From the NCBI GenBank assembly GCA_025617745.1, contig CM046853.1:59791233-59855232 (forward strand): a stretch of 64,000 bases of DNA, in the 5' to 3' direction. This stretch comes from Heliocidaris erythrogramma. Lineage: Eukaryota > Echinodermata > Echinoidea > Camarodonta > Echinometridae. Below the pieces are notes generated by a model. It did no database searches. It saw only the letters and a program-made list of their open reading frames with translations, and was not told the origin of the DNA. Shown one piece after another: positions 1 to 64,000 of the stretch. Position 1 is the stretch's first letter. Each line of letters starts with the position of its first letter. Both the position numbers and the translations under genes were made by a program.

Positions 1-1400
1 GATAACCCCCCCCCCTTTCGGCTTGTCGGATAATTATGGAGGAAAACATCTGATAACCTCTGCCCCCACTGAGCGACTTTTTGAGGGCCGCGCAAAAACA
101 ATCATGGCAGACTCTATAGATCTAAAAGTTATAGCTACAATATCTCAGTTAGGCCTGCAATGTCCATCATGTGGGAGCGGATCAAGGATTTTGTATTTTG
201 AAAAAGGGGCTCAAGCAATTGACACACAACAAAAAACATAAAAAGCATCAGATTTGGGGGTTGATTTTGTTTTTGTTTTGTTTTGTTTTTTTTTTTTTTT
301 TGGGGGGGGGGGAGTTTGATGACTTAGTTACGTCTGACATTTAAAGCAAATTTAAAAAAATAAAAATGTGGGGGGGGGGAGGTGTCCGGACCTCGTGATC
401 CCCCAACTGCCCCTGATTGGTGAGGCAAATGCAACACCGTCACTTTGCAAATTTGACTAGATTCAAAGCAAAAGGAAAGGACCCGGGCTATAGACCTTTA
501 TACTAGCCTGAGAGATTAGATATTTAACTCTAGAATCTATTATGTTATGAGGCACAGGGGGCATTTTGAAAACAAAAACAAAACAAACAAAAAATAAGAT
601 ATAGCGTATCTACATCCAGAGGTAAATTATAACAGTTAGAGCTAGGCCTATACCCTATACAGTACTTTTAGACCAAAAACAAACTTGTTCATTTCGTTTC
701 ATTGAAATGTCAATTCACTTTACCGGGGACCATTATGAAGGGCACATTTTCGGAGATAAAATAGTTTGCAATTGGAATGCAAGTAAACAAGACTACAGCT
801 AGATCTACTTTGACATCTATAATAGATCTAGGCCTATATCATAGATGTATAATAAAGAACGGCACTGTGTTACTTTAGAACATGACATTAGCTGCTACTA
901 CTGCTGGCCTACAAAAGTAATCTGGTGACAATGTATTGCCATTGGCATTGGTAAGTTCCTGGACTAACTTTGTTATTCATCATTTCATGTTTCTCTATTT
1001 TCCAAGACAGCATCTCGACTCTAATTCTAAATAGATATTCTAACATTAGACATAGTATAAGTTGTAAAGAATAAACTACGTTTGTTACTTGTCTAAGACT
1101 AAGTCTACTGTACTATATATATTCTAAAAGTTAGACCCTATTTTACTAACGAAGGTTAAAGTTAGATATTGGCTAGGCCTATTATAACGTTAGACTTAGA
1201 GGTGGAGGAGAGTTGAGTTTTAACGTTAAATCTGAGTGACTCAACTCACTGTCAAATTTTGAAATTGCAATAATCTCTAGAGCTGAGCTTTTAATGATCT
1301 ATTTGTTTTGTAGTTTGGTTGAATGTTTTTTCTGTAGCTGTATACTTCGGAACCCAACTTCCCAACAACAGTCAGCTCTGACCTACATTTATGTAGCCTG
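1..1400. other. Non-coding, low-complexity tracts
   Basis: Poly-T/poly-G tracts near 265-312 and a G run at 370-380. Otherwise A+T-rich sequence with many TAGACTTAG-like words. No gene or element with clear ends is visible. Confidence 0.5.
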
Positions 1401-1410
1401 GCTCAGCTAG

Positions 1411-1760
1411 CTAGCTCAGCACTGCGTGTGATGGGATGAGAGGGTATCGGTCGCGTCGGCTGGGCCGGCCGGCCCGGTTCGGGTCAGGGTGTAAAGAGCT
1501 ATGCTTGCTCGCGCGCGAGCGCGAAAGATTGTTGGTTCTGTCGGTTCTGCGATAATGACAGCGCTTGCCATGAATACTGCCGTATCCAACTTCGATCCGA
1601 GATCCAGCTAAAAATAAAAAGAAAAAGATTTTCCTCTTTACGGAGCTAAGTTTACCTTTCTCTGAGGTGGTGCCAGCAGACTTTAAATCCTTTGTTATTA
1701 TCACTCTTCGCCTTAGTTGCAAACATTATCCTGCGGTGGCCGTGCGTGAAGACAAGTTAA
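1411..1760. other. GC-rich CpG-dense patch, possible promoter or first exon
   Basis: Much richer in G+C and CpG than its surroundings. It has palindromes GGGCCGGCCGGCCC and CTCGCGCGCGAG. The minus strand has a 103-codon open frame and a donor-like AAAG|GTAAAC near 1655, but the translated product is not recognisable. This could be a promoter-proximal region of a gene outside the window. Confidence 0.3.
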
Positions 1761-1935
1761 ACCGGGCTTAAACTACCCCTAGCTGCAGTCTAACTTTCTG
1801 TACAAAGTTAAACCACACTTAGACTGGAGTTTAAGCTAAACCGGAGGTCAGAATGTGATTTTCTTAAACTCCGGTCTAAAGGGCCGATTTAAACTACACT
1901 TAGACTCGAGTTTAAGCTAAACCGGAGTTCAGAAT
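1755..1935. repeat. Repeat with TTTAAGCTAAACCGGAG motifs
   Basis: The motif occurs directly at about 1831 and 1908, and inverted around 1863. The outer segments are roughly inverted (TTAAACCGGGCTTAAACT at the left). Likely a degenerate inverted-repeat element. Confidence 0.5.
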
Positions 1936-2114
1936 ACGGGCCAGTGTGTTTACATGTATATGAGAACCTACAAAATGATAAGTTATACCGCAGTCATGCC
2001 ACCATACCAACTCCAAAGCAACCACTCATTGACAGAATCTTGGGCATCTGGGTCAATGTAATTTTTAATTTGGTCTTTTGCGGGACTGGTGTTGGTCTGG
2101 ATGGTGTGACTTCT

Positions 2115-2248
2115 GGGGGGCGTTTCAAGAAAGGACTTGTCTGATATTTTATCCTACAAATTTGCTCTCAGCCAATCAGAGGCAAGGATTTCAGTAGCTT
2201 AGTTGTCAGATAAAATATCCAACAACTTCCTTTCATGAAACGCTCCCG
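2115..2248. mobile_element. GGGG-CGTTTCA inverted-repeat element, copy 1
   Basis: Starts GGGGCGTTTCAAGAAAGGAC and ends CATGAAACGCTCCC. It contains the family core TTTGCTCTCAGCCAATCAGA. Confidence 0.65.
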
Positions 2249-2261
2249 AGGACAGAGTGTC

Positions 2262-2389
2262 ATTAAGCGTTTTCTCAGTGATTTTTACCGACAACTATTA
2301 TAATCTACTGAAATCCTTGCATCTGATTGGCTAAAGCAAATTTATCAGTAAAAATCACTGACAAGACACTTGATGAAACGCTCCCCAGT
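2262..2389. mobile_element. GGGG-CGTTTCA inverted-repeat element, copy 2
   Basis: Contains GTGATTTTTACCGACAACTA and ends TTGATGAAACGCTCCCC. It lies in inverted order right after copy 1. The pair shares the CCTTGCATCTGATTGGCT core. Confidence 0.62.
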
Positions 2390-2399
2390 ATTAACATGC

Positions 2400-5300
2400 T
2401 ATATGCCTACAGGTTGAGTGAACCTCATACAAGCATACAAGTACAGATGGCTGCATGGACAAATTTATCGCTCCCTAACAGAAGCCATAGGGCACCTGCA
2501 GTGCTCATGACTCATATATTTTGTTTCTGTTTGTACATTCACAGACCAAGGTCTGAATGTATGAAGGCCCAATGGTGGTGACTCTAGATGTTCTAACACT
2601 CATAACAAGTAAGTTTCAGCATCTATAGAAGTATAAGAATCCAGTCATTAGTCTGTCAACATTACTTAGCCATACATATCAAATGAACCTCATAAAAGCA
2701 GACATGGGTAACCAACCCTATCATTCCTTAACAGCAGCCATAGTGCACCTGCTAAGCTTATTATTCATTTAAAGAGAAGCTAAAGTTCTACATGGAACTG
2801 CAATCACAAGACAAGCACTCAACATTTTATATAAATGGTCCTCATCCGCATGAGATATGAAAGTACTAGGATAGGAGAATCCCATTTTACACGTTCATAG
2901 TACAACAGTAAAACAAACGAAGATGGATGAGATATTGAAAGCAGATGCATTTTAGTTTTCATTTTATTTTCAGACCATGTAGTACCCTTTTGGTAAGGCC
3001 CCACAAACTTTTAAGATTTCTATTTTAGGTGATAAATTATAATGCTAATATTCAAGATGCTGTGTAGTTTTTTGTTTAAATTCCTCTCATGGAATATTAA
3101 ACAATAGCCAGAATATGTAAATTAAAATTATCAATAGTTACCCCAGGCAAAGCTTACAATTGCCAAGATATTCCAGTTGGAAAAAGTTAAAAAAAATGAA
3201 TATTATTTTACCTTCTAATCTGCGTCCATCAATGCCAGATTTAACCCAGACTCTTTTAATAGTAGACTCCCCAAATCCTGCATTTTCAGGCTGCTCTTAA
3301 TCGTTACAGATTGGCAGGATGCGAAGTCTGGCAGTATTTGCTTGATAATTTCAGCTCAATTAGGAGCAGCTAGGGCACAGTGTACCCAGAGCCCTTAATG
3401 CATACTAATTAAGAGGGCTCAAATATGGATTTGATAGTTGTCAACTGCTGTGCTTGAAAAGAGATGAAAAATGCAGGCTTGATGAGTATTGCTGACTGGC
3501 TCAGCTTATTTGAGTCGGGAAGTTTTGAAAACATTGATCACATCATTGTGTGGAATTGGAACGTGACCCAAAACAACAATATTTCATATTCATCTCTTTT
3601 TCGTTATGTGAACAATTTAACAAAGGATATCATTCTTTGAACTATATTAAAAATGCGGTATTTTTATACCGTTCTGATGAAAAACAGGAAACATGACAGC
3701 AACGTGGTAAATGTTACAATTGGATATTTTGTGTCTTCTAAATATGACCATTTGCCCTTCAGGAAGAAGAGAAAACAGGTGAACCAGATAAACTATTTAC
3801 TGATTTTTATATCATCAATCAATCATTTGAACTTAACCACAATTACAAATTATATATTCAAGATAGTTACTTTAACAACAGTTTGCAAAGTGAAGTAATG
3901 GTGGGTAAAACGTTGAAAACACTTTTTAAACAGACTAGCTAGGTGCTTGAGATTGGATTTATGTACTTTTTGCTTTTAACTATTTTGTTTATTGAAATAA
4001 GTAGAAAGAGAATGTTGTGGTTGTGGGGGTAGGTTGCACTTTTATCATCAATGCATGCATGCTACTTTAGCATTGTTGTACAAAAACTAATTACTAATTT
4101 TGAATTCAAATATATACAGCTTTGAGTACATGTATGTCATATATATATAGGTAAAGTCTTCATCACTCTGTACCCGTTTATTTCTCTCTTTATTTGAAAT
4201 GTTTAAAACTCTAGATACTGAGGATGAGGGATGGCATTATTACTGTGAGCTACCTATGAATATTTCAAAGAGATTTGCATTGTAGTCAATCAGAACAGGA
4301 AATGTAAACCAGCGAGCATTTGAATCAAATCCTTCTTTAAAACCCCCCCCCCAAAAAAAACCCTTGGTCACGTCCTACCAAGATAGATTGATACCGATGG
4401 GTGTCAGAATTAAGGCATCACACGATACCTTCAATGTGGATTTGATACTAGTCTACGGGGATATGGTGGGGAGCTTTTAATAGCTTCTTAACCCAGTTAC
4501 ATACCATGAAACGGTTAGAAGTCACAGGACTATAGGAAGTCTTTTTAGGATTCAGGAAGACTTTTGAAGGGATAGAAAGATGGTTTGGTCACTTTAGCTC
4601 CATGTTGAATAGATCTTATCATGCCTACTGTCCAGACTCATAGGCAGGTCCAGAATTTTGTAAGTGGAGGAGTTAATTCCCTAAAAGTCCAGAAACAATG
4701 AAAAACAAAAAAAGGGGGTGCAGTACACTAAAAAAATCTCTGACAAGCAAAACAAAAACAAAAAAACAGGAGGGGGGTCCAGACCCCCATGACACTCCTC
4801 CCCCTTCCGTGTACTGTTTAACTCTGACTTAATGGGAGTTCAAAAAGTGTCGAGTTCATTGTAAACCTCCAAGGTTGGTGCCATGCCTTTTTAATATTTT
4901 ATGAAAAAAAAATCATGCACAATTCATCCACTATCATTTTCCATCAAAACCGTTGCATACAGTGAGAATCAGATATGCATGGTTCTTGAAAAGAAACATT
5001 TCAAGATGCCAAGACTGAATACGGCTTTACGGAAAAATCTAATACAAACAATGGAAATAAAGCTGATATAAACATTTTTTACCACATTTTTTATATCAAG
5101 ACTGAAAGCATGAAGAAAAGGAGCACTGGATGTTCCTCTATGCCTACAATAATGTTGAGCTCTATAGATAGAAAGGAAATTAAATAGCCTCTATACCCAC
5201 AAGTCTTTAAAATATTTGGGACACTTAAAAGAATTCACAGGGAAATATATACATGTACATCAGTATCAAGTGTATAAAAGTACTGTCTGCATACCTATGG

Positions 5301-7000
5301 CAATGTAAAAATAAACCTATTTACTTATTGAAACTTCCATTACCATGCCTCGTGTTCACTGCTGTTTCAAGCCTTCCAGGATAAAACCAAAGAGATATCT
5401 CCTTAATTAGATGATGTTTTTCCAGCTGAGACCTTGGTCGGTCAACCGAAACCAGTTTAACCTGTCTGCATGCCAGTTCCGCTCAACTTGACGAAACTTG
5501 GAAAGCCAAAATGATGTACTTACAACCAGTGGCTAAATAGAGAATTTGCAATTAGGCATATCCAGACACCATCAGTTTTCTTGGCTTTCAAAAGACTTTC
5601 TTGAAGTCTTTGAGATGCATCAAAATATAACTCAAAATTTCATAATAAGCTCACACCAATCTTTACTCCTTTGTTCTTCATTCGCAGTTCATGATCATCC
5701 AATCGGAACATAAAACTTTTAGGGAGGTGGACATGAATGAACAACTGGGAGTAACAAAGCATTTTGTGTGTGTTTATACATGTGTATGTGTATGAGATTA
5801 ATATGATGTAATGTAGTGTGTATGTGTGACAAAACCATTTGATAAACCTAATGCCTGTGTGTGAAAGAGATAGAATGTACATGCACCTGAATACATGAAA
5901 TTAACAATTAACAGGTGTGTGGGCAAAGATGGTATGCAAATTAACATAGACATGACATTTACGAGATAATGAATGTACCAAGTACTCAGCTCTATCAAAT
6001 GTTTATAATTTGCAGGTCAATACTATAGCTGATGCAATAGTCTAAATGTTTAAAATTGAGTTCTACTCCATTTTGATATTTTAATGATTTAATTAAGTTT
6101 CTTCATATTCATCACTTCCACCTACCCCAATAAAAATATCATTAATGATTTTCTTTATTTAGGTTTGTAAAATTTTGACTGAAATGATGCTGTGCTGATA
6201 CAATTTGAAATCTATGTGCTCAACAACACATGCATTTGACAAAAGAACTATATCTTACAAAGAAAAAAAATTACTTATATTAAAATGGAAATACTTTTGA
6301 TATATTTTTAGAGCAAATCTAAAATTGTGAAAGCTGCTTATCATCTGTGATATTGATGGCCTATTAAGGAAATGATATCATATAATTTATCGGATTCTCA
6401 TTATAAAGACTGCTATGATAGAGCAATTTCAAAATGAATCTAGAGTGCTTAATGGACCAGTCCAAAATCACGATCTGCATTAGGAGGGTAGTAATGACCT
6501 CAGGGAGTCGTTATGTTATGAGCAGCGATCATTTGTTTATATTTTTATTATCATAACTCCATGTAGCAGGCATGTTTGTTTTCTATTCTGACCTATCTCT
6601 TTATATATTTTATTTAAGCGCATAGGGACTTTCTTATGTAAGTGATATGCGCTATATAATCAACGTTCATTATTATTATAATTATTGATATTCACCCCAT
6701 CCCTTACTCATTTACATTTAGGGCTTTTTGATTTTTTGAGAGCATTTACCGAATGACAAACGCGTATGTGCCAGTCTATCAATCTCCCCATGCACTAAGA
6801 ATTATGAAATTCTAATCCATTCCCATGTAGTAACTGTTCTCAAACTCAGGTTTATTTCTTGAAGCTCAACAATATATCAAAAGCACGAAAGTTGTTTCCA
6901 CTGACTAATACAAATAAGGACTACAAGCGAAGGTTCTTGACTCTCATAAGAGAGGTCCAGGGTTCAATCCTTGCATGGTGCTAACATACTTACACAAGGT
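2400..7000. other. Gene-free A+T-rich stretch
   Basis: No supportable gene. A poly-C/poly-A junction sits near 4345, and a G-run/A-rich segment at 4680-4800. Near 6620-6680 the sequence GCGCTATATAATCAACGTTC followed by ATT repeats resembles a SINE 3' tail. Confidence 0.45.
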
Positions 7001-7032
7001 TTTTTGCTCACATTCATCCCTCTTGACTCAGG

Positions 7033-7351
7033 GGGGTGTTTCATAAAGCTGTTCGTAAAGTTACGCATGACTTTACGCATGACTTCAATATGACAAGCCA
7101 ACTGGGATGCTCAATCATTTTTAACTGCATCAACTAAAGTTGACAGGGCAGGTGTAGATTAACATTGTTTTTATGACGAGCATTTTTAATGCAAAGTACT
7201 TTTTTTTGGCGATAATTCAATTGAGGTTCTTGGAAATACAGTCACATTTTGTTAAAGCATCAGGAAAACTTTGGGCACCCTATCTGGCACTTCATATTCA
7301 TGTCGTTCGTAAAGTCATGCGTAACTTTATGAACAGCTTTATGAAACACCA
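7033..7351. mobile_element. GGGG-TGTTTCATAAAG inverted-repeat element
   Basis: Long inverted ends: GGTGTTTCATAAAGCTGTTC on the left and GAACAGCTTTATGAAACACC on the right. The direct repeat TCAGG is found on both sides (7028-7032 and 7352-7356). No coding frame. Such short elements are common in marine invertebrate genomes. Confidence 0.78.
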
Positions 7352-7800
7352 TCAGGTGTATTAAATGAGTACCTGGTAATGCTGGGATAATGATAATCAT
7401 AGAGCCCGCAGGAAGAGCAGTATTAATACCAATGCATGGCTATCCTGGGTAAATGAAATTATGAGACCAACTATTATTATTAATCTAAATGGCTGCAAAA
7501 TATGCAGAATCTCAACAAATTTTCACTAGGAAAATTCAGGAACACAAGCTTGACAAAAATTAAATAGTGTGGCAGGGTGAACAGCCAATGTACTTCAAGC
7601 TAATCTTGATTGATCAGGCAACAAGATTCATCAGATCCACAGATGCATATCACTCCAATTTTTCAACTGCAATTAATGCACTGAAGGTTAAAGCATTCAT
7701 AATTGAACAGGCTGTGTCGAAATTAAAAATCAAGTATCGTTGAAGATGCATACTAATGGAGTCTTATATGATGAGAAAGGACATCGGCAGCTTTGACATT

Positions 7801-8077
7801 TCGTCGACGTTTTTACGAACTGACGAATCCGTGCGCTGTGCGCAGAAATGTGAATTGGCGGGAAACAAATTTATAGAGTTAGGTGTTCTTAGATAACGGA
7901 ATTCGCTTTTGTTGCATAATTTCATGTATCGATATATACATCAAAAGAAAGCTTATGACTTTAATTTTAAAATGGTGTATATTATTATGTATATTGATAC
8001 GGAATAAGGAAGCACTGGCCATTCAAACACGCTTATTTGCGAACGTGCGCGGATTCGTCAGTTTGTAAAAACGACGA
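7801..8077. mobile_element. Inverted-repeat element with TCGTCG ends
   Basis: Left end TCGTCGACGTTTTTACGAAC and right end with its near inverse, GTTTGTAAAAACGACGA. Inverted arms of about 35 bp contain TGACGAATCCG. Length 277 bp. Confidence 0.72.
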
Positions 8078-8195
8078 TGATTTTAAGCCAAATAAAATAC
8101 GTTCCTTGCCATCATAACAATTTCCGGATCAGGATGGACTATATGTCTAAGGACCTTTCAAGAGACAGACTTGCTAGATCATTCAAATTTAATTC

Positions 8196-8246
8196 TCTCT
8201 CTCTCTTTCTCTAGCTATCCATCTCTTTCTCCCCCCCCCCTCCCTT

Positions 8247-8297
<51 letters not shown>

Positions 8298-8300
8298 TCA
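8196..8300. repeat. CT microsatellite
   Basis: Long CT dinucleotide run interrupted by a C10 tract. The open frame across it is compositional. Confidence 0.9.
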
Positions 8301-8399
8301 AGTTCTCCCTCATCTTCTTCTTACCTCTTTATCTCACTGTCTGTTATCTTCCATCTCTCTATGTATATTCATTACTTGCCATCCTTCATTTATCATAGC

Positions 8400-9490
8400 A
8401 GTGTCCCTTGCATGATGGAACAATAGTGTATGACATTATCTTTGTAACAAAGAGCACCTCCAACGCAATGAATAGAGTGACAATGAAAGCTGACTTTTCC
8501 TTTTTTAAGACAAAGTTTGCATAATTCTATGAAATGCCATAAGAGAGAAGCACAGGCGTACATAAATATATTAAAAAGGATATATATTCTGCTAACAGTC
8601 AGAAGGGAATTAATATATATGCTTTACGATACATAGCATTAACATCCTTCTCGCTCTCAGCAGGATGTTTAGAAAACAGATTCTATTCATGATTTTCTTG
8701 TAATAGACCATTCCACATCCTTCAAGATCATATACTACTGGCATACATTTCATATGAAATGCATGCATCAATAGCGAGACCTCCGTCCTCAGAATAGAAG
8801 ATATCTCATTACACGTTCCTTTATACTATATTTCACCCAAGCAGCAGTGCGGTAGGATGGCGGTTTACAAATCACTTGAGAGAAACTTCTTGAATACTGA
8901 CAAAAGGTACCAAAGTGTGACCATTCCATTTTGAACAGATCATCTTCCCTGAAGTTAACCACTGACATGAATTGTCTATTTTCAAAGTATTTGACAATCA
9001 ATATGAATATTATATGAAATGTCTTACAGGCAATTAAGTTTTGACGTCTCAATTTGGGGATGAACATACTGGATGTGATTTTGTTTTTCTTTTTTAATGT
9101 ATGACTCATTCATGTGAGACTGTGATCCACTCATGAGGGAATTCGGATGATGTCAAATGCAGCTCTAGGTTCTGCATCTAGTGGGTCAAGCTCCTGTAAA
9201 GGACTCTCAAGCAGTCTCCATCTCAAGTTGAATTAATCCTGTCTGGCTGCATGTCTCATCACTCACTAGAGACCACATCCATACTAAATCAAGACTTTAG
9301 ATTGCTTCTAGAGATGTGCCTCTTATACCCCCCCCCCCTCGTCCATATCCATACCAACTAAGCCCTCTCTCACCTTCCCAGATCTCTATATCTCTACTAT
9401 CTACTATTTATTGACTGATAATGAACTAATATGTCCTTCAACCAGAAGCTACTTTAATTGACTAATCTCCATACCACCCATTCTACCGCC
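8400..9490. other. Gene-free stretch
   Basis: Unique-looking A+T-rich DNA. A half-copy of the hairpin family (ATCCTTCTCGCTCTCAGCAG) sits at about 8643. No coding evidence. Confidence 0.4.
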
Positions 9491-9500
9491 CCCACCCCCC

Positions 9501-10058
9501 CTTACAAAAATGTCCTGTTGTACTTGTGTTGTACCTGTGTGGTACCCCTGTTGTACATGTTAGTACCACAGAAATTACCACAGGAATGAAAAATATACCA
9601 CACACGTTCTGTGGTATCGCTGTGTGGTACTCCTGTGGTACATGTAAGTTTTAAAATTTCCTGTGGTACTTCTGTGGTACCCATGTGGTACCCCTGTTGT
9701 ACATGTTAATACCACAGAAATTACCACAGGAATGAAAAATATATCACATATTCTGTGGAATCACTGTGTGGTACTCCTGTGGTACTGTCCTGTGGTATTC
9801 CTGCGGTACTGTCCTGTGGTATTCCTGTGGTACTGTCCTGTGGTAACGTCCCAAAATACAACAGGACATGTCCTGTGGTACTTTCCTGTTGTATTCCTGC
9901 GGTACTGTCCTGTGGTATTCCTGCGGTACTGTCCTGTGGTATTCCTGTGGTACTGTCCTGTGGTAACGTCCCAAAATACAACAGGACATGTCCTGTGGTA
10001 CTTTCCTGTTGTAAATCCTGTGGTACTTACCACAGAGTACCACAGGATTTTTTTGTAA
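9501..10058. mobile_element. GTGGTAC satellite-bearing element
   Basis: Ends CTTACAAAAATGTCCTGTTG and its near inverse CAGGATTTTTTTGTAAG. The interior is made of CCTGTGGTAC and CCTGTGGTATTC repeats. They include a duplicated block of about 120 bp bounded by GTAACGTCCCAAAATAC, and inverted ACCACAGGA copies. Several frames are open on both strands, a by-product of short-period repetition. It sits inside a Pyr-rich tandem unit. Confidence 0.75.
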
Positions 10059-10060
10059 GG

Positions 10061-10290
10061 GCCTCCTCCCAACCCAGCCATCAACCCTACCCCCTCCACA
10101 CTTCCTAACCTCCATCTCTTTGACTGCTGTTTTAATTGATTGATATTGAATTCCTCTCCATACCTCCCATTCTACCACCCCCCCCCCCCTCCTCCCAACC
10201 CAGCTATGAACCCTACCCCCTCCACACTTCCTAACCTCCATCTCTATTTGACTGCTGTTTTAATTGATTGATATTGAATATCTCTCCATG
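10061..10290. repeat. Direct tandem duplication of about 125 bp
   Basis: CCTCCTCCCAACCCAGC is followed by TAACCTCCATCTCT and then TTTAATTGATTGATATTGAA, occurring twice (from about 10061 and about 10188). A related CCATTCTACCGCCCC end also lies left of the GTGGTAC element. Confidence 0.75.
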
Positions 10291-10587
10291 CAGAAAAAGT
10301 TGTATCCAGCTACAATCCAAGCAGAAAATGGTCAAATGAGTATTTCTAGTACATTAACTCACCCTGTGCCATGCAAAATGCAATGGATGGGCTGTCTGTA
10401 CTGGAATTGTGTGCCACTTTGGACAGTAGTACTCCAATGATGAAATATGAACACTCCTAGTATGACAAAGTTGCTAATTATAAATAGGAATATAAGCTGA
10501 CACAAACCAAAATAATATATGAGTCCAGAATTCGACCATTTCATCATTTTGCAATCCGTCTCAACAAAGTTAAACCATGAGATCACA

Positions 10588-10705
10588 TGGCATACATCAT
10601 CACCATCAACATCGTTGTCATCATAATCCTCCTCCTCCTCCTTCTCACCTTCATCATCATCATCACTATTATTATCTCCATCACCATCATAATCATGGTT
10701 ATCAT
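10588..10705. repeat. CAT/ATC trinucleotide repeat
   Basis: Runs of CATCATCAC and CTCCTCCTC. The His-rich and Ile-rich open frames here are artefacts. Confidence 0.85.
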
Positions 10706-10860
10706 AATGATCTTAAATTTCCAAAATCAAACAGAGCACATCAGTCACATGGTAGCAAGCAAAGTATTGAAATAATTCACACTCGTCCTTCACACAAATT
10801 GACTTTATCAAAAGCAAACGCAACTGCTCATTGGTCCTCTATACAACTGTCAACTTTTCA

Positions 10861-11160
10861 AGAGATATCTCATATTACTTGCACGCTCTCATACACCAGT
10901 CTTCAATTCTATTAACTTTATATTGTCTGTTGAGAGCAAGAAGTGCGCTATCTTTATGTAAAGGGATATGAATTGATTCCCTTCTGACAAGTTTTCAAAA
11001 GAAAGCCGTTATATTGGTGACGGATATATCTCATATTACTTGCACGCTCTCATACACCAGTTCTCAATGTCGTTAACTTGTTATCGTCTGTTGAAAGGCA
11101 GAAAGGCATTATCTTTATGTAAAGAGATATGAGTTAACACCCTTCTGCGTCTCAGCAGAA
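10861..11160. repeat. Direct duplication carrying two hairpin units
   Basis: Two copies (from about 10861 and about 11024) begin with TCTCATATTACTTGCACGCT. Each contains one degenerate unit of the dispersed hairpin family (at about 10926-11002 and 11085-11160). Confidence 0.75.
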
Positions 11161-11164
11161 ACAA

Positions 11165-13090
11165 TATACGATCCACACAACCTCACAAAATATTCACTGT
11201 ATTCATCATTCTGGCAAACTTTTGACTTGAAATCATATCTGATTTTCACTGCAGTGCAGTCCAATTTCCTGGCCGACTTCCGGCCTATAATTGTCTTGCT
11301 CTTATCGACTGACGGCGCACAATAAAGCGGCGGTTATATCTCAATGAGGAATCTGTGCTAGCGACAAGAGCCTGTGTGGATTATTAGGTAAATATGGGCA
11401 TGAGATGCATCAGGTTTGTACTCAGACCTGATTGCAGATTAACGTCAATCTACATGTATGCATTTAAGTGTGCCAAGAATGTACTAGCTGCTTTCCAACT
11501 TATTAGTCTTAAATTGATGTTTGACTCTGATGAATGGCTTTCTATATTCCTTCTCAAACGCTGATTAAGAAAATCTTTATTAACCCGTTGATAGTTCCTC
11601 AAGAAAATGTCACAATTATTAGATTATTTACTTGCCCCATGCAACCCCTCCTGTTTCTTGTCCCCAACTTACTCCCCCTTTACCTCTCTCTCTCTCGCTC
11701 TCATAATATTTCTAAATCTACCTAAAGACCAATTCACTTTTAAGAAAACTAAACAATTATATTCATCATGATTAATGACCTTTGATATTCTGACAAAGGA
11801 TGATTTAAAGAATGATACATCACAAGCCAAACTGACAAGGCAGTGCATAAATTATAATTTGTTCAGCATTCTTGATGTTCCCCTCTTATCGCAGACGCAA
11901 GGAGTGAAATGCGCAGCTGTGTTGTATATCTGAGATTAAAAACTTTTTGATTTTATTAAAGAAAAAAAAACTGACGACTGAAACTGTCCTACTTATGGCC
12001 TTGAAACTTTGATGTAGTATTATCCCTTCAATGTTGCTTCCAGATACTATACCATTCCATGAAGACATTTCTGCACTCCTATATCTTCAAAGTTCCCCTG
12101 GAAGAGTTCACTCATATGTCTATTGGTCTTTGGGGTGTGATATTCATCCCACTTTCTATCATCCATTCTGCATCTTAATTAACAGCAGTAGGCTTCCATG
12201 ACAACTATGCATGGAAATGGTTGCTTTCAAAGGAAATATGAGATCAAGCAGGGAAGATGGCAGGTGGACAGCATAACATTTCTAAACTGTGGCAATGAAT
12301 GAGGATTTTACACCAGGTTTGTCTAAAAGACATGATCTTCATGTATTCTTCAATTTGCTGCAGATGATGAAAAGACGAATAAGATTCTTACAAAAGAAAG
12401 AATGAAATGCACAACACAATTTAACATAAATTCACAATTGAAATTTGGGGAGAATACAGGATAATGAAAAATCATTTTCTTTGATGGCGCATCACAGACT
12501 TGAACACAGGGGAATAGTGCACACCACTAATCCATCCCCTCCCCCCCCCCAAAAAAAAAAAATTAAATGTATGAAGTATTGTATTAAAATCTCAAAATGC
12601 AAAACAATTTTGTTTTAGTGGCAAGTGTGTCTCATAAGTAGTTGATATCGCCTTCACACAAATCAGACAATTAAAGATCTATTTCAAGAACAATCAATAT
12701 GAAAAAATTTAAATCAATTTATCTGGCACCATCATCAGAAGCAGATCGAGCCACAGATATTGATGCATAATCCTCTTCACATTACATTTATTCCTCTAAA
12801 TCCTTTGAGGAGGCAGACTCATGATACATCCAGGCACCTAAACCTCGCCATGTTGTCTCTACCATCGCGGGAAAAAATAATTCATTTGGTGTCATTCTTC
12901 CTCTCATATAAATCTATTGCAAGCATCAAATTTGCAAGCATGGGCACATCACACTGCTTGTTCATTGTCCTAGATATCTATGTATTATCCCATTATAGTA
13001 TCACCTTCTCACAAATAATCCAGGCAAGCATTAAAAATTCAACAGACATCCATCAAGCTCTCAGTGTGATGAAGGCAACGTAATAAAAAA
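11165..13090. other. Gene-free stretch
   Basis: No coding, RNA or bounded element recognised. There is a C10/A11 junction near 12540. Confidence 0.4.
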
Positions 13091-13124
13091 GGAATAATAT
13101 CTTAAAGGGGTCTGAGTCTAATTG

Positions 13125-13165
13125 CTAATGTATTCAATTCAATTCAAAGCAACATTTATTTCACA
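13125..13165 (-). repeat. Possible LINE 3' tail
   Basis: The minus strand reads AATAAATGTTGCTTTGAATT and then GAATTGAAT. Tandem tails like this follow CR1-like LINEs. Only the end remains. Confidence 0.35.
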
Positions 13166-13214
13166 TATGAAATTGAAAGTTTACATCATACATATATGAA
13201 ATCATGTTTAAGAA

Positions 13215-13251
<37 letters not shown>

Positions 13252-13496
13252 AACAGATAATGATGGAATGGAATGAAGCAGGTCACTCGGTTAATTTACA
13301 AGCTTTCGGCTCCTGGCCTTTTATTTGCTAAATCACACAGAATGAAACAAATAATAATAATAATAAAGCAACTTAACAAAACTAAAGACAACAGAACAGA
13401 ATTGTCATAAAGTTGGCAACATAAATCAAAAGGAGTGATATTGAAAAGATGTTACTCGCCAAAGCAAAACTAAAAACATATATATATATATATATA

Positions 13497-14400
13497 TATA
13501 CCTAGATTGTACTAAAAGGCGATTTTTTTTTTTTACTGTATAAACGTATATCATCGCAAAAAGGACGTTACAGAGAATTGATGGATTCAAAATGTTAGTA
13601 TATGTTTAGAATTAATTTGGTTCTATTTGCATTTATGGGAAAAAGAATCGTATAATAACTACCTTGTGTGTGCGATAAGGTATTTTTAGTAAATCCCCAA
13701 ACTATTGATATAATCAAGAAAAACAGACATCGCCCTAAGTCCAACTTAGGACTTTAGATACCCAGGAGTTATACATATTTTTATTTTCCACGTTATATTA
13801 TACGAAAATGAGTTCTCCCTACGGAACAAAAAACTTTGTAGTAATATAAGTAATTTGGTGCCCTCTACGTTTATATCGATAGAATGCCTCCTACCCCTAC
13901 GGAAATGGGAAAAAACAGTGCCGAAAATGTTAAGGCGAATCGAAACATTTGACTTAACGTATATATACATAATTACATAATTACATAATTCCTACTTAAA
14001 GGCAATTTTTGGGGCGAAATATTCGACGGAAGGGGGAAACCAAATTTTTTTATTCGCCTTAACGTTTTCGGCAATGTTTTTTCCCATTTCCTTCGGGGTA
14101 GGAGGCATTCTATGGATAATAGAGGGCGCCAAATTACTTATATTACTACAAAGTTTTGTTCGGGCGATGTCTGTTTTTCTTGATTACATCAATAGTTTGG
14201 GGATTTACTAAAAATACATTATCGCACACAAAAGGTAGTTATTATACGATTCTCTTTGCCATAAATGCAAATTGAATCAAATCAATTCTAAACATATACT
14301 AACATTTTGAATCCATTAATTCTCTGTAACGTCCTTTTTGCGATGATATACGTATATACAATTTTTAAAAAAAATTGCCTTTTAGTAGAATCTAGGTATT
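13497..14400. mobile_element. Large palindromic (foldback) element in AT microsatellite
   Basis: Left arm from 13500 and right arm to 14400 are reverse complements over about 350-440 bp, broken by indels. Both arms contain CAATAGTTTGGGGATTTAC (or its inverse) and GTAACGTCCTTTTTGCGATG. Ends CCTAGATTGTACTAAAAGGC and GCCTTTTAGTAGAATCTAGG. The left arm has an extra segment near 13740-13830. (TA)n tracts flank it on both sides (about 13478-13500 and 14403-14457). Confidence 0.8.
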
Positions 14401-14414
14401 TAATATATATATAT

Positions 14415-14459
<45 letters not shown>

Positions 14460-14530
14460 AAAATTAAATATCATAATTGAAGGATTGAAGTAAATTGAAT
14501 ATATCATAAAGAAATGTGAGAAAATTACAA

Positions 14531-14602
14531 TGCCCCGACCGGGATTCGAACCCGGGACCCTGGATTACATGACCAGTGCTCTACCAACTGAGCTATCCGG
14601 GC
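14531..14602 (-). tRNA. tRNA-Thr(UGU)-like sequence, copy A (probable pseudogene/repeat)
   Basis: 72 nt. D-arm GCTCAGTTGGTAGAGC, T-arm CCGGGTTCGAATCCCGG, anticodon loop CATGTAA with TGT at 34-36. Position 33 is A instead of the near-universal U, the 31-39 pair is T-T, and the acceptor 5-68 pair is G-G. These features argue against a normal working tRNA. It is embedded in a repeated block with copies B and C. Confidence 0.6.
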
Positions 14603-14813
14603 TCTTTCCATCGAGCGTAGGGGCTACATTCATACCAATTCCATGCGTACGCTATATAATGGCCTACCAATGAGACAGGTCTTCCCTCTAAAGTCGGGCA
14701 AATCCATGCCAACGAATTTCTATAGAGGACAATTTAAATTCGTAATTAAATATCATAATTGATAGGATTGAAGTAAATTGAATATATCATAAAGAAATGT
14801 GAGAAAATTACAA

Positions 14814-14885
14814 TGCCCCGACCGGGATTCGAACCCGGGACCCTGGATTACATGACCAGTGCTCTACCAACTGAGCTATCCGGGC
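14814..14885 (-). tRNA. tRNA-Thr(UGU)-like sequence, copy B
   Basis: Same 72-nt sequence as copy A, including A33. It lies in a tandem block whose flanks (GAGAAAATTACAATG on one side, TCTATAGAGGACAATTTAAA further on) are shared with copy A. Copy B retains an extra GTCGAAGCAAAGTAACAATC stretch missing from A. Confidence 0.6.
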
Positions 14886-15194
14886 TCCCGTCGAAGCAAA
14901 GTAACAATCTCACATATAGCCCCTCTCTTTCCATCGAGCGTAGGGGGTACATCCATACCAATTCCATGCGTACGCTATATAATGGCCTACCAATGAGACA
15001 GGTCTTCCCTCTAAAGTCGGGCAAATCCATGCCAACGAATTTCTATAGAGGACAATTTAAATTCGTAATTAAATATCATAATTGATAGTATTCAATTTAC
15101 TTCAATCCTTACTTCAAATTGGTATGGATGTACCCCCTACGCTCGATGGAAAGAGAGGGGCTATATGTGAGATTGTTACTTTGCTTCGACGGGA

Positions 15195-15266
15195 GCCCGG
15201 ATAGCTCAGTTGGTAGAGCACTGGTCATGTAATCCAGGGTCCCGGGTTCGAATCCCGGTCGGGGCA
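15195..15266 (+). tRNA. tRNA-Thr(UGU)-like sequence, copy C, inverted
   Basis: Plus-strand copy, identical in the tRNA part to copies A and B, with the same flanking sequence inverted (about 15095-15300). The A and B promoter boxes (TAGCTCAGTTGG, GGTTCGAATCC) look intact, so Pol III could recognise it even if the tRNA is not functional. Confidence 0.6.
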
Positions 15267-15299
15267 TTGTAATTTTCTCACATTTCTTTATGATATATT

Positions 15300-18200
15300 C
15301 AATATATATTAAAACAAAACACAACATTCAAAGTCAAACATGGCTATCATAAGATAAACATACATAAACAATTCAACAAATATCAAGTACATAGAAAAAA
15401 AAAAGAAGTAATGCCAGAGGCACTAAGGAAAAAAACAGAGAAATATGACTGTAAAAAAAAGGCATAATTATAGCTGTGTTGTTCAAGATCATGAAAAAAA
15501 TAATCATTCACAAGACTTCAGCCAAAGAAAGCAGAAACGTAAATGCAGCATTTGTGCTCTTTTCAATACAGAAGTCATATGACATGGCAAGGTGCACCCA
15601 TCTCAAGAGAACAAGTTACGCATCAAATCTGCTTGGATCTACAATACATATGTATTTTGAGCAGTTTTGAAGAAAAAAAAAACAGTATGAAATCCAATGG
15701 AAATAAATGCATTTCTTCATTCTGTTGAATTCATGCAAGATCAATGATGACGGATCTATTTCTCTCATTATAAAAGCAGAATCAACAACAATGGGAAATA
15801 AAAGAATATTATTGCAGGTTTTAACCCAACGTATTGTGTATTTTTGGTTAAAATTCAGAAAATAGAGATTTTGGTATTGTCTGTATATGCTTTTAGGCAT
15901 CTAGCTATCCACTCCCTCGATTTGACATCACCGGCATTAAAATTGTCAAAATATGCGGAAAATTTAAAAAGCGACGATATTCAATATTTGGGTATTAGAA
16001 ATACAGCCATGGAAAAAATTATTAGACCAAGAATGGTTACTGAAAGTGTTATATTTGTGGTAAGAAGGAAATAAAATATCATAAAAGCAAGGTACAATTG
16101 CTGGAATGTGTTATTCATTCAATGAAATACAAAGACAAATCATTTTCATTAGTTTGAATGCATATTATAGTACCTTTATTACAGAAGCTTGGTCTAATAA
16201 TTTTTTCCACGGCTGTATATGGTCAACCTTGCACAACCATTTGTGTTGTATATAAAAGTTGTTCTTGGGTATATTACTGCACCAGTACATAACGTCCTTT
16301 TGTAAAAACCTGCGACAATATATGAGCTAACAGCCTTCTTGCTCTCAGCTGGTGATACGTGGTATGGTAATGATCAAATCAGTCGATGCCTATAATTTGT
16401 TGACCTAATTTGGACAAGAATTGATTAAGTGATACAGGTCAAATGAATCGTTCTGCTCTACATGGGGAGATTTTTTTCTTCTCTCATTTGCACAAGGAAG
16501 CTGTTACAAAATAGCCAAGTTTTAAAATTAAATTTCCTGTCATAAAAGAATATCATCTCTTATAATTACAAGGTTATCCTTCAATGTGAATGCTATCAAG
16601 TGATCATTATGGAGATCTATCCATTCCATGCATGAATTAAATTACACAAAAGTCATTTGCACACAGTATCCATACTATCATATAATTTATAACTTGGAAC
16701 AAAATATCTTTGACACATCCATGAAGCAATCAAAGCCCAAATAAAGTTATGACAAGAGATAGTTAATAGTAATAAAAAACAGAGAGTGGTAATATTTATC
16801 TTTAAGAGAAAAATCTTCCAAAAAGAGTTTAAATTGAGAGTGCTCCAAAAAATGACTTCCTTTGAATCCACTGCAAAGATATTCAAGTTACAAAAATAAA
16901 GAAAATCATATGACAATATAGATCACAGTTAAATGATATAATTTGCTTTATATTCCACTTTCTGAAAATAAAGGCTTTACAGCAGCTTTTAGAATTGAGA
17001 TTATCTTACTGTTCATCTTTAACAATCAAAGAAATCAAGAAAAGATTTGAGGGGCTTATCAAATTGTACATGCAGGCATTAAGGTATGAGATACGAGTTA
17101 CAAATTCTCATTTCTGAGAAAATGTCCCGACAGATAACGGTGATGCCAAAGTCACAGGGGAATGAAAATGAAACACAATTTTTCTTTCTTTTGCCTCAGG
17201 CCTGCAATCTTATGATGATGAAATATCATCAGAGTGACAGATACTCGCTGCTTAGAGCAAGAAGGGCAATAAGTCATACCATTCATCATAGAGATAATGC
17301 TATTCTGGCTCTCAAAAGATGAATGTCGGCCTCTGATATGAGAGCATAGCTACGACAGAAAAGGAGAAAGATTTCATATTTTTCATTTCATTTCATTTCA
17401 TTTCTTTTCATTTCAACATATAGATACTGTCATCATCCAATGGCTGTGCTATAAATATCCCTTCTGCTACACAATTTCTTAACTCGTATAACTTTGAAAG
17501 AAGAAGCACTGATTTTCAAGGATCCTTTTTTTTTCTTCAGTATTGGCATATCAAAGATTATTTTGTAGAATTTTTAATGAATTAAACTCCTGCATCATGA
17601 ACCTTGCAAAAGATCAATGAAATTAGATTAACTCTTTATTTTTTTTTTGCAGTAACATTAGAAAATTGAAATATTTAGTTTGTTCTTTAAATAAAGGAAA
17701 AAATTAAACTCTGCCTATTAGCAATTTATAAAATGTTTCTTTTCTGCAAAATTATGTGATTCAATATAAATCAGAGAATATCATTTGCAGAAGCCTTTGT
17801 CTAGATTACTATCTTTATCTCCCACCATAGAATTGCCCTGATTAGTTCCAAACTCATAATGATCCACATGCATTCTGCACAAGCTCTGCAGCCTTTTCAT
17901 TAGATCAATCCACAGTGCTCATTTAATTAGGGCTCATTTTAACAAGACTTAGACAAAAGCAAAAAGTGGGGGGGGGGGGGGGTAGGATTCCATAATACTT
18001 TGCATGATAAAGGACAGATACCCATGAAGCAATATATCAAACCCATTCAGATGGTATAAAACAGCTTAAAAACACACTCGCAGGGGCAAAACTTTATGTG
18101 TAATTGAGTAATTAACACAAGAGACAAAAAAAAAAGAATATAGTGTGCAACAATGGACTTAATTGATACACACTCACTGATCTGTATGTTACAAGATAAA

Positions 18201-18350
18201 TGTCACAATAATACTAATCATGACAATAACCTTAAGCAAAATAAACATACTACATATTTATTTTGCTACATAGTACATACATGTATATGTACTATGTTTA
18301 TTTTACTTCATGTTTTTATTGTCATGATGAGTAGTATTTTCTCTTTTTAG
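15300..18350. other. Mostly unassigned A+T-rich stretch
   Basis: Apart from the Tc1-like copy, it holds a half hairpin unit near 16324-16362, a degenerate hairpin at 17243-17326, a TTTCA pentamer tract at 17381-17416 (possible minus-strand LINE tail) and a G14 run near 17968. No gene is supported. Confidence 0.45.
16004..16215. mobile_element. Tc1/mariner-like short element, copy 1
   Basis: CAGCCATGGAAAAAATTATT at the left and its near inverse ending CCACGGCTG at the right, flanked by TA (16002-16003 and 16216-16217). Length 212 bp, no transposase. TA target duplications are characteristic of Tc1/mariner elements. Confidence 0.82.
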
Positions 18351-18358
18351 AGATCAGG

Positions 18359-18492
18359 GGAGCGTTTCATCAAGTGCCTTGTCAGTGATTTTACCAACAA
18401 ATTTGCTCTCAGCCAATCAGATGCAAGGATTTCAGTAGCTTATAACAGTTGTCGGTAAAAATCACTGACAAAACGCTTGATGAAATGCTCTC
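18359..18492. mobile_element. GGAG-CGTTTCATCAAG inverted-repeat element, complete
   Basis: Left GGAGCGTTTCATCAAGTGCC and right end CTTGATGAAATGCTCTC, with CAGG on both sides (18355-18358 and 18493-18496). The core AGCCAATCAGATGCAAGG is shared with copies near 2.1, 2.3, 26.7 and 55.2 kb. Confidence 0.78.
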
Positions 18493-18499
18493 CAGGTTA

Positions 18500-19640
18500 A
18501 TCATCATTGATTACTCATTCTGATAAGGCTAATTACATGCAGTATTTATTAGATCCCTGCATCAATCAACGAGGCAAAAGCGATAATTAATTATTACAGA
18601 CCTGTGAGAGGGCTTCATTCCTGTGTCATATCTTTCATTACATATAGTCAATACCATGATTATACATGTATTAAGCTGATGAAAGCCAAATGAGGTGATT
18701 TTTGTAATAATTTCATTTTCATTATTTGTCTTGATACAAACATCATTATAAGCCTTTACAGATTCTGAACCTCTTTTAATGTCAAGCAGAAAGACATTTT
18801 AGTATGAGATACATACTAAAACTTTGAGCAGTTGAAATTAACTGCTTGTGGCACAAAAAGGGTTAAGCAATGAAAGGTGTACACAGCTTGCTTCTGCATT
18901 ACACTTCCAAATCAATCCATTTGTGAAAGAGACACAACTTCAGCTTGAGAGGGACTCAAGCTTAGCAGAAAAGGTGTCACTGTGGCGCATAACTAGGCTT
19001 GCACTTGGCCTTGGAGGCTCTAGAAGACCAGAAATCTATTGATATTGAAGAGGATGTGCTTGTGAAAAAGAACAGGATATTGGCGTCTGAATGGATAGCA
19101 AAGTGGCCCTCTCGTGATGAGCACATGAATGGCCATCAAGCATGTTTCGCAGGGGGGCATCTTGAAAATATTTCTAAGTGGGAGGAGGGTATTAGAGGGC
19201 ATATTAAACTAAAGGTTAGTGATAATCTTTGTGCTTCTGCTTCATTACACAAGAAATATCAATCACAAGATCTAAATAAAGTGTTGTTAATGAGGGAATT
19301 TCAGCATAAACTTTCTTTGCAGCTCAACAGATTGCCTCATCAAAACTACATGAAAACAGACTTTACATGATCTATAACAAAGCAAAATTAATCATCATAA
19401 TACTTAATGCTGAGAATATATCTAGCTGGATACATACAGAGCCCAGATTTTACAGAAATTCTAAGGAGAAAACTATATAAAAAAGATACATGCAACTGCG
19501 AAGCACCTGGTGCAAAACAATAATACCTCAGGAAAAAAGATCGAATACCATTTGTACTTTAAAAAAGCTTTTAAAAAATAATCGGATGTTTTCTCAAACA
19601 GATGAAGAAGAAGACTCAAATGGGATTAACACATCTCCAC
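18500..19640. other. Unassigned stretch with uninformative open frames
   Basis: A plus-strand frame of about 120 codons (18999-19370) has no recognisable motif and no clear splice sites. It could be chance or decayed repeat. Confidence 0.3.
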
Positions 19641-19731
19641 CAATATCCTCTCTGTTTAGAGCCAGTAGGGCGTTAACTCTATGTTCAAATGTAGCGTTAA
19701 TGCCCTTCTGGCTCTCAGCAGGTGATATTTA
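19641..19731. repeat. Hairpin-family copy
   Basis: Left arm TTTAGAGCCAGTAGGGCGTT, right arm TTAATGCCCTTCTGGCTCTC, then GATATT. Confidence 0.75.
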
Positions 19732-19935
19732 ATTCACTTGTCTTCTGGGAGCTAGCTTACTTCTTCCTGACAGGTCGCACGGGAAGAGGAAACCATGTCA
19801 AGCGATTTAATCAAATTGGATTTGAGGAGGCCGCTAATATCTACCTGGGATGGGGGCTGTGATATATATTGCCTCATTGGGAGAGAAACATACAAATGTG
19901 CTTGCGGATGAGTAGGTGTGTTTATCTTAGATGGG

Positions 19936-20022
19936 AGATATCGTCTGCTGGGAGCCAGAAAGGCGTTAACTATGTGTAAAGCGTGGGTAGTTAATGCCCT
20001 TCTGGCTCTAAACTGATGATAT
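19936..20022. repeat. Hairpin-family copy
   Basis: GATATCGTCTGCTGGGAGCC on the left, TTAATGCCCTTCTGGCTCTA and GATGATAT on the right. Confidence 0.78.
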
Positions 20023-20821
20023 GAGCACTGACTATGGCTGATGGGGATACTTTGCTCGCCAGCACGGGAAGGCTCTGTTTATTTGAAATGTTTATTCATG
20101 AAAAGGTTAACATGTTGTGGCCATGCCTACGGCAAAGGGCATTTTATTTGCCCTGGACATTTCTAATTATCACATTCGAGTAAAAGGTGTCATGTTTTCA
20201 ACAAATAGGCTTTCTATTAGAAACCTATTATATAAGTTACAATGTACTTTATGCAGTGTATATTAAGTATGTCCAAAAAAGGGTCTAAATTGACAGAATG
20301 TTTATTTCCCGGTGTACAAACAACAGTCTATAAACTGTCAAAGAAAAATTCTCCAATCGATTAAAATTGCAAATTTTAATAAACAAATTCAATTTCAGAC
20401 ATAAATCATAAAGTATGATGTTAAAGAGAACTAATCCCTCCAAAATAAAAGATAACTTTTTCATTAAGTTAAATACATTGTATTTTGAAGGAACAGTGTA
20501 TATAGAGAACATTTCTTTGATGACATTGGGGCAAAGTTGTGACAAAATACGATAGACAATGACATTTCTCTTGTATGTGAGAGACTAAGAGAAGATAATC
20601 AATTGATCGACACCACATAGCCCAGGGCAGTTTCATTCCGTCATGGAAAATAATGTATCCAAAAGGAGCCCCTGAGAACCCTCATTTTCTAATACATCAT
20701 CCAGAGAGTGGATGCCCTTCAGATAGAATGATTCTATACAAACAGTGCTGAAATATGATCTTGTCAACATTCAAATCTAGTTCAAGCTTCTCAAGTTCTG
20801 TCTGTCTGTCTCTGTCTCTGT

Positions 20822-21034
20822 GACCCCGTTCTCATTTAAAGATTGGAAAGTGGATCTCGCTATCGTGGGGTGACCCATGGGAGGGAGGTCCACTGGCATG
20901 CCTGCAGAGGTTAGCGCGACTATCTTGGCACACCCCCTACAGGTGGTCCAGCGGTCCGCCATTTTGGATCGCCGTGGATCGCACCGAAACTTTCTCACCT
21001 TAGAGATGGCGCGATCAGTAATGAGAACGGGGTC
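20822..21034. mobile_element. GACCCCGTTCTCATT inverted-repeat element
   Basis: Exact 15-bp inverted ends (GACCCCGTTCTCATT / AATGAGAACGGGGTC). Length 213 bp, G+C-rich interior with GCCATTTTGGATCGCC. CT repeats flank both sides. Confidence 0.75.
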
Positions 21035-21359
21035 TATCTCTCTCTCTCTCTCCCTCCCACATACACAACCACACTCACATGCCCCTACCTCATACACATT
21101 TGTCTGATGATTTCTTTATCTCATTACATTTATAGCTAGCATTTATTCACCTTTCCCTTTATTAATTTTCTAAAAAGAAACACGCGCACACACGATGGTA
21201 TTAGTATGCCAAACATCAATTATTATAGATAAAAGAGCAAAGTAGGTATTAAAAGTAACTTTTTCAACGACAAAAGGGATCAAACCCATGATCGTCGCAT
21301 TTCCAGTCAAATGTTGAAACGGCTTGACTACTACACCTCTATGATTCCCCTCACCCCAT

Positions 21360-21597
21360 CCCCCTCCTCTCTCTCTCTCTCTCTCTCACACACACCCACC
21401 CTCACACACATTGATTTGTGGGGAACTGTATTGTTTTCTCCTATTGCATTTTGTACCCCGCAAGCACTTCTCTTATTGTATTTTGTACCCCACAAGCATG
21501 ACGGAATAAAGGCCATCATTGTGCTCTATTGTTCTCTGTACCCCACAACTGAATCTATGTAAGCCCACACACACTAACACACACACCCATACATCTC

Positions 21598-21629
<32 letters not shown>

Positions 21630-22630
21630 ATTTATCTTTATTACATTATATCTTTCTGGTTCATCTAGCCATATGAAACACTGATTTAATTTTGCAATTA
21701 TGTTAATTTTGTATAAAAGCAATCATAACTAATAAAAACATGTAATTTTTATATCAGGTCAACCACACTTCCTCTATACATCTCCTCTTTTTCAGCAAAA
21801 CACTTTGATCTACAGCAGCTCCTTCCCTTCGCATTCCCAAAATTTATGAACAGGCCGGCTTCAAATCCTTTCAATCATCCCCCCTCCCCCCCCCCCCCCC
21901 CTTCACTAGTCTTACTAATTTATTTTGTTCATTGACTAAGGGACAGCACCTTGCATCCTCTGGAAAAGGCACTATATAAATCCAATTATTAATTAATTAA
22001 TTTTTTAGATTTTTGCATAAACATGTAGGCTACGGTACACACTTCATGGATGTATGCAGATACTCTTTCAAAAGCATTTACCTGGAAAAAATATGCAAAT
22101 TAATTTGCGATGTTTGGAGAACAGTTTTCATGTTGTCATTGTAACAGAGCATGTGAACGATCTGAAGTAGCAAATACCAGACGCCCCTGACGTACGGAAA
22201 GCATGCAGACTATAGTTTATTCAATCACTCAACCAAACACACTTAACTAAATTACAAGAGCCTCTATCACGGCGCCTGTCATTTATCTCTCCTATGAAAC
22301 AAATTGATCAAGCCAAAAAGTGAACACTTTTTTTCTCGGGCGGAACATTCGTGTCTCCTTTCCCAGAAGCAATTAGTTATCAGACTTGAAAGTTGTCAGA
22401 GAAGAACATTATCTACAGATAGAGAGCAAGAAAGTTGAACCAAGGCATTAAATTACCCTTTTTAGCAGTTTGTGAGGTAATTTACTAAATGGATGTCAGA
22501 AAAGAAATAATCATGGTTTAGAGAGTAAGTTGAACCAAGGCATGAAATCCTCCTTTTTGGTAGATGCCTGGGTAATTTACTACAGGGCCATTCTTTGTAA
22601 AGTGAAAAAAAATGGTCATCAAAATGTGAC
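21360..22630. other. CT runs and short direct repeats
   Basis: CT microsatellites at about 21361-21388 and about 21594-21618. ATTTTGTACCCCRCAAGCA occurs twice, with a related third unit (21445-21548). There is a C14 run near 21887. The sequence GGCACTATATAAATCCAATT followed by ATT repeats near 21970 looks like a SINE tail. Confidence 0.5.
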
Positions 22631-22633
22631 CGA

Positions 22634-23217
22634 CCTAAAGCTTTTCGACCTGCACTCATCAGGTTATCACGCAGGTATATAACAAATTACTTGAAATCAA
22701 CTATATTATACTCGATGAACCCGGACGCAACCCAGACGTTGTAATTTCAGAACAATCGCAAAGCTTGGACGAACTCCTTTTGTCTGCACAGAAGGGGTTC
22801 GTGCGATTGAATGTAGGCGGCTTCCAGAAAGCGTAAATGCGCTGCGCTTCTGGCCTGGGACATAATTGAGAATTGATCGTCGGCATAGCTTTGTGCGCAA
22901 GCTGGATGGTTCAGCAAGTGGAGACCAATCGCTGAATCGCATTTGGCTATCTTTGGTCTGTTAGCGGGCATTTCAGCTTTGCAGGCATGGACGGGCTGCG
23001 TGCGCTGATTGGTAGTACGGTTCCGAAGGAGTACGGTTCCGAAGGAGTTCGTCCAAGCTTTGCGATTGTTCTGAAATTACAACGTCTGGGTTGCGTCCGG
23101 GTTCATCGAGTATAATATAGTTGATTTCAAGTAATTTGTTATATACCTGCGTGATAACCTGATGAGTGCAGGTCGAAAAGCTTCGTTATCATGTCTCTTT
23201 TTCGTGCCATATTGAAA
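22634..23217. mobile_element. Foldback element with about 150-bp inverted arms
   Basis: Left arm 22634-22795 and right arm 23038-23183 are near-perfect reverse complements (AAGCTTTTCGACCTGCACTC at the left edge). The right side continues to GTGCCATATTGAAAT, the same end as in 37804-38152. It looks like one reversed full copy joined to a second right end. Frames inside overlap in several phases and carry no known motif. Confidence 0.72.
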
Positions 23218-23409
23218 TTTTCATTTTATGATGTATCTACTTCTAAGCATGCCACCTATGTTTATCATCATGAGCATTAGCATTACTCTTTCAGTTTCAT
23301 CCTGAGACACTTTGAGGCTCCTAACAAACAGGACCTGGTTATTTGTAAAGCTAAGTCCTTAAGTACATCTTCGCTTAGGATCAACGATGCATGGAAGCCT
23401 TCAGAGTGC

Positions 23410-23640
23410 ATTCAAGCTTCAATCTCTCTCACACCTCCACCACCCCCTCTTTTCCCCTCTTCCCCTTCCTTCTCTCTCTATCTCTCCTTCCTTCTCCCTC
23501 CCTCTCCCCTCTCCCAACCTCTCTCCTGCCCTCCCTCTCCTCCCTCTTTCCCCACTATCCTTTTTTCTTTTTCCCTCTCGCTGTCTGTCTGTCTGTCTCT
23601 CTCTGTCTCTCTCTGTCTCTCTCATCCTTTTCCCCTCATT
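23410..23640. repeat. Pyrimidine-rich microsatellite
   Basis: CT, CCT and CTGT repeats. The 151-codon Ser/Leu/Pro-rich plus frame and its minus Arg/Glu-rich counterpart are compositional. Confidence 0.85.
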
Positions 23641-23649
23641 TCACATCAC

Positions 23650-25690
23650 ATTAATCATAATGGTATCACCTCATCCCAAAGCCCCCTCTCTATGTGAATA
23701 TTATCAAGTTCATGTCCATTTTGAAACTTTTAACATGTGTTTCTACTATTATACTGTTACGTCTACACAACTGTTTTTATTTGAAGAGATAGCATTGACT
23801 AACACTGAATGGTTCATGAATTTTCCGGTAACGAAGTGTTGATCATCTTTTTACAACATTCAGGGGTATTTTTTTCTTTACATTCAAAGACTGATCAAGA
23901 AAAAATGCAATCAACTTTACAACCATTTCAAAGTGTTTAAGAAATTCAGCTCAAAGTTGGGGTTTATGACTGCTTTAGATCAAAATATGAATATTCAAAG
24001 CTCTATTTCAATTCCTACTTGTATTTCAAACATACGAGAAAGCTCAAATTTCAGATTTTTAAATATTAATGCTCTTTGGATGCATCAGTTTTTCAAGGGC
24101 TATTTGTAAAAGTGTCTAGAATACTGCTGTTACACATTAGCATCTTTTCAATGATTCCGCCAAGAAATAAATGAAGACAAGTTTCTCATAATTTGACTTT
24201 CATTTATAATTGTTATCCTGATCAATGAAATTTGTTTAGAGATTATATGGACACAGTTTACATGCCCACTGAAACAAAATTCATCTCATTAGTCTAGAGA
24301 TGGATTTATACAAGAATATATGCGATTCCTTGTATTTTCATTCTACTATGCCATACCATTGTCATGATATGTCGTATAGTAATTACTATTCATCATCATT
24401 TATCTGATGACGAGTATATCTCCTAAATAAACAAAGGAAGTGCAAAGGGGTCACGACAGTCGACGAGGCCATCTGCACATTGAGAATGCACACTGAGAAT
24501 GCACACTTCGCTGTCTAGGTGATGCTGATATTTGTTACGTGCAGGCAGAAAGTGGGAGTCAATTCTCCATTTCGTACCGACCGATATCCTGACTTTTTGA
24601 TAATTCTGTTACACGGTGTCTTTTATTCATTCTTCATGAACATAGGTATAATCATTATTTCTAATTCAAAAACTTTGGCCACTGAAATGCAATTAGCTTT
24701 TTTTATGTTATGTGGAACAATTGAATAGCAACCTTCCATGTACTATCATGGAAATTTACAAAGAGATTATGGGACCCATTACTAGGGTGACGATAACGAC
24801 ATAATAATTTACATCTGTTTATGAAATGAATGGATTATGATTGAGTAATTTGCTTGAAGTGATCATTTTACGTAATGTTAGAAATCTTATTGTGAAAAGA
24901 AATCAAACATTTTTGCATGCAATGAGTCTAAAGGATTTTACAATACTATTACAATTTCTGTCATTTCTATATACAGTATTTTTCTGTCTTTTTATCATCG
25001 TATCTTCTTATAGCTTCTTATTCATCATACTGCTTAAAAGAACAGTCCATGCTCTACTCTGTTCACAATGCTCATAGCATATTATACCACTGAGTGTGCT
25101 AAAAGCCATTTCTCCCGACACTGTGCCTTTATTGAAACGGACCATTGTGATGAGTCATAACAAATGCATATGAAAAATTCATGATATATTCATTCAGCAT
25201 CATGATGTCTGTTGAGAGCCAGAAGGCCATTAAGGCATAATTTAACCGTTTCAGTACAATAAAGCGAGTTCGTAATTGGCCCATGAGCAACGTTTCCTAA
25301 ATGACCTTTCCCTTTTTTCATTAGGATAGGCATCTTTTCAAAGAAAGATAATACGTCAGCTTGCCCGACATAGCAACCTACAGAATTCAAACTCTATGAA
25401 AGAAAGGCATCGTAGACCAGGTGACTAGAATAGCACGTCAATGAACACTTGGGAAAGCGCATTGTTTGCAAGTTGGCTATCATTTGGCAGACTGTCAAAT
25501 ACCAACCATCGATGAACACTTTGTTGCTTTTCTGTGGATTTAATGAAAAGTATACCGGTAATTAAATAAATATATGAATAATCATTACATCACAGTCGAT
25601 GCTTATCTCAGTGAATTTTAAACGAACATGCCAGTTTATTTCAAATGACCTTTATCTGCTCATGCGCAAATCCTAATTACAAAATCGCTT
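23650..25690. other. Gene-free A+T-rich stretch
   Basis: Nothing recognised except a half hairpin unit at about 25196-25250 (GTTGAGAGCCAGAAGGCCAT). Confidence 0.4.
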
Positions 25691-26087
25691 ATTGACCACA
25701 TTTTGTGGTTGGCTCAATAACTTTTGATTCAGAGCTCTGGAAGATATACCGGATGCATAAGTAGAAAGAGCAAAAATTTCTGCTCACACAATGTCCATTT
25801 TTGTTGCATGACCATATTGCGTTTGATGCCAGGAATTTTAAGGAGGAGATTAAGCTTTAAAATCCTTAGATTGGAAACACATCGAGAGGTTCAAAATCAT
25901 TGTTTTTTTAATCCAAATTGGCAACTTTTTCAACTTTTTGACAAAATTCCTAACCATGTATATTATTTTTAAAGAAATTACACCTTATTAGAACCATGTA
26001 GCATTAACAGAAAAATATAATTGTTGCCAATTTGAAGAATAAAAATGTGATCAATTTAGCCCTTAAATAATTCCTGTCCAGAAAGGG
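25691..26087. mobile_element. Second copy of the CAGGACAGG element
   Basis: Reverse-orientation relative of 58947-59328, sharing CAAAATCATTGTTTTTTTAA-like and CCTTATTAGAACCATGT segments. The right end reads CCTGTCCAGAAAGGG followed by TTAA. Confidence 0.65.
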
Positions 26088-26660
26088 TTAACACTGAATT
26101 GATGCCCTTTTGACTCTTAACAGATGATGAAAGCTCTTTATGAAGATATTGTATGCATACTACCTTTAACGTGTTCATTAGTGTTCTTTGAAACATAAAA
26201 ATATCCTTGATCCTACAGAATTGATACGTTTAATAACGCATGACATTTTGGACATAAAAGAAGGTGTCAGTGAATTAAACATCCCATAAAATCTGCTTGA
26301 CAATAACTTCTTCTCTCCTCCGAGGATCATAAATATTTTTTATTAGAATTATAGTTTGAAACATTTAGCAGTTGGGGAGTATCTAAATTTAGACATAATG
26401 AAGGTGCCACTGAATTATACATCCCATAAAATCTGGCTGACGAGAATTATACTACTAACCCAGAGGATCGTAAAAGGGTTTTTATTTTATAGCAACTGGA
26501 AATATTTAGTATCTGAAATATCTAGTGTTTGGGCAGTATTAGAATATACAGAAAGGAAATTTATGTGCTATGTTTTAAGTTGTAAGTTATGAGCAAAATC
26601 TGTCATTTGATGTTACTAAAATCTCCCCCCAAAAGAGAAACGTAAGAGGCATAAGTTCTG

Positions 26661-26790
26661 GGGGGCTTTTAATCAAGACTCTTGCTGATGATTTTTACCG
26701 ACAAATTTGCTCTCAGCCAATCAGATGCAAGGATTTGAGTTGCTTATAACAGTTATTGCAACTTGTCATTGATGACAAGTTTTTAGGGCC
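26661..26790. mobile_element. GGGG-GCTTTTAATCAAG element, degenerate copy
   Basis: Contains GATTTTTACCGACAAATTTG and CTCTCAGCCAATCAGATGCA, as in 18359-18492. The right half has diverged. Confidence 0.6.
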
Positions 26791-26854
26791 CAGGTTTATG
26801 GCGCTACACTTTCTACAGGTTAATGAAGAACATCAAGACATTCTCATGTAAAAG

Positions 26855-27127
26855 TTAAAGGGATACTCAACCGCAGATTGTGGAAGTTTTTATGCCTCGA
26901 GAGGGCACAGTGATCATTACTTGATCTGCCGTTGCCCAGCAGGGCGCAAACATGCACCCTCAGCCTGAGCTTGAGCTCTCGTGCAAGATTTGGTTGGCTT
27001 CGTGCAGTCCGAAATGTAATTGCAGTAGTCCGACGGACGCGTACGACGCACAAACTTTGTGTACGAGTGAATGGGGATTACGCAATCCTGACATTCCCAA
27101 CGGCCGCCTGGTGGCGTATCCCTTTAA
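26855..27127. mobile_element. TTAAAGGGATAC inverted-repeat element
   Basis: 12-bp inverted ends TTAAAGGGATAC / GTATCCCTTTAA, with AAG on both sides. Unusually G+C- and CpG-rich interior. Length 273 bp. Confidence 0.7.
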
Positions 27128-27204
27128 AAGTGATAAATGTGCATAAATGTTACAACAGGCTCAGATTATAATTTGTACCGAGGTGCATGTAATGCAATCA
27201 CACA

Positions 27205-27287
27205 TCCTCTGTTCCAAACCAGAAAGGTGTTAACTCTGTATAGATGATGGGAATTAATGCCCTGCTGGCTCCAAGCAGGTGATATAT
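27205..27287. repeat. Hairpin-family copy
   Basis: CCAGAAAGGTGTTAACTCTG on the left and TTAATGCCCTGCTGGCTCCA then GGTGATATAT on the right. Confidence 0.7.
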
Positions 27288-28479
27288 TACCTTGCAATCT
27301 ATACAAAACTACATTTATCAGAATAAATCCTGTCTAAATGTTGAAAACTTAATTTTTCTCCAGAATATTGTGAAATCCAAGCAATGCATGTGTACAATGG
27401 TCAATATTACAAGGCTTATTTTGTGTCTACCCATTTTTTTCTTCCCAACCCCTTCTTCATTTCTCACCCCTCCTCCCTCTCTCCTCATGCTCTCCTCCTC
27501 CTTCTCTCCTCCCTCTTTCTTCCCCTTCTCCCTTCTCCTTCCTCTCTCTCCCCTTCTCCCCATCTCCTCACATTCACATCTATACAGCATGAGTCAATAG
27601 AAAGGAAATCTGTATTCAAGCCCCAATATCTTAAAAACAAGCAAAATAGCTGAAATTAATTATGATATTATCTTTAATTTGATAGGCTGCTCACCAAATC
27701 ATGGACAAGTAAGCACTGGCTACTTTTTAAAAAGCTTGTCAAAATCGTCTTTGCCCAAGTTTGGACTAAATGGTGTTCAGGAGCTACTTTCATTATTTGT
27801 GAGTGCATTCAACTGGAATGGATACCATTCAACCAGCCTTGGGTTGACTATCCATTTCATTCAAATCTTGGGCAGAGGCAAATTTGGCATGAATCAGGAA
27901 ATATGTTACTGTCCTATTCTCCATGATCGGATTTTATTGATCAAGGTGTCAAATTAAAGGAAACATGATAGGCTACAACAGTGGGTACCTTTGATTAAAT
28001 CTATATGAATTGATTACAACAATATTTAGAGTTGAATCTGGGTTTGCTTTTTATTGACTCACACTGTATACCCCTCCCTCTCCCCTCTCTCTCTCTCTCT
28101 CTCTCCCTCTCCTTTGCATTTTACACGGAATAAAGCCTTGATGTGATAAGCCGCATAAGTTTTCTAAATGATGGAGTGAAATTTAATGACATAAACATAG
28201 TGTGCCACAAAACTCAAGTCTGAACAGGGCTTAATAACATATTGTTTTACCACAGCCTTTTCCTTCTAGGGTTCTTTAAACAAGTTACTCTGTTTTCAAC
28301 TTTTGTGAATTTTCTGTACTAAACAAATAAAAAAGTAAGAAGGTAAACAATATGAAAGTGCCAGTTTCATGTACACTATAATTGCATTTTTTAAAAGAAA
28401 ATATAGGCTGTATCTCCTAAACCGTTGATAGTTTTCCTTTGCCTCCATTTGTTATGTCCTTTTATTGTTTCTTTTGATG

Positions 28480-28698
28480 TAGTAGAATTAGTTTTTGTAT
28501 TCTTTTTGTTTTAAAAATTATGTATTATATTATCGGGGGATTGATCTTTGATAGGTCAAATGGCCTTTGTCAATCCCCCTACATTCTGAGTTGTTTTGCT
28601 GCTTTTTACCTATTTTCCAGTGTGTATGTATATGTATATATTTGTTCGTGGTGTTTTTATTTCATTCAATTCGTGACAAATAAATGAACTGAACTGAA
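28480..28698 (+). mobile_element. Possible LINE 3' end (CR1-like)
   Basis: Ends AATAAATGAACTGAACTGAA, a short tandem tail typical of CR1-like LINEs. No reverse transcriptase frame precedes it. Confidence 0.35.
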
Positions 28699-30360
28699 AA
28701 TCAAGATACACTAATCAATTAGATTACTTGCATGGATATGTAGGAATTATTCAGCTAGTGTTTGTAGTTCATAAATTTATACAAGCCGTTTTACAGAATG
28801 ACAACCCAGGCTACGTCACTACCGATACTTCACATTAAAGGAGAACAGAAAACTTGCCCCCGCCTGGATTAGATAAAAATCACTGGGACCTCCAAATGAG
28901 TATCACCCCCGGCAACATGAGTCTCCGCATCAGCAGGCATTACAGAGACCCTCCTCTCTCGTCTCGGCCGAGCCAGTCTCCATGAACGTCTTCGCATATC
29001 ACCGCCATAATGACCGACAATTGGGGGCAGTATTGATTCAATATCCCCAAATTCGTTCAATCCCGAGAGGCTAATTTTAGCCGTGGGCTTAGAATAAGAC
29101 CACATTTTACTCATGTCTCCCCCAGTCTGTCTTATATTAGGGATCAACTTATTTCTTCTGATGGCTTGTCAACCATTTTGTCTTTTCCTGATAGATAGAA
29201 ACACACTGAAATAAATGACAATTTAGCATAAGGAACATGGGATTTAGTTGTAAAACCGTGTGCACAAGCATCATCAAACAAATGTGATTAGATTGCACTT
29301 GCCTGTAACATTTCATTCTTTCAGAATTATCCATTGAGCAGAGACAACATGAAATATTGATTAGAACCTGCTAAATCATTCATACCAATTGCAATTCTTT
29401 CTGACAATATAATCCTCTAATGGAATAACACATTTTGTACTAGTAACCTTTCCGGGTAAAATTTATGTTGACACACAGATTTTTTCAATGCTGACTGGGA
29501 AATGAACAAACTAAACCGAGCATCTAACATAAGATATCATTCACTAATGGTTATTATGCTTTCAAATATCACAAACAAATTGGAGAGCCTCAAAGCAGTA
29601 TTTAGTGCTGTTAATGAAACTGTCTGATTTCTGTGGACTGTTCTCAATTCATTTCAAAATAAAAAAAGATAAAAAAATTTGAGGCAGGACAAGAAACTAG
29701 GAATATATTTTCTTTTGCCTTAGTATAAAAAAGGAGATGTCTCATTGGTAGTTTACGAGTTAACCACCGGAATACTGCCATCAATAGATAGAGTCTTGAA
29801 GAAACTGACCTCGACTGATAATCAATAGATAAGATGCTGATATCTACAAAGCTCTAACAGGTGAAAAATGTCCAGACTGCCTGCTCTTTCAAGGAAAAAA
29901 AAATCAATTTCTGAAAATTCAATACCCTTAGTGAACAAAATTGTTAGTCTATAAAGCCAATCGAATATTTGAAGGATAAGAATTTGCTATGGATAGAACG
30001 GAATATTATCATGGACGTCTGGGAAATATCTCTTTATAATTTTGAAGAAAGTGTTATAGTGAGAGCCCAATCCAAATGCAAGCAAGCTAGAGCTTCAGCG
30101 AGTAGGCTGCATTGTGTTATAAAATGGCTAAAATCATGATAAGAAGAAAAAGAATGTTTCTATATTGTAAAGAAAGGGAACGAGTATAAGTCAAACTGTA
30201 TTTTTGCAACAAAAATTCATGGTAAGAAATATAAGACTAGTGATATTTTTCTACCCGTTCCTACTAAAAGCCTATGTCTGGGCTGCCAAAACATTGACCA
30301 TTGTGTACAAAATCAAGACTCGTCTTAGTATCCTGCCAGCCCTAAAAGGATCTTAATTTT

Positions 30361-30449
30361 TATATCATATGCTGAGAGCCAGAAGGACGTTACCTCTGTG
30401 TAAAATTATATGAGTTAAACGTCCTTCTGATTCTCAGCAAATGATATAT
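30361..30449. repeat. Hairpin-family copy
   Basis: GCTGAGAGCCAGAAGGACGT on the left and AACGTCCTTCTGATTCTCAG on the right. The arms share the A/T change in GGACGT/ACGTCC, so both arms carry the same variant. Confidence 0.78.
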
Positions 30450-30592
30450 ATGTGAGATATTAGGAAGCTTTCGTACTTTGGGAGGGGGTGTGGTTTGATC
30501 TTAAATCTCAAAGGAAATATGAAGAAGCCTACTGTAAATGATAATCACTCTACATCTTACAAAGACATGCAGCTCCTGATAAGAAAGCGTAT

Positions 30593-30672
30593 CTCATCAG
30601 TTCAGAGCTAAAAGGGCGTTGAGTCGTATGATATTTTTTCACAGAGTTAACACACTTCTAGCTCTTAGAAGG
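30593..30672. repeat. Hairpin-family copy, diverged
   Basis: TTCAGAGCTAAAAGGGCGTT on the left and CACACTTCTAGCTCTTAGAA on the right. Confidence 0.65.
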
Positions 30673-31996
30673 CGACAATTTAACAGAAATTGCCATATGC
30701 CTGACAGGAGGTTGCAAACAGATGCATAGCCAGTGGATGTTCATTGCTAGAAATACAAATTTTCAAGTTTTGCTCTTTCTTTCACTACATCTACACAACA
30801 CCCTTAAGTAAATACATTGCCTAAATTGCTCCACATTCCAATACATCAGGCCCATTCAAAGAGATGGAAAACATAACATAAAGCAGGTTGCAGCACTGAC
30901 CTTGAGCTATTCAGGTCATCATGCCCACTGGGTTCTATTTGCGCATTTATATGCGTGGCCGAAATCAGCGGTCAAACCTCTGGCTGTCTATTCATGTGAA
31001 ACAGTGTCACAACGATGTCCCTAGCCTGTGTTCACTCCGTTAATTGGAAGATGGATGAATGACTGAGTCTCTGCAGAATATTCGAAGCAGCAAATAACCA
31101 ACATCCACGATGCGCATGCAATTTCAATAAAGCAACAAATTCAGTTAATATTCTGCATGTATTCTAAGGGAATGCGTGTGGAATATATTATACACAAAAT
31201 CGATATCCCTGTAGTTTGCCTGAATCTAAAGGAAAGCACATCATAAAATCATACAGGTACAGGCAAGCAAATATTGGGTAAAATCTTCAGCTTTCATAAC
31301 AGATTAAAGACCATGTCTCACATCATAGGTAATGTCATTAGATAAAGATTCTATAAAAATGTATTCACATCTAATGCAGATTGTCTATTGAAGGAAAGTA
31401 TTTATGACGTTACTCATTCAGAAATATTTATAAATATCTATAAATAAATATTTTCTTTTTACATAACTTTTAACCTTTTTCAAATACTTTCATACCGTTC
31501 CACACGTTTATGATACAGAAAACTAAATATGACGAAAAGTAATTGAAAATAATGTAACATATACGACTTAATCTTGTATTGAGGGAATGACACTATTGCT
31601 TAACGCTTAGAACCTTAAGGAACAGCCCTCAAACCATCCTTCCTTTAAATCCCTGAATCTCATGGAAATTGCATGTACATTTTCATAAGTGACAGCAGCA
31701 AAGCATCTTATATATGCCTTATGGTAAAAGTCTGTGTTGAATAAAAAGTGTGTCACCAGGAAAAAGGTAAAGAATTGATAAACAGAATAGAGAATTTATA
31801 ACATCAGTGAACAATAAAACAGATCTACAGACTGAAATTTGCAGCTCAGATATAGTGAAATGGGTATTTCTCTGAATTTACATCTGGACATCGTTGCGGG
31901 TCATTCAGCAGGGCACTCAATGACACTTGTTTAAAACCAGCAGTGCAGTTATTGGAGGGGGACTGTCAGAGGACACATCCCCTAATCAAATGGCAA

Positions 31997-32055
31997 GGGG
32001 AGAGAGAGAGAGAAAAAAAAGAGAGAGAAAGAGAGAGGGGGAAGAGAGGGGGGTA
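31997..32055. repeat. Purine (GA) tract
   Basis: About 55 nt of almost pure A/G with GAGAGA repeats. Confidence 0.85.
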
Positions 32056-32427
32056 AGGTAACATAAAAGAAAATTATTGCAATCTGTTCATCACCTCACC
32101 CCATTCAACAGCCTTATTCCTTTGCAGTGCATTCACCTAAAAAGAATGGTCCCCCAATGACAATAGTGCCCCCTCAATGGCTGGACCTATGCTATGCCAC
32201 TGTCTAAAAGCATGGAAAAAGTAATGCTTCTATTCAGTCCTTCCAGTGGGTATTAAGAGCTAATAAGCACATTTTCTCAGGGTTTAGCCCCACTTAAACA
32301 TGTAGCAAATGGCCATGTGCTTGGAAAACATGTCCATATCTTACTCAGATACCACTGTTCTTCCAGTCTGTAAAGAGCTATTATGCACATAATCTGTGGG
32401 TTCTAAGAGGTTGATTAGTCCCACTTA

Positions 32428-32577
32428 TATGTCATCTTTTGAGAGCCGGAAGGGCGTTAGCTCTGTATTAAAGTATATGAGTTACTGCCCTTCTGGCTCT
32501 TAACCGACGATGTCATCTGATGAGAGCCATAAGGGTGTTAATTCATGATGCTTTACGCAAACCTTTTGGTTCTGACA
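32428..32577. repeat. Two adjacent hairpin-family copies
   Basis: First: TTGAGAGCCGGAAGGGCGTT with CTGCCCTTCTGGCTCTTAAC. Second, immediately after: TGATGAGAGCCATAAGGGTG with a degenerate right arm. Confidence 0.72.
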
Positions 32578-32957
32578 ATGTACCTAGTTGTCATGCGTTC
32601 AGAAAACATGTTCACATCTAACACCGATATCAAGGGGATAGTATTTATATATATATGCATTGTGAATCATAGGATGTGAGAGGGCCCAGGTATTATCAAT
32701 CAGTGTGAGGGGGATGAGTAATGCTGTCTTATCTAGTATGCATGTGACACATTGTTACTGGCTAGACACTACTGGACTCTGTCTGGAGTATTCCATCAAA
32801 CAAAGAGAAGTGACAACAGAAGATGACACATATTTCCATCTCGGCACTTTTGCCAACAACATTAAAAAAGAGAGAGAGACTTCTCTAGTCATTATCACAC
32901 CTTCATGAGCAGAAAACAATATGCATGGTTCTTTAAGAAACTCTTAGAATTTGAAAT

Positions 32958-33110
32958 AATGAATAATTATCATCATAATGATAATAATAATGAGGATGAT
33001 GGTGGCGATGATGATGATAATGATGATAATAATTTAAAAAAAAAATAACAATAATGATGATGATGATGATGATGGAAATGACGATAATAATAATAATAAA
33101 TGATAGATAA
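32958..33110. repeat. ATG/ATA trinucleotide repeat
   Basis: GATGATGAT and AATAATAAT runs. Confidence 0.88.
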
Positions 33111-33394
33111 ATTTATAATTATATCTGAATTTTCAGTCCCTATGCCTGCTCGACATTGAGAAAGAGAGGAATAAGGATTAAAGCGGATAGATTCCCCTTC
33201 ATACAGAAAGCCCTGCATTGAAACTTTCAAATCACTCAGGGCCACACATCGCGCAACCCAGTTAGAGGTATAATCATGTTATGGTTGTCAACAAGCATTT
33301 CCACTGTGAATCCGTTTTTTACTCGGATAGTAGAAACTATAGATCTCTTCTATGATATACATAAAATAAGTGAAACTGCTGATGTATCAATGGC

Positions 33395-33595
33395 ATGGGC
33401 CTGGGGGTGCTGGGGGTGCTGTAGCTAAAAAGTAGTTAAAAAGATACCCTAAAACGCTGAGGACCTTTTTCTTTTTTTCTTTTTTTTGCTTGTCAGAGAA
33501 TTTTGGACTTAAAAGAGAGACACTAAAATGCTGAGGACCTTTTTATTTTTGCTCACAGCACCCCCAGTAACAAAATCGTTCCCAGGCCCCTGATC
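33395..33595. mobile_element. Inverted GGGGGTGCTG / CAGCACCCCC element
   Basis: GGGCCTGGGGGTGCTGGGG on the left and CACAGCACCCCCAG then CCCAGGCCCC on the right. Inside, AATGCTGAGGACCTTTTT is repeated directly as AACGCTGAGGACCTTTTT. Confidence 0.6.
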
Positions 33596-34379
33596 AATGG
33601 AAAAGAATATTGCCAGTCATAATACTAACTCACTCAGAGGATAAAGAAAGGACAAAAAGAAAGAGGGAAATAGATATTTACACATAATACATGTAGACAC
33701 TAATTGAATTCTTTAAAAAAGCTGACCAAAATTGGTAATAGAAACATTAAACATGGAACAAAAAAAGTGGAGATAAGTGCTTCAGTTTATACAGCAAGGT
33801 AGAAAATATAATTACCCTGAGTACTTTAGCTAAAGTTATTGAATGATGAAGAAGACAAAACACACCAACCCATCTACAATGCTACCAGGTGCAGTTACTA
33901 CATATATGGGTATACTCACTCAGTTCTGACTCTATCCAGCTGATGTATGATATATCCACAGAATAAAAATAATGAATTCCAAGGCAATAGGCATATATAT
34001 AGTGCAACCATATACCGAGAGAGACACAGAGAGAGTGATATACCTCAACGTGCATGAAGCAATGAAATTATGATCCAGCGTGCATCCATGAACCTACCAC
34101 AACGCTACTACAAACCTAATGCTGTGTCACACTCTAGTGCTCACACACCGGCCACCAAAGGGGAAAAAAAGTAAATTGCTTTCCAGCGATCGGGGGATGC
34201 ATCGGATGACGACGCCGGCACCACCTCCGAAAAAGTAAGGGACGTAACGATCATCGCATTACAGACACTGCTGCTCGTAGGATCACACAGTGAGGGTATT
34301 ACGCTGGGCACTTGCACTGCATGCGAATACCTCTTACTACGCCTCTTACGCTATATTTAGCACACAAGCATACACACTA

Positions 34380-34720
34380 TTAACACAAGCACCACTCTCT
34401 CTTTCTTTCTCTCTCCCTATCTTTCACTCATTCATTTCTTTCTTTTGATCCTTCTTCTTATTATAATTTTTTTATTGAATAACATCATTCAGAGGCACCT
34501 GTCTAATTAATTACTGTCAATTAAACTCTCCTCCCTTCTCCCACACATATTCATCTCTTTCTCTCGTCCTTTCTCTCCCTCTCTATTTTACACTCTTTTC
34601 TACTCTCTCTCCCTCTATCCCTCTCTATTTTACTCTCTTTCCTACTCTCTCTCCCTCTCTATTTTACTCTCTCTCTACCTTTCTCTCTCTTTCTATCTCT
34701 TCACAGCCTTTATATCTCTC
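34380..34720. repeat. CT-rich microsatellite
   Basis: CTCTCTATTTTACTCT-type units repeated several times within CT runs. Confidence 0.85.
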
Positions 34721-35204
34721 TTTTTGTATGTCCATATCTCTTGCCCATATATCTCTTTCCCCTTTCTCCTGTCTCTCTTTTTCTATTCACTCATCATTTT
34801 GCCTCTCTCTAGTTCATTCCTTGGTCACCACCTCCATTTGATACTCCACTTTCGTGAACCTTTTCATCTCTTCACAGTTTTAGATTTACCCCTCTATTCG
34901 CGTTAAAATGTGCTAGTCCAATATTTCAGATCTTTCTCTTTTGTCTCAAGTCCACCGCACACTATACAACTTACAAGCCAATTTCTTTCCAGAGACAGTT
35001 CAGTGTAAAGTAACCCAAAGTAGAAATGCCATTTGTGTAATTCACAAAAAAACTTTTTTTTGAGACAATTTTTGTTAAGACATATTAAAAGTCAAGACAT
35101 CATCTCAGTCTTTTTCTCTCCATCCTTTTTTCCCTCTCAAAAGTATATTGGTGAAAGATTATGCTTGATTTAATTTGACACTTGCCTCTCTGCTATCCTA
35201 ATCA

Positions 35205-35214
35205 TTCCCTTCTA

Positions 35215-35255
<41 letters not shown>

Positions 35256-35365
35256 ACCCGTCTCTATCTTCATCTTTCTCCTACTCTCTTTTCTCATATT
35301 TTCTCTTCTTCCTCCCATATATCCTCCAATTCTCTCTTTCTCTCTCTCTTTTTTCTACCCACACA
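35205..35365. repeat. CT and CA microsatellites
   Basis: CT run at about 35212-35257 followed by mixed pyrimidines and CACACACACACC. Confidence 0.88.
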
Positions 35366-36012
35366 CACACCCACACACAAACACATGCAATCCTTTATTT
35401 CTTGCTGCAAACACCTTCCTATCCCTCCTGCTCTCTCAACCGCTCACGTCCAACCACCAGCTCCCACCGGGGGACTGCTAATTGACTAATAATCAATAAA
35501 AGCGGTAAACTCATCGCTTAAGCATCTCACAGCGATGCCTTAGTTAGACGAGCCATGAGAGTGGCCTTCTACATGACCCGTACGAAAACATGAGAAAATT
35601 AACGAGTGTGTGGCATCTGCGAGCCTGTGCATGACTTAAGTGCATCTTTCTCTTCATGCAGGGAGACTGGGATGAATGGATAATCCAAGGTTTAGGGACG
35701 TAAGTTGCATTGATCCCAAATTGGACAACAAAAAGAGTGTTTATGAGGCTCAAGGGACTGCAGGCATCCACATAGCGCTGCTTTCCCACGCTGCCTGCCC
35801 ACGTATGCCAGGTCCATTGCTGAAGTACATTAAAGCAGGATGTTGGATATCCTCAAAACAGACCAGTTCATAAATGCATCAAGGTTTCATGCAAGCTTCT
35901 ACTACAGTGGTTAACACTCACGCTGAAGCTTGCCCATAGGCTTGCCTGACATGGCAACAACTAATGTATACAACATGCATTGTATGCAGCCTGTGTTCTG
36001 GCTATTGAACTA

Positions 36013-36193
36013 TAGTGGAAACTTGTTATAAAGAGCTCTGATACAACAAGATTCATGGTATAACAAGGTAATGTTGCTGGTCCAAGGTCTTTATGCTCTT
36101 TTGTTTTTTTAACCTATATAATATAAGGAGATTACTGATATAACTAGGTGACTTTCATGGTCACAAGGTCCCTGTAATAGAGAGTTTCCACTG
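36013..36193. mobile_element. AGTGGAAAC Tc1/mariner-like short element, copy 1
   Basis: TAGTGGAAACTTGTTATAA at the left and its near inverse AGAGTTTCCACTG at the right, with TA on both sides. Confidence 0.75.
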
Positions 36194-36344
36194 TACAATA
36201 TCTATTAACAGGTGAATGCATAGGCGTACAGTTGGGGTGTTGTACATTTGATCTCCAATCTCTCAAAGATATGGATAGGTCTATCATCAATGAAAATGAT
36301 TCCACATCCTACAATGACAGCACCTGATAATAAGACAGAGGATG

Positions 36345-36410
36345 TCATCTGTCCAGAGGTAGAAGGGTGTCAAAAGCTTGGATCTTGGCTCTCAAAAGTC
36401 TCAGAGAAGA
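36345..36410. repeat. Diverged hairpin-family copy
   Basis: GATGTCATCTGTCCAGAGGT, AGAAGGGTGTC on the left and TTGGCTCTCAAAAG on the right. Confidence 0.5.
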
Positions 36411-37629
36411 ATCTTTGATGAAATTCGAATACACTCGTGAAATTGTGTATGCTACCTTCATGATGATCACCAGCTGGCATTCGGGCAGGTGTCAGGAGCA
36501 ATTTCATGCTCTCTTTTCCACCACTCGTGAGCCTGCAACAAACCACAACAAACCACCAACTGGAAGTAGAGCATTAAAATACATACCTGCTAATAATAAC
36601 ATTACTACAGAATATCTCATCAAAGATATTTGCTGCAATGGTAGGCTGCTCAAGTATTTGCATCCAAATGAAATTACTCTTGTATGTAAACGAAGTAAGA
36701 TGTTACAGAGTAATACCCTGACAACGTGATAAAGTAATAACCAATGTCAGCATGAACAACATAAAATATATATGCTTATTATATGCCTCCAGTACCAAAT
36801 GTATGATTCAATATCGCTAGCTACACTATATGTCCATGTGTAGTAGAGGTAATTCCATCACTTATCATTAGCCTGCAGTATGAAACCCGTACCGGTAATA
36901 TAATTAATCTAGATACCAATATTTCATTAAAGTTTATTTGATATGAGGACGAGGACTGAATGCAAAAGAATTCCTCTCTATCAGTGGTCTCTACTCAGGC
37001 CCCTAGACATAAACCACCTGCATAAATCAATATGGCACATAATGGCATTAACGTCCATATCACAATAAAAACATATCCTCCTCCCCCGCATGCATCCATT
37101 TCGGGAAAAGACCCACGACCACTGGTGCCCCTGGCGGAAAACAGTGCCGAACAAAATAAACAAGAACGATTGGGAGCCGCCAATGCTCTACTCCATTCTC
37201 CCCCCGTAAGGAATTTGTCTTTTTGGTTGCAGATATGGCAGGAGAGAGCGCGCTTCAAGTAGCCCGCGATGGACGAGATTTGTTTTCATATAAACACATG
37301 TTTTGATTAGAAACGATGACTGCCGTAGCTTTCCCCTCCAAGCCTCAATACATCTGTGCATGAGAGGAATATATTTCAATATATATATGCACTGGCTGTG
37401 ATCCATATAAGCATAGAAGGTCACATGATCATGTACATCACCCCTTTCCATGATAAGCTTAGAACATTTTGAAATTTATTCAGAAATTTGATGTGTTTGA
37501 ACCATTTGGCCTGGTACTCTCAAAATCAATGTAGACGAGAATAAAAAAATTAATTAAATTGAGCTCTACAAAGATGTTATTGTAATCACTAGAATCAATA
37601 TTCTGTTTATGTATAGTCCTAATCTGACA

Positions 37630-38395
37630 ATTTACAGTCAGACCCAAACTCGGAAAACCGAGCACAGGTTTATACTCCGAAAACGGCGTATAGAGCAAGA
37701 TGAATATAGAGCCCTCATCGTTCAGTGCGAGACAGTGTGTACAAAAGGCATGGGAAAATGCTACAATGTCGACCTGCTGTTGATAATATAATTTTCAAAA
37801 ATAATGCTGCGGATATGCGATTCAGCGATTGGTCTCCACTTGCTGAACAATCCAGCTTGCGCACAAAGCTATGCCGACGATCAATTCTCAATTATGTCCC
37901 GGACCAGAAGCTCAGCGCATTTACGCTTTCTGGAAGCCGCTTACATTCAATCGCATGAACCTCTTCTGTGCAGACAAAAGGAGTTCGTCCAAGCTTTGCG
38001 ATTGTTCTGAAATTACGGCGTTCAGGTTGCGTTCGGGTTCACCGAGTATAATATAGTTGATTTCAAGTAATTTGTTATATACCTGCGTGATAACCTGATG
38101 AGTGCAGGTCGAAAAGCTTCGTTATCATGTCTCTTTTTCGTGCCATATTGAAATATATCTATTTCAAATGTTTGTCATTTGAAAGTCATTTCATATGGCA
38201 AATCATAGATTTTGAAGGTAATTGACATGCAGCATTATTTTTAAGAACATATATCGTTGGCAGGTTGACTTTGCAAAATTTTCCCATGCCTTTTGTCCAC
38301 ACTGCCTCGCACTGAACAATGAGGGCTCTATATTCATACGCCGTTTCGGAGTATATACCCGTTGCTCGGTTTTCCAAATTTGGGTCTGACTGATC
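37630..38395. mobile_element. Nested inverted-repeat element with about 170-bp arms
   Basis: Left arm 37634-37810 and right arm 38222-38395 are reverse complements. Outer ends CAGTCAGACCCAAA and its inverse. Between them lies a 350-bp segment (37804-38152) matching the 22.6-23.2 kb element, ending GTGCCATATTGAAAT. No transposase frame. Confidence 0.75.
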
Positions 38396-38399
38396 TAAA

Positions 38400-39145
38400 T
38401 ACATGTGTCACACACAGTGGAAATTAATGAGTATTACCCAGGCTTTAGCATTCAAGTAATTTCTTCCAACAAAATAAAGAGGGCCTAAACTATACTTAAT
38501 TTGGCGCTTCTAACCCGATTAATTTAACATTCTCGAAGCACTTTATACCTTTCATTAACTGCCAAAATACATCTGTAACTATTATCATCCACAGATCAGA
38601 GTTAAGTATCAAGTACTACAATCAACACATAACATTAAAAATATCTCTATCTATAATGTATTAAAAAGATTCCCTATTAAAATGGCGCCATCTTGGCAAC
38701 TGAATGAAAATGGAGACTTCTGTATTTGGTAATATCCTCTAATAAATTCATTAAACATATTTGCAGAAAACAGTGAAGATTTTCTAAGTTCTATTCCCTC
38801 GATAATTTTTAATAGCTTTATTATCTTAAAATATTTGCAGCTCAATTAATATTTAAAATAATGCATTAATTGCTCGTTCATATATACAGCGGTGAGCCCC
38901 CCCTAAAAAACACATTTTTTGTTGTTGTATTAAATGAATAGGGATGGATGATGCAACAAATGTCTATGCATACTCACTTACCTGTGTGTTATAAGATACA
39001 CAAATGTGAAGCACAGTAAGCTTAAAAAAGGGCAGTTTTCTACTTCATGTTTGCATGAGCCTTTAGAATCCTTATTGATTCATCCCTCGTTTGTCCATTA
39101 TCAATGGAATCCCAATCAAGTTGGAAACAAGATGAATGCGACTGC
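38400..39145. other. Gene-free A+T-rich stretch
   Basis: No feature recognised. Confidence 0.4.
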
Positions 39146-39147
39146 GT

Positions 39148-39845
39148 CTCCTATATACCTCCGCCCTAAATTCAGTTGATAGCTCAAACTGTTCTTGAAA
39201 TATTGTGATAACTAAAATAAAAAGCCTCTAATTACATGTTAATTGACCTCTTTGACATTTGACCTTACACCTTATAACCCAAAAGTCTGATCACTTTATT
39301 TCCTCCTAGTGAATACAAAATAGTTGAGATATGGTGATAACAAAGGTAAAAAAAAAATTAATTTCACATACACCTGTATAATGACCTCTATGACCTGTCA
39401 CCTTTGACCTACGTGAACAAAAGTTTGAAGTTCATACCCCAAATGGTTCTTGAGATATCGTGTTAACATGGCAAACACCTGCAATTTCAGAAATTGACCT
39501 GTGACCTTAGACCTTGGACCTAAATAAACCAAAATCTAAGCAGATTGTCTTCCTATGGTGATACATACTAGCACCAGGTTCAAAGTTCATACCTCAAATG
39601 GTTCTTGAGTTATCGCGAGAACGAGGCTAACATTTGAAATTTCAGAAATTGACCTCTGTGACCTTGACCTTTGACCTATGTAACCCAAAATCTAATCAGA
39701 TCGTCTTCCTATAGTGAAGTTTGACCTTCATACCTCATGTGGTTCTTGAGTTATCGCGAGAATGAGAAAGCGGGACGGACGGACGGATGGACAACCCGAA
39801 AACATAATGCCTCTGGCACCCCCTTTTGTGGGCAGAGACATAAAA
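39148..39845. repeat. TGACCT-rich repeat element
   Basis: Repeated units of TGACCT and TTGACC spaced among GGTTCTTGAGTTATCGCGAG copies (three related copies). The ends are weakly inverted (TATACCTCCGCCC / GGGCAGAGACATAAA). The 3' part has GGACGGACGGACGGATGGAC. At 39665-39677 TGACCTTTGACCT is a perfect direct repeat of TGACCT with a 1-nt spacer. A related fragment is at 57659-57762. Confidence 0.72.
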
Positions 39846-39849
39846 AGTA

Positions 39850-41320
39850 AATAATTCAAAAGTTTCTTCTAATAAGAACATTTACTGAGGCCTTCACATT
39901 GGAAAGACTAGGGATCACTCTATTAGGATTCTTAATGTCTTATAATCAGGAATCAAGTACATCAGGAGCTTATGCAGCGCAGTAGAATATATACATGTAT
40001 ATATACATAGTTTCTTGACATTATAAATTATTATTATTCTTACTATTACATGTAGAAGCACTTCCCTCAGCTTAATTTCATAATCACATTATTTGTAAGC
40101 ATAATAAAAAAAGGTCCTTTACATAGCTAGCATTCAAACGTCAGTTTAACACGTTGGTTTCTATTTACAGAATTTGTTCCATGCATAACAGCAAAACTAT
40201 GTGCTTTCAGAAAAGCAAACAAGTTTAACTGCCTAAATTGCGAAGCATACAAGATTTCAAAACTGCCTCTGATCTGATTATATCCTACTTTTCCCCGAGC
40301 TGCAACCCAAAGAGATGTCAAAGTGAAGAAATAGCAGAGTACTTTTAATACCATGTTACAAAAACCCCCTTAGCAAGCCATTCTTAAATTTCCTCTTTCC
40401 TCCATTTTCCCTCTCAGCAACTTGTTTGCACAAATCATTCAAAATTCATCACAAGAGCCAGGGGACTCCGGGTCCGTCTAAAAGCGAACTGTATCCTGGA
40501 GAAGACTGGCGTCTCTGCCAAGATCGTCTATGTGAAGATGATGCTGTTCTCCTCACGGCTCACCTATAAATAGACTTTGCCGATATTCGGTTTTGATTCC
40601 TCCGTTTGTCTCACTATGAGTCTTAAATCCGCACATTTATGTTGTGTCAATCAGGATAGGATCACGCTAAGTGTTTGGGTAGTCGCAAGTAATGCGATTT
40701 AAATATATTTATTGAATTCAACTAAGTGCTGCATTCTCAGGCAGTTTCATATATTGAGATTGCTTAAAATGTGCTAATATTTCCCTAAGTCATGCAATGG
40801 GTTTCATGTGCCTATCATCTGTAATCATGAATGAAAATATGTCATAATCTATCTACACAGTTATTTTTCACAGTTGAAGAGCTTGTGATGTACAGTAATC
40901 TCTTTTATAGTATCACACCTATTATGTGCACAATTCAAATTTTATGAACTCTCCAAGCACAAAAGTTGCTCTTCGTGACCTGATGACTTGACAGAAGCTT
41001 GTTCGGCATAGCAGCAACTGTCTGCAAGTCGGATTTCATCCATACTGATGTTATGACAGAAACATGGTGAACTGAACACCTCATCACAAAGGTTCTTGGA
41101 AGAAACATTCATGAATTGGGATTTATGAGAAAACAGGTTATCCCTCTACTGCAGAAGTATTCCCCTGATTTTTTTACCTTTCACCACAAAACCGGTTAAA
41201 TAGGCTTCTGTTTCCTGCTATTCCTATTTCTTGTTCCCTCCATCACTTTCCCCACTTCCTGGCAGTACATTCATCAAATATGAGGCACACACTTCATATT
41301 GTCTACAGGGCTACACCAAT
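39850..41320. other. Gene-free stretch
   Basis: No supportable feature beyond short AT palindromes near 39990. Confidence 0.4.
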
Positions 41321-41329
41321 ATCAGTTAA

Positions 41330-41480
41330 CTCCTTCCATGCCGTGGGCGGTGTATACCACCCCAGTATGTAACTGTTCTACTGTAAGTTTGGACTAAATA
41401 TAGCTATTTCTTTCTTCCTAAACAGAAACAGGTATATATGCTTTGAAGCTTGTTCCCATGGATGATATTTAAAGCCAAAT
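41330..41480. mobile_element. Partial copy of the TTAA / CCATGCC element
   Basis: TTAA then CTCCTTCCATGCCGTGGGCG at the left end, as in 50973-51208. The right end is not recognisable. Confidence 0.5.
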
Positions 41481-41626
41481 TTAACAATTAAACTAAGAAT
41501 AAAAATCCTAAGTTTGACTATTGAATCTTCATTTGTAGAAATTGTTCATAATCCTACTGCACATTAATATTAGTTACAAAAATACAAATAATTATGCAAA
41601 CCTTAAAAAAAAAAGGATCCTATATA

Positions 41627-41839
41627 CAGCCCTGGAAAATATTATAAGACCAAGCTTCTGTAATTAGGGTACTATAATATGCAAACAAAATTATAAAGAT
41701 GATTTGTCTTTGTATTTCATTGAATGAATACCAAATTCCAGCAATTATAGCTTGCTTTTATGATGTTTTATTTCCTTCTTACCACAAAAAATAACACTAT
41801 CAGTAACCATTCTTGGTCTAATAATTTTTTCCATGGCTG
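41627..41839. mobile_element. Tc1/mariner-like short element, copy 2
   Basis: CAGCCCTGG at the left and TTTTTTCCATGGCTG at the right, flanked by TA. It shares the body with 16004-16215 in reverse orientation (ATTCCAGCAATTATAGCTTG versus TACAATTGCTGGAATGTG). Confidence 0.82.
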
Positions 41840-41895
41840 TACGTAAGTACATCATTCTTGAATTAGCTAATTTTCAATGTCATCAATTACTAAAA

Positions 41896-41975
41896 GATAT
41901 TGTCTGTTTGGAGCCAGAAGGGCGTTACCATTTTACACAGAGTTAACGCCCTTCTGGCTCCAAACAGATGATATA
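41896..41975. repeat. Best hairpin-family copy
   Basis: 41904-41927 and 41944-41967 are a perfect 24-bp inverted repeat with a 16-nt loop, carrying GGAGCCAGAAGGGCG and its inverse. GATAT lies just outside both arms. Confidence 0.88.
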
Positions 41976-42819
41976 TAGTTCTTTATCCCATTGTCTCCTG
42001 GAAGCAGGTGTTTCCTGTATGAAGTCTATGGGAATAGGAGAATTCAGTAGTCAAACCAGTTAATAGCATCATTATTTATGTCATGTGTGAGGTAGTCTAA
42101 GGCAATTTCCAGTTCAAGGAAATATTCTTCATGAATTTTGAATAAATCTCTTGTTACATTTGAATTATCTAGCAGTAATCAAACAGTATTGTCCCCGGTG
42201 GCAAAATGAGTACTGAATTAAACACACTTATTACTGGCATACCTTGAAAGATAGATAATACAGGAAAATGATTTTAAAACAATTATGAAACTACATTTAA
42301 CGCTTCCTGTGCCATAAGCAACAATCCCTGTCAATAAATTGAATGCCACATCAGAGGATTAACCACCCTTAAAGGGATTGATTAACTTTGCCCAGGATTG
42401 AAAAAAAAAAATCACTGTTCCAGCTAATGCTGTAATCATAATTGCAAACCTTTAGGTCAGACAGTTTTATAAGCTGATCGGTCGTTTATATATCAAGATA
42501 TTTATGATTGAACATTGATATCAGGATAGAGTACCACCGAACCCTAAAGAACTCTTATGGTTGGCATACCTCGCTCTATTACAGAATACCGTACGGGCTG
42601 GAAACCCGCTGTGAAATCACCAAGTGACGGTGCTTGGTTTTTGAGACTGCAGCGCAGCGAAGAAGCCGAGTGACTTGTGCTAGCGATCAATCACGATTTT
42701 CTCTCTTTTAGGATAGTAAACGGGTTCCATTTTCTCTCATACTTTCACATATCCTTAATTATACATGTAGTTGGCATTTGAGCTGATTTCACAATTTTTC
42801 ACAAAGTTAATCAAACCCT

Positions 42820-43112
42820 TTAAAGGGGAAGTAAACCCCAATATGAAGTTGTTTATAAAAGATTAAATTAAAGAAACAGATCAATGAAATTTTGAGCAAA
42901 ATGCGATAAAATATAAGAAAGTTATGCATTTTCAAAGTTTGATCAATCAAGCACAAATTGCTCTGTGACATATCTTGCGAGGTCCTCTCCCGTTTGCCCT
43001 AGCTGTACTAAAAAAAATCATGATTTTCATTCCTTTCACTATTCTGCTTCTCTCTTTTTTTTTTCTTTAAACTGAAATCAACTAAATACCAGGGTGGTCT
43101 TCCCTTCCCCTA
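42820..43112. mobile_element. AAAGGGGAAGTAAACCCC element
   Basis: Left TTAAAGGGGAAGTAAACCCC and imperfect inverse GGGTGGTCTTCCCTTCCCC on the right. The interior has CAAGCACAAATTGCTCTGTG. A short non-autonomous repeat of a type common in marine invertebrates. Confidence 0.55.
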
Positions 43113-43349
43113 TAAAATTCACCTGTAAAATCTATTCAAGTATTTATACATCTAGAAATATATTTCAATATGAGAAAGGAAAAACTTTAAGGGTATAGGC
43201 GAAACCGAAATAATGATTCTGTATCATCTTATTCAATGAACTTCTATGCGAGCAAAAAACTCTGACCAAACCCATTGGAAATATGTGTTAAATGCAAATG
43301 AAACCATCTCCAACAGACTGTAAGGGGAAAGAGGATCAGAGAAGAAGAG

Positions 43350-44130
43350 GATAAAAGAGTAATTATTCCAAACCTTAGAGATTGCGAAAGGCCTCCAAGC
43401 CCCACTGATGAAGGGTCACTGAGTCATTCTTTAAAAGACAACCAGGAGAGACTTATGATTCTGTCTCCACAGGCAGTTGGAAAGGGAAAAAGACTGGAGA
43501 TGGGCTTAGGATGTAGTCATGATTTGGTTCTCCAAACCATGGAGATTTCCAAACCCCCTAAAGCTCTACTGGTGAAGGATCATCCTCTCATCCTCAAAAA
43601 AAAACACTTTCAGGATATAGTGACAAATATGTCTCATCTTAAGGGAGACTTGAAAGAGAAGGGGCTGGAAGGACTAAAGAATGCATTCATAACTTTCTTC
43701 TAAGAACCACACAGAATAGACCATAACTGTCTTATCATTGAAAGGGAAGGGGGAAAGTGAAGAGAACTGGAGAAGGAGCACGCAAGTACAGGCATGTCCA
43801 CGCTGTTTGGTCCCATACCTTACTGCTGAAATCTAAGATTTTAGTAGATCTGCATCATTGTATCAAATTAATTGCCCTAGTAAAGCTTAGATCAGACCAA
43901 GGACTTATCAACTCCTTGATCAGACCAAATATGAAGTGAAATGATACATATAGATGTTAATATAAGTTCAGAACTCCACAACACTTGGTAATGTATAGGC
44001 CACCATATGATAAAATGCCTTGGACTTGTCTGTATGCATTCATAACTATCTTCTTCAAACCATGCATTTTACCAACCCCTCCCCCCCTTTCAAGCCTCTA
44101 CCTGCGGTAGGGTCACCCATTCGTTCCATA
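43350..44130. repeat. Degenerate tandem-like repeat
   Basis: Diverged units containing GCATTCATAACTWTCTTCT and TCNAAACC-CCCC-AAGC-CTACTGG-GANGG. The plus-strand frames (43455-43703, 43757-43939) have no recognised domain. Confidence 0.4.
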
Positions 44131-44621
44131 AATACTATCAATATGAACATATGACAATTCCTAGACTGCAACATTTAACGAGATGCCTTACCGCGGGCAA
44201 AAACTACTTAGTATACACCAACAACTCAGCTGTGCATGTGGAGAGAAATAATCCACTTATGGCAAGTGCTTTATTGGGGTACTCCTCTTAGCCTCGAGGC
44301 ACAACTAGGTAGACTGGATTGCATTACCTTTCATCCTTGTTAAAGATAATTTTCCTCTCCCGAGTAGAGATGTCAGGGCCTGTTTATAGCTGGGGTTAAC
44401 TGTCTCTCTTATCTGCCATAGAGGTATTGTATTGAACGGTAAACAGGGTAAATCTATCAACGTAATTCACTACTTTTTCTAACTCCTGTCATTTGTTCCC
44501 AAAACCTAGTTCCATTGTATATTAGATGTATCTTCATGCTGATCTATCATTGTCTCTAAGTTCTCTCGGCATTTGGCTCCATATTACTGACATTGCACCC
44601 CCAAGCCCAACTCCAGCTTGC

Positions 44622-45215
44622 TGCATCTCTCTCTCTCTCTCTGATCTACTATACATCTTTATCTAACTCTCAATGTCTATTTATCAACATATTTCACTCT
44701 CATACACCACTGTTCTCATCTATTTTTTTTTTCTTCTTTTACATCATTCATTTCATTTCTGAATCTCTTTTGGGTTTCGGTGTAAACCCCTGTTGTCTTC
44801 TTTGTAAGCCCTTTGTGGGCATGTATCTTTATGTCAATCTTTTTCTTCCTTTCTTTCCCAATCTCTTCCAACTCTTAATGCTATCCCTATCCTCTCTTTT
44901 GCAACAACTTTTCCACAATCTTCTAATGCAGACCATTATTCTTTCCATGTCTCTTAATAGCCAATTTGTTCTTTCTTCCTCTCTTAATATTCACCTCTCC
45001 TCTTTCTTTCTCTTTCTCTTTCCTTCTCTTTCTGTCTCCTCTTCTCTCTCTCTTTCATTTCTCATTTTGTTCTCTCTCTCTTTCATCTCCCATTTTTTTT
45101 CTCTCTCATTCTCTCTTCCTCCTGCTTGCTCTCTCCCACATGCCCCCCCCCCTTTCCTCTTTATTTTCCTTTTCTCTTTTAATATTTCTCTCTTTTAATA
45201 TTTCTCTCTTTTTCT
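44622..45215. repeat. Long pyrimidine-rich tract
   Basis: CT, CTTT and C runs (C9 near 45147). The 201-codon Ser/Leu/Phe-rich frame is the result of base composition. Confidence 0.8.
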
Positions 45216-45239
45216 GTCTTGACCCATCAATCGTATAAA

Positions 45240-46140
45240 TGCTCTCCAGTATCTCTCTGATTTGCCTTCTCCTTCTCACACAATTTACATGTGATCAAAC
45301 CAGACATGTTTACCTCCGTCCCTCTTTCTTTCCCATGGTAACTGGGGTTACCTTCTTTTTGAAGTCCCGCATTAGAATAAATAGTTCATATCAAGAAGAG
45401 CCTTAACACTGCGTGAAAAATCAAGACTGATTTCTTGCTAACCATATACAAAGGCTTTTATCTAATACAGGTTGCTATCTAGTGTATTAACTCTAGAAGC
45501 TAAATGGACATCACTTCATCAAAAACAAATTCAAAACATTTAACCCCATCAGTACCATAGGCTGACACACCATGTGTAAAGTCAGTTTCATCATTAAGCT
45601 GTAGCAATAAGTGAGTTAAATAGTTAACTAGTATCTTCCTGAAAAAGGGGTTACTGAAACTTCTACCAAATAATGAGCAACTATTTTCAAAGTTTGGAAC
45701 TCTGTGACAGTAGACCATGAAACTCATTGCCAGGCCCCCAAACTACATATATCTGCTCAAACGTCACAAAATGGGATAGCAAGATTTTGACATCAAAAGC
45801 TTTAACCAGGATAAAACCATGTAACAACAAAATACTGTAATTTTTGGTCTTTGAGAGATTGGGGGGGGGGGGGGGATTGGTCCCTTTTATAAGCAATAAA
45901 AATATAGTTACATTTGGCGGCAAATCCTTTTGCATTTATAGCCAACTCTACCCTCCATAGCATAACTATTGTACAAAGTTTATCTGCATATCCCGACATA
46001 ACAAATCAATTTATTAGATGAGGTTCTGCCGAATGTATTTATAGTCTAACCTCAATCCATACGGATGGAAACTCCTACCTTGAACAAATCACATCAAAGC
46101 GATTCTTTCTCACCACTCGCCAGCGACTGCATGATCAAAG
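45240..46140. other. Gene-free stretch
   Basis: G17 tract near 45861. No gene or bounded element. Confidence 0.4.
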
Positions 46141-46144
46141 GCTA

Positions 46145-46400
46145 CCCTTCCGTTTCCCTCAAGCATGCAATCTCATTTGCAACCTGTCATATCTCTAATA
46201 TCCCTAGCTTGATGAATCCCTTTAAGCTTTCTCTACATTGCCCTTTGACCTTTCTCATCCCAACTATCTTTTCATTTCCCACAAGCATGCTATCTCACTT
46301 GCGACCCTTCATATCTCCAATGTCCCTAAGCTAGATGTGGACCTTTAAGTTCTCTTTTCATCGCCCTTTGACCTTTCTCAGCCCAATTCCCTTTAATAAT
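46145..46400. repeat. Direct duplication of about 123 bp
   Basis: Two copies contain CAAGCATGCNATCTCA and CCCTTTGACCTTTCTCA, starting near 46150 and 46273, about 85 percent alike by eye. Confidence 0.75.
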
Positions 46401-47180
46401 TCTGTCGAACTGAGTGAGTATCTCCTGGTCTGATAGTGCGATTCCACCAATCGTCTGCCCAGAGTCTCACGAGAGGAGAGGGAATCTGATTAATTAAAGA
46501 CTTGGCTACAATTTCAATAGGTCGATAGTACATTTACCTGTCAATTTTGGTTTGAGAACCTAAATCTGACCAGACAATCAATACATGTCTAGGTCTAATT
46601 TCTTGCTCAGTAGCTATGAAAAGAACATCTTAATATAATCATTGCTTAGAACAAGTTGCAATGAGAAAAATAAATATCTCATCTTGAGACCAGAGAACAT
46701 TAAGGAGATTACATAGGTGCCCTGCAAGTATTCTGCTACAGGTGATCTGGGTGGAGTGCTTCCAATGCAAAAACACAGACAATTTTTTTCAAAAAATCCT
46801 TGGCAAACTTCAACTAGCACCCTGATCTATTTGGCTTTATACCCTCGAACACTATACCAGCGTTATATCAGGTTTTAAACTCTCGAACACATTTCAATTT
46901 TTTAGTATAACAATCACGTTTCATAGAACACAGCAAGAGTTTTCTTGGGCTTACTATTCAAGAGGCTTATTGAAATTAAAACTGTCTCCCACAGATGAAC
47001 TTGGTAAAAATATGAAGTCAGAATTAGCATGTACATGGCGAACTGCAAATCTTTGATTTATGAAAAACAATTTATCACAAAATGTTCTCACCTTTTATCT
47101 TACTGCAGATTATTATAGCAAAACGTTTATTTCTCTTCTACATCATATTAGATGTGGCATGACATATCTATTTAAATGCA
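46400..47180. other. Gene-free stretch
   Basis: No supportable feature. Confidence 0.35.
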
Positions 47181-47358
47181 TAGTGGAAACTCACTATAAC
47201 AAGGACCTTGGGACCATGAAAATTACCTTGCTATATCAGGAATCTCCTTATATCAGGGTAAAAAAAACAAAAGAACAAAAAGACCTGGGAACAGCAAAAT
47301 AACCTTGTTATATCAGGAATCTCATTATATCAGAGCTCTCTATAATGAGTTTCCACTG
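47181..47358. mobile_element. AGTGGAAAC Tc1/mariner-like short element, copy 2
   Basis: TAGTGGAAACTCACTATAAC on the left and ATAATGAGTTTCCACTG on the right, TA at the right end. It shares interior motifs AAGGACCTTGGGACCATGA and TTGTTATATCAGG with the 36-kb copy. Confidence 0.75.
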
Positions 47359-47739
47359 TAATGTCAAGTTGTGGTAATGATAGGCCAAGGTAATGACGGA
47401 AAGTAAATTCCCCAAAGAATCAAAAGAAACTATCAGTTAACCAGTTGAGTATGATTTGATTTTGGTAACCCATGCATGCCTGCCTCAAGACTATAAACTA
47501 AAGATACATGTATCTGCAAAATGATCCTGGTAATAAACAAATACAGTCTCAGATGTGCAAATGTGAGTTGTGATTTTCTGTCAATATCATTTTCAAGCAA
47601 GTTCCTCTCAGTTTGTACATGCTTTCCTTGTTTCCTTGTTTCTCTGGAAATGCATACATTACCAGATACCAAGATTAACTTTAATCTAATTCTTTTCACT
47701 CATCAAAATGACCTTTACCAGTAAAGTTACCCATACGAT

Positions 47740-47825
47740 AATTAGTATTAACTTTGTAAATATTATTTGAATTATGTTGTATTTATATTATTGTTTGGAA
47801 ATGAAATGAAATGAAATGAAATACT
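47740..47825 (+). repeat. Possible LINE 3' tail
   Basis: TTGGAAATGAAATGAAATGA at the end of an A+T-rich segment, the tail pattern of L2/CR1-like LINEs. Confidence 0.35.
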
Positions 47826-48221
47826 TCTGGTATACTATAAAGTGTTTATAATATCAAAAAAGAAATACATGTATCATAAATCGTTGCATCAATTGATAGA
47901 ATATCTCTTTTATTTGCAAACCTCATATTTTCAAACGTATACATGCAGCGCCCAGTATAAATAAATTATTGAAATGACTTACATTTCAGCGAGAAAGTGT
48001 ACATTTATTTCATTACAAACCTTCAAAAATATGCTTTTTTTTCTCCATTTTCCTCAAAATTTGAGATACACATGAATTTGACAGCAAAGTGAAAACAGCA
48101 CTCAAAAGGGGATAATTCATTAATTCTTTTTTCCTAGTACCTTCCTAGTACCGAATGATATTTCATCTAGACCCCTGAACTTCAAATCATATCAAATGTA
48201 AACTTGAAGTAGTCTTTAATC

Positions 48222-48572
48222 ATAATAATAATAATAATAATTATAACGCGCCTTTCCCAAAGTTGCCCAAAGCGCTAGATTTATATTATTACCCCGGTCA
48301 TTGGATTCTGGCACGCTCGCACACAATGTATGCACATTCTCCACTCCCTGGGGAGCATTCCAGCAATGGGCAGTACAGTGACGCTCACATGCTAAGCAAA
48401 AGACATTAACTTTCGCCATCCTACCGGGTACCCATTTAACACCTGGGTGGAGAGTGGCAAATAGATTAACGTCTTGCCAAAGGACGCTAGTGCTGAGGTG
48501 GGATTCGAACCCCGGACCTCGTGGTTCACAGTCCGGGGACTTATCCACTGATCCACAACACCTCTCCACCTC
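48222..48572 (-). mobile_element. tRNA-derived SINE
   Basis: On the minus strand it starts with a tRNA-like head (GTGGATCAGTGGATAAG; B box GGTTCGAATCC) at about 48490-48564. The body is about 230 bp. It ends AAAGGCGCGTTATAATTATT followed by ATT repeats. Head, body and short-repeat tail are the standard SINE plan. The overlapping minus frames are spurious. Confidence 0.82.
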
Positions 48573-49280
48573 ATTCAGGTATTGATGGATAGTTGAAGTT
48601 CCGGTGCAAAGTAAAAAGCATGTTTTATCACATAGAACATAATTCTTTTTGTATTTTAATTTTAAGACTATATGTATTTGGACCAGAAATGAATTTTTTT
48701 CTCTATGGAGAAATGGTACAAGCTATCATTACCCATCATATTCAGTACACTGTCCAACAAAAGAATTACATAAAATAATCCCCTTTGTAAAGCCATTTAA
48801 TACAGACATTAATCTCCATAGCATATTAATGTTCTTAATAAGGTTTCTTCGATTTTGACACGAAAATCTCTTCCAGTGCAATAAAACTCGACTTTGAAAG
48901 ACCATTCAAATTCATAATAAAGATTGGAGAATAAGAGAAATTAAGAAAATCTCTCATCACCATAATCACCACCATCACCATCATCATCAAATAGTTGATC
49001 ATGATAAATTCATAAGTGCACAGATAATCGTTTCAAGGACTAAATCACTTATTTGCACCCCTGGGTATCTTTCTTGCACATACAGAAGTAATGTATTATA
49101 ACAATAAATAACTTGGCAATTACTATCATGATCATGTACCTTTCATGGTGGAAAATTACGCTGTACATTGATATTTGTATCATAATGTAAGAATGTATGT
49201 AAGCTATGACAAGTCCTTTTTGTTAATGTGGCAGGGAAGATTTTGAGAGGATTTGCAGAGGTCAAGTACAGGTGACCCAG

Positions 49281-49420
49281 ACCTGCCAACCCTAAAACCC
49301 AAGAAATAGGGACAAATTAAAAAGCAGAGGCTGAAAATAGGGACAACGTTGTGGTGGGAGTGGATCTTTCTTTTACCTAAAATCGGGACTGTCCCTGTTA
49401 AATAGGGACAGTTGGCAGGT
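49281..49420. mobile_element. ACCTGCCAAC short inverted-repeat element
   Basis: Ends ACCTGCCAAC / GTTGGCAGGT, with ACCCAG on both sides (49275-49280, 49421-49426). Repeated TAGGGACA motifs inside. The 6-bp flanking repeat matches the length seen for 61631-62470. Confidence 0.7.
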
Positions 49421-49429
49421 ACCCAGGTC

Positions 49430-50380
49430 AGGCTAGGAATTATTATTATTATTATGCCACCAATGGAATGAATAAGAGTTTAACTACACCGAGCTGTATA
49501 TGTAGTAGTATCAGATCTTCAAAACTCTCACTGTCTGCATTTAAAATTGTTCACAAGTACCATAGAGTCTTCAGAAATGTTAAAGATGCCACCACAAAAG
49601 CAAGTTCTAGAGGGCCAGTTAACCCACTGACTACTGCATTCTTTTATTCCCATTGGTTTATTACAGGGATCAACCGTTTCCCGTCGGCAGCAATGGTTTA
49701 AACTTGCATCATGTTGAAAATTCATTTCTATTCTAACAAAGGCTAAAGGATAGACCATGGTCTGTAAAGTGTATTCATCACCAAAAAATGAATGTCTTTT
49801 GAGGCAAATGTCACATTTCCTATATAACAAAATATAAAAAATGTGTAATTTCCCATCTGCTCAGTGATCATAATTCTAATACTGTCTTGTTCAAATCTGC
49901 ATGTTTGGATGTGCTATGCATGCACATCATTACATGTGAATATAGTCAACTCCGTATCCCAAGTACCATAAACAGACGAACTAAGGGTAAATCTCGTCCT
50001 CAAGGCTCTCTCATGATAACAGGTCCTTATATCTATACACATCAGATTGAAATGGGCTGCTGAACAAGGACAGTTCCAAGGCTAAGACCAGTTGATAACA
50101 GTAAAATCTCCTTGAAACCATGACACTTAAGCTTCGTTCACACAGGACACCATATACTGCCTAAAAGAATACCAGCCGCGGCAAAAATAGAAGGTGCCGC
50201 ATGCAACGATGGCACACATGCTTTCTTCCATGTTTTATTAAATCCAGAAATGGAAAGTGCACTAAGCTTTTGTCATTTTATTTTCCTAGGACGGTTTTAT
50301 TTAGACAGTTTACCACGTCATGTATGGACGATGCTTTACTCTACATACAACAATACACTTAGCGTTTTTCCTCACAAGAT
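49430..50380. other. Gene-free stretch
   Basis: ATT repeat at about 49440-49456. No other feature recognised. Confidence 0.4.
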
Positions 50381-50386
50381 TATCAT

Positions 50387-50498
50387 ACCCCAGTCCCACT
50401 AATGAGACCAAAAAGAAACAAAACAAATAAATAACCATGCATGGCCTAGACTTTGTCAGTCAGTTTGGAGTCAGTCTGGCAGTGTGACTGGGGTATCA
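50387..50498. mobile_element. ATACCCCAGTC short inverted-repeat element
   Basis: ATACCCCAGTCCCACT at the left and AGTGTGACTGGGGTAT at the right, 112 bp in all. Confidence 0.6.
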
Positions 50499-50500
50499 AC

Positions 50501-50680
50501 ATTGGGTGATTTTTAAGTATGGTGTTAAAGGTTGGTGTTAGTGTTAACAGTTAGAAGTTAGCGCTAACTTCAACCCTCGTTTACTATTAATTTTAGTAGT
50601 CCAAAGGCATGAAGTTAGTGCTAACTTTTGACTGTTGACACTAACACCAGATTTTAACACCATACTTAAAATCACCCATT
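50501..50680. mobile_element. TGGGTGATTTTTAAGTATGG inverted-repeat element
   Basis: Nearly palindromic over its whole length. Arms carry GTATGGTGTTAAA, GTTAGTGTTAACAGT and AAGTTAGYGCTAACTT and their inverses. It could fold into a long hairpin if transcribed. Confidence 0.78.
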
Positions 50681-50972
50681 GAATACCCTGGTGCCATAAT
50701 TATTCAAAACAAGGTGAAAGCCGAACATTGGCAAAGCATGCAATGATTGAAAGACGGGAATCCTCCATCGAGAAGAAAGAGAGATAGGGGATGAAGGTGA
50801 TGATGGTGATGATGATGGTGATAAAGCTGTAAGAAACAAAATAATCAGAAAAATGGATTAAACACAGATCACTAAATAATAACTTTATAACAAAATGAAC
50901 AAGAACAACATAATTATTTAACGTAAGTATCTACTTGCACATCACCTGCTAAAGTCTAATCTTTAATATTAA

Positions 50973-51208
50973 CCCCTACCATGCCGTGGGCGGCAAATAA
51001 CCCTAAAATTCAGTGTTGAGCAGTTTTAGGTTCCGAATGGCTTGAAAATTCTCCCTCATACAGAAACTTGTGTCTTCAATGTAATGTTTATTCCTACGCA
51101 ATATATCTTTGCCCAGTTTGCTCAAGAAAAAAACTCAATGAAAGTTAATACTCAACTCTTGAAAGTTCATTTTGACAATTGCTAAAAATTCTGGTGGCAT
51201 GGAAGGGG
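50973..51208. mobile_element. TTAA-flanked non-autonomous element
   Basis: TTAA at 50969-50972 and 51209-51212. Termini CCCCTACCATGCC and its near inverse GGCATGGAAGGGG. It shares internal sequence (GCCCAGTTTGCTCA) with the intron 5 copy. It lies just downstream of the ZZ/EF-hand gene. Confidence 0.72.
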
Positions 51209-51366
51209 TTAACTTGAGCATTTGTACGAAAGATTTCCTGTGAATAGGTGAATCCTTTTCCATTAATTAGCTTTGCCATGAAAATCATAAATCTATTTGC
51301 AATAAACAGTTAATTTTATTACTATTACTATAAAAATCAACATGAATGACAATGATGATATCCAGT

Positions 51367-51372
51367 TTTATT
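51367..51372 (-). terminator. Candidate polyadenylation signal AATAAA
   Basis: The minus strand reads GATGAAATAAAACTGG here, about 145 nt past the stop codon of the ZZ/EF-hand gene. AATAAA occurs often by chance in this A+T-rich DNA, including one nearer 51315, so this is a candidate only. Confidence 0.35.
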
Positions 51373-51514
51373 TCATCAAGAGATTTCATTACATAATAAC
51401 TACACAAATGCAACTTCAAAAATGGATTAAGTGTATGTGTTAGAATAAAAACATAAGTTGCAAAAATAGCAACAAACTCAAAGTGAAAAAGTACAAAAAA
51501 CCTACCTCTTAAGA

Positions 51515-51599
51515 TCAGAAAATGGGTCCTAACGAGTCAAACCAGGCTACAAGGCTGCTGTCCACAATGGCTAGGTTCTTGAATTGGTCAAAAGTTATT
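51515..51599 (-). CDS. Coding exon 11: C-terminus and stop
   Basis: Acceptor TTCCCCCAG|AA. It encodes ITFDQFKNLAIVDSSLVAWF and ends DSLGPIF before TGA. Together with exon 10 it forms a degenerate EF-hand (KNDPDQRITFDQF). A WF-DSLG ending resembles the C-terminus of calcium-binding neuronal sensor-like proteins, but I do not press that. Confidence 0.88.
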
Positions 51600-54500
51600 C
51601 TGGGGGAAAAAGATAAACACACAATGTAAATGAAACAACAATTTACAGTTACTAATAATGATTTTATCCTGGAAGTCTGAGTAAATATGGTACCCTCATA
51701 TAGATTTATATCCTGTTTGATCAAACCAACTATTGCATTTCTTTGAAGGATCAATTATGAATAGGGCTTTATGAACGATGGGTAACTCTTGAATCTTCTG
51801 TCCTAAATCCCACAGAGAACATTGCATAAAACATTTTTCATTAGTCTAGATACATCAAAATTACAAAGGGTTCTTTTATCACATGTCCAGTGTGTGGGGG
51901 CACTGTGGTATGGTGTAGGTTCACTCAATCACAAGTAGCAATTAAACACAACTTTTTTTCACCAGTAGCCAAACACAATCAGTATTGTAGCTTATCTTGT
52001 AACTTGGTAATAGGGGGATCCTTATTGACTTCTAAGCTGGTAGAGTTACATTTGAATGCAACTCTCTGTCCAAGAAACTTTGAGTATAAAAGCTATCTTT
52101 TCTGTTCACATGTGCAGTTTTCATGTATATGTATATAGAAAGTGATATTTCCATTGAGGTGATCATTATATTTTTCTGCTCCATTTTTCTGTTGTTGAAA
52201 GTATTAAGAGCATTTGAATGGATCTCTCTGAACAAGGGGCTTAAGGATACAAATTACTAGTGTTCACACAAGCACTTTTAGAATGCCTACAGAAAAGAGG
52301 GATTAGGAATTTTTTTTGGCTTTTCAATATAGATGCTATGAACTTGGTGGAACAATCTGGAAGACAAAAAGTGGTCCAGATTGAACGTTAAAGAGTACTT
52401 TTTAAATAGAAAGAGATGTATATTACAGTTTTATTTTCTTTCCCAGAGCAATTCTTTAGATTTTCATCGCTCTCGCTCTCTCTCTCTCTCTCTCCTCTCA
52501 TGAACATGAATTTGTTTCACTAGGGGTATAAATAATACACTGTACTGTCCTTTAATAATAAGACCTTTCATCTCACCTTTGGTCTGGATCATTCTTGGAC
52601 ATCTTAAAGACGTTGTCCACCATCTCCTCAATAGCATCCTGCGACATGGCCTCCATGACTGGCCACATGTCCTCCCTGTCAGTCAATCAAATCAAATCAA
52701 ATCAATGAATGCAGTGACCAAGCTATCCATTGAAAGCAGTGATCAACCTATCAATTAAACAATAAAGCGGCAGAGAATTTAACAAATAAATTTGAAACGA
52801 AATGCAAAAAGCACTCTTCATGCTACAGTACTCCTAAGATCCTCTCCTGCATTTTATTATCTTTTGTTGATCATAATTAATTCTCTCTCTCTCTGCCTAG
52901 TGTCTAAAGCAATGAAAATATTCCATAGGGTTACCAGGAAAAGGAATATTTAATCATACTCGGAACCAAGAGTCCAAAAGGATCAACAAAAATAAGAGAG
53001 ATTTTAATAAGCATTTCAGAAGCTATCTGGAAGAAATGATGACTTACTTGTTTCCTGGGTTACCAGGGAATGGGATCTTGCCATTTGCGGTTAGTTGTGC
53101 CCCAGTATCTGATGGGATAGGTGCACTGAAGAGAGACGAGACTGGACGACCCTGGTTGTCATCAAAGTTTGCCATCTGCAAAATCAAAGAATATATCCTT
53201 GATTATATTGGTAGTTCTGAATCTATTTCTACTGGTAGTCAATAATTCAATATATAGAGACTGAAAACTCCTGTTCTTTATTACAAAATGCAATAAAGTC
53301 CCACTTGATAGACATGATTGTATCTCTTCAGAATGCCATACTGGTTTTTGTCAGCATATAACATTATTCAGTTACACTGTCACACGCTTCGAACTTCCAA
53401 ATGTCTCAGACCTGATTATCAACCATTATGTCAGAAAGGTCAAGTCTGGTCACGTCGCTGACAAAGGCTGCAGCTGAACAGCTGAAAATTTGGGAGGTAA
53501 ATATCTTTGTATTGAGATCAAACGTTTAACTCTTCACCAATATTATTCATTGAGGAGTTGCGTCATTAGTGTGGATGAGACCTTTCTTTGGCTTTACAGT
53601 TTTCAAACCAAGTAATTTTTTTTTTAAATATGATTCAAAAATATTTCAAGCATAGGTACTCAGTATTCTGAAATATTAAGATTTCCAAATTAATGACACT
53701 ATTCTTAAATCTTGACAACTTAATCCAGCTGCATTATGAACTTTTAAGTTGTTGCGACTTACCATCTCTTCCTCACAAGCTTTCACCACATCTCTGACAA
53801 GCTCAATAGTGACATAGAAGTAAGCTTTGAACATCTGCCTCAGATTATCTCTACTGATGCTACCAACTCCTTCAAGGTCGTATCCCTCAAAGGCATCTAA
53901 TACAAAGAGCATATAAAAACAAAGCTGTGAGGCATTCCGACATATGCTCCGTTGACAACTGGTCCAGATTTTATTTCGCCAAAGATAAAGGGTTTGGATT
54001 AGAATTGTAATTGGGTTGTAGGTTAGGGTTAGGGTTAAGGGTTAGGGGTAAGTAGTGTTTGGTTGAGGGTTAAAGTTATGAATTTGGTTATTTGACAAGG
54101 GAGCAATTGTTGAAGGAGCAGGTGTCGTATAACTATAAAATGAGAAGCAGGATTAGTCATCACAGCCTTATATCACTGAACTCATATTAGTGATGCTCCA
54201 AAGACTGAAGCTCTAGCCTCCTTCCAGGTGGGTTGGGTTTTCCCTGATCTCAGTTAGATTATATTGTCCTCCCTTGCTCTCAATAAAACTGTTATAACGA
54301 GTCTGGAAAAGGTAGATGATTTCTCGCTATTTCTGTTTCCATGGATTAGCTTACAAACTCCAAACAGACTCAGTACAACTCAATTTCAATGACAGCAATA
54401 ACAAAAAAACTCTGCCTGATAGCAGACTACTGCTACAGAGCTCATGCTATACTCGTCTTGTAACATCACATAAGTTGACGTAAGGCCTTAGAGACCATAT

Positions 54501-57500
54501 TGCAAGATGGGCTGCATGAAAATTAAATTAGGTCCCCTATGAATGATTACTAATTTCACTTGACCTTGGGACAAAAGGACACAATTCATGAATCCGAACC
54601 GACAGGGATCAGATTTTTGCTCCAGTAACATTTTCTCCACGCTGAATTTTGTCAAAGGTTAAGGTTAGGGTTGCGATTGGGTTTCAGGAGAAGTTTAGCG
54701 TGAGGTTTATATAGTTTTGGGTTCAGAGTTGAAATTAGGAACTATTCGGTTACTATAAGGACGAACCGCAGATAACTTGTCGTCTGAACATGTATCATAC
54801 TGCTTCCACAGTTATTGAATGGGTTAATTTTGTTACGGATATAAAATTTCATTTTCATGAAATTGATCAAAAAATGATGAAAATACTCCGACACATGACT
54901 TACATTTGACCTTCTCTTGGAAGGATCCTTTGACCAGTGTGGACAGACCGCAGGTGAACTCAGCGAAGTCAATGTAGCCATCTCCATTCGCATCGTAGTA
55001 CTGCAAATCAAGACAGCTTTAGTAGATTATTAAAGACATACAGCAGAATTGGGTACTACTGAACCACTTGCAAAACATCCATGAGGCATCATAAACATGA
55101 ACAAACATAAGAATTTAAGACAAACATAACAATAGAGATACCACAGATGGAGAGAACAGGGGAGCATTTCAGCAAGTGTTTTGTCAGTGATTTTTACCGA
55201 CAACTGTTATAAGCTACTGAAATCCTTGCAAATTTGTCAGTAACTAGATGATTCTCGACTGCGCGCAGTCGAAATTTATGCCTCTGCCCTTGCCAGATCA
55301 GAAATATATCGCACATTCAAATATTTTAAATTTTCATTGAACCAGAATAACAAGAGCCCCAGGGGGCACGACACTCACCTGAGGTGGATCAATTCACATC
55401 TGGTGCAGGGGCCCCTATAAGGCCACCCAGAAAAATTTCATGAACAACTTTCATTCTTCATCTATAGAGGTATCTCTATACACAATACCAAGTCTGAGCT
55501 TCCTACCAAGTTCGGTTAAATTCCAATCATGTGTTTTGGAGAAGAAGCTGAAAATGTAAAAAGTTTATGGATGGCGGACAACTTGCCCCACCCCCCCCCC
55601 CCCCTCAAGTATGTTACCCCCACAGACCCCCTATAGGGCCACCCAGAAAAAATTCATGAACAACTTTCATTTTTCGTCTATAGAGGTATCTCCATACACA
55701 ATACCAAGTCTGAGCTATTCCTGGTTCTGGAGAAGAAGATGTTTGAAATTTACATAGCTTTTACACTTGGGGGCCCTCCCCCTGGGCCCCCTGGGGGCCA
55801 CATGTACCATTTTAGCAACTTTGGATCCCCTAACCCTAAGGATGATTCCTACCAAGTTTGGTTGAATTCCGATCATGTGTTTTGGAGAAGATCAGAATGT
55901 ACATTTTGCCTGGCAGCGCCCCCCCCCCTCCAGTATGTTACCCCCACAGGGCCCCTATAGGGCCACTCAGAGAAATTTCATGAACAACCTTCATTCTTCA
56001 TCTATAGAGGTATCTCCATACACAATACCAAGTCTGAGCTATGCCTGGTTCTGGAGAAGATGTTTGAAATTTACATAGTTTTTACAATTGGGGGCCATCC
56101 CCTTGGGCCCCCCTTGGGGCCACATGTACCATTTTAGCAACTTTTGGGTCCCCTACCCCTAAGGATGATTCCTACCAAGTTTGGTTGAATTCCGATCATG
56201 TGTTTTGGAGAAGAAGATCAGAATGTACATTTTGCCTGGCAGGGCCCCCCCCCCCTCCAGTATGTTACCCCCACAGGGCCCTATAGGGCCACTCAGAGAA
56301 ATTTCATGAACAACATTCATTCTTCATCTATAGAGGTATCTCCATACACAATACCAAGTCTGAGCTATACCTGGTTCTGGAGAAGAAGATGTTTGTAATT
56401 TACATAGCTTTTACAATTGGGGGCCCTCCCCCTGGGCCCCTGGGGGCCACATGTACCATTTTAGCAACTTTGGGTCCCCTACCCCTAAGGATGATTCCTA
56501 CCAAGTTTGGTTGAATTCCGATCATGTGTTTTGGAGAAGAAGATCAGAATGTACATTTTGCCTGGCAGGGCCCCCCCCCCCCTCCAGTATGTTACCCCCA
56601 CAGGGCCCCTATAGGGCCACTCAGAGAAATTTCATGAACAACATTCATTCTTCATCTATAGAGGTATCTCCATACACAATACCAAGTCTGAGCTATGCCT
56701 GGTTCTGGAGAAGAAGATGTTTGTAATTTACATAGCTTTTACAATTGGGGGCCCTCCCCCTGGGCCCCCCTGGGGGCCACATGTACCATTTTAGCAACTT
56801 TGGCTCCCCTACCCCTAAGGATGATTCCTACCAAGTTTGGTTGAATTCCGATCATGTGTTTTGGAGAAGAAGATCAGAATGTACATTTTGCCTGGCAGGG
56901 CCCCCCCCCCCCCCCCCCTCCAGTATGTTACCCCCACATGGCCCCTATAGGGCCACTCAGAGAAATTTCATGAACAACTTTCATTTTTCGTCTATAGAGG
57001 TATCTCCATACACAATACCAAGTCTGAGCTATTCCTGGTTCTGGAGAAGAAGATGTTTGAAATTTACATAGCTTTTACACTTGGGGGCCCTCCCCCTGGG
57101 CCCCCCTGGGGGCCACATGTACCATTTTAGCAACTTTGGATCCCCTAACCCTAAGGATGATTCCTACCAAGTTTGGTTGAATTCCGATCATGTGTTTAGG
57201 AGAAGATCAGAATGTACATTTTGCCTGGCAGCGCCCCCCCCCCCCCCCCCCCCCCTCCAGTATGTTACCCCCACAGGGCCCCTATAGGGCCACTCAGAGA
57301 AATTTCATGAACAACCTTCATTCTTCATCTATAGAGGTATCTCCATACACAATACCAAGTCTGAGCTATGCCTGGTTCTGGAGAAGAAGATGTTTGAAAT
57401 TTACATAGCTTTTACAATTGGGGGCCCTCCCCCTGGGCCCCCCTGGGGGCCACATGTACCATTTTAGCAACTTTGGGTCCCCTACCCCTAAGGATGATTC

Positions 57501-60500
57501 CTACCAAGTTTGGTTGAATTCCGATCATGGGTTTTGGAGAAGAAGATGAAAATGTAAAAAGTTAACGGACGACGGACGACGGACGACGCACGACGGACGA
57601 CGGACAAATTTCCATCGCAATAGCTCACTCGAGCCTTAGGCTCAGGTGAGCTAAAAAGCCTATAATTACATGTTAATTGACCTCTTTGACATTTGACCTT
57701 ACACCTTATAACCCGAAAGTCTAATCACTTTATCTCCTCCTAGTCATGAATACAAAATAGTTGGAACTCACCTTAAACAATCTCTCTAGAAGTAGGCTCT
57801 TCTCTAAACCAAGAGGTCCTAGGCACTGATCATAGACCTCTCTGGTGATTCCTTGCTCTTTGTTACATAGCACTCGGAACTGCTCATGTAAAGCCTCTAT
57901 CTCATACTGATCAACTAAGAATAGAAAGAAAGATGGGGGTAGCATCAATGAGAAAATTGTTTTCATTTCAAGATTATCACTGTGTTTCTTGAAATATTCT
58001 TGAGCTTTTGCTCTGAACTGCCTTTCATCTTCCCGATGGTCCCACCAGATCTGTAGAATCCTTTAACCCCTTCCATACCACCAGATTTTGAGCAATTGTC
58101 AAAAATGAACTTTCAAAACTTGAATATTACCTTTAAATGAGTTTTTTCATGAGCAAACTGGGCAAAGATACATTGAATATGAATAACCATCATATTGAAG
58201 GTGCAGGTTCCTGTATGAGGAAGAATTCTCATGCCATTCTAAGCCTCAGTGACATGTTAAAACTCATATTTTGGGGTGGGATTTGCCGCCCACCGCATGG
58301 GAGGGGTTAAAATACTTTAAAAAAATTTTTAAACACACAATGGATGTATTCAACTAGAGTCACCATTAAGCACATATTTGCTTTAAAATATTTTTCTGTA
58401 TTAAACAAATAACGCAAACAATTTTACTACAATCTTTTGTGATAATAAACATGTGTTATGAGTTTGCGATAGTAACTAAGTTTTGTTAATTACTAGATGA
58501 AAAAACATAACAAATTGACCATGGTTAATTTAAACATCCTAGTTGAATACCCCCAATTTTCCATATATTTGAACAATCTTAACAGATAATCAACATCATA
58601 TTTTTTATCATTTGCTTTAAAGACTGTAATGTGTATTAAAATTAAATGGTAATTTCTTAGTAATATATGAATGTAAACATCATATTCCATGTAATAGTAG
58701 TTCTACTTTGAAATATTAATAAGCATGCTTTTATACTTACAATGAGATATTTTCTTCAATTTGTTGACATCATCCCATGTGAGCCGTTTTATCACCTTTT
58801 CTTTCCCTGTAGGGAAACAAAAATCAATTGTGCACAGGTTTACAAATTATTTTTTAAAATACCACAAATACAAGAAAATACATTGCAGTAGAATGACATA
58901 AATAATTGTAAGTACATTCAAGAATGACATGTCTGTGTCCTGTTAACCATTTCAGGACAGGAATTATCCAAGGGCTAAATTGATCACATTTTTTTTCCTT
59001 TCAAATTGGCAACAATAAGTTTTTCTTTTAGTGCCACATGGTTCTAATAAGGTATAATATCTTTGAAAACAATATATGTGGTTTGGAATTTTGGTGAAAA
59101 GTTGGAAAAATTGCCAATTTTGGTTAAAAAAAACAATGATTTTGAACCTCTCAATTGCAAATTTAAGGATTTTAAAGCTTATTCTTGTTTTCTAAATTCC
59201 TGGCATCAAACGCAATATGGTCATGCAACAAAAATGGACATAGTGTGTTCACAATTTTTTGCTCTTTCTACTCATGTATCCAGTATATTTTTAGAGCTCT
59301 ACAGAATGGTCAAATTACACAAATGTGATTAAAAAATTCTTCAAGATTGAACACTTTATTACCTGGATAGAAAGGCTTGAAGAGCACAGTTCTAGGATTA
59401 GCCAAGGGCGGTATAGGGATTTTAATCTTGATAAATGCGTGTAGTCTGTTGTGTCTGTCATGAGGTTCGCATCGCTCGCAGATGTCATAGTCAACACAAT
59501 TAGCACACTGAAAAAAAAAATGATAAAGTAACATAAAACACTGACAGTAATTAAAGGTAAAGTTGAGTTCTGGTCATGAGATTGAATTGTAAATAAAAGA
59601 CTGTCTCAAAGCAATTGGGAAAGGTTAATTACATAGCAAATAAAAATTGGTGTATGCTGTAAGGTTTTGGAATCACCAAAATGATAAGAAATTGACTCAA
59701 TTCCGCCGAGTCACATGCACTGCACACAGAAATATGTATGTATGCGACTACACACAAATGTTTAGCCCGAACATTTCAGCTATGTCTTGTCATATTTTGA
59801 ATGTGAGGGTATTTGAACAGCAATCTGTTTTGATTTTATGAAGACTAAAATTTGAAGAAAAAAATGATGACATTCAAATATACCTTTGTCCTTCTTACCT
59901 TGTATCGAATTCCACAAATTGGACTAGCCTGGCACATATTACATGTGATGCCCCGATGTATAAAACCCTCTTCAAACAGAGAGAAAAAAGAGAAAAGGAC
60001 AAAAATTAGCATGTAATATATTTAATATTCTTTTTGAAATGATAGTCAGTCAGTAAGGATACCATTTCTGAATAAAGAACAGATTGTTGAAAAAGAAAAC
60101 AGATGAATTCCGCGTACACAGCCACTTTTGCGCAGTCATTAACAAATGATGCGCCACAAGCGTTCATTTTGTTATGACAATTAAAATTATTTCACTAAAA
60201 TCAAGATAAAATAAATCTCAGAATACCACCGCAGAATAGGACTGACATCCCACCACATACAAAATTTCTACACATATTAAATGGGGTTTCCATCAAGTCC
60301 TTTGTGACTAAACTTACAAAAAGGCATGTTTAAGTAGAAAAAAGGAAAACAATACATATTATGTACTAGTTGTTGACAGTAAGCCCTCATCTGATTTGAG
60401 GTTATAAATATAAAACTTGTGTACAGAACCTGAAACTACAATTTGGTCAAAATTGTCACTACTTTTAGTTTTATAATCAAAGGATAAAGTAATGAAGGGA

Positions 60501-62888
60501 AGTCATAACCAATCATCAGTTCATAGATACAAGATGGATGGGGGGAATTCGATGATATTATCTTTAATACTGTCATCAAACATCAACACTAAAACAATGC
60601 AAGATATTCTTATTCTATCACCTATCTTTGCTTGGTCTTCTGCAATATTGAAAACAATACAAAATATTCTTATTCTATCACCTATCTTTGCTTGGTCTTC
60701 TGCAATATTGAAGACAATACAAAATATTCTTATTCTATCACCTTTCTTTGCTTGGTCTTCTGCAATATTGAAGACAATACAAAATATTCTTATTCTATCA
60801 CCTATCTTTGCTTGGTCTTCTGCAATATTGAAAACAATACAAAATATTCTTATTCTATCACCTATCTTTGCTTGGTCTTCTGCAATATTGAAGACAATAC
60901 AAAATATTCTTATTCTATCACCTTTCTTTGCTTGGTCTTCTGCAATATTGAAGACAATACAAAATATTCTTATTCTATCACCTATCTTTGCTTGGTCTTC
61001 TGCAATATTGAAGACAATACAAAATATTCTTATTCTATCACCTTTCTTTGCTTGGTCTTCTGCAATATTGAAGAGTAAATTAAGCAGGCTCTGATTATCT
61101 TCATGTCTATACAGCTGGTCTGCATCACCACCGCCACCACCACCAGCCCGAACGCCTCCTCCTCCTCCTCCTCCTCCTGCCCCTCCTCTTCCTCTTCCTA
61201 TCACTTCAGCTGTCACAGACATGTCCGTCACTGTCAAAGCATGCTGTGAGGTCAGGCCAGGGTTGTTGTCAGTGAGGAAGAGGGATCGTTGAGTACTGAA
61301 TGCTGTGGTCCCATCCAGGGTATCCATGAGAATGGTATCTGGTGTAACTGGGCGGGGCTCTAAAGGTGAACGATTGTTTCTTGCATCTAGGATAATACAA
61401 ATCATATAACCTCTATAACATCACATTTTCCTTATATTTATTTTGACTATACTGCTTTACCTTCATCCAGTTAATTTTCTGTATTATTGACTACTAGGTG
61501 TAACAAATTAGCTTTCAAGATGGATCAGTACTTTATACTGAAGCATTAGGCCTGTTGATGAATTTTCTGTTCTAATCATGCTTATCTTGAAGAATCCATA
61601 GAAAGAGAACAATTTTAATTGTTTATAGTACAGGGATGCCACTAGGACTACTAAAAAAAAGTAGGAAAGTATTGTGGGTCTGGAGTCGGAGCCCCTCGCG
61701 GGGTCCAGGGGCAGCGCCACGGTGGGGGTGCAAGGGGGCAAAGGCCCCTTGAAGCTAGAGCTTTTTCTCAATCAGAACTGCCCAGAAAGGCACCAATTGA
61801 CACTTTTCATAATGCAACACTACTTACTCCAATTTACAGTATTGACATTTGTTGGTCAGATGCCCTCGTTAGAGACAGATTTCATCGATAGACTCTCCAG
61901 TGCAATGCAACATCCCCAAACTAAACAGTAGACTACACAAATTTCCACATGTGGGACTTACATAGTTTGATGATGCAACAACTCCACTTTGCTGCAAACA
62001 CGGGCTAAAATGTTTGTTTCCTTCCTTTCCCTGTAATATTCCATGATGATGATGACAATTTACCCCAGATTTTTCCTCAATAGTTGTATATTATCCATGA
62101 AAATACCATGGAGACAACATCGCCGCGAGCTCCGATTCCACGCGATCAAACATCGCATGCTTACATACGAACACGTACACGTACATACACAAGCATACAC
62201 ACAGATATAGTATGCATTACATGTGCAACGCTAGCGCGCGCCGACACGCATGGTCGTCAGGTCGTTACACATACCATACATGTACATGCAGCATGCACGT
62301 ACGGAATGAGGTGAAAGAGAGACAAGGAAAGAAAATGACCAGTTGGCAGATACATCGAGAGGCGGCCGGATTGAGAGATGGAAAGAGAGTCTCAGCCGAA
62401 AAAGTCGGAAGTTTGACGGACGTCGGAAAAAGTCGGAAATCCGACAAAAGTCGGAAAAGTGGCATCCCTGATAGTATAAAACGTCTTAAGAGAGCAAAAA
62501 GAAAATATTTCAGTTATATATCGAAGGAATCTATAAAATACAATATAATAATGACGAAAGAAAAACTTTAGTTTCTTTGCTCTCTCTCCCTCACTTTCTC
62601 CTTTAAAATCTTTAATGAAGTTAACCTTAGTAGATATATGGTCACCAAACTGTCTCAAAACGATCAACAACTTGGCAAATTCAGGGTAATGTATTATATT
62701 TTCTAATGTTGATTTGGTTGGTGTGACTGGGGAATCAAAGGGAGCTCACCATTGGTGCTTTGAATCCTATGTCTAAGACTGTCCCTGTAGTGCCACAGCA
62801 GAGCAGCCGAAGCAACAGTGACAGCACCGGCTGACACACCCACTAGGAAGCTTGACCATGATGGTGGACTAGCTGAACCCTCAGACAT
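51515..62888 (-). CDS. ZZ-type zinc finger and EF-hand protein with N-terminal membrane anchor (11 coding exons)
   Basis: Coding exons, in transcript order: 62888-62750, 61386-61042, 59969-59899, 59507-59363, 58806-58741, 57914-57772, 55000-54904, 53896-53763, 53175-53048, 52675-52577, 51599-51515. They total 1452 nt, or 483 aa plus stop. All introns are GT/AG and the phases match at every junction. Domains: hydrophobic segment about residues 14-31 (likely signal anchor); Gly/Arg-rich stretch in exon 2; ZZ finger 171-208 with CxxC pairs TCNMC, KCANC and DICERC plus closing histidines; EF-hand loop 306-317 (DANGDGYIDFAE, canonical); degenerate EF loop 342-353; possible third EF region 449-460. 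ZZ domains are known to bind zinc and usually mediate protein or histone-tail contacts; EF-hands bind calcium. A membrane-tethered calcium-responsive adaptor is inference. I do not recognise a named orthologue. Exon 2 has alternative in-frame donors that lengthen the protein by up to 140 aa. Confidence 0.88.
52577..52675 (-). CDS. Coding exon 10: helix before the third EF region
   Basis: Acceptor GACTGACAG|GGAGG, donor AAAG|GTGAGA. It encodes KEDMWPVMEAMSQDAIEEMV and then DNVFKMSKNDPDQR. The acceptor lies beside a plus-strand ATCAA pentamer repeat (52684-52703), so its upstream tract is repeat-derived. Confidence 0.87.
52684..52703. repeat. ATCAA pentamer repeat at the exon 10 acceptor
   Basis: About four repeats (AATCAAATCAAATCAAATCA). 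On the sense strand this makes the T-rich tract just upstream of the exon 10 AG acceptor. Confidence 0.7.
53048..53175 (-). CDS. Coding exon 9: spacer between EF-hand modules
   Basis: Acceptor GATTTTGCAG|ATGG, donor ACAA|GTAAGT. It encodes MANFDDNQGRPVSSLFSAPI and then a Gly/Pro/Asn-rich stretch ending PFPGNPGN. The composition suggests a flexible loop. Confidence 0.85.
53763..53896 (-). CDS. Coding exon 8: second, degenerate EF-hand
   Basis: Acceptor TTGTATTAG|AT, donor GATG|GTAAGT. It encodes YAFEGYDLEGVGSISRDNLR and then a helix ending KACEEEM. The loop DLEGVGSISRDN has Asn instead of Glu at position 12 and Val at position 5, so calcium affinity is probably reduced or lost. Confidence 0.9.
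54010..54055. repeat. TTAGGG-like short tract in intron 7
   Basis: GGTTAGGGTTAGGGTTAAGG and degenerate extensions. It resembles telomere repeats but is too short and imperfect to be a telomere. Confidence 0.6.
54904..55000 (-). CDS. Coding exon 7: canonical EF-hand
   Basis: Acceptor GATTTGCAG|TA, donor AAAT|GTAAGT. It encodes YYDANGDGYIDFAEFTCGLS. The loop DANGDGYIDFAE has Asp at 1, Asn at 3, Asp at 5, Tyr at 7 and Glu at 12, as expected for calcium binding. Confidence 0.92.
55159..55250. mobile_element. Truncated GGGG-CATTTCA element
   Basis: Starts GGGGAGCATTTCAGCAAGTG and contains GTGATTTTTACCGACAACTG, as in the complete copy at 18359-18492. The right terminus is missing. Confidence 0.6.
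55350..57655. mobile_element. Tandem-array element with subterminal inverted repeats (intron 6)
   Basis: Starts AAGAGCCCCAGGGGGCAC then CTCACCTGAGG; ends CCTTAGGCTCAGGTGAGC, so CTCACCTGAG is inverted at the two ends. Inside are about seven units. The first spacing is about 219 bp; the others are 324-338 bp. They are marked by CCTATAGGGCCAC and by GAACAACNTTCATT. Each unit has a poly-C run; the longest is 22 C near 57234-57255. A short ACGGACG repeat precedes the right end. The frames open across it change register between units and look spurious. It fills most of intron 6. Confidence 0.8.
57659..57762. repeat. Fragment of the TGACCT-rich repeat
   Basis: Closely matches 39220-39325, including TTAATTGACCTCTTTGACA and ACACCTTATAACCC. 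On the other side of the intron 6 array, 55274-55290 has TTTATGCCTCTGCCC, which resembles the terminal motif of the 39-kb element. The array may therefore have inserted into an older copy. Confidence 0.6.
57772..57914 (-). CDS. Coding exon 6: EF-hand pair, first helix region
   Basis: Acceptor TATTCTTAG|TT, donor AAG|GTGAGT. It encodes FDQYEIEALHEQFRVL and then GLEKSLLLERLFK. The pattern is a calcineurin-B/recoverin-like helical entry (DQYEIEALHEQF) without a canonical loop, leading into the EF loop of exon 7. Confidence 0.88.
58067..58306. mobile_element. TTAA-flanked non-autonomous element (intron 5)
   Basis: TTAA on both sides (58063-58066 and 58307-58310). Inverted termini are of the type CCCCTTCCATACC. 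It is a reverse-orientation relative of 50973-51208. TTAA duplications are typical of piggyBac and Kolobok transposons; the exact superfamily is unknown. Confidence 0.7.
58741..58806 (-). CDS. Coding exon 5: linker
   Basis: 66 nt between CCCTACAG and T|GTAAGT. It encodes a charged linker KEKVIKRLTWDDVNKLKKIS. Phase 1 on both sides, so it is a symmetrical exon that could be skipped without a frameshift. Confidence 0.82.
58947..59328. mobile_element. TTAA-flanked element (intron 4)
   Basis: Flanked by TTAA at 58943-58946 and 59329-59332. It starts CCATTTCAGGACAGG. The sequence is repeated in reverse orientation at about 25691-26087. It occupies two thirds of intron 4 and ends about 35 nt before exon 4. 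Confidence 0.68.
59363..59507 (-). CDS. Coding exon 4: second half of ZZ finger
   Basis: Acceptor is a pure T run then CAG; donor CCAG|GTAATA. It encodes CANCVDYDICERCEPHDRHN and then LHAFIKIKIPIPPLANPRT. The CxxC, DxCxxC and following His residues complete a ZZ zinc-binding set, so the finger should fold. The Pro-rich tail links to the helical region. Confidence 0.92.
59899..59969 (-). CDS. Coding exon 3: first half of ZZ finger
   Basis: Acceptor TGTTTGAAG|AGGG, donor CAAG|GTAAGA. The 71 nt encode EGFIHRGITCNMC and PICGIRYK, holding the first CxxC pair of the ZZ domain and the first Cys of the YKC motif region. Phase 1 in, phase 0 out. Confidence 0.88.
60601..61080 (-). repeat. 60-bp minisatellite (8 units) across the exon 2 donor
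   Basis: Eight units of exactly 60 bp, nearly identical. They differ mainly at CCTATC versus CCTTTC and GAAAAC versus GAAGAC on the plus strand. On the sense strand each unit holds about 31 nt of exon end (FNIAEDQAK-K/I) plus about 29 nt of intron start, so the duplicated segment spans the 5' splice site. All units have AG|GTGATA. The translated array has no stop. Past the last unit the frame runs to a stop near 60521. Reading along the plus strand, the variant order repeats every three units (1-3 and 4-6 match), suggesting recent unequal exchange. Confidence 0.93.
61042..61386 (-). CDS. Coding exon 2: low-complexity linker, shortest form
   Basis: Acceptor TTATCCTAG|AT is phase 1 and restores Asp47. 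The exon codes a Ser/Thr/Pro-rich linker, then a Gly/Arg tract (plus-strand GGN/CCN repeats at about 61125-61200), then SLLNLLFNIAEDQAKK. The shortest form ends at donor AAAG|GTGATA, phase 1. Joining to exon 3 gives KKEGFIHRGITC, which reads cleanly into the ZZ finger. The donor sits in the first of eight 60-bp tandem units. Seven more identical donors follow every 60 nt, down to 60622, all in frame. Confidence 0.82.
61125..61200 (-). repeat. Gly-coding GGN repeat in exon 2
   Basis: On the plus strand this is CACCACCGCCACC and then CTCCTCCTCCTCC. On the sense strand it codes Gly-rich runs with scattered Arg, Val and Ala. Triplet repeats of this kind commonly vary in length between alleles. 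Confidence 0.8.
61631..62470. mobile_element. 840-bp non-autonomous DNA element in intron 1
   Basis: Begins CAGGGATGCCACT and ends with its exact inverse AGTGGCATCCCTG. The direct repeat ATAGTA flanks both ends (61625-61630 and 62471-62476). CAGGG-type termini resemble hAT elements, but those usually make 8-bp duplications. The interior has a G+C-rich block and no transposase. The right end carries repeated GTCGGAAA motifs. Confidence 0.75.
62750..62888 (-). CDS. Coding exon 1: start codon and membrane anchor
   Basis: 46 codons plus 1 nt, beginning MSEGSASPPSW. Residues 14-31 are hydrophobic and small-residue-rich (LVGVSAGAVTVASAALL), followed by the basic stretch HYRDSLRHR, the pattern of an N-terminal signal anchor. 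The ATG has A at -3. The donor is ATG|GTGAGC. An AG acceptor lies just upstream (exon start about 62899, after TTTGTAAACAG), so a 5' UTR intron is likely. Confidence 0.8.
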
Positions 62889-63511
62889 CTTGAACTTGAC
62901 TGTTTACAAAGACAATTCAAAACAACATTTATTTCTTTCTTCTTCATATGTATTCATAATACAAACATAAAAATAATCCAAAACAAAATTGAAGTCACAT
63001 TCAACTTAAAGAGGCACAGTCCCTGAAATTGGAATAAAAATTATGCTTGCTACCATAGTGCATAGAAATTTTCAGAGAAAATTGCAGATTTAAAAAAAGA
63101 TATTACCTTATTTCAACATTAAACAACAGTAAACAAATGAGAAACCAAAAAATAATGGACAAAAAGAAACTCAAATGCAATTTTCAATACTTCTTATGCA
63201 TAAAGTTAAGTAGACAGAAATAACCGTCTTTTATGGGGAAATCTTTAATATATCTGAGATTTATCAACCTTTCCCATAGACAGACGGTACGACCGTATAC
63301 CACCAACAAGGTGTCCGAACAGCCGACCTATACTTAGGTCGTAATGCCACCACCCTAGTTTTTCAATATTTTCAACATGTAGATCTAAGATAGTAGATGC
63401 ATTTACTTAACTAAGAAAGGTCTAGACCTTTAATATTTAAGTTATATTATAACATTTTGTAAGAAATAAACAATGATGAACTAAAATTTGAAATAGAATT
63501 AGGACTTATCT

Positions 63512-63935
63512 AGACCAAAAATTCTGTCTCTCGTTCGTTAGCTCTTCACTTAGAGACATAAACGCCCGTATCACCCTGCTGTGCAAACCGACTATGCGCG
63601 ACGAGTAGTTGTAAAAATCGCTATAATTTGATTTTTTCTCATATATCTAGATCTACATATTATTATTGAATTGGTTAGGCCTAGGCTCTACTATTTAAGG
63701 AATCGGTTCAATTTACCAATTCGACTGAATAATCTGTTTAAAGCTCCTTTTTCAGGTAATTTAGGGTCTAAGGTATTCTCCGTTTAAATATCTTGCAGCC
63801 GTATTCACACTGTTATTAGTGTGTACGTAAGTCACTGTGTATCCGGTTTGCACAGCAGAGTGATACAAGCGTTTCTGTCTCTAGTCTAAGTGAAGAGCTA
63901 ACAAACGAGAGACAGAATTTTCGGTCTAGCCTCTA
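63512..63935. repeat. Inverted-repeat pair upstream of the gene
   Basis: Left arm about 63512-63588 and right arm about 63846-63935 are reverse complements with few differences; both contain TTAGCTCTTCACTTAG and CTGTGCAAACCG. The spacer is about 260 bp. This could be a transposon with long inverted ends, or a foldback structure near the promoter. No open frame is seen inside. Confidence 0.65.
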
Positions 63936-64000
63936 GGACTTACCTAACTACGCCAGCTCGCTACGTTCCAAATACCGTAAACGCGTTCCACTGAACTCTA

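Follow-up and report, generated by a model that had tools for sequence, protein, structure and literature searches.

The end of exon 2 and the beginning of intron 2 of a minus-strand gene in the 64,000-nt stretch of the Heliocidaris erythrogramma genome analysed here (the window) lie within a tandem array of eight near-identical 60-bp units, each carrying a candidate splice donor in the same phase. We put at roughly one in two the probability that this array arose by local tandem duplication of the splice junction, with the donor of unit 1 giving the main mRNA and later donors giving minor, longer forms. The mechanism of the duplication, the usage and levels of the donors and the variation of unit number between animals are what we infer.

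Results

Exploring the array, we found that TRF describes it as period 60 with 8.0 copies, 97% matches, no indels and a score of 913. It straddles the junction between exon 2 and intron 2, each unit comprising 31 nt of the exon 2 end (TTCAATATTGCAGAAGACCAAGCAAAG..., including the last G ahead of the GT) followed by 29 nt of the intron 2 start. Unit starts on the minus strand are spaced 60 bp apart, from 61072 and 61012 down to 60652 (n = 8), in agreement with the eight 60-bp units proposed in the first-pass annotation, and the coding end that it had read in every unit, FNIAEDQAK, was seen in 8 of 8, followed by K or I and then by G/GTGATA (the slash marks the splice boundary). A unit read through encodes the 20-residue block FNIAEDQAK(K/I)GDRIRIFCIV. 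The units vary at 4 of 60 sites: site 29 is A in units 1, 3 and 6 and T in units 2, 4, 5, 7 and 8, site 60 is either C or T, and sites 50 and 54 are altered in unit 8 alone.

A search of the 1.06-Gb genome with a 27-base core of the unit, allowing up to 3 mismatches, gave 8 matches, every one within the array, while the reversed core, used as a control at the same threshold, gave none; copies of the array outside this locus were not found in the 1.06-Gb genome. In contrast, a 336-bp repeat that this gene carries in intron 6 gave 564 first-look candidates in the genome (40 scored). Given that the array occupies one genomic location only, we concluded that it reflects a local event. We considered and rejected a mobile, dispersed element that itself contains tandem units, since the array sequence is without copies elsewhere in the genome. 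The array is known from one assembly, in which its unit number or its very presence could be wrong; we regard this as a very remote chance, given that long reads easily span 480 bp, that the mixed order of variants across the units is not expected of simple stutter and that the array sits in a 78.6-Mb contig. COX1, found on contig C24, was read with the echinoderm code and aligned with its best PDB match (8d4t_N): the aligned part contains 4 AAA codons, 3 opposite Asn, 1 opposite Gly and none opposite Lys, and 10 ATA codons, 4 opposite Ile and 2 each opposite Val, Leu and Met. TGA occupies Trp positions and tRNA-Arg comes after COX1; taken with the code and gene order of echinoderms, these features point to a sea urchin or a sea cucumber.

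The product of the gene carries, in order, an N-terminal hydrophobic segment, a Gly-rich linker, a ZZ finger and EF-hands (Table 1). Both the ZZ finger and the EF-hands score above the Pfam cut-offs (PF00569, 42.2 bits against 21.4; PF13499, 38.7 against 30; PF13405, 44.8 against 25), identifying a ZZ plus EF-hand protein. A small exon between exon 8 and the likely later exon that follows it is probably missing from the model, because the phases of the two do not join directly. Comparison of the protein with the genome returned 36 matches, 7 of them exons of the same gene and 29 elsewhere; the latter share 27-47% identity and cover the region of either the ZZ finger or the EF-hands, and none resembles a second copy of the gene that might display a single-unit state. 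ZZ/EF-hand proteins from other organisms contain wording similar to the unit-1 junction (LLFNIAEDQAKKEGFIHRGITC). Searches with 88 residues around the junction gave 3 pattern matches in viral contigs and 34 in bacterial and archaeal contigs, none of which was confirmed.

Table 1. Exons, candidate splice sites and array of the ZZ/EF-hand gene (positions within the 64,000-nt window)
Feature	Position	Strand	Remarks
Exon 1	62750..62888	minus	ATG at 62888; hydrophobic segment, residues 13-31
Exon 2, Gly-rich linker	60622..61386	minus	First base 61386; 3' end set by donor
Tandem array, eight 60-bp units	60594..61074	minus	TRF, unit coordinates and genome-wide search
Donor of unit 1, AAG/GTGATA	61041..61042	minus	Last exon base 61042; predicted main donor; 380-residue product to exon 8
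Donor of unit 3, AAG/GTGATA	60921..60922	minus	+40 residues; unit coordinates and gene model
Donor of unit 6, AAG/GTGATA	60741..60742	minus	+100 residues; unit coordinates and gene model
Five TAG/GTGATA donors	60621..60982	minus	Units 2 (60981), 4 (60861), 5 (60801), 7 (60681) and 8 (60621)
Eight acceptor-like sites, TTGCAG/AAG	60639..61059	minus	Phase 1, like the donors; scores 3.7-5.1
Exon 3, start of ZZ finger	59899..59969	minus	Gene model and Pfam match
Exon 4, remainder of ZZ finger	59363..59507	minus	Gene model and Pfam match
Exon 5	58741..58806	minus	Gene model
Exon 6	57772..57914	minus	Gene model
Exon 7, EF-hand	54904..55000	minus	Gene model and Pfam match
Exon 8, second EF-hand of pair	53763..53896	minus	Gene model and Pfam match
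Likely later exon (EDMWPVMEAM...)	52577..52675	minus	Predicted
Likely last exon, ending ...SLGPIF and stop	51515..51599	minus	Predicted

For the eight candidate donors, the intron begins at 61041, 60981, 60921, 60861, 60801, 60741, 60681 and 60621, the same positions as had been listed before. The earlier description of one donor common to all units stands for AG/GTGATA, present in 8 of 8, but does not extend to position -3, where three units carry A (AAG/GTGATA) and five carry T (TAG/GTGATA). All eight donors are in phase 1 and join exon 3 in frame in the gene model, exon 3 beginning at 59969 and 59970, reported earlier as its acceptor, being the last intron base. With exon 2 ending at any of them, its length ranging from 345 nt (end at 61042) to 765 nt (end at 60622), the frame spliced across the eight modelled exons is free of stops, and the modelled products lengthen by 20 residues at a time, from 380 to 520. 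Phase and gene model thus bear out the proposal that any of the donors keeps the frame and that 0 to 7 extra 20-residue blocks could be placed before the ZZ finger.

To judge how much an open frame means, we compared the unit with other intron sequence of the gene. Among 29-nt intron windows, 4478 of 7342 (61%) keep a 60-bp unit open, or 3234 of 5349 (60%) when the 336-bp repeat of intron 6 is left out, and simulated duplications of length 41-130 are both in frame and open in 30381 of 201510 cases (15%), or in 21855 of 139050 (16%) without that repeat. When the entire unit is shuffled by single nucleotides, a given frame stays open in 12% of cases; the intron-window control outweighs this figure, since duplication acted on an exon half that was already open. 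With about 60% of intron windows staying open, openness gives no strong support to a ladder of proteins actually being made, and the keeping of the frame is weak evidence of design. This cheapness of frame and openness is also what would be seen if a single donor, most likely that of unit 1, were used and the other seven units were inert intron resembling exon ends. Such an outcome, which we consider possible though unlikely, fits with two of the three plus-strand frames being open through the unit as well and with unit 1 yielding the shortest exon and a protein free of inserts; against it, units 1, 3 and 6 agree in all nine bases of the donor and in its local surroundings, so that the choice of one donor alone would have to rest on distance only.

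To characterize the strength of the donors, we ranked the 78 GTs of exon 2 and intron 2 with a generic donor matrix, whose frequencies are general ones and not learned from this species. By this matrix the array supplies 8 of the 10 best sites, ranks 1-3 being the three AAG/GTGATA sites, and the remaining two of the top ten lie behind in-frame stops. The exon 2 donor is the weakest of the gene by the same generic matrix, at 2.5 or 1.0 bits compared with 3.2-8.1 bits for the seven others, indicating that competition among the donors of the array is plausible. Pairing energies with the 5' end of U1 are -6.9 kcal/mol for the TAG sites (n = 5) and -6.7 kcal/mol for the AAG sites (n = 3). Pairing does not favour unit 1. 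Within intron 2 the GT at 60253 pairs better (-7.3 kcal/mol) and that at 60256 equally to the AAG sites (-6.7 kcal/mol), while the exon 7 donor pairs more weakly (-5.4 kcal/mol). When identical donors compete, the one closest to the acceptor is often preferred, which would indicate unit 8 and not unit 1.

These scores bear as well on the view that many or all of the eight donors are substantially used under regulation, giving proteins with 0 to 7 blocks and a unit number that varies between individuals. Eight sites of the same phase with stop-free modelled products, all ranked within the top 10 of the region and equal in U1 pairing within 0.2 kcal/mol, are what such a system would need. We nevertheless hold it to be improbable, as exon 2 would reach 765 nt and half of the 20-residue block is intron-derived and, with four variable sites in 60, bears no sign of selection. 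A single-sequence structure model of the array translation (174 residues), of low confidence with mean pLDDT of the five models at 36.6-65.4, places one strand of about 11-12 residues in each 20-residue unit.

Each unit contains in addition an acceptor-like TTGCAG, the first bases past the AG being 61059, 60999, 60939, 60879, 60819, 60759, 60699 and 60639. These same-phase sites, like the A or T at donor position -3, were absent from the first-pass annotation. Among the 111 AGs of exon 2 and intron 2, the highest score belongs to the exon 3 acceptor (8.2), and TTGCAG sites take eight of ranks 2-10, with the modelled exon 2 acceptor scoring lower (1.1). These scores come from a generic model of poor discrimination, which places 3 of the 7 modelled acceptors of the gene (1.1, -1.3 and 2.8) below the TTGCAG sites. 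A further AG begins 29 nt upstream of the AG in each site. Were these acceptors used, a unit would act as an 18-nt exon (EDQAK plus K or I) followed by a 42-nt intron, or an early donor would be joined to the TTGCAG of a later unit. We give this only a slim chance. Usual animal introns are longer than 42 nt, so that an intron would need to span more than one unit, and the additional AG upstream and the undiscriminating acceptor model also speak against it; on the other side, the TTGCAG sites rank high among the AGs, above the modelled exon 2 acceptor, and the acceptor and donor phases are equal, so every combination would keep the frame. AGGT-bearing tandem repeats are moreover described as introns in fission yeast and as the source of a duplication-born ATP2A1 intron (PMC4974935). 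Splicing of this kind, if true, would amount to the creation of introns by tandem duplication. It is similarly a long shot that the unit as a whole works as a complete splicing cassette, with TTGCAG acceptor, 18-nt coding part and donor all in phase 1, giving combinatorial in-frame proteins over a range that would vary with unit number from one individual to another; if so, 20-residue steps would come from the choice of donor and 6-residue steps from the mini-exons.

Discussion

In the reading that we prefer, duplication of the junction with unit 1 as the main donor, the 31-nt coding end and the 29-nt intron start would have been duplicated in tandem, probably by slippage, and the duplicated stretch would have grown to eight near-identical units. 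A short T/C run is common to the flanks and the unit junctions (CTCTT before unit 1, TTGT[C/T]TT between units and TTGTTTT after unit 8), as slippage would leave. The order of the A/T variants is identical in units 3-5 and 6-8, and divergence is greatest in the edge unit, unit 8, with 2 to 4 differences from the other units, as in an array growing by blocks; the block-growth reading is imperfect in that three sites distinguish unit 5 from unit 8. Every unit would bring a rather weak donor together with a purine-rich exonic stretch, and the eight near-equal donors would compete for the single exon 3 acceptor. The donor of unit 1 (61041), with the shortest exon and a protein free of inserts, would most likely give the main mRNA. 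Later donors may be used at lower levels, probably those of units 3 and 6 first, which share the nine-base site of unit 1, and would lengthen the stretch from the Gly linker to the ZZ finger by multiples of 20 residues. The eight near-identical donors, varying in position and in the -3 base, offer a natural test of choice among equal splice sites, and the array also tests how a minisatellite could convert intron into variation of protein length with the gene unbroken.

The array was fairly called unusual, yet its kind is already known. In human IFI6 the array starts near the exon end and consists of about 26 copies of a 12-bp donor-like element, a unit length that is divisible by 3, as against eight copies of 60 bp here. 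The two are alike in that the array lies over the 3' end of an exon with a donor in each unit, which here follows from sequence and gene model, and in that the frame is kept whichever unit is used, here in 8 of 8 modelled products. They differ in that the present unit joins a coding end of 31 nt to 29 nt of intron and includes an acceptor-like site. By the title of Turri, Cuin and Porter (1995), the IFI6 (6-16, G1P3) minisatellite provides multiple splice donor sites, making it the closest precedent, and two downstream repeat units are described as donors of alternative IFI6 transcripts encoding different isoforms (PMC4526556), whereas use of the units of the present array is predicted. Among the literature searched by title and abstract opening, sea urchin terms included, no report of the array was found with those terms.

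Intron gain offers a second comparison. In the Rogers model and in ATP2A1, segments bearing AGGT are duplicated in tandem and give rise to an intron, several 24-bp copies jointly form the intron in fission yeast SPOG_01682 and SOCG_00815, and in potato RdRp the duplicate crosses an intron-exon border (PMC4974935). As in these systems AG/GT has been multiplied by tandem duplication, here to eight AG/GT and eight TTGCAG, such that one copy could be donor and another acceptor; unlike them, an existing donor has been multiplied here, any new intron being hypothetical. The prawn Rlec lectins, as described in PMC7536079, carry an in-frame coding minisatellite of 30 or 33 bp with 1-9 units in exon 2, use alternative sites at exons 5 and 6 and skip exons 3 or 5. 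Like the present gene, this gene family is from an invertebrate and combines an in-frame minisatellite in exon 2 with alternative splicing, here predicted, but the Rlec repeats are internal to the exon, whereas the array described here extends across the exon end.

The array and its units

The first-pass annotation had placed eight tandem 60-bp units, each with a splice donor, across the exon 2/intron 2 junction of a gene encoding a ZZ finger. Both the array and its placement were borne out, as TRF returned a period of 60 with 8.0 copies, 97% matches and 0 indels, and the eight donors lie where they had been placed. Each unit holds 31 nt of exon 2 end and 29 nt of intron 2 start, and only 4 of its 60 positions vary among the eight. 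One of these is donor position -3, which is A in units 1, 3 and 6 (AAG/GTGATA, encoding K; AAG sites) and T in units 2, 4, 5, 7 and 8 (TAG/GTGATA, encoding I; TAG sites). Searching the 1.06-Gb genome with the whole array gave one matching place; a 27-base core allowed up to 3 mismatches matched 8 times genome-wide, always inside the array, and its reversed control gave 0 matches.

The array begins with CTCTT at unit 1, has TTGT[C/T]TT at the unit junctions and ends with TTGTTTT at unit 8; such sharing of a few T/C bases between the ends is what slippage or microhomology repair would leave. The order of A/T variants in units 3-5 equals that in units 6-8, consistent with growth by a three-unit block, although three further differences separate unit 5 from unit 8; unit 8 is the most diverged. 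The array looks like a local event, in contrast to a 336-bp-unit tandem repeat (5.9 copies) that lies in the gene's intron 6. That unit is dispersed across the genome, with 564 first-look candidates, 40 of them scored, and 127 match pieces among the matches listed, many as neighbouring pairs; given this dispersal, a mobile element may have this repeat as its tandem core.

Positions in the window of the array, the gene model and other features
Feature	Positions	Strand	Status
60-bp array (TRF)	60594-61074		
Unit starts, units 1-8	61072, then each 60 bases down to 60652	minus	
Donor first intron bases, units 1-8	61041, 60981, 60921, 60861, 60801, 60741, 60681, 60621	minus	
Exon 1	62888-62750	minus	modelled
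Exon 2	61386-(61042 to 60622, by donor)	minus	modelled
Exon 3	59969-59899	minus	modelled
Exon 4	59507-59363	minus	modelled
Exon 5	58806-58741	minus	modelled
Exon 6	57914-57772	minus	modelled
Exon 7	55000-54904	minus	modelled
Exon 8	53896-53763	minus	modelled
Two further likely exons near 3' end	52675-52577; 51599-51515 (with stop)	minus	mutually compatible
Open frames crossing array	60477-61094	plus	
28-bp repeat, intron 1	62398-62458		
336-bp repeat, intron 6	55593-57556		
24-bp tandem array	9767-9965		

The gene and its predicted products

On the minus strand we modelled eight exons joined by GT-AG introns. Exon 8 does not match in phase the exon starting at 52675, so one small exon is probably missing between them. 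As the first-pass annotation had held, all eight exon 2 ends are open in the gene's frame (8 of 8 joined frames without a stop), and the modelled product grows in 20-residue steps from 380 residues with the unit-1 donor to 520 with that of unit 8. It carries a single hydrophobic stretch at the N-terminus (residues 13-31, mean hydropathy 1.9), then a Gly-rich linker, and by Pfam a ZZ finger (165-204) and EF-hands (298-359). The protein had 36 matches in the genome. Of these, 7 were its own exons and the other 29, at 27-47% identity, covered the ZZ or EF-hand part, so no second copy was seen in this search. Intron 1 holds a 28-bp repeat of 2.2 copies.

Choice among the donors

Using a matrix of generic, generally known frequencies, we scored the 78 GTs of exon 2 and intron 2. 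The three AAG sites (2.5 bits) ranked 1-3, and the five TAG sites (1.0 bits) were all within the top 10, whose other two members (60317, 60253) lie beyond in-frame stops. By this matrix the exon 2 donor is the weakest of the gene, since the remaining seven score 3.2-8.1. Pairing with the U1 5' end orders the donors differently: AAG sites reach -6.7 and TAG sites -6.9 kcal/mol, the GTs at 60253 and 60256 reach -7.3 and -6.7, and the exon 7 donor, at -5.4 kcal/mol, is weaker than all eight. Together the two measures indicate that the array donors are near-equal and that the winner would be set largely by position.

Eight such donors would compete for the single acceptor of exon 3. Most likely, the main mRNA would come from the unit-1 donor, because this gives the shortest exon and a protein without inserts; longer forms would be minor, as in human IFI6 (6-16, G1P3), with units 3 and 6 the likeliest donors. 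Competing equal donors are known often to favour the site nearest the acceptor, and the opposite order, with the nearest unit preferred over unit 1, may hold instead. In the longer forms expected beside a main unit-1 product, the inserted block FNIAEDQAK K/I GDRIRIFCIV would sit between linker and ZZ finger. Its top 19-residue hydropathy is 0.64, so by this measure it is not a membrane segment; a single-sequence structure model of the array was of low confidence.

Every unit also has TTGCAG/AAG after a T-rich stretch, which the first-pass annotation had passed over. Among the 111 AGs of exon 2 and intron 2, a generic acceptor model placed the exon 3 acceptor first (8.2) and the array TTGCAG sites as 8 of the next 9 (3.7-5.1), a model that discriminates poorly, with 3 of 7 modelled acceptors of the gene (1.1, -1.3, 2.8) below the array sites. 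The TTGCAG sites share the phase of the array donors; formally, each unit could therefore be read as an 18-nt mini-exon with a 42-nt intron, and every combination would keep frame.

Frame preservation and known precedents

Through frame preservation, longer products would escape truncation. The array itself is beyond chance, its open frame only mildly so. When the 31-nt exon end was joined to any 29-nt stretch of the gene's own introns, the unit stayed open in 4478 of 7342 choices (61%), and simulated duplications of length 41-130 were in frame and open in 30381 of 201510 cases (15%). Without the intron 6 repeat these values were 60% (3234/5349) and 16% (21855/139050); under a harsher control, whole-unit shuffling, a given frame was open in 12%. 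Frame preservation therefore needs no selection. On the plus strand 2 of 3 frames through the unit are open, and two open frames of 205 and 161 residues cross the array, a consequence of the repeat and no evidence of a gene.

A 1995 paper by Turri, Cuin and Porter reportedly, by its title, describes an IFI6 minisatellite that provides multiple splice donor sites. A passage on isoforms states that IFI6 transcripts use two downstream repeat units as donors (PMC4526556), and passages of another paper report tandem duplications that span splice borders, as well as multi-copy repeats that act as introns (PMC4974935). By anatomy, the array would belong with the known multiple-donor minisatellites. 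Unlike the known cases, the sea urchin unit carries exon and intron sequence together and has an acceptor-like site in the phase of its donors; it also differs in size from the IFI6 unit.

Other observations

In COX1 on the mitochondrial contig, 3 of 4 AAA codons align with Asn and none with Lys of the best PDB match, TGA encodes Trp, and the gene is followed by tRNA-Arg; under the echinoderm code and gene order, these features point to a sea urchin or sea cucumber. The COX1-bearing contig has 12,905 bases, shorter than the usual animal mitochondrial genome, so the assembly probably lacks part of the molecule. Elsewhere in the window, 8.3 copies of a 24-bp unit (76% matches) form a tandem array that open frames of at least 90 residues cross on both strands.
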